Source: a virus. From it: 24,231 nucleotides of DNA. The notes under the pieces are model-generated. The model did not search any database and had not been told where the DNA came from. It worked only from the letters and a program-made list of their open reading frames with translations. Below, piece after piece: positions 1-24,231 of the stretch; within the stretch, counting starts at the first letter, position 1; every line of letters begins with the position of its first letter. The DNA lies in IMG/VR virus record IMGVR_UViG_3300023262_000009, positions 1-24,231 of that record; one strand, written 5' to 3'. Made by a program: the position numbers and the translations under genes.

Positions 1-374
1 CAGACGAGATCAGGAGATTGCGCGCCCAGCGCGCGATGCCTTCCGCTGCCGTCGACCCGGGTTCTGGGGATCTTCCGCCTGAAAGGATTCATCCCAATCC
101 ATCTGCGAACAGAATCCTTCAGGACACCTTGGATGGCATCAAGTCCCGCTCGGGAGCCAAGCTCACTTTCGACCTCGCAGGGATCGGAGCCGGCCTGACA
201 GCTCCTGTTGCACTGGCCGCTGCTATCCCCTCGAACTACGGGCAAGGCGAATCCTTCTATGAGGACTGGGTGGACACCGGCCTTGAGACGCTGGGCGCCA
301 GCGCGATCGGCGGCGCGACCCTTCCCGCCTTGGCCCATGCGCTGGCGTACATCCAGCAGCGTCGCGGTCGCTGA
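1..374 (+). CDS. Unknown protein, probably truncated at the window edge
   Basis: The frame is open to the left end of the window, so the true start may lie outside. Inside the window the first possible starts are TTG at 18 and ATG at 36. The AGGAG at 12-16 is too close to the TTG to serve it. The C-terminal half alternates Gly/Ala-rich hydrophobic stretches (AGIGAGLTAPVALAAAIP, then LGASAIGGATLPALAHALAY), which could be one or two weak membrane segments or buried helices. It ends in a basic QQRRGR tail. I do not recognise the family. It is followed 50 bases later by another small plus-strand ORF. Confidence 0.5.
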   Translation, partial: DEIRRLRAQRAMPSAAVDPGSGDLPPERIHPNPSANRILQDTLDGIKSRSGAKLTFDLAGIGAGLTAPVALAAAIPSNYGQGESFYEDWVDTGLETLGASAIGGATLPALAHALAYIQQRRGR

Positions 375-424
375 AGCAATCGCTACAAGACACCCGACCG
401 CTTTCGGTATTCTGGCCATTTGCT

Positions 425-592
425 ATGGCCGCCATGCACAGCACTGTCGCTGACTTCGAGCGTCATCCAACCGAGAAGCTGATCAAGCTGGCGACCACTC
501 TCCCCGACGGCGCGCCGGTGAAGGCAGCTGTGCTGGCGGCGCTGGCGAAGAAGCAGGGTGGAGGGACTGGCACAACGGTCACCCCAGACTGA
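425..592 (+). CDS. Small unknown protein, 55 residues
   Basis: An ATG at 425 opens a 55-codon frame ending in TGA at 590-592. A second ATG lies three codons downstream. The frame has the strong G/C third-position bias of neighbouring genes and encodes a compact helical-looking protein ([14 protein letters not shown], then [12 protein letters not shown]) with a Gly/Thr-rich tail. Its last 14 bases overlap the 3' end of the HNH gene on the opposite strand, so the two converge. There is no obvious ribosome binding site. The product is not recognised. It could be chance, but the codon use and the good fit in the gap argue for a gene. Confidence 0.45.
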
Positions 593-986
593 TTCCCTCC
601 AGGCCCAGCTCGTTCACCCACTCTTCAATGCGGCGCTCTCGCTCCGGGCAGTGGCACTCCTGCAGGGAGAACCACTGGCGCCAGTCGCTCGACCCTTTGC
701 GCCTGTTGCATCTCTCGCAGGCGGCGATCAGGTTCCGCCTTGAGGTCAGCCCGCCACGATGCCTGGGGATGACGTGGTCCAACGTCTTGGCCTCCGCTTC
801 TCCGCAGTAGGCACAGACGTTCTGCCAGGCTTCGAGGATGGATTGCCGAAACAGCCGCTTGGCCGTTCGCTTTGGGACGAGGACTGAGTCACGAATCGCA
901 TGGCAAACCTGCAGATCCCCGTCTTGGAGCACGGCGTGAAGCGCGGCTGCCGCCACTCTAACGAGGCCGGCTCGCCGTACCTGCAA
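579..986 (-). CDS. HNH endonuclease (free-standing, McrA-like fold)
   Basis: The C-terminal half carries a textbook HNH/beta-beta-alpha-metal motif. It shows a CxxC knuckle at C58-C61 (CAYC), D70-H71 (LDHVIP), H76 followed by GG, N85 (RRNLIAAC), and a second CxxC at C90-C93 followed by N94 and K97 (CERCNRRKG). Known role of the family: a single metal-dependent nicking or cleaving domain. In phages such proteins are homing endonucleases or act in packaging next to terminase, but no terminase is visible here, so homing or selfish function is more likely. The predicted TTG start at 986 is weak, and the first 35 residues may be over-extended. It lies between convergent and divergent plus-strand genes as an isolated minus-strand insertion, the usual pattern for a mobile endonuclease gene. 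Confidence 0.85.
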
Positions 987-1019
987 GCCCTCGACTTGGC
1001 CCGATTACTCTGGATGAGA

Positions 1020-1042
1020 GGCCATCCCCTCTGGGGATGGCC
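1020..1042. repeat. Perfect 10-bp inverted repeat between divergent genes
   Basis: GGCCATCCCC at 1020-1029 and GGGGATGGCC at 1033-1042 are exact complements separated by TCT. They form a strong hairpin in RNA of either strand. No T-run follows on either side, so it is not a classical rho-independent terminator. It lies in the gap between the minus-strand HNH gene and the primase-helicase gene, so it may be a leader hairpin or a protein-binding site. Confidence 0.6.
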
Positions 1043-1170
1043 TGCCCTCCTTCGCCACGAAGTGTCCAGCTCCGCGCTTCAAAGGGTAACACCCCTGACG
1101 CCCGGGCACCCCTGTTACTGTCGGTCGCGCAGCCTGTTTCCGGTTGCCTGGCCGCGCTCGCTCCCTCCCG
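1043..1170 (+). promoter_or_regulatory. Leader region upstream of the primase-helicase
   Basis: No credible gene occupies this stretch. It contains a spaced inverted repeat, GTAACA at 1086-1091 and TGTTAC at 1113-1118, arranged around a CCCGGG at 1101-1106, which looks like an operator. The last 30 bases before the ATG are C/T-rich and have no Shine-Dalgarno site. I see no convincing -10/-35 pair. The assignment as the control region of the plus-strand block rests on position. Confidence 0.3.
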
Positions 1171-3564
1171 ATGTCGCTTCCTGATTTTGTTGTCTCCGTC
1201 AATCCAGCCATCCACGGCAAGCCCGACTCCTGGAGTTCGGAGTTCGCCGTTGGCTGGGACAACCAGCGGCTGACCCTCCCAGAAATCCTTGATCTGATCC
1301 AGGCCGGCACAGCGGTGATCTTCGCGGGGATGTCCTGCGATAAGCGCACCAGCAGCGCTTTTGCCGGTAGCCAGCTGGTGGCTATCGACGTGGACCACGG
1401 CACTCCCATCGACGCCTTGCAGGGCCACTCGCTGGAAGCCCACATCGCCGGGGTCTACACCACGGCCTCCCACCAGAAGATCACCCGCTCCAACCCGGAC
1501 GGGGAGGATCGCTTCCGCGTCATCTTTGTCCTGCCCAGGCCGGTCAGAGAGGCGGCCATCTACCAGAAGATCACCACCCTCCTGATCGCCGCACTGGGTG
1601 GCGACAGCTCCTGCAGTGACCCCTGCCGCGTCTTCTACGGCAACCCTGAAGCCACCATCAGCTTCCGCCCCGAAGCCAGTCCGTTGGGGGAGGACTGGAT
1701 CCAGCGAGCGCGCGCCGCCATTGAGGACGACCGCCGGCGGGCAGCCGAGGCTGCGGCCTCTCTCGACGAGAAGGATTTGCTGCAGGCGATCTACGTCCTC
1801 GAGGAAGTCATCCCACCCACCGGTGACGGTGAGCGCGATCGCTTCATCCGCGTTACCCAAGCCTGCGGCTCCGCCGGCGAAGCTCTGTTCTCCACCTGGT
1901 CGGATTGGGCCTCCAGGGGACACCACGGCTCCGGGCGCAATGCCAGGCAATGCAGCGAGCGATTCTTCCGCAAGTGCCGCGGCGATCGCACCAGCCTGAA
2001 CACTCTCTTCTACTTCGCCCACGAGGTAAACCCCGCCTGGCGCAAGGATCTCCCCCTCGAGGCACGCAAGGAATCCGCCGGGCGGGAAGGCAATACGGGC
2101 TCCGCCGTCGGCTATTCCGCCGGCGACTTCAGCGGCGAAGAGGACGAGGAGTACGAGCCGGCCAGCTCCGGCAGTTACGCCCTCGGCAGCTCCTCTCAGT
2201 CGGCGAGCGGGGACAAGAAGGCTTCTCCCGGTAAAGGCAAGGGCGGCAAGGGTCAGATCGCTTCACTGCGAAAGGCCATCACCGTCGCCTTCCCTGGCCT
2301 GAGGATGAACCTCTCGAGCTACCGGCCGGAGTACCTCGACCCCTCGGGGCAGCCGGTGAGGGTGGAGAAGGACTCCGCCTACCTGCGCATCGGCGCCCTG
2401 CTCGAGGGCCAGCCACTGCTCGACAAGGGGCCCTGCTTCGACCTGGCCTTAGAGATCGCCAGCGAGAACGAGTACCACCCGGTGCGCGATTACCTCGAGA
2501 ACTGCTTGGCCAACGCAGAGCCGATCAACTGCCTCGGCGAGGTCGCCACTCGCTTCCTTGGTGTCCCGCCGGCCGGGGGTAAGGAGAATCCAATCATGGC
2601 CCACGGCCAGTCCTATGCCGATGCGGTGATCGAGCGCTTCTTGATCGGCGCTTGCGCCCGCGCCTTCAAGCCCGGCTGCGAGCATCCCTGGATGCCTGTC
2701 TTGGTCGGCGGCCAGGGCATCGGCAAGACGTCCTTCTTGCAAGCCCTCACGCCGCCCCAGAGCGACGGAACCTACGCCTTGGCCCCGGTGGTTCAGAACG
2801 GGCTCTCTCGCCTCAGGGATCGCCCCCACATCCTCCACTCCGGTTGGATCGTGTTGCTCGACGAGTTCGAGCGCCACTGCGATGCCACCAGCACCGAAGT
2901 CCTCAAGAACCTTGTCAGCTCTGGAGTGGACCTCTCGGACCGCAAGTACGAGAACGAGCGCCAGTTCCCTCGCTCCTTCGTGCTGGCAGGCTCAGCGAAC
3001 AAGCGCACCTTCCTGCGGGATCCGACTGGGAACCGCCGCTTCAAGCCCATCCGCGTGCTGGGTGTCGTCGATCGCGGCGACATCAAGCAGGTGGACCTGG
3101 AGTGGCTGTGCGCCAACCGTGAGCAGATCTGGGCTGCCGCCTTGAGCGCCTACCGCGCCGGGCAGACTCACACCTTCAGTGGCTCCGAGGAGATGGTCGT
3201 CACCAGCGCCATCAACTTCTTCACCACTCAATCGCCAATCGACGGCGCCGTCACTGACGCCATCTCACGCAACTACACCATCGGCGCCGACGGCCGGCGA
3301 GAGGTGCAGCTGTCCCAAGTCGTCAAGGGCCTCGACATGCCCCTGGAGCAGGCCGCCCGCAATGCACCGGCCATCGAGGACGCCATCTCTCGCGACGGGT
3401 TCGACCGGACCATGCGCGCCGACGGCACCTTCGTCTGGCAGGAGCGCGCTGAGGTGGCAGCCAAGCGCCGCGGAGAGCAAGCTGCCTTCGCTGGCACGCC
3501 CATGCTCCCTCCCTCGAGCGACTTCGAGCCAGCTCGCCGCGAGGAGTCGCTCCCACCACTGTAA
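1171..3564 (+). CDS. Primase-helicase, AEP primase + VapE/VirE ATPase
   Basis: This is a 797-residue replication protein. The N-terminal third looks like an archaeo-eukaryotic-type primase: a DxD motif in AIDVDHG (D73, D75), an sxH-type motif in YTTASH (H101), then RFRVIFVLPRP and CRVFYGN. Residues about 210-290 resemble a PriCT-2 linker (RDRFIRVTQACG, SDWASRGHH, LNTLFYFAHE). A disordered Ser/Gly/Lys/Glu-rich linker follows (about 310-360). The C-terminal half is a virulence-associated-E helicase/ATPase: Walker A GGQGIGKTS (513-521), Walker B IVLLDEFE (560-567) and an arginine-rich sensor region SANKRTFLRDPTGNRRF from about 608. Known role: primer synthesis plus unwinding at a phage or mobile-element origin. 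ATG 1171 is preferred over an in-frame TTG nine codons upstream, because the extra residues are outside the domain. No Shine-Dalgarno site precedes it. It leads the plus-strand block. Confidence 0.92.
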   Translation: MSLPDFVVSVNPAIHGKPDSWSSEFAVGWDNQRLTLPEILDLIQAGTAVIFAGMSCDKRTSSAFAGSQLVAIDVDHGTPIDALQGHSLEAHIAGVYTTASHQKITRSNPDGEDRFRVIFVLPRPVREAAIYQKITTLLIAALGGDSSCSDPCRVFYGNPEATISFRPEASPLGEDWIQRARAAIEDDRRRAAEAAASLDEKDLLQAIYVLEEVIPPTGDGERDRFIRVTQACGSAGEALFSTWSDWASRGHHGSGRNARQCSERFFRKCRGDRTSLNTLFYFAHEVNPAWRKDLPLEARKESAGREGNTGSAVGYSAGDFSGEEDEEYEPASSGSYALGSSSQSASGDKKASPGKGKGGKGQIASLRKAITVAFPGLRMNLSSYRPEYLDPSGQPVRVEKDSAYLRIGALLEGQPLLDKGPCFDLALEIASENEYHPVRDYLENCLANAEPINCLGEVATRFLGVPPAGGKENPIMAHGQSYADAVIERFLIGACARAFKPGCEHPWMPVLVGGQGIGKTSFLQALTPPQSDGTYALAPVVQNGLSRLRDRPHILHSGWIVLLDEFERHCDATSTEVLKNLVSSGVDLSDRKYENERQFPRSFVLAGSANKRTFLRDPTGNRRFKPIRVLGVVDRGDIKQVDLEWLCANREQIWAAALSAYRAGQTHTFSGSEEMVVTSAINFFTTQSPIDGAVTDAISRNYTIGADGRREVQLSQVVKGLDMPLEQAARNAPAIEDAISRDGFDRTMRADGTFVWQERAEVAAKRRGEQAAFAGTPMLPPSSDFEPARREESLPPL

Positions 3565-3590
3565 TCTGAACGCCCTACGCCACTCTTCCT

Positions 3591-3902
3591 TTGCCTCTGA
3601 AGACTCTCCATCCGTTGGATCACATTGACCGCCCCATCATCGAAGCCATGCTTCGCTCGGAATGGCCGGACGACGAAGACCTCGTCAATCTCGCCCGGCT
3701 GCGCATGCGCCATCGCAGCTCACGCATTGCCCCCGACCTCGCCCAAGGTCTCGACCAGGTGCTCGCGCTCTGGGAACTGACCGAGGACGAGCTGTTTCGC
3801 CGCACCCGCGCCATTTGGGGCCAGCCAGGCTGGCGTCCCAGCTCGGCGGAACAAGCCATCGCCGAACCGGTGGGCAGCGGCTTCGACACCTCCGCAACTT
3901 GA
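3591..3902 (+). CDS. Unknown protein, 103 residues
   Basis: It starts 26 bases after the primase-helicase stop, at a TTG preceded by a C/T-rich leader (CACTCTTCCT). An alternative start is the ATG at 3648, which would give MLRSEWPDDED. The product is an acidic/basic mixed helical protein (DDEDLVNLARLRMRH, then LDQVLALWELTEDELFRR) and contains a Trp-rich stretch IWGQPGWRPSS. There are no cysteine pairs, membrane segments or nucleotide-binding motifs. I do not recognise it. It sits in the replication block, with only 3 bases to the next gene, so it is probably co-translated. Confidence 0.6.
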   Translation: MPLKTLHPLDHIDRPIIEAMLRSEWPDDEDLVNLARLRMRHRSSRIAPDLAQGLDQVLALWELTEDELFRRTRAIWGQPGWRPSSAEQAIAEPVGSGFDTSAT

Positions 3903-3905
3903 TCC

Positions 3906-4253
3906 GTGAAGCTTTTCTATCGCTACAGCGACAGGCCCGATGACGAGGACGTCCAATGCGTCTACCTCGAAACCTGGCGCTTGGCCAGGTTCAGCGCCAG
4001 CGGCAAGACCGTTTGGGTCGAGCCTACCGGCTTTCCCAGTGGTGAGCTCAAGCGCTTCCAGCCAAAGAGCCAGCGCCCCTGGGCTCACGACACCCCCGAG
4101 CAGGCTTGGGCCGCCTTTGGCCGCCGCAAGCACTGGCAGGCCGCCATCCTGCGGGACAAGCTCAGGAGGGCGATGGCGACGTACGAGTTCGTGGCCAATC
4201 ACCCTGTCCCTTCGTTTGCTCCTTTTCTGCTATTCCCCGTACCCCCGCTATGA
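3906..4253 (+). CDS. Unknown protein, 115 residues
   Basis: GTG start at 3906, three bases after the previous stop. The protein begins with an aromatic stretch (MKLFYRYSDRPDDEDVQCVYLETWRL). It looks like a small beta-rich domain followed by helices (TPEQAWAAFGRRKHWQAAILRDKLRRAMATYEFVANH), and the C-terminus is hydrophobic and proline-rich. Its stop overlaps the kinase start as ATGA (4250-4253), implying translational coupling to nucleotide metabolism. There is no known domain that I can name. Functional assignment by neighbourhood alone would be guesswork. Confidence 0.65.
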   Translation: MKLFYRYSDRPDDEDVQCVYLETWRLARFSASGKTVWVEPTGFPSGELKRFQPKSQRPWAHDTPEQAWAAFGRRKHWQAAILRDKLRRAMATYEFVANHPVPSFAPFLLFPVPPL

Positions 4254-4879
4254 CCGCCCTCCTTGCCTCTCACCGCGACCTGGACTTCTCCGTAGTCGGT
4301 CTTTACTCGCCCGTGCCGGAGTGCGGCAAAAGCACGCTGGCCCGCGCGCTGCTCCAACAGTCTGTCTGCCACTGCGAGATCATCCCTTTCGCCCGACCGC
4401 TCAAGAGCGCGGCGGTTGGCTTTATTGCTTCGCTGGCCGGCGTCACTCTGGCGGAAGCGGCCCACTACGTCTACGTGAACAAGTCCGAGCCCGTCCCCGG
4501 ACTACGTAACCTCACTGGTCGCGTGGTCCTGCAGAAGCTGGGCGAAGCCGGCCGGCGCATGGACCCAGATCTCTGGGTCAGGAAGTGGGAAGCCTCCGCC
4601 CTTGAACGACTGCTGGATGGCTTTTCCGTTGTCGCGGATGACGTCAGGCGCCCCAATGAGGCAGCCGCGGTACTGCGCTGCGGCGGCGGCGAGGTGTGGC
4701 GCCTTTCGCGCGCCGAGGCCGAGGTGAACGCCGACCCCGAGGTCATCGCCGATGTCAGCGAAGGGGCCCTTGAGGGGTGGATCTTCAATCGTCGCTTCAG
4801 CAATGACGGCACCACTGAAGAGCTGCTTGATACCGTCAGGGCGGACCTGAGTCGCAACCCCTTTCCATGTCTCGCCTGA
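4250..4879 (+). CDS. Deoxynucleoside monophosphate kinase-like P-loop protein
   Basis: This 209-residue protein resembles phage dNMP kinases (T4 gp1 type), which phosphorylate dNMPs to dNDPs to feed replication. The P-loop is SPVPECGKST, with G26 K27 S28 T29. The usual first glycine is replaced. Next come a substrate/lid region IIPFARPLKSAA, the family signature LQKLGEAGRRMDPDLWVRKW (residues 95-113), and the strand VVADDVRRPNEAAAV (D130, D131, R133, N136, E137). That order and spacing are typical. ATG 4250 is chosen because it overlaps the upstream stop as ATGA and places the P-loop strand about 13 residues from the N-terminus. An upstream in-frame start at 4106 would lie wholly inside the previous gene. 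The last 13 bases overlap the HNH gene. Confidence 0.85.
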   Translation: MTALLASHRDLDFSVVGLYSPVPECGKSTLARALLQQSVCHCEIIPFARPLKSAAVGFIASLAGVTLAEAAHYVYVNKSEPVPGLRNLTGRVVLQKLGEAGRRMDPDLWVRKWEASALERLLDGFSVVADDVRRPNEAAAVLRCGGGEVWRLSRAEAEVNADPEVIADVSEGALEGWIFNRRFSNDGTTEELLDTVRADLSRNPFPCLA

Positions 4880-5520
4880 AGCCCGGCCTGCCTTCCTCCG
4901 ATGAGATCGCCCCCGGCGATCTCTGCCCGCACCGGGAGCACAGCTGCACGTCTCCAGATGGGCAAGTGCCCCGCTACGCCTCCTCGGGGGCCTGCGTGCA
5001 ATGCTGCGCCGCACTGACGGAAGGCCGGCTGGAGCTCAACGTCCAGAACATTCACGAGGAGTTCCGCGGGCGCTTCATGGAGTTCTGGGCTCTTGTGGAC
5101 ATCGGCAGCCCCAGTGACTGCTGGCCCTGGAAAGGCAGGCAGCCGTCGGTCGGCTCACCGGTGATCAGCTTCTTCCGTGGCGCCGGCTCTACCCCGCGCA
5201 ACTACTCCGTCGCGCGAGTGGCCTGCTGTTACACCTGGGGCGACATCGGCCTCCTGCCTTTGCGCCACACCTGTGGCAACAACCGCTGCTGCAACCCTCT
5301 ACACCTGCGCATTCTGCAGGTTCCGCACTTTCACCACCGCCAGCGCCTGCGCGCTGTGCGCCTGTTCCCGCAGGTTGAAGTCCTCGGAGACCAGATCCGC
5401 GTTTACCTTGACGCCCTGCAGACCAACAAGCCCAAGCGCTTGAAGCGCTTGATGGAGTCAGCCCCCGGCTGGATTAGGCCAGCAGAGCTGGGGGCTGATC
5501 CGCCGACTGGTCTAAACTGA
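4867..5520 (+). CDS. HNH_3-like endonuclease with N-terminal cysteine cluster
   Basis: This 217-residue protein has a central HNH_3/I-HmuI-like core. CWPWKG (C85-G90) is followed by a beta stretch, YSVARVACCYTWG (R117), and the catalytic/zinc region LRHTCGNNRCCNPLHL (H134, N139, C141, C142, N143, H146). Upstream, C20, C27, C43, C46 and C47 with H22 and H25 could bind a zinc ion. The C-terminus after residue 160 is basic (KPKRLKRLMES) and could contact DNA. Known function of the family: sequence-tolerant nicking homing endonuclease. It overlaps the kinase gene by 13 bases, an insertion position often used by free-standing phage homing endonucleases. An inverted repeat sits in its last 60 bases. 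Confidence 0.82.
   Translation: MSRLKPGLPSSDEIAPGDLCPHREHSCTSPDGQVPRYASSGACVQCCAALTEGRLELNVQNIHEEFRGRFMEFWALVDIGSPSDCWPWKGRQPSVGSPVISFFRGAGSTPRNYSVARVACCYTWGDIGLLPLRHTCGNNRCCNPLHLRILQVPHFHHRQRLRAVRLFPQVEVLGDQIRVYLDALQTNKPKRLKRLMESAPGWIRPAELGADPPTGLN
5458..5498. repeat. Bulged inverted repeat at the 3' end of the HNH gene
   Basis: TCAGCCCCC (5458-5466) pairs perfectly with GGGGGCTGA (5490-5498), and an inner GCTGG (5468-5472) pairs with CCAGC (5479-5483). The two stems are separated by a small asymmetric bulge. It is just upstream of the stop codon and has no T-run after it. Possible roles are RNA stability, attenuation before the next gene, or a nuclease recognition site. None can be decided from sequence. 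Confidence 0.5.
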
Positions 5521-5541
5521 CGATATTCGTCTCTATTCGCC

Positions 5542-6291
5542 ATGGCATTCGACGACTCTAACCGCTGGGGCGTGGGCACGACAGGCGACCCCGACCGTCG
5601 GTCGGGGGCTCAGGTCCTCAAGAGCCAGGGCAAGAGTGGCCGCAAGGAGTCTAAAGCGAGAGCAAAACTTAAGGAGGACAAGTTCAAGGCTATGGCCGCT
5701 GGCAGTATTTATCAAGGGAGCACCTCTCCGGGCGACCGCTGGAAGCAGGTTGGCTACGGCTCCGGCACCTCTACCAGGACCCACAAGGGAGGCGTCAAGT
5801 CATATCGCTCCACCAAGGTTCCCCTCTGGCAGAAGTCCCCCGGCCAAGGCGACCCCAACGACAACAAGAAAAAGGACAGCAAGAAGAAGTCCGCTTACAG
5901 CCCCTCCTCCTCGCCCGAAGTTTCAGCCGCCGAGCGCAGCGGCACGGCCGCTGTCGACAACAAGCCAGCGCCCGAGCGCCCGAAGTACAACGAGGGCAAT
6001 CCGATCGAGGCGCCCGTCTATGACCAGGCCACCGCTGGGGCTGGCAACTTCCTCTCCATTCCCCCAGGACAAGCGCCCACGCGGGCGCTGGACTACGCCG
6101 GAGCTCTGACCACCTACAACGACCTCACCGCCAAGGATCTGGCGCTGAGAGCTCGTGACAACAAGGCGCAGACCGAGAGACACTTCACTGGCATGGCCAG
6201 GGTGCTGCCGGAGGCGCCCGACGATGACTCCTTAAGCTCTTACAACCGGGTCCTTGACAAACTCAAGAAGGCCAGAGGGATCTTCGCCTGA
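5542..6291 (+). CDS. Unknown lysine/serine-rich low-complexity protein
   Basis: ATG at 5542 follows a C/T-rich, Shine-Dalgarno-free leader. The first 145 residues are strongly basic and low in complexity: LKSQGKSGRKESKARAKLK, NDNKKKDSKKKSAYSPSSS. They are probably unfolded. Residues about 145-200 are Pro/Ala-rich, and the last 50 residues look helical (LTAKDLALRARDNKAQ and YNRVLDKLKKARGIF). There are no catalytic motifs. Such proteins in phages may bind nucleic acid or be internal virion proteins. Here the location in the replication block fits the former slightly better. I cannot name a family. Confidence 0.65.
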   Translation: MAFDDSNRWGVGTTGDPDRRSGAQVLKSQGKSGRKESKARAKLKEDKFKAMAAGSIYQGSTSPGDRWKQVGYGSGTSTRTHKGGVKSYRSTKVPLWQKSPGQGDPNDNKKKDSKKKSAYSPSSSPEVSAAERSGTAAVDNKPAPERPKYNEGNPIEAPVYDQATAGAGNFLSIPPGQAPTRALDYAGALTTYNDLTAKDLALRARDNKAQTERHFTGMARVLPEAPDDDSLSSYNRVLDKLKKARGIFA

Positions 6292-6331
6292 GCCGGCCGC
6301 CGGGTAATCTGATGGGCCACGCCATTCTCCT

Positions 6332-6871
6332 ATGGGTTCCGCCATCAAGCCCGCCCGACCCGAGAGCCGATTCGACCTGGCCCGGCGCTTTTTCCCCGAG
6401 CTTGCCCAGCCTGGAAATAAGGCTGACTCCATCGCCTCTATCGAGCTGAACACCAGGGCCTGCGAGGTGGTCCTACTCGATCTGATTAAGCGCCACGACG
6501 AGCTCTTCGACGAGCTGGGCTCTGGTGTGCTGGTGCTCAACCTCAACCTGCCCGACGAGAACCAGGTCGGCTATGTGACGCTCGAGGGGTGGGAGCAGGA
6601 CCTGCAGCAGGCCAAGAGCCTCGGCGATCGGGACTGTGAGGAGTTCTTCGAGAAGGTGGCCCGCTTGGTGCGCGGCAATGAAGATCGCTCCAGCGTCCTG
6701 ATCCTGGTCATTGACCGCACCAGTCAGCGCCTGATGAAGCTTCCGCGCGACTTCCCCGCCGAAGAGATCCGCGACATCCAGGCGCAGATTGCCGCCGGCT
6801 CCGGAGGTATCCTAATCTCCGGTGCTTCCAAGAGGCCCAAGCCCGCTGGCTTTGCTGCCCCCGCCTCGTGA
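6332..6871 (+). CDS. Unknown acidic alpha/beta protein, 179 residues
   Basis: ATG at 6332 is preceded by CGCCATTCTCCT, again pyrimidine-rich with no Shine-Dalgarno site. The protein has a short basic N-terminus, then helices (FDLARRFFPELAQ, ACEVVLLDLIKRHDELFDELG) alternating with strands (GVLVLNLNLP, VGYVTLEGW, SSVLILVIDRT), suggesting one compact alpha/beta domain. The C-terminus is Gly/Ser/Pro-rich. No P-loop, zinc cluster or HTH is visible. Its stop overlaps the next gene's GTG as GTGA, so the two are probably made together. Confidence 0.65.
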   Translation: MGSAIKPARPESRFDLARRFFPELAQPGNKADSIASIELNTRACEVVLLDLIKRHDELFDELGSGVLVLNLNLPDENQVGYVTLEGWEQDLQQAKSLGDRDCEEFFEKVARLVRGNEDRSSVLILVIDRTSQRLMKLPRDFPAEEIRDIQAQIAAGSGGILISGASKRPKPAGFAAPAS

Positions 6872-7479
6872 CCCTCTCCCCCCGGCTGCCACTGGCGGCG
6901 CCCCGGGCTGTGGTAGCTGTCGCCCGGGAGACCATGGGCGGCATCGATCTCGATGGCAATGGCGATGCCACCCTCAGCCCCATGCTGGGAGCGAGGGAGT
7001 TCAGGCTGCCATCCGACCCGCTGAGGTGGCATCCGCCAGGCAGGGGCCGGGTGTTCGCTTCGATTACAGACGGCGGCCTGCGCCGCTGCCGTCTCCTGCT
7101 GAGCACCCTCCAAGAGGCTTGGCGCCTTGGCGCGGCTGACGGCGACGTCAAGGAAGCTGTGGCCTGGACGACCTATGGCGAGATCCAGCGCCACTGCCCC
7201 TGGATCTGGGATGCGCCCCTGATGACCTGCGTCCCCTATCGCCGGCTGCCGCCCCGCTTCTATGACGACGAGCTTGAGATGCTCGCACCTGCTGATCCCG
7301 GTCGCTGGGGATTCCTGTTGTACTTCCCGCGCATGGACAGCCTGGCCTCCAGTCGCGCTCGCTTCTACGGGGCAGCCGGGAGGATCGGCCGGGTGATTGA
7401 GGTCGGAGCGCAGCCAGCTGACTGGAGGGAAGGCTATCTTGCTTGCACCGGCAAGCCCTACGACGAAGCCCCGCAGTGA
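6868..7479 (+). CDS. Unknown protein, 203 residues
   Basis: The GTG start overlaps the preceding stop (GTGA, 6868-6871). Early in the protein is IDLDGNGDATLS (about residues 25-36), which looks like a calcium-binding DxDGNGD loop. It is isolated, and a single copy is weak evidence. The middle is Trp- and Arg-rich (RWHPPGRGRVFASI, AWTTYGEIQRHCPWIW) and the C-terminus contains RWGFLLYFPRMDS and a compact basic region. The family is not recognised. The stop again overlaps a GTG of the next gene, so three successive genes (6332-7949) form a coupled set. Confidence 0.62.
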   Translation: MTLSPRLPLAAPRAVVAVARETMGGIDLDGNGDATLSPMLGAREFRLPSDPLRWHPPGRGRVFASITDGGLRRCRLLLSTLQEAWRLGAADGDVKEAVAWTTYGEIQRHCPWIWDAPLMTCVPYRRLPPRFYDDELEMLAPADPGRWGFLLYFPRMDSLASSRARFYGAAGRIGRVIEVGAQPADWREGYLACTGKPYDEAPQ

Positions 7480-7949
7480 GTCTTCCTCCTGGCATGCCCA
7501 GCTTCCGCCACCCCTCTGGCGAAGAGTACCTGTTGATCCGCTCCATCACCCAGGACAACTGGCTGACGTGGCGCGACGCTCTCCCGCGGAACCCCATGGC
7601 TTGGACCTTGCTGAGCTCTTTTCATGCCAGCTGGGTTGAGCCCTTGGCCGCCACTCTGGGCCGCGTCCTCGAGGCCTCCTGGCCTGGGAGCCAGAAGCTG
7701 CTGGAGTCCCCTTTCCGCGTGGACCGCTGGTTCGATCCCTACGACCCGGGCACGCCCTGGGGCGACGGCCGCTGCTGCCGCTTCTCGGTCCAAGGTCTTG
7801 ACCCAGAATGCTTCGCTTCGGGTGGACGCAAGACCTTCTCACCTCGCCACCTCAAGATCGCCGCCGTTCCCAACGGTTGGATCCAAGCAGAGCTGATCGC
7901 CGTGCCGCCCGCTCCGAAGCGGAAGGGCCGCAAGAGGGTCAAGGCTTAG
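7476..7949 (+). CDS. Unknown protein, 157 residues, basic C-terminus
   Basis: GTG at 7476 makes a GTGA overlap with the upstream stop, the same arrangement as the preceding pair. An in-frame ATG at 7494 with a C/T-rich leader is the alternative start. The protein is rich in Trp, Pro and Arg (QDNWLTWRDALPRNPMAW, VDRWFDPYDPGTPWGDGRCC) and ends in a strongly basic tail, APKRKGRKRVKA, that may bind nucleic acid. The family is unknown. It is the last gene of the plus-strand block. Its 3' end overlaps by 4 bases the end of a convergent minus-strand gene, and no terminator hairpin is present at that junction. Confidence 0.62.
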   Translation: MSLPPGMPSFRHPSGEEYLLIRSITQDNWLTWRDALPRNPMAWTLLSSFHASWVEPLAATLGRVLEASWPGSQKLLESPFRVDRWFDPYDPGTPWGDGRCCRFSVQGLDPECFASGGRKTFSPRHLKIAAVPNGWIQAELIAVPPAPKRKGRKRVKA

Positions 7950-8254
7950 AGCTCCCGCGCCCCTGATCGCGAGTAGGCCTCGCGCCTCAACTGGCGCACG
8001 GAGTCGTCGCCTGAGCCCCATTCGCCGCTGCCGTATTGGTCGAAGACTCCGCTGATGTCCCGCCGCCTGGCAGCCGCCTGTTGCTGCAGTTCGCCAGAGG
8101 CTTGATAGCTGCTGCGCTCGGGGGACTCGTCAGCCAGATTGCGCCGCTTGCGCATCCGCGCCCTGTACTGATCGGCCCGGGTCAGGGCTTCGCTGGTTTC
8201 GCGACCAGGGCTGTATTCGCGGGTCTCTTTGTAGCGGCGATCAATTTTTGCCAT
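7946..8254 (-). CDS. Unknown highly charged protein, 102 residues
   Basis: ATG at 8254 lies 9 bases after the tail fibre stop, so this is the last gene of the long minus-strand block. The composition is dominated by Arg, Glu, Ser and Gln (RADQYRARMRKRRNLADESPERSSYQ), with no hydrophobic core, and it is probably disordered or a coiled helix. There is no recognisable motif. It overlaps the convergent plus-strand gene by four bases. It could be a tail fibre accessory protein by position, but that is inference only. Confidence 0.55.
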   Translation of the reverse strand: MAKIDRRYKETREYSPGRETSEALTRADQYRARMRKRRNLADESPERSSYQASGELQQQAAARRRDISGVFDQYGSGEWGSGDDSVRQLRREAYSRSGAREL

Positions 8255-8263
8255 TGCTGATGT

Positions 8264-10270
8264 CTACTGGTAGGAGACTACGAACGCGCCGGCGTCAAAG
8301 CTGCTGTTCGCGGGGTAGTTGCTTGCCAGGGAGACCCGATCAAGCACTGCGTCCAAATAGACGATGCCTGACGTCACTCCAAGCACGTCGCTGACGTTGT
8401 TGTAGAACCATGAGCCCGTACAGACCCAGTTGTTTCCGTTTGTGTTCGTGATAACCAGTTCCCCCGTTACCACATTTCCGGCGCTCTCTGACATTGGTAC
8501 GGGAAAACCCGAGCTTTGCGTTTGCACGTCCGGCAACGTAGCGCTAGTCAGGATCACCGCTCTTGCTTGATACCCGGTGTCGACCATACCGGCAGCCCTG
8601 CCCAGTCTGAGGACAATCCTTGCCGTTCCATTGAGGCTCATCGCCTCGAAGGCGATCCTGACCCTTGTTGCCCAGCTCGGTATTCCAGTCCTGACCACCT
8701 CCGTTCCGGAAAGACTTAAGGACCCCAGTTTTGTGTATGGCCTCTCCAGGTCGATCGTCCGGTCGGAGGCGAGGGATCCGCCGCCCAGGAGTCCTGCTCC
8801 AGCGATAATCTGGCGGGCAGGTTGAACGGCTGAGTCGGCGGCGTTCAGGGAATTGATGGAGGCAGTGGACAGCGAGAGCGTCCGGTCAGCCGACAGGGTC
8901 CCTCCCCCGGCTAGTCCCGTGCCCGCGGCGATCAGCCTGCCGATGAAGGCTGAACTGTCCGCCAGGGCAAGCGAGGCGATGCTGGCGGACGACAGGGATA
9001 GGGTGCGGTCCGCTGCGAAGCTGCCTCCTCCAGTCAGTCCCGTCCCCGCGCTGATCTGGCGACTGGGCTGAACAGCCGAGTCGGCCGCGTTCAAGGAGTT
9101 GATCGACGATGTCGATAGGGACAGGGTGCGATCCCCCGCCAGGCTTCCGCCGCCAGTCAGCCCGGTGCCGGTGCTGACCAAGCGCGAGCCCTGGACAGAG
9201 CTGTTTGCCAGGTTCAGCGAGGTGATGCTGGCGGACGACAGGGATAGGGTGCGGTCCGCTGCCAAGCTGCCTCCTCCAGTCAGTCCAGTACCCGCGAAGA
9301 TCGACCTCGACGCAGAGGCCGCCGAGGCGGCCAGGTTGAGCGAGTTGATGCTGGCTGTCGACAGGGAAATGGTGCGGTCCCCTGAGAGGTTCCCGCCGCC
9401 TACCAGTCCCGTCCCCGCGCTGATCTGGCGACTGGGCTGAACAGCCGAGTCGGCCGCGTTCAAGGAGTTGATCGACGATGTCGATAGGGACAGGGTGCGA
9501 TCCCCCGCCAGGCTTCCGCCGCCAGTCAGCCCGGTGCCGGTGCTGACCAAGCGCGAGCCCTGGACAGAGCTGTCTGCCAGGTTCAGCGAGTTCTGCGTTG
9601 CTGTCGAGATCGAAATGGTGACGTCTCCTGCCAGCGCTCCGCCGCCTGCCAGGCCGCTCCCGGCGCTGACCAGTCGAGCTCCCTGGACCGCGGAGTCTGC
9701 TCGCCCCAGAGATAGCAGCGTCGCGGATGACAGGGCCAAGCTGCGGTTGGCGCTCAGGTCGCCGCCGCCGGTCAGACCCGTACCTGCCGTGATCGTTCTC
9801 GCCGAAGGGGTCGCGGCGTCGGCCAGTGCCAGGGAGGCCAGGGTGGCGGTCGACAGCGACAGCGTCCGGTCGGCCGACAGGGTCCCTCCCCCGGTCATTC
9901 CCGTGCCGGCGGCGATGAGCCGGCCGACGAAGGCTGAGGTGTCAGCCAGGTCGAGCGAAGCGATGCTGGCCGCTGACAGGGAGATCGTGCGATCCGCCGC
10001 CAGGCTTCCGCCGCCAGTTAGTCCTGTCCCTGCGCTGAGCTGGCGGGCTGGTTGAACTGCGGAGTCCGCCGCTCCCAGCGAGCTGATCGAGGCGGCCGAC
10101 AAGGCCAGCGTCCGGTTTGCTGCCAGGGTTCCGCCGCCCTCCAGCCCGGTGCCCGCAATGATGGTGCGGGATGTCTCGACCTTGTCGTTGTTGAGGTTGA
10201 CGAAGTTGGCGTCAACCTCTTCGTGCGCAAGCGCGCTGCCTTTCCCGATTCGTGTGACGATCGTCGCCAT
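8264..10270 (-). CDS. Tail fibre protein built from twelve 41-residue repeats
   Basis: This 668-residue protein has three parts. Residues 1-36 contain KGSALAHEEVDANFVNLNNDK, the short N-terminal segment common in phage tail fibres and thought to attach the fibre. From residue 37 there are twelve copies of a unit beginning with a (A/T)GTGLTGGGSLAADRTLSLS-like strand pair and ending in a SINSLNLADSSVQ-like linker. The spacing is 41 residues, and the twelfth copy is partial. The repeats should form a long trimeric beta-rich shaft. Residues about 515-668 form a different domain (PSWATRVRIAFEAMSLNG, NNWVCTGSWFYN, SSFDAGAFVVSYQ), probably the receptor-binding tip. ATG 10270 has no good Shine-Dalgarno site. 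Adsorption to the host envelope is the likely role. Confidence 0.88.
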   Translation of the reverse strand: MATIVTRIGKGSALAHEEVDANFVNLNNDKVETSRTIIAGTGLEGGGTLAANRTLALSAASISSLGAADSAVQPARQLSAGTGLTGGGSLAADRTISLSAASIASLDLADTSAFVGRLIAAGTGMTGGGTLSADRTLSLSTATLASLALADAATPSARTITAGTGLTGGGDLSANRSLALSSATLLSLGRADSAVQGARLVSAGSGLAGGGALAGDVTISISTATQNSLNLADSSVQGSRLVSTGTGLTGGGSLAGDRTLSLSTSSINSLNAADSAVQPSRQISAGTGLVGGGNLSGDRTISLSTASINSLNLAASAASASRSIFAGTGLTGGGSLAADRTLSLSSASITSLNLANSSVQGSRLVSTGTGLTGGGSLAGDRTLSLSTSSINSLNAADSAVQPSRQISAGTGLTGGGSFAADRTLSLSSASIASLALADSSAFIGRLIAAGTGLAGGGTLSADRTLSLSTASINSLNAADSAVQPARQIIAGAGLLGGGSLASDRTIDLERPYTKLGSLSLSGTEVVRTGIPSWATRVRIAFEAMSLNGTARIVLRLGRAAGMVDTGYQARAVILTSATLPDVQTQSSGFPVPMSESAGNVVTGELVITNTNGNNWVCTGSWFYNNVSDVLGVTSGIVYLDAVLDRVSLASNYPANSSFDAGAFVVSYQ
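8729..10162 (-). repeat. 123-bp coding tandem repeat of the tail fibre
   Basis: Twelve in-frame units of 123 bp (41 codons). Most have diverged, but the block 9035-9204 is identical, base for base, to 9404-9573 (offset 369 = three units), and the match continues to about 9221 with one mismatch. A second near-identical pair starts at 8981 and 9227 (offset 246 = two units). The pattern shows recent unit-in-register duplication or conversion. Confidence 0.9.
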
Positions 10271-10321
10271 TTGCGCCAGCCTGGAACCCGCCCATCCTAA
10301 GAGCGGCTCGCTGGCCTTCCT

Positions 10322-11008
10322 TCAGGCGTTGCCAATGAACGGGTCGGGGAAATCACCGTTGGCGTCGTTGAAGGCCGGCCTGGGAAAGCGGTTGCGGTTG
10401 ACCTCGTCGAATCCCTGCGGCGCCTGGAAGTCCAGCGGCCCTTGAGCTCGCGCATTCAAGGGGTTGGCTTGTACGGCACGGTTCTGCCGATCAAGGTCAG
10501 CGGCGATCTCTTTTTCGATCTCGAGGCGCATCTGCTCTCGCTGCTGGTCAGCCCACTGCTTGAGCAGGGCGGCTTCTTGCTCGGCTTGCACTTGGGCTTG
10601 CTGCAGCTCGTACTGGGCTTGGGCCTCCGCTGCCTCGCGGCTGGCCCTGGCCTGGACGGCCTCTCGACGTCTTTGCTCTTCGAGTTCCGCGGCGGCGCGG
10701 AAGGCGTCTGCCACTTCAACGCGGGTCGGCGTGCTCTCCAGCCGGCTCAGCAAGCTGGAGACCTGTTCCTCGAAGGTGCTCAACTGCTTGACCTCGTCCT
10801 GCAACTCGCCCACGCTTTCCGCCAGCACGCCTGCGTCGATCACGTGGTCGCTCAGCTTGGAATCCGTCTTCGTCCAGGCATCTGACAAGACCCTCTCGAC
10901 AGCGAAGATGTAGTCCCGGTCCTTGCGGCGCAGCCGGCTGTGATCGATCTTCAGCAGGCCAGCGCAGGCAGCGCCTCCTGCCAGGGCGGCGAAAAAAGCT
11001 TCAAGCAT
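10322..11008 (-). CDS. Anchored coiled-coil protein, possible spanin-like or tail accessory
   Basis: Starting at ATG 11008 gives a 228-residue product. The longer frame (to 11104) would overlap the upstream gene heavily. The N-terminus MLEAFFAALAGGAACAGLL is a short hydrophobic segment that could be a signal anchor. From about residue 45 to 165 the sequence is a strong coiled coil rich in Gln, Glu, Ala and Arg (AAELEEQRRREAVQARASREAAEAQ by parts, then LRLEIEKEIAADLDRQ-like). The tail is Asn/Pro/Phe-rich (QGFDEVNRNRFPRPAFND). An N-terminal anchor plus a periplasmic coiled coil is the layout of an inner-membrane spanin, and the gene follows two membrane-protein genes and a lysozyme gene. A tail or virion role is equally possible. 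It is separated from the tail fibre start by 51 bases. Confidence 0.65.
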   Translation of the reverse strand: MLEAFFAALAGGAACAGLLKIDHSRLRRKDRDYIFAVERVLSDAWTKTDSKLSDHVIDAGVLAESVGELQDEVKQLSTFEEQVSSLLSRLESTPTRVEVADAFRAAAELEEQRRREAVQARASREAAEAQAQYELQQAQVQAEQEAALLKQWADQQREQMRLEIEKEIAADLDRQNRAVQANPLNARAQGPLDFQAPQGFDEVNRNRFPRPAFNDANGDFPDPFIGNA

Positions 11009-11015
11009 GGGGCGA

Positions 11016-11507
11016 TCAGGAGGTGGGTTTCGCCACCTTATCACCAGAGGCTTCCGCCCCAATGGCGCCGGCTCTCTCCAGCAGGACGAACGGATCAAAG
11101 CCATGGCGCATTTCGGTCACCACCTTCTCGGTCACGCTCTCAAAGTCCTCTTCATCGAAGACGTTGGCGTGGCGACCTTCGCCCCAGTCCGCTGTGGTCA
11201 TGCTGATCAGTTCCTTGCGCACGGCCTCCTTCAGATCCTCGGGTGTTCCTCCGTCGCGCAGCAGGGTCGGGATGACCTTGTCGGCAGCCCGCAGGGCGAT
11301 CGGCACCAGCACCAGCAACGCCCGCTGCGTGCGGCGGATGGCGTAGGCCTCGTACAGCTTGGAGATCCCCAATAGGTAGGGACCCATCAGGAACAGGCAG
11401 GTGATCCGCAGCCAGTCTTCCGGCTTGAGGAACAGGGTCAGCCCGACCAGCCCGATCAGCCCAGGCAGTCCCAGCCAGATGTAGCGACCGATCATCTGGC
11501 GATTCAC
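11016..11507 (-). CDS. Two-TM membrane protein, holin candidate
   Basis: The GTG start overlaps the upstream stop as GTGA (11504-11507). Two membrane segments are clear near the N-terminus: about residues 9-27 (YIWLGLPGLIGLVGLTLFL) and 33-50 (LRITCLFLMGPYLLGISK). They are followed by a basic stretch (IRRTQRALLVLVPIALRAADK) and a soluble acidic tail. It sits between a lysozyme-type gene and a coiled-coil gene in the same direction, so a holin role is reasonable. The roughly 100-residue soluble tail is long for a holin, so this remains a candidate. No family signature is recognised. Confidence 0.6.
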   Translation of the reverse strand: MNRQMIGRYIWLGLPGLIGLVGLTLFLKPEDWLRITCLFLMGPYLLGISKLYEAYAIRRTQRALLVLVPIALRAADKVIPTLLRDGGTPEDLKEAVRKELISMTTADWGEGRHANVFDEEDFESVTEKVVTEMRHGFDPFVLLERAGAIGAEASGDKVAKPTS

Positions 11508-11965
11508 AGCCCCGGCTCCAGGTCGCCTGCCGCAGCAAGAATGCTCGCCACCTCTGGCATGGTCACTCCCGTCGCAGTCGCAATCTGCTGGTGGGACAGG
11601 CCGCGGGCGCGCATGAACTGCACGCGCTCTGCTTGCGCATTTTCCCCGCCCCAGCGCGCCTTGGACTCAGGGCCGGAGGGGGCGACGAAAGCGCTAAGAC
11701 CAGCGACCGCTCCGGCCCCTTCCTCCTTCTTGCGCAGTGCATCCAGCATCGGGTTGACCGTGAAGTAGCCGCCAATGGTGCCCGCTATCGCCAGGGCGCC
11801 AAGCACGATAGAGAGAGCGTGCTCTTGAACCACCTCGTTGCACTGCCCCTGCTGCTCCTGGAAGCGCAGGCAATCGCCAATCGAGAACAGGCCTACCACC
11901 AGGGCAGCCGTGCCTGCAATGACGCCGCCGCCGGCCAGGACTGGCGCCGTGGGGTTCTGTCGCAC
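11504..11965 (-). CDS. Two-TM membrane protein with HTH-like C-terminus
   Basis: GTG start at 11965 with no Shine-Dalgarno site. Membrane segments lie at about residues 9-30 (VLAGGGVIAGTAALVVGLFSIG) and 50-70 (ALSIVLGALAIAGTIGGYFTV), with two cysteines (C32, C42) in the loop between. The C-terminal third reads RARGLSHQQIATATGVTMPEVASIL, a good match in pattern to a helix-turn-helix (Q-Q-I-A-x(3)-G-V-x(3)-V). Alternatively it is just an amphipathic helix pair. It follows the lysozyme gene and is coupled to the next 2-TM gene, so it may be part of a holin/antiholin-type pair. That idea is inference. Confidence 0.6.
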   Translation of the reverse strand: MRQNPTAPVLAGGGVIAGTAALVVGLFSIGDCLRFQEQQGQCNEVVQEHALSIVLGALAIAGTIGGYFTVNPMLDALRKKEEGAGAVAGLSAFVAPSGPESKARWGGENAQAERVQFMRARGLSHQQIATATGVTMPEVASILAAAGDLEPGL

Positions 11966-12011
11966 AAGCCCAGACCGAGTGGGGACAGACTAGCGAACCT
12001 AGCGGCCAGCT

Positions 12012-13322
12012 CTATCGGTGTCCCAGTTGCTGGGCCAGGTGTCGCCTGAGAGGGTCGAAGTTCGAGAAGGGCACCATGCTGCCGCTTCCTTTCGGAGCTG
12101 GGGCCAGCAGGTCGAACGACGCAATCGTTCCATCGCTTGAAACGACTCGACCCGTCCCTCCTTGAGTGCCGATCGTCTGGCCGGGCTGCACCTGGTCTCC
12201 GACCCTGACATTGATCCCGTCGTCAGCCAGGTGCGCGTAAAGGGCGTCGACGCTCTTCCCGCTCAGGGGATCCTGCCCTTCTACGACGACGTAGTTCCCG
12301 TACCCCTTGCCCGGACCGCCCTGCCTGCCGATGTCCTTGACAGTGCCCCCGAGCAGTGCTGGGAATTGCTTGCTCTTGAACCACAGGTCAATCCCGGGCT
12401 GCCCGGAGTCAAAGGTGATGGACTCCGGCTTCTCGAAGCCTCCGCCACTCGCAGGAGGCTGAGGGCGAGGTGTTGGCTCGGCTGCCCTCATCCCTCCACC
12501 CGTGCTGGCAGCAGGACCGAGCTGTTCCGGGGCCGGCGCTGGCTCCACTCTTCCGTTCAGCACCTGAATGGCCGCCGCTCCCAGGCTCCCCGGGTCCAGT
12601 AGTGGCGGCGCGTCCTGCTTCCTGCTGGCGGGCTGCTGCTGCCCATTGATCTGAGGGGCGGCCGGGGGTGGCGTCGAGCCCTCTCCTTCGTCGAATAGTC
12701 CGGCCAGTTTGCCGAGCTCATCGGCAAACTCAGCTCCTTGAGCAAACTTCGCGGGAGCGCTTGCCCCGCCGCCAAGGCCCGCCAGTGCTACGGCGGTTAG
12801 GGGGTTGGAGCTGCGCAATTCTTCCACGCCGGCCAGGGCGGGCGCTGGCACTGGCGCCGGCTTGCCGGTTGTCGCCGCCCGAGGGCTGCCGCTGCTTGAG
12901 CCCCAGGCCTGCGGCAGCTCCCAGAATTTCTTGACCGGCTGCCCGTAGTAGCTCTTGCCCTCCAGCGTCGGCAGGGAGGCCCACTCCGGCGCCAGCTTGG
13001 CGACGTTCTCGGGGGTCAAGGTGTCCCTTTCGGGGTCGACCCCGCGTCGTCGCATCAACTCCAGCGCTGCCCGGTCTTGGTTCTCCGGAGTCATGGGAAC
13101 GTTCTTGCCTCCGTTCACCCCTTTCCACGTCGTTGACAGAAACTGGTAACGACCGCTGGCGTCCGAAGCGTAACCCCCGCTTTTGTTGACCCTGCCCGGG
13201 TGGGGGGCGTTGACGTCTAGGGGTTGACCGTACCCAAAGGTGGTCCTATACCCCTGCTCCCCTTTGGTGCCCTCCGCCATGGCGACGGTATCGAGCCATT
13301 GGCGCGAATATCCTCCAGCCAC
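12012..13322 (-). CDS. Lambda-R-like lysozyme fused to a degenerate M23 domain
   Basis: 436 residues; GTG at 13322 sits immediately after the upstream TGA. Residues 1-135 match phage lambda R-type lytic transglycosylases: a catalytic-type E17 in AMAEGT, GYASDASGRYQFLSTTW, NQDRAALELMRRRGV, and WASLPTLEGKSYYGQ. A 160-residue Pro/Ala/Ser-rich linker follows. Residues about 299-436 have the beta core of an M23/LytM domain (GNYVVVEG, ALYAHLADDGINVRVGDQVQPGQTIG), but the zinc ligands are broken: HxGxD reads QPGID (Q308, D312), and the final HxH region reads IASFDL. H364 of YAHL remains. The lysozyme half should cleave glycan. The M23 half is probably only a binding or structural module. It could be an endolysin or a virion-associated lysin. 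It is a paralog of the gene at the right edge. Confidence 0.85.
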   Translation of the reverse strand: MAGGYSRQWLDTVAMAEGTKGEQGYRTTFGYGQPLDVNAPHPGRVNKSGGYASDASGRYQFLSTTWKGVNGGKNVPMTPENQDRAALELMRRRGVDPERDTLTPENVAKLAPEWASLPTLEGKSYYGQPVKKFWELPQAWGSSSGSPRAATTGKPAPVPAPALAGVEELRSSNPLTAVALAGLGGGASAPAKFAQGAEFADELGKLAGLFDEGEGSTPPPAAPQINGQQQPASRKQDAPPLLDPGSLGAAAIQVLNGRVEPAPAPEQLGPAASTGGGMRAAEPTPRPQPPASGGGFEKPESITFDSGQPGIDLWFKSKQFPALLGGTVKDIGRQGGPGKGYGNYVVVEGQDPLSGKSVDALYAHLADDGINVRVGDQVQPGQTIGTQGGTGRVVSSDGTIASFDLLAPAPKGSGSMVPFSNFDPLRRHLAQQLGHR

Positions 13323-13745
13323 TCAGCGGTCCGGCATCTGAAGTGCCCAGTCTACGACTTCTTTTTCCTGGACCCCATCCAGCCTTGCTTCGATGGCTTC
13401 GATGGCCTCGATGTAGAGATCCCCTTCCTGCCTTGTTGGGCGTCGTCCCATCAGCAGGGTCAGCTCGTCTTCGTCTAAGGGGTCGGGCATGGAGTCTTCG
13501 TCGCCAAAGCCCCATTCGTCAGCGGGCATGCCATGGACCGCCAGGCCGGCGTCAAGCAAGAGCAGGAGGAAGAAGCGCCTGTCGAGCACGCGGGTCCGCC
13601 GTTCGTCCAGCACGACCTCGATCAGCTCGTGACGGCTCACGCTTCGCAGGCGGTGCTCAAGCAGCCGGAGCCTCAACTCCAACGCGCCATCGACCAGCGC
13701 CTCCGCTCCCTCTTCCTCCAGTGGATCAAGGATTGCCTCCTCCAT
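13323..13745 (-). CDS. Unknown acidic helical protein, 140 residues
   Basis: ATG at 13745 overlaps the end of the preceding small gene by 20 bases. The stop directly abuts the GTG of the lysozyme gene (TGAGTG). The product is Leu-, Glu- and Arg-rich and helical (LVDGALELRLRLLEHRLRS, RRFFLLLLLDAGLAV). The FFLLLLL run could be a short hydrophobic helix. The C-terminus is acidic (DEDSMPDPLDEDELTLL) and ends IEAIEARLDGVQEKEVVDWALQ. No known motif. The length and neighbourhood would fit a tail assembly or lysis-regulating protein, but there is no direct evidence. Confidence 0.6.
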   Translation of the reverse strand: MEEAILDPLEEEGAEALVDGALELRLRLLEHRLRSVSRHELIEVVLDERRTRVLDRRFFLLLLLDAGLAVHGMPADEWGFGDEDSMPDPLDEDELTLLMGRRPTRQEGDLYIEAIEAIEARLDGVQEKEVVDWALQMPDR

Positions 13746-13932
13746 CTGCGCCTTCAGTTGACTGGGCGCATGCTATCAACCACCGCTCGCCCGGATAATG
13801 GAGCAACGCCGCGCGGGCTTGCGCTCTGACGTCCCTCGTCAGGCGTGGCGTCCGCTTGGGACTGCTCAACAGCTGCAGCAGGTCCCTGGCCTGGAGCAGG
13901 GCGATCGCTTCCTTGGACGAAGGCCCGCTCAC
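13726..13932 (-). CDS. Small BPSL0761-like protein, 68 residues
   Basis: GTG at 13932 makes a GTGA overlap with the stop of the preceding gene (13929-13931). Longer in-frame starts would lie inside that gene and are rejected. The core ALLQARDLLQLL, then TPRLTRDVRAQARAALLHYP, resembles the pattern I recall for the BPSL0761 family of small bacterial proteins (TRxFL, a P(R)VPxxVRxxAxxLLRHYP motif). The role of that family is unknown. Its last 20 bases overlap the next gene. A search with a BPSL0761 profile would decide the name. The identity as a coding gene is supported by the coupled overlaps at both ends. Confidence 0.55.
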   Translation of the reverse strand: MSGPSSKEAIALLQARDLLQLLSSPKRTPRLTRDVRAQARAALLHYPGERWLIACAQSTEGADGGGNP

Positions 13933-15317
13933 GAATTCACCAGCCTGAGGGCGCCTTGGCCGCTGCTCCAGCTTCCGCCGTCGGCTGGATCCCAAACGCG
14001 AGCCTCGCGCGTGCCGCGCTTCAGCCACCAGTCATCGATCCTCGCAAGGGCCGCACTGGGCTCTCTAGTGGAAGTCCAGAGAATGGGCGGGCGGTCTGCT
14101 GGCATCGCGGCGTCCTCTCCTGTGTCGAGATTGCGGGTGTCCACCGAGACGCCGGAGGCTTCCGCGATCGCCACGATGGCGCTGTCGAGCTCGAGGTCGC
14201 GCCGGGCGTTGACCCGGAAAAACCCGTTCTCCTTGGCGGCTGGCTGGGCCGATTGGAACTGCCTCTCCACGTCCATGAACGGATAGTCGGCCGGCTCGTA
14301 GAAGGGCAGCTTGGCTCTCCATCGATCGGCGTGGATGTGCTTGCAGGCCCTGCGCCTGTCGGCCCTCTCGTCAAGCTGCCTGAACCTCGTTCGATAGCCG
14401 GCCACCGCGACCTCCCATCGATTCAGCGGGGCGCTCTGGGCGCTGGGCAGAGGGAAGCGCGCCGACTGCGGGGCGCCAGATGGCTGGTCCAGTACCGCAG
14501 TGAGCAACCCGCTGTGATCCGGGCAATCGCAACCCCAGGCCTCGGAGCTGACCAACATTCTCTCCTCCCCCGTATTCCAGAGGACTGGCTTCTGCCTGTC
14601 GTAGCTCCGCAGCGACCAGAACTTGCGCGGCGATTCCAGCGTCGGCCGGATCCGGCGGTACGGCCGGGATAGGTCGAACCAGAGCGCGCCGTTCTCGGTG
14701 TCCACCGCCACCAGGGTGTATGCAATCGCGTCCTCCGGCTGATCCAGTAGTCCATAGCCCCCGCCTACCGGTATCGCTGAGTTCTCGAACTGCAGGCCCA
14801 CCAGGGTCTTCCACTGTTCCAGTTGCCCGCTCGAGAGTGTTGCTCCTACGCTGAGGATGATGCGATCGCGGGACACGTCGCCCCCTGTGCGACGCAGCGC
14901 GATGTCGCTTGCCTGCAGCACTTGAGGTAGTACCCAGGAGCCGCGCATCATCCTGACCACTTGCCAGGTGGTGCGCCCCGCGCTGCCAGCTGCGAATGCT
15001 GTCAACTCGTAGCGATTGTGCTGAGCCCAGGGGGCGAAGTCGCGCAACGGCTGAACCTCGTAGCTAGAGGTGTAGCGCCCGCCGGCCGCATTGCCGACAG
15101 CCAGGTCGAGCCCTGCTCGCCAGCGCTTGTAGTCGCTGCGACTGTCGTATTCCTGCAGAACCGTGCGGAAGACGGCTCCGCCGCGTTGACTGGGGTCCGC
15201 TCCTCGTCTGCGGCTTTCCGCGGGCTTGGGCCTGCCTGGTACTCCGAAGTTCCCAAAGCTTGATCCCTTCCCAAAGCCGTCGGTGCGCGGCGTCGGTCCA
15301 CTGAAGCTCCGGCGCAT
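13929..15317 (-). CDS. Virion protein with a SWIM-like CxC...CxH zinc motif
   Basis: 462 residues; ATG at 15317, 4 bases after the upstream stop. The N-terminus is basic and Gly-rich (RPKPAESRRRGADPSQRGG), followed by FRTVLQEYDSRSDYKRWRAGLD and a long beta-rich middle. At residues 263-265 is CDC, within WGCDCPDHSG, and at 325-327 CKH, within RRRACKHIHADRW. Together these form CxC-x59-CxH, the layout of a SWIM zinc finger. I recall a similar motif in cyanophage structural proteins. In cells SWIM domains bind DNA or protein. Here the position among virion genes suggests a structural or packaging-related protein. The C-terminus (IDDWWLKRGTREARVWDP) contains no further known motif. Confidence 0.7.
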   Translation of the reverse strand: MRRSFSGPTPRTDGFGKGSSFGNFGVPGRPKPAESRRRGADPSQRGGAVFRTVLQEYDSRSDYKRWRAGLDLAVGNAAGGRYTSSYEVQPLRDFAPWAQHNRYELTAFAAGSAGRTTWQVVRMMRGSWVLPQVLQASDIALRRTGGDVSRDRIILSVGATLSSGQLEQWKTLVGLQFENSAIPVGGGYGLLDQPEDAIAYTLVAVDTENGALWFDLSRPYRRIRPTLESPRKFWSLRSYDRQKPVLWNTGEERMLVSSEAWGCDCPDHSGLLTAVLDQPSGAPQSARFPLPSAQSAPLNRWEVAVAGYRTRFRQLDERADRRRACKHIHADRWRAKLPFYEPADYPFMDVERQFQSAQPAAKENGFFRVNARRDLELDSAIVAIAEASGVSVDTRNLDTGEDAAMPADRPPILWTSTREPSAALARIDDWWLKRGTREARVWDPADGGSWSSGQGALRLVNS

Positions 15318-15321
15318 GGCC

Positions 15322-15840
15322 CTAGTAGTAGCCGCCTTGAGCGAAGACGCCGACCGTGGTACTGGGGGTCGGCAGGAGCAGCCGGGTGGTGAGGCCCACC
15401 ATCAACGTCTTGCCGGTCGGGATGATCAGCGCAGTGTTCTTTTTCTCGCGCTCCGTGCTGACCACGGCTGCTCCAAGGTTGGGCACGGGCACAAGGACGT
15501 CAGGTAGTTCGAAGTGGGAGCGACGGCCGACCGTGCTGGAAGCAATAGCCACGATGGCCACTGCCTGGGTGTTGGACTCGGTGACGGCCAGCACGGATTG
15601 CTCAGTGCTGAGGAACAGAACGACAGAGGAAGCTGTCGAGTTCGCCTCGTTGTTGACCACGCAGACGCTGTCGATGATCGCGCCCTCCTCGGTGGCGGGC
15701 ACCAGGATCTTCAGGCCACCTGGGTTCAGGTCGGCCAGGTTGCCCGGCGCTCCGAGCCCGGCGACGGGCCCCAGTAGGGCTGACTCGTGCAGCGGCCGGT
15801 CGACCAGGAGCGGCTGCTTGTTCGTCCCGGTGGAGGCCAT
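15322..15840 (-). CDS. Virion structural protein, 172 residues
   Basis: ATG at 15840. The opening MASTGTNKQPLLVDRPLHES and the beta-rich composition (SVVLFLSTEQSVLAV, KKNTALIIPTGKTLMVGL) with the ending VGVFAQGGYY resemble small virion proteins I recall from picocyanophages. That resemblance is from memory and needs a search. No catalytic motif is expected or seen. The next gene follows its stop by 4 bases, so the two are co-translated. It lies in the capsid/tail portion of the minus-strand block. Role: probably a particle or tail decoration component. Confidence 0.65.
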   Translation of the reverse strand: MASTGTNKQPLLVDRPLHESALLGPVAGLGAPGNLADLNPGGLKILVPATEEGAIIDSVCVVNNEANSTASSVVLFLSTEQSVLAVTESNTQAVAIVAIASSTVGRRSHFELPDVLVPVPNLGAAVVSTEREKKNTALIIPTGKTLMVGLTTRLLLPTPSTTVGVFAQGGYY

Positions 15841-15863
15841 GAAAGCTCAGCTTTTGCCCGAGT

Positions 15864-16295
15864 CTACTTCGAGGATCGCTTCGATCTCTTCCTCTTCATC
15901 TGCCCACCGGCGGACGTGTCGATGCCAGCGGCTTCCATGGCTGCCACTTGCGCCGATCCACTGATCGGCAGCATGCCAGGCATGGGCAGTCCGGCCAGCT
16001 CGGCGGCGCCTGCCGCGGACATCTGCAGCTGGGGGAGCCCTGCCAGGTTGGGCCTGTTGAGCACGATCCGCTGCTGAGCATTGGGAGAGGGGATCATGCC
16101 CGGGGTTCTCATGGGCACCACGCCGTCGCCGTACGGGGTGCTGCGCACCTGCATGGTGGGAGCCAGCCCGTTGGCATTCATCGGGTTGTTCATCTGAAAC
16201 CTCGGCAGCATCCGCGCCGCAGGGTCGATGTGGTGCGAGAACAGTGCCGCGATCTCCGTGGCTTGCTTCTCGTTCATCGGCTCACGGGCGTTCAC
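15864..16295 (-). CDS. Unknown Met/Pro-rich protein, 143 residues
   Basis: The GTG start overlaps the previous stop as GTGA (16292-16295). The N-terminal 30 residues could be one helix (EKQATEIAALFSHHIDPAARML). The rest is rich in Met, Pro, Asn and Ala (FQMNNPMNANGLAPTMQ, LPMPGMLPISG) and therefore flexible. It ends in a basic cluster KRKRSKRSSK. The composition suggests an internal virion or scaffolding-type protein. The family is not recognised. A 23-base gap separates it from the next virion gene. Confidence 0.6.
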   Translation of the reverse strand: MNAREPMNEKQATEIAALFSHHIDPAARMLPRFQMNNPMNANGLAPTMQVRSTPYGDGVVPMRTPGMIPSPNAQQRIVLNRPNLAGLPQLQMSAAGAAELAGLPMPGMLPISGSAQVAAMEAAGIDTSAGGQMKRKRSKRSSK

Positions 16296-17794
16296 AGGAA
16301 GCTCCCTTGCATCATGCGGGGATTCCAGTTGGTGCTGCGCAGGTCAAACTGCGGCTCCTGCTTGGGCCTGCCAGGTCCGCCCCACTCCGGCTGCCACAGC
16401 GGCTCGTCGTCTGGCGCTGTACCGGTGGCCACGGCCGCGCGCTGGCGGGCCTCCTGGGGGCTGGACCCGTTCAGGAGGTCTCCCTGGAACTGGAAGCCGG
16501 AGAGGCCGGAAGCGTCGGCTGGGCTGGACCCGTTCAGGAGGTCTCCCTGGAACTGGAAGCCGGAGAGGCCGGAAGCGTCGGCTGGGTTGGGCGCCGTTGC
16601 TGGCGCTTGCAAGGGAGGAGCCAGCTGCGCAGTGCTGGGATCCCAGGCCGTTGGCGAGAATTCGGCACCTTCGGCGCTGCCGGTGAAGCGAGGCACTCCG
16701 CTGGTGTCGACGAGCGAATCTGCCGCCAGGGCTTCCTTGCTCCAAGGATTCGTGCTGGCCGCCATCGGGCCTCCCGCGAACTGACCGGAGTAGTCAACCA
16801 CGCCAGTGGCGCTCGGCGGCAGGCTGCGCTCAGGGGTCCATCCCAGCTTTCTCGCGAGCTTCTTATTGGCGTTCGCCCATTGCGCCATGTCCGCGGCCTG
16901 CCAGTAGACATCCTGCGTGGGATCGCTGGTGGCCGGCGTGTTCTCGGCGTACAGGTAGCCCATCTTCTGTTCGTAGCGCGCCTTTTGCGCTGCTGCGCCG
17001 CGGTCTTCCGCCGCCTTCTTGACCGTTGCGTTCTGCCATCCTTGGGTGGTAGCCGGGTTCGGAACCACGGGTCCCTGGCCTGGGGCGTTTGTCATACCCT
17101 TCAGGCTGGCCTGAGCGGATTGATTCATCGTCCGCAGCCTCTCCGGCGTGCTGTCGATCGTCAGGCGTCCGGGGGGCTTGCCAGCTGCACCCCCGCTGCT
17201 CGTGGGTGCCGGGGCTTGCCTGACCATGTTCGGCGCCGGCGCGGGCGGGCCATACCGTGCCCCCGCCTGCGGGGCGGGGTTCGGCCGCACGTTGTCGACA
17301 GACGCCCTGCTTCGTCCCTGCATGCGAGGACTCGGCGGGCCGTACTGAGGGCCCGCCTGCGGGGCGGGGTTCGGCCGCACGTTGTCGACAGACGCCCTTG
17401 GCGCCACTCTAGTGAGGCTTGCTCCCTGCATGCGAGGACTCGGCGGGCCCGCCTGCGGGGCGGGGTTCGGCCGCACGTTGTCGATAAACGTCCTCCTTCG
17501 TCCCTGCATGCGAGGACTCGGCGGGCCGTACTGAGGGCCGGCCTGCGGGGCGGGGTTCGGCCGCACGTTGTTGACAGACGCCCTGCTTCGTCCCTGCCTG
17601 CGAGGACTCGCCTGCGGGGCGGGGTTCGGCCGCACGTTGTCGATAAACGTCCTCCTTCGTCCCTGCATGCGAGGACTCGGCGGGCCGGCCTGCGGGGCGG
17701 CCTGCGGGGCGGCCCGCCGGGCGGGGTCTCTTTCGCCGCGTCGGCGTCTAATTCTGCGCTCTGATGGCGTCAGATTTGCCCAGCTGCTTGTCAT
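16292..17794 (-). CDS. Proline/arginine-rich repeat protein
   Basis: 500 residues; ATG at 17794. The first 190 residues consist of degenerate copies of a unit around NVRPNPAPQAG-PQYGPPSPRMQGR and are strongly basic and disordered. The middle (about 215-370) is helical (TPERLRTMNQSAQASLKGM, QKARYEQKMGYLY, DMAQWANANKKLARKLGW). Near the C-terminus a 21-residue unit, PADASGLSGFQFQGDLLNGSS, occurs twice in exact tandem. There is no enzymatic motif. Candidate roles are scaffold, internal core protein or tape-like filler; none is proven. A long plus-strand frame covers most of the same DNA (16244-17764), but the GTGA coupling to the next minus-strand gene and the gene order favour the minus strand. 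Confidence 0.7.
   Translation of the reverse strand: MTSSWANLTPSERRIRRRRGERDPARRAAPQAAPQAGPPSPRMQGRRRTFIDNVRPNPAPQASPRRQGRSRASVNNVRPNPAPQAGPQYGPPSPRMQGRRRTFIDNVRPNPAPQAGPPSPRMQGASLTRVAPRASVDNVRPNPAPQAGPQYGPPSPRMQGRSRASVDNVRPNPAPQAGARYGPPAPAPNMVRQAPAPTSSGGAAGKPPGRLTIDSTPERLRTMNQSAQASLKGMTNAPGQGPVVPNPATTQGWQNATVKKAAEDRGAAAQKARYEQKMGYLYAENTPATSDPTQDVYWQAADMAQWANANKKLARKLGWTPERSLPPSATGVVDYSGQFAGGPMAASTNPWSKEALAADSLVDTSGVPRFTGSAEGAEFSPTAWDPSTAQLAPPLQAPATAPNPADASGLSGFQFQGDLLNGSSPADASGLSGFQFQGDLLNGSSPQEARQRAAVATGTAPDDEPLWQPEWGGPGRPKQEPQFDLRSTNWNPRMMQGSFL
16458..16583 (-). repeat. Exact 63-bp tandem duplication, two copies
   Basis: 16458-16520 and 16521-16583 are identical (offset 63). They encode two copies of a 21-residue unit (PADASGLSGF...DLLNGSS) in the proline-rich protein. 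Exact identity implies a recent slippage or recombination event that kept the frame. Confidence 0.9.
17265..17711 (-). repeat. Interspersed coding repeats in the proline-rich protein
   Basis: The segment GCCTGCGGGGCGGGGTTCGG recurs starting at 17265, 17355, 17451, 17541 and 17610 (spacings 90, 96, 90 and 69), followed by shared CCGCACGTTGT and, further on, GCATGCGAGGACTCGGCGGGCC in most copies. Remnants continue to about 17711. All spacings are multiples of three, so the array is an in-frame protein repeat (NVRPNPAPQAG unit). Confidence 0.88.
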
Positions 17795-17842
17795 CGAGGC
17801 CGCTCTTTAACTTGACCCCACCTTAGGGCAGCCAGACTGGCT

Positions 17843-18229
17843 CTATCGCCAGGAGGCGGCTCCGCCGGTGTGCAACGCAATCCTGGTACCGACAGCCGTG
17901 TCGGCTGGCCCCGGGATGGCATTGATGAACTCTGCGCCAGCGCGGTGAAAGGCATAGCGGCGCACGTCCTCCCGCCTGTAGTTCGGCACGAACAGTGATT
18001 CGGCCAGGTAGTCCACCTCCATGAGGTAGATCTCCCGGTACACCAGCGCTGCCCTGATGGGGTCAGACTGGAAAATGGCCCGATCGATGTCGCCTGTAAT
18101 GCGCTCAACCCTGCTAGGTGTCGGGCCCGATGCGTCTTTCAGGACCTCGGAAAGTCGCCAGGTGTTGTCACAGCGCGTCAGGTGTTTGAGGATCTGCTCC
18201 AGCCAGACCGAGTCAGGAATGCGCGCCAT
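17843..18229 (-). CDS. Connector-like virion protein; true start probably upstream
   Basis: ATG 18229 gives 128 residues (ARIPDSVWLEQILKHLTRCDNTWRLSEVL, ..., GDIDRAIFQSDPIRAALVYREIYLMEVDYLAESLFVPNYRRED). The same frame stays open upstream to 18352 and encodes IELSPFDKSRCRFHLGF and AGIPAGDAAELEEAM, a continuation that looks conserved: a short phage protein pattern with RxHLG(F/Y), GIPAGD and RCD-W that I recall from cyanophage structural modules. No ATG, GTG or TTG occurs in that extension. Function: probably a head or connector component, by neighbourhood. It lies between the HhH gene and the proline-rich gene, with 48 bases to the latter. Confidence 0.68.
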   Translation of the reverse strand: MARIPDSVWLEQILKHLTRCDNTWRLSEVLKDASGPTPSRVERITGDIDRAIFQSDPIRAALVYREIYLMEVDYLAESLFVPNYRREDVRRYAFHRAGAEFINAIPGPADTAVGTRIALHTGGAASWR

Positions 18230-18352
18230 TGCCTCCTCGAGCTCTGCCGCGTCACCCGCTGGGATGCCGGCGCCGGAGTTGAAGCCCAGGTGAAAACGGC
18301 AGCGTGACTTGTCGAATGGTGAGAGTTCGATGATCGGCGGCCCGGGGCGTCC
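18230..18352 (-). other. In-frame 5' extension without a standard start codon
   Basis: Between a TGA at 18353-18355 and the ATG at 18229, 41 codons continue the frame of the downstream gene with strong protein-like content (SPFDKSRCRFHLGFNSGAGIPAGD by parts). The only plausible starts are near-cognate: ATC at 18334 or 18331 (immediately before IELS/ELSP), or CTG within HLGF. The DNA has the G+C and codon use of real genes. Either translation starts at a non-standard codon, or one base is wrong or lost. Confidence 0.5.
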
Positions 18353-18361
18353 TCAGTCTAT

Positions 18362-18883
18362 TCAGGCAACGAAAACCAGATCGGCCTCGAACACCTCGTC
18401 CCAGTCGACGCGACTGACTTGGCGCAACTGTTCCAGGCTCGAGAACTTCTCGCCCGGCAAGGTCCCCCTGAGCTCGACGATCTTCTTGGCCGTGCTGTAT
18501 CCCACTCCGTGGATTCGATCGGCGATCTGCTCGGGCGAGGCCATGTTCAGGTTCAGCCGGGTCTCCATCGGCAGGCTGGACTCGCGTCTTTCATTGCGCT
18601 CCTCTTTCTCCGCGGCAGCCGGGATTACCATCTCACGCTTGCTCACGCCATCCTTGACGTCGTACTCGACGAGCTCGCGCCGGCTGACGTAGTCGGTGCT
18701 GCCGTTGTTGAACTTCATCAAGGCGTACTCAGTGCCGTGATAGGAGACCAGCTCCATCGTCTGCTGGGTTTTGATGTGGCGATAGAGGACCATCGGGCCG
18801 GCGTGACGAATCACGGAGATCCTAGCGGGGACCAGTTCAGACCTCTTCTCCCACTTCTGCGCTGCCCTGGTCGGCGTCAACAA
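18362..18883 (-). CDS. ComEA-like helix-hairpin-helix protein
   Basis: A TTG start at 18883 or the adjacent TTG at 18880 is supported by GGAGGAG at 18887-18893, which lies 6 bases from the second TTG. Later starts (GTG 18814, ATG 18793) are possible. About residues 42-75 form a small beta domain (TMELVSYHGTEYALMKF, TDYVSRRELVEYD) that resembles the KTSC-type fold in outline. A charged linker (KEERNERRESS) leads to the C-terminal ComEA-type HhH: LNLNMASPEQIADRIHGVGYSTAKKIVELR, then FSSLEQLRQVSRV. HhH domains bind the DNA backbone without sequence preference. In this virion block it may act in head filling, packaging or the connector. The gene begins just after the terminator of the capsid transcript. 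Confidence 0.78.
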   Translation of the reverse strand: MLTPTRAAQKWEKRSELVPARISVIRHAGPMVLYRHIKTQQTMELVSYHGTEYALMKFNNGSTDYVSRRELVEYDVKDGVSKREMVIPAAAEKEERNERRESSLPMETRLNLNMASPEQIADRIHGVGYSTAKKIVELRGTLPGEKFSSLEQLRQVSRVDWDEVFEADLVFVA

Positions 18884-18886
18884 TCA

Positions 18887-18893
18887 CTCCTCC
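18887..18893 (-). promoter_or_regulatory. Shine-Dalgarno site of the HhH gene
   Basis: GGAGGAG on the minus strand, 3 bases before the TTG at 18883 and 6 before the TTG at 18880. It argues for a TTG start and for the second TTG in particular. Confidence 0.6.
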
Positions 18894-18923
18894 GCTGGGC
18901 TTGCCGCTCCATTGGCCGCCACG

Positions 18924-18949
18924 AAAAACCCGCCCCTTTCGAGGCGGGT
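18924..18949 (-). terminator. Rho-independent terminator after the capsid genes
   Basis: On the minus strand ACCCGCC (18949-18943) and GGCGGGT (18934-18928) form a perfect 7-bp stem around an 8-base loop, followed directly by TTTTT (read 18928-18924). It lies 30 bases after the stop of the 18979-19626 gene, so it should end or attenuate the transcript that starts before the major capsid gene. Confidence 0.85.
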
Positions 18950-18978
18950 CAGTTGATTGCCGCTTGCGCAGCTTGCGC

Positions 18979-19626
18979 TCAGCCTGCAGCGGAGGGCAGA
19001 CCGCCGAAGGCGCTGGGGCCCGGCACGTCATCAGGAAGCGTGAAGCACGCTTCGGCGATGACGTAGCTGCCTTCAGTGAAGGTGCTGCTGAGGCCTGCAC
19101 CTGCGCCGTCGGCTGTGGTGTTGTTGTAGACGCGCAGGGTGAGGGGGCCGCCGGTGGTGATGACGCCGGCGTTGATCAGCGCATCCCGTGAGGTCTGACC
19201 GGGGGTCACCGTGGTGTTCGCAATGGTGAACGCCGGGGCGCTCAGGGCCGTTGCGGTCAGGGCTGCCGAGGGGTCAACGTTGAGAGCGGAAGCAAGCTTG
19301 AGCTCTTGGGCGTTGGTTCCCACCAGCCCTGAGGTGGCGACACCCACATCCCGATTACGCCGAGCGTCGAGGACGCGCAGGCCGAGTCGGTAGATGCAGG
19401 CTCCCAAGGGGATGACCATCCCGATCTGATCGGGACGGGTCTTCTCGCCGACGACACGCTTGTCGTCACTGGGGATCACGATGTCCCAGCTGCTGGCTGA
19501 GGTCGTGATCTTGGCGTAGCCGACCAGATGGCGAGCCACTCGGCCGGGGTAGCAGCCGACGATCCCCTGGTTGAGGATCGAGGCAATGGGGTTGACGTAG
19601 TTGCCTGGGTAAATCTTGGGGGCCAT
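18979..19626 (-). CDS. Capsid-region protein downstream of the MCP
   Basis: 215 residues; ATG at 19626 with a Shine-Dalgarno AGGAA 6 bases upstream. The gene lies 25 bases after the major capsid stop and immediately before a terminator, so it shares a short high-expression transcript with the MCP. The protein is small-residue-rich and mostly beta (YAKITTSASSWDIVIPSDDK, IGMVIPLGACIYRLGLRVLD, FTIANTTVTPGQ, GPLTLRVYNNTTADG). It has no enzymatic motifs. This position and expression signal are typical of a decoration or head-stabilising protein, but I cannot name a family. Confidence 0.72.
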   Translation of the reverse strand: MAPKIYPGNYVNPIASILNQGIVGCYPGRVARHLVGYAKITTSASSWDIVIPSDDKRVVGEKTRPDQIGMVIPLGACIYRLGLRVLDARRNRDVGVATSGLVGTNAQELKLASALNVDPSAALTATALSAPAFTIANTTVTPGQTSRDALINAGVITTGGPLTLRVYNNTTADGAGAGLSSTFTEGSYVIAEACFTLPDDVPGPSAFGGLPSAAG

Positions 19627-19632
19627 GATTGG

Positions 19633-19637
19633 TTCCT
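19633..19637 (-). promoter_or_regulatory. Shine-Dalgarno site of the second capsid-region gene
   Basis: AGGAA on the minus strand, six bases before the ATG at 19626. A further AGGAG is 8 bases farther upstream. Strong sites like these are absent from most other genes in the window. Confidence 0.7.
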
Positions 19638-19651
19638 GTACTCCTGTGTGA

Positions 19652-20806
19652 TCAGTAGATGAAGGAGTACGCGACGGTCACGAAGTCCTTGTTGAGGATC
19701 TCGAAACCAGCCATCAGTTCCCAAACAAGAATAATGAATCGACCGAAGTCGTCATTGTTATTGATGAGGACTTGCGCATCCTGGCCGCCGATGCCAATGC
19801 CGACGGACTGAAGGCCGAAGAAGAGGATCGGAGCGGCGCCGTAGACCTTGCTGCCACCGCCGCCGACAGAGGCGTCGATGTTCGTGGTGAAGCTCTTCTC
19901 GGGCATGTTGGTGCTCTCGAAGAAGCGCACCCCTTCGTAGGGGAAGCCGACCGGCATGACCGGCTGGCCCGCAAGGTTGCCCGTGCCACCGTAGGCAGGG
20001 GTCATGCCCAGGTAAAGGTTGGCGTTGGGAGCCAGCCAGGGCTGGGTGGGATCGATGATCCCTTGGCCGGTCTCGCGGGAAGCAGCCCGGAAGTCAGGAT
20101 CCTGACGCAGGTGCTTCATCGCCACTGGGTCGATGATGCCCCGGTAGAGGCCGTCAGCGAAGGTGGGGACGTTGCGCTTGCGCAGGCCGGTCACGATCTC
20201 CATGAGATCGATCACGGGCGAGAACTTGCCCGACAGATTCGGCGTGCCGGTGTAGGACTCAACCGTGGTGGGGTTGGTCTTGACCTTGCCGTTCGGGAAG
20301 TAGTAGCCACCGCGGTCGTAGTCGGCCGAGCCGTTGGCTTCCGCCTTGAACAGTTCGTCCATCAAGACGCGGTCACGCCAGCGGCGATAGTCGTCGAGAA
20401 GGGTGATGGAGCCCACGCTTTGGTGGAACCGGGTCATGTCCCCGGTGCTGAACAGAAGGCGCTGGGCCTTGATCAGGGTTTCGCGCGAGACCTTGAAGGT
20501 GCTGGGTTGATTGGGATCTTCGGGATCGGCAGGTCCGGTGTACTCAGTCAGGGTGACTGGCACCTTCTCCTTGACAATGCCGCGGGATGAAGCTGTTCCG
20601 ATCTGCTGGTCAGCGGTGCGAGCTCGGGATGCCTTGGTTCCAGGAGATCCCCAGTACCTGTAGCGATCCAGGATCACCGTTTCACCGGGCTGGGCCGCGA
20701 AATCGTGAACGACGGTTGGGTCGATCGCGAGCTCGGCGACATAGGCCGGGTGAGGCCGGTGAAGCTCCGCGCCGATAACAGCAGGAAACTCATTATCGAC
20801 CCACAT
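19652..20806 (-). CDS. Major capsid protein candidate
   Basis: 384 residues; ATG at 20806 with Shine-Dalgarno AGGAG at 8-base spacing. Features expected of an HK97-fold coat of the N4-gp56-like type: an N-terminal arm, ETVILDRYRYWG, a long helix region with KVSRETLIKAQRLLFSTGD, RRWRDRVLMDELFKAEANG, DLMEIVTGLRKRNVPTFADGLYRGIIDP followed by LRQDPDF, then GFPYEGVRFFESTNMP, and a C-terminal strand-rich part (ILFFGLQSVGIGIGG, FGRFIILVWELMAGFEIL). The GLYRGIIDP...LRQDP segment parallels the (Y)xxIIHP...DLRxD motif I recall for such coats. Length and the position at the head of the structural transcript agree. It forms the icosahedral shell. The identification is by pattern and context. No search was run. 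Confidence 0.82.
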   Translation of the reverse strand: MWVDNEFPAVIGAELHRPHPAYVAELAIDPTVVHDFAAQPGETVILDRYRYWGSPGTKASRARTADQQIGTASSRGIVKEKVPVTLTEYTGPADPEDPNQPSTFKVSRETLIKAQRLLFSTGDMTRFHQSVGSITLLDDYRRWRDRVLMDELFKAEANGSADYDRGGYYFPNGKVKTNPTTVESYTGTPNLSGKFSPVIDLMEIVTGLRKRNVPTFADGLYRGIIDPVAMKHLRQDPDFRAASRETGQGIIDPTQPWLAPNANLYLGMTPAYGGTGNLAGQPVMPVGFPYEGVRFFESTNMPEKSFTTNIDASVGGGGSKVYGAAPILFFGLQSVGIGIGGQDAQVLINNNDDFGRFIILVWELMAGFEILNKDFVTVAYSFIY

Positions 20807-20880
20807 GGGCTGAACTCCTGGAGTAAATCAACAAAGAGCGGCACCTTGCGAGCGCCGTGATAGCATCCTAGGAATAATAA
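20807..20880. promoter_or_regulatory. Divergent control region between MCP and LAGLIDADG-like pair
   Basis: Both flanking genes start here and run apart. This is unusually A/T-rich for the window (AATAATAA near 20873, TTTATTATT on the other strand). The minus side has AGGAG at 20815-20819 (8 bases before the MCP ATG). The plus side has AGGA at 20870-20873 (7 bases before the ATG at 20881). A weak extended -10-like TGCTATCAC occurs on the minus strand, and I cannot assign a reliable -35. A late promoter for the capsid transcript is expected in this gap. Confidence 0.5.
20815..20819 (-). promoter_or_regulatory. Shine-Dalgarno site of the major capsid gene
   Basis: AGGAG on the minus strand, 8 bases before the ATG at 20806. 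It fixes the start and fits high expression of a capsid protein. Confidence 0.75.
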
Positions 20881-21528
20881 ATGGGCGAAACGCAAATGGA
20901 CCCCGACGCCTTCCGCTTGATGTTGGGACTTCTCTTTGCTGACGGTTATTTTCACCGCTCTAAGACACCTCGCGGCTTCAAATACAGGGCGACTTTTTTG
21001 GGCGGAATGGGCGAAATGCCACTGCTTCAAGAGAAGCTTTTTGAGGTCCGCAAGTGCTTGCGCACTAATGCAGCCATCGACACCTACGTGGTCGCCCGCA
21101 AGCCACGGAACGGTCCCGACTCTCCTATTCGCAAGAGCGGCACCCGCGTCTGCCGCTTCCGCGTGTCCTCCCGTCACCTCGACGCCTGCTGGCGCGTGCT
21201 GTGCCCTCAGGGTTACCGCCAGATCACCAGCGCCCTTGTCGGAAAGCTCGGTGCCAGGGCAGCCGCCTGGCTCTGGTCGGAGAATGTGCGCCTTCTTCCT
21301 GAGGACGGTGACGGAGACGGTGGCGCCATCCTTCGTCGCGTCGGCCGCACCGGTGAGGAAGCTGAGATCGTCTCGGAATGGCTGGCCCTGCTGACCGGCG
21401 CCCGCTCGCTCATCACCACCGAAGGGCGCACTCCCAGGCTGCTGTTCAGTCGCGGCAGCCGTGAGCTATTGCAGACCGCTCTTCACCCGGTCGCGCCTTT
21501 CTACTCCGGCTGGCTGTTCAAGACGTGA
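20881..21528 (+). CDS. LAGLIDADG-like protein with acidic residues retained
   Basis: 215 residues; ATG at 20881 with AGGA seven bases upstream. The first LAGLIDADG-type helix is FRLMLGLLFADGYF (D21). The second, at 122-136, is KLGARAAAWLWSENVRL, where E134 stands at the catalytic acid position usually filled by D (ALAIWWMDDG in the LAGLIDADG_2 family). After it come the family's beta strand and helix layout (GGAILRRVGR, EIVSEWLALLTGARS, TPRLLFSRGSRELLQTAL) and an ending FYSGWLFK like the usual PSMxYK. Known function of the family: homing endonuclease that cleaves a long asymmetric site. It is translationally coupled (GTGA) to a degenerate paralog. It diverges from the capsid gene, so it could be a homing element or a regulator of that promoter. 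Confidence 0.7.
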   Translation: MGETQMDPDAFRLMLGLLFADGYFHRSKTPRGFKYRATFLGGMGEMPLLQEKLFEVRKCLRTNAAIDTYVVARKPRNGPDSPIRKSGTRVCRFRVSSRHLDACWRVLCPQGYRQITSALVGKLGARAAAWLWSENVRLLPEDGDGDGGAILRRVGRTGEEAEIVSEWLALLTGARSLITTEGRTPRLLFSRGSRELLQTALHPVAPFYSGWLFKT

Positions 21529-22205
21529 GCTCCGACTTCGCCCACCTGGTCGCCCGCTGCGTGCTGGGGCTTGGCAATCTTGAGCGCAAGGGATCCCTGC
21601 AGCGCCCCTGGCTCACCCTGGTCAGGTCCGGCGGAGAGCTCGCCTATCTGCGACACCTCCATGTTCAGCTGCGCCGGCTTTGCAGTGGTCAGTACAGGTC
21701 TCAGCTGGACTGGATCCCCGGGACCAGTGGCGGAGATATGGCCAGGCTGCGCTTCCACTCAGAAGAGCTCGAGGGGTTGATCGGCCGGCCCCCTGCTGAG
21801 CTCTGGCGCCTCTGCTCTTCTTGTGATCGCCAGGGGTTGGGCCACCTCACGGCTGTCCTCTGGCTGGACCGAGGCGGTTGGCGCCCTGTCGGCCGAGGCG
21901 GCTTGATCTGGGCTCGCACCAGTGATGACATTTTCAAACCCCTTGACCTGCTACGTCTTCACTCGGTTATCGGCGCCAAGCCCGGCAATGGAGGCGGCAG
22001 GCGCAGCGGCTATCAGGCCATCCTCGTGCCGGAGTCCGGCATGCGCTCATTGCTTCGACTGCTCCGCCCTTCGTGCCACCCCAGCATGCTGGGGTGCCTA
22101 CGCCGGCAGCAGCCAGGGGTCAGGCATGGGCTGATGGCGCTCAGAGAGGAGAGGGGGCCGTCGTCCACCAGCCTGCTTCGGGAGGCTATCGGCTTCCTAC
22201 CGTAG
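21525..22205 (+). CDS. Degenerate LAGLIDADG-like paralog
   Basis: 226 residues; the GTG overlaps the previous stop (GTGA, 21525-21528). The outline matches the LAGLIDADG_2 family. The first motif is LVARCVLGLGNLERKGS (residues 8-24), where L16 replaces the catalytic acid. The second is GHLTAVLWLDRGGW (106-119), where D115-R116 replaces DDG. It is followed by LIWARTSDDIFKPLDLLRLHSVIG, YQAILVPESGMRSLLRLLRP and HPSMLG (185-190), the classic C-terminal ending. Both catalytic positions are lost, so it should bind but not cut, if it binds at all. It could be a dead homing endonuclease or a DNA-binding partner or regulator (compare WhiA, a bacterial regulator derived from this fold). A 20-bp palindrome lies over the HPSMLG codons. 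Confidence 0.62.
   Translation: MSSDFAHLVARCVLGLGNLERKGSLQRPWLTLVRSGGELAYLRHLHVQLRRLCSGQYRSQLDWIPGTSGGDMARLRFHSEELEGLIGRPPAELWRLCSSCDRQGLGHLTAVLWLDRGGWRPVGRGGLIWARTSDDIFKPLDLLRLHSVIGAKPGNGGGRRSGYQAILVPESGMRSLLRLLRPSCHPSMLGCLRRQQPGVRHGLMALREERGPSSTSLLREAIGFLP
22077..22096. repeat. Perfect 20-bp palindrome inside the LAGLIDADG-like gene
   Basis: CACCCCAGCA followed directly by its exact reverse complement TGCTGGGGTG. It covers the codons for the conserved HPSMLG segment. Palindromes of this length are unlikely by chance in 24 kb, although the gene's G+C raises the odds. It could be a two-fold binding site or a hairpin. Confidence 0.8.
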
Positions 22206-22225
22206 GGGCAGAAGAGATCCGCCCC

Positions 22226-23032
22226 ATGCCAGTCGATCAGTACGGCCGAGACCCCGCGCCACTGCGCAGTCTCTACGGGGGCAGCTACACCTCAAGCGGT
22301 AGTCACAACGACACCCGGCTGCCACTCAACAAGAGCCCTCAGACGCCGGAACTCTTAGGCGTTCTCGGCGTTGGTCTCCATCGCATCGAGGGGCTGATCG
22401 GCTCCCAGTCCGGGGCAGCCACTCGCTTTTACGAGTTCGAGACCGCGGCACCATCGCGCATCCGCTTGCGCCCTGTCTCGGTCAATGCGTTCACCAGCCC
22501 ACGGGTCCAATGGGCCTTGCGCCGCGTTGACGGCGGTGACGGCGTAATGCTCGAAGATCTCCAGCTGCAGTCCCGCAACCAAGAAGGTACTGGCCAGAGT
22601 GGTTTCCTGATTCAGCCCGGCAGGTTCCGGGTCACCGTGTCGACCTCGGGCTGGTATCAGCTGCCGTTCGTCGCCGACCTGGACCTTCGGGAGCCTGTCG
22701 TCATTGGCTCCGGAGAAAGCTCCGACCTCGCCAACACTGTCGCCACGCTCGAGCTTGATGTCGATGTCAGGCTGAACTACCCCTTGCTCCTACCTGCTTC
22801 CGGGGACGCGGCGGAATCTCTGGGCCAGGAGTTCGTGCTCGACTTCACCGCCGTCCTGCAACGAACAGTCCTCCTGCCAGTCGTGCTCTTCTTCTCCTAT
22901 GTGCGGGACGACTACTGGGAGTTCGGCTACGCGGAAGGGGACGGAGATTCGATCACCGACAGCGAGCTTGTCGCAAACGCGATCCTCGAGATCACAGCAT
23001 CCCTCTCTGTGACCACGCCGTCCAGTCCGTAG
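22226..23032 (+). CDS. Virion-type protein, 268 residues, unknown
   Basis: ATG at 22226, 20 bases after the previous stop, is preferred over an upstream in-frame start at 22073 that lies inside the LAGLIDADG-like gene. The product is beta-rich: LLGVLGVGLHRIEGLIGSQ, TRFYEFETAAPSRIRLRPV, RFRVTVSTSGWYQLPFVADLDL, EFVLDFTAVLQRTVLLPVVLFFSYVRDDYW. The C-terminus ends ILEITASLSVTTPSSP. The composition resembles jelly-roll or fibre-type virion proteins. There is no recognisable enzymatic motif. It is followed at once by another virion-type gene, and I infer a tail or capsid-surface role. Confidence 0.62.
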   Translation: MPVDQYGRDPAPLRSLYGGSYTSSGSHNDTRLPLNKSPQTPELLGVLGVGLHRIEGLIGSQSGAATRFYEFETAAPSRIRLRPVSVNAFTSPRVQWALRRVDGGDGVMLEDLQLQSRNQEGTGQSGFLIQPGRFRVTVSTSGWYQLPFVADLDLREPVVIGSGESSDLANTVATLELDVDVRLNYPLLLPASGDAAESLGQEFVLDFTAVLQRTVLLPVVLFFSYVRDDYWEFGYAEGDGDSITDSELVANAILEITASLSVTTPSSP

Positions 23033-23060
23033 ACTGCGCTCACACGGTGGCGCTCTTTCG

Positions 23061-23492
23061 ATGGCCTTTTCAGATGCCTTGGCCAATTCCCTGCTGGGGT
23101 GGTTCAAGGGCTCCGCTTTCGTCACAGCCCCCTCCACTACTCTGCACCTCAGTCTTCACACAGGTGAGCCCGGGCCGGCCGGCACTCAAAGCGACGTCAC
23201 AACGGCAGTGGCGGGCGGGCGGGCGGCTATGCCGGTCGCCGACTTGGGGGCCATTGGCTCTGACGCTGCTGGCGGTCGGGTGATCTCCGTGGAAGCGATC
23301 GTCAACTTCACCAACTCCGCCCTGGCTATCGGGCAGATCTCTCACGTCGGTATCTGGAGTGCGGCCAGCGCCGGCACCTTTTACGCCGGTGCCGCCTTGA
23401 CTCAGTCAGCCAGTGTGCAGGTGGGTGACATCGTCAGGATCCCGATCGGCGGACTCCGGCTCCGGGCTGTCGGCTACATGCCTCCGCCTTGA
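23061..23492 (+). CDS. Small phage virion protein, gp80/tail-fibre-like family
   Basis: 143 residues; ATG at 23061. Its features match a widespread family of small phage structural proteins annotated as tail fibre or gp80-like: the opening MAFSDALANSLLGWFKG, TLHLSLHTGEPGPAG, GRAAMPVADLGAIG, then VNFTNSALAIGQISHVGIWSAAS and AGAALTQSASVQVGDIVRIPIGGLRL near the end. The family folds as a beta-sandwich associated with the tail or head surface. The name is a family resemblance from memory. The gene ends 2 bases before the convergent lysozyme-transpeptidase gene. Confidence 0.7.
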   Translation: MAFSDALANSLLGWFKGSAFVTAPSTTLHLSLHTGEPGPAGTQSDVTTAVAGGRAAMPVADLGAIGSDAAGGRVISVEAIVNFTNSALAIGQISHVGIWSAASAGTFYAGAALTQSASVQVGDIVRIPIGGLRLRAVGYMPPP

Positions 23493-23493
23493 T

Positions 23494-24231
23494 TCAGCCG
23501 GGCTGGTAGACGCCTACGAACAACTTCCCTTTGCGCGCCAGGGGCATGACCTTGTCGCGGAGATCCATGTTGCGCATGCGGACACAGCCAAGGGTCGCGT
23601 ACAGCGGCTGCTTCGGTTTCCAGGCCCCGGGCCAGCCGGCTCCAGTCCCGCCACCGTGAATCATGATCCCGGCCCGCCCGAAACCGGCCTCCTGGTTTTC
23701 CATTTCCACCAGGTCTAGGGAATACCAGCCGTACGAGCGACGCACTCTTGAGAATGTCTCGCTGGAGTCCTGCTCGTAGTCCGCATGTAGCTGGCCGACC
23801 CGGTAGAGGCCGGGAGGAGTGTCCCCTCGTGACATCTTCCAGTCCTCGACCTGCCCGTGGCACAGGGCCGGGATCACCCAGAGAAAGCGACCTGCCGAGT
23901 CATAAGCTCTGGCCGCGTTCGCCTTGCCATTCACCAGCAGGTAATGATCACCGTCGGCCAGTGGCGCGGGGATCTTGGGGCCAACGAGACCCTTCTCTGC
24001 TTCCGTCACCCAGCTCAGGGTGCTGGACTGCCTGGGCCCAGCCCCCACTGGGCCCGTCGGAGCAGGGACCGGTTGCGGCGGTGGCGGTGCTGCTACGCCC
24101 AGGGTGGCCGCAAAGATGTTCTCGAGGCTGGCGAACGATTTGACCGGCTGACCGTAGAAGCTCTTGCCAGCAAGGGTGGGCAGGCTGGCCCATTCCGGAG
24201 CAAGCTTCGCCACGTTCGACTTGGTGAACTT
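23494..24231 (-). CDS. Lysozyme C-terminus fused to L,D-transpeptidase-like domain (partial)
   Basis: The frame is open to the right window edge, so the N-terminus is missing. The first visible part (SNVAKLAPEWASLPTLAGKSFYGQPVK) matches the end of the lysozyme domain at 12.9-13.0 kb, so an upstream lambda-R-like domain is expected outside. A Pro/Ala-rich linker follows, then a YkuD-type domain: HYLLVNGKANAARAYDSAGRFLWVIPA, GDTPPGLYRVGQL, GIMIHGGG, and TLGCVRMRNMDL containing the catalytic-type cysteine. The usual SHGC(V/I)R reads TLGCVR, so the second histidine is replaced by leucine. It may still bind peptidoglycan. Known function: cross-linking peptidoglycan peptides; in a phage it may act at the cell wall during entry or lysis. 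Confidence 0.78.
   Translation of the reverse strand, partial: KFTKSNVAKLAPEWASLPTLAGKSFYGQPVKSFASLENIFAATLGVAAPPPPQPVPAPTGPVGAGPRQSSTLSWVTEAEKGLVGPKIPAPLADGDHYLLVNGKANAARAYDSAGRFLWVIPALCHGQVEDWKMSRGDTPPGLYRVGQLHADYEQDSSETFSRVRRSYGWYSLDLVEMENQEAGFGRAGIMIHGGGTGAGWPGAWKPKQPLYATLGCVRMRNMDLRDKVMPLARKGKLFVGVYQPG

Follow-up and report, generated by a model that had tools for sequence, protein, structure and literature searches.

Two overlapping genes of the LAGLIDADG family, here called p1 and p2, diverge from the major capsid protein (MCP) gene of a phage contig and are conserved as a unit at that place in related phages. p1 is a single-chain protein with two motifs that hold a complete putative active site, whereas p2 is its catalytically dead paralogue. 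The explanation that we favour, and to which we give about half of our confidence, is that the pair makes up a homing-type module, free-standing and fixed next to the MCP gene, in which the nuclease p1 has an anciently duplicated, obligate dead partner.

The window, i.e. the whole 24.2-kb stretch of DNA analysed, is an IMG/VR virus contig; two near-identical shorter contigs were also found. The phage is probably a cyanophage of the S-EIV1-related lineage, its capsid protein and that of cyanophage S-EIV1 sharing 58% identity. Since this is the sole isolate matched by the capsid protein, we can only infer Synechococcus as the host. The features that matter here are the following:

19652-20806, minus strand: MCP gene, uninterrupted in the window (phrog_1357, E 3.9e-14)
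20807-20880: divergent intergenic region between the MCP gene and p1
20881-21528, plus strand: p1, two-motif LAGLIDADG protein and putative active nuclease (215 aa, ATG start)
20920-20946, plus strand: p1 motif 1, LGLLFADG, with the catalytic Asp D21 at 20941-20943
21259-21291, plus strand: p1 motif 2, AAAWLWSENVR, with Glu E134 at 21280-21282
21525-21528, plus strand: overlap of the p1 stop and p2 start, GTGA
21525-22205, plus strand: p2, dead LAGLIDADG paralogue of p1 (226 aa, GTG start)
21549-21575, plus strand: p2 equivalent of motif 1, without an acid (L16)
21843-21878, plus strand: p2 equivalent of motif 2, LTAVLWLDRGG, with D115 before the catalytic position and R116 in it
22226-23032, plus strand: p3, which follows p2 in the divergent operon and is found at the same place in relatives
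23061-23492, plus strand: gp80-like head/fibre protein (PF23140, E 1.4e-23)

Third-position GC is coding-like in both p1 (0.73) and p2 (0.77). Elsewhere in the window, a gene with an L,D-transpeptidase (YkuD) domain occupies 23494-24213 at the contig end, on the strand opposite to the gp80-like gene, and positions 17244-17712 contain internal DNA repeats, 77-87% identical, inside a 500-aa minus-strand gene (16292-17794).

As single sequences, the window p1 and p2 match nothing in Pfam, NCBIfam, PHROGs or PDB, and the assignment to the LAGLIDADG family therefore rests on their relatives and on structure. A motif scan of IMG/VR yielded two loci with both genes at the same place, and an alignment of three p1 sequences then led to 73 loci. 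When matches with E up to 1 are counted, the Pfam LAGLIDADG_2 profile (PF03161) is matched by 37 of 38 p1, 23 of 39 p2 and all four intron-borne relatives. The same profile was not found in 36 records comprising the window and 35 MCP relatives, because those relatives are the group that lacks p1-p2. Phage isolates likewise yielded no usable match to the single sequences; one in Escherichia phage Sa157lw (E 3) was discarded since by eye it does not look LAGLIDADG-like. Three marine metagenome-assembled contigs labelled Euryarchaeota and Phycisphaerae (L446, L447, L448) carry p1 relatives; they are probably misbinned phage contigs.

A single HMM recovers both p1 and p2, and a profile-profile alignment of one with the other by hhalign scores 98.7% (E 2.9e-16). 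Compared in the same manner with intron-type LAGLIDADG proteins, p1 reaches 99.3% and p2 99.2%. AlphaFold2 models of the two (pLDDT 93.1 for p1, 85.2 for p2) have the LAGLIDADG fold, as judged with Foldseek against solved structures in the PDB. The p1 model matches I-WcaI (E 9.8e-10), I-SceI and the bI3 maturase, and that of p2 matches I-WcaI (E 9.2e-6), I-DmoI and WhiA. Thus the proposal of the earlier note that both proteins are LAGLIDADG_2-like is borne out by the profile matches of the relatives and by the models. In a tree, p1 and p2 each form one clade (SH-aLRT 100 and 98%), apart from the intron-borne relatives. p1 and p2 are derived from a single ancient duplication.

An active LAGLIDADG endonuclease has an acid ending each of its two motifs, and p1 has both, D21 and E134, as the earlier note had read them in the window translation. 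Among nonredundant relatives, the motif-1 Asp is kept in 37 of 38 p1 proteins and the motif-2 Glu in 38 of 38. Motif 2 follows the pattern W-A-E-G, as in the VAEG of I-DmoI (E117), giving an I-DmoI-like D/E pair; the set D21, E134 and R137 of p1 resembles D21, E117 and K120 of I-DmoI. The window p1 is itself divergent, with N135 where most relatives have G, which speaks against its being part of a homing module. The register of p1 motif 2 relative to the intron-borne proteins shifts by one residue between alignments; under either register p2 is without a motif-1 acid. The sole p1 in the table without the motif-1 Asp, that of L190 (5986-6612), has Ser instead, and its motif-2 Glu is not followed by the usual basic residue; with both gone, it is probably decaying.

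The p2 residues given in the earlier note (L16, D115-R116, and HPSM at 185) are also as described. A motif-1 acid is present in none of 39 nonredundant p2 relatives, where K (15) and R (6) are the commonest residues, followed by others. In motif 2, the p2 profile LW-l-d-q-G aligns with LYVAEG of I-DmoI, a weak match (E 0.056), so that the conserved Asp of p2 (D115 in the window) lies one residue ahead of the catalytic position. The p2 residue aligned with E117 of I-DmoI is Q, R or another, and acidic in none. Hence the pairing of a catalytic with a dead protein holds across the relatives: the acids are kept in p1, whereas p2 has lost both of them.

The earlier note went further and suggested a heterodimer with one active half-site, acting as a nicking enzyme to which each protein contributes a half-site. 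The active/dead pairing, the gene overlap and the co-inheritance are compatible with a complex. However, p2 supplies no acid, and p1 is complete by itself, having two motifs and both acids in one chain; its model resembles a monomeric enzyme such as I-SceI. Because p1 itself carries both motifs and acids, we regard a heterodimeric nickase as very improbable.

The coupling of the two genes is also conserved. In 35 of 36 relatives the start of p2 lies no further downstream than the p1 stop codon, the overlap being 4 nt in the branch of the window and roughly 64-172 nt in most others. Distances among p1 proteins correlate with those among p2 proteins (r 0.71, pairwise distances being non-independent). 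In most close pairs dN/dS is about 0.03-0.14 for both genes, with higher values in some diverged pairs; p1 and p2 are under purifying selection. Both genes are at the same place in 69 of 72 rows found through p1, the window included, and the other three are cut by contig ends. Among 79 loci found through an uninterrupted MCP, 27 have the pair, 51 have neither gene and one has a p1 truncated where the contig ends; in both counts some loci are near-copies of one another or come from one contig. No relative with room for both genes has just one of them, and both folds match LAGLIDADG structures, so that neither outcome named in the earlier note as a refutation was obtained. The coupling of the pair and its position facing the capsid gene, both remarked on in that note, are conserved: wherever relatives carry p1-p2, the pair is divergent from the MCP gene.

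The pair is present in some relatives and absent from others, and its state changes only about four times on the MCP tree. Long vertical inheritance together with low dN/dS suggests that the pair benefits the phage and does not simply spread selfishly. A homing gene that is purely selfish would not usually show such stable inheritance and strong purifying selection, which in this respect argue against the favoured explanation. The invariant position between the MCP and fibre genes and the strong constraint are also what one would expect if the pair had been domesticated for a role in the virion or its assembly, e.g. by replacing another gene on the MCP side, nuclease activity being secondary. 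Yet relatives with 60-70% identical MCP do without the pair and the catalytic acids of p1 are near-invariant, so we give scant credence to a virion role.

The fixed place at a divergent promoter region bears on another proposal, in which the MCP and p1 promoters would be controlled through DNA binding by the pair or by p2 on its own; the earlier note had raised it for the dead partner and the capsid promoter. Among the fold matches of p2 is WhiA, a transcription factor with a dead LAGLIDADG domain, and p2 likewise has no acids. But p2, at 226 aa, consists of little more than its LAGLIDADG domain and lacks the separate DNA-binding domain that is added in WhiA. Within 20807-20880, some 50 nt upstream of the MCP gene, lies a hairpin that is common to phages with and without the pair; its arms vary in step between phages. 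As the hairpin is found irrespective of the pair, support for its role as an operator was not obtained. p2 contains a perfect 20-bp palindrome, CACCCCAGCATGCTGGGGTG, at window positions 22077-22096, of a kind that is rare (0.003 per kb across loci). In the p2 genes of relatives no palindrome of at least 16 bp was found, thus no counterpart to it, and its candidacy as an operator was likewise dropped. The retention of both acids in p1 also argues against a regulator, as does the different nuclease-type gene that fills the slot in other phages. Regulation of the divergent promoters by a WhiA-like protein is, in our estimate, distinctly unlikely.

That other gene is of the HNH_3/NUMOD4 type. It occupies the slot beside the MCP gene in 47 of the 79 MCP-picked loci, and in none of these does it occur together with the pair. 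The HNH_3/NUMOD4-type genes are found mostly where p1-p2 is absent and some are degenerate (examples are L313:4510-4893, L325:4123-4650 and L216:5368-5892). The HNH gene in the slot and the introns of the MCP gene point to homing biology.

A search of the window for group I introns gave none. In relatives, the MCP gene is split at about residues 4, 7, 36-48, 88-108, 132-139, 217-235 and 283-293, and many of the insertions match Rfam group I introns. Within the lineage the load is one to four or more introns per gene, at about eight positions; to our knowledge, this places the MCP gene of the S-EIV1-related lineage among the most intron-laden phage genes. Intron-bearing loci include L192, L193, L196, L202, L209, L213, L216, L240, L241 and L244, among others. 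The insertions contain a p1/p2-family LAGLIDADG protein on the MCP strand, an antisense LAGLIDADG_3 ORF, or no ORF; the antisense homing-type ORFs are exemplified by L210:1475-2419, L236:4223-5230, L240:1140-2267 and L241:3666-4556.

In locus sets that are neutral with respect to introns, internal ORF-less MCP introns occur at 20 of 69 loci with the pair and at 0 of 49 without it; in nonredundant form the contrast is 9 of 22 versus 0 of 37 (Fisher p 4e-5). These sets replaced those of a first association test, which was discarded since its negative set had been chosen on an uninterrupted MCP and was biased. N-terminal MCP introns without a LAGLIDADG ORF are associated with an HNH neighbour, being found in 7 of 20 loci with an HNH neighbour versus 4 of 52 (p 0.008). 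They occur without the pair, mostly beside HNH, and a broader proposal that ORF-less introns at any position need p1-p2 was dropped. A phylogeny-controlled test on the MCP tree yields a single independent contrast; given this and the approximately four state changes of the pair, the association between introns and pair may reflect shared descent, which also weighs against a homing module.

LAGLIDADG maturases exist, and p1-p2 could be of this kind, acting in trans as splicing factors for those MCP group I introns that have no ORF, while p1 may stay active as a nuclease. The bI3 maturase is among the best fold matches of p1, internal ORF-less introns were detected only in phages with the pair, and p2 is conserved although dead. 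However, no MCP intron was detected in the majority of phages with p1-p2, the window among them, indicating that introns are not the sole reason for keeping the pair; this goes against the homing module as well. Besides, the near-invariant nuclease acids of p1 would be unnecessary for splicing and N-terminal ORF-less introns are found without the pair. We consider trans-acting maturases unlikely, if still worth keeping in view. A wider proposal deserves somewhat more weight and seems to us possible, although doubtful. It assumes an obligate two-protein LAGLIDADG system in which the dead paralogue steers or controls the nuclease and which would serve trans homing or splicing of many ORF-less MCP introns as well as capsid-allele exclusion when phages co-infect.

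According to the favoured homing-module explanation, p1, aided by p2, would cut the DNA of co-infecting relatives at their MCP alleles or in the MCP flank, p2 having been retained as a binding or assembly partner of p1. Recombination repair would then copy the p1-p2 side of the locus into the recipient, by intronless or collaborative homing, together with any group I intron without an ORF that sits where the cut was made. Cutting by p1-p2 may also exclude rival capsid alleles.

A precedent is F-CphI of cyanophage S-PM2, a free-standing endonuclease encoded beside the intron-bearing psbA gene, which can serve an intron that does not encode it, i.e. collaborative homing (PMC6083498). The same arrangement, a free-standing endonuclease gene adjoining one that carries ORF-less group I introns, is seen in many relatives, though not in the window, where the MCP gene is uninterrupted. 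F-CphI, however, is an Endo VII-type enzyme encoded by a single gene, with one intron site and demonstrated cleavage (PMC6083498), whereas p1-p2 comprises two LAGLIDADG proteins of which one is dead, goes with many intron sites, and has only putative cleavage activity. Islands of homing endonuclease genes (HEGs) bracket essential phage genes, including capsid neighbourhoods, and like p1-p2 they adjoin structural genes and are accompanied by introns, according to the part of that account drawn on here (PMC10448857). In the same part, the islands are mostly of T5orf172 and HNH types, LAGLIDADG being rare (at least 8 of 20 intein-borne), and no dead paralogue is described (PMC10448857).

In its fold and its two motifs per chain, p1 resembles I-DmoI and I-SceI/I-WcaI, but these are single intron-encoded proteins while p1 is free-standing and always accompanied by p2. 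WhiA and bI3-type maturases offer a different likeness, that of a LAGLIDADG fold serving uses other than DNA cutting; we know of no pairing of either with an active paralogue. The open PMC literature, a scope that excludes subscription papers and the S-EIV1 paper, yielded neither a description of a live/dead LAGLIDADG pair nor an account of the capsid introns of this lineage.

The natural LAGLIDADG enzymes known to us consist either of one chain or of a homodimer. Beside these, a live/dead pair that is conserved would be a new LAGLIDADG architecture and a natural model of a dead paralogue tuning a meganuclease. With an intron-laden MCP gene and an HNH-type gene in the same slot, the question of why introns and free-standing endonucleases settle by essential phage genes becomes testable.
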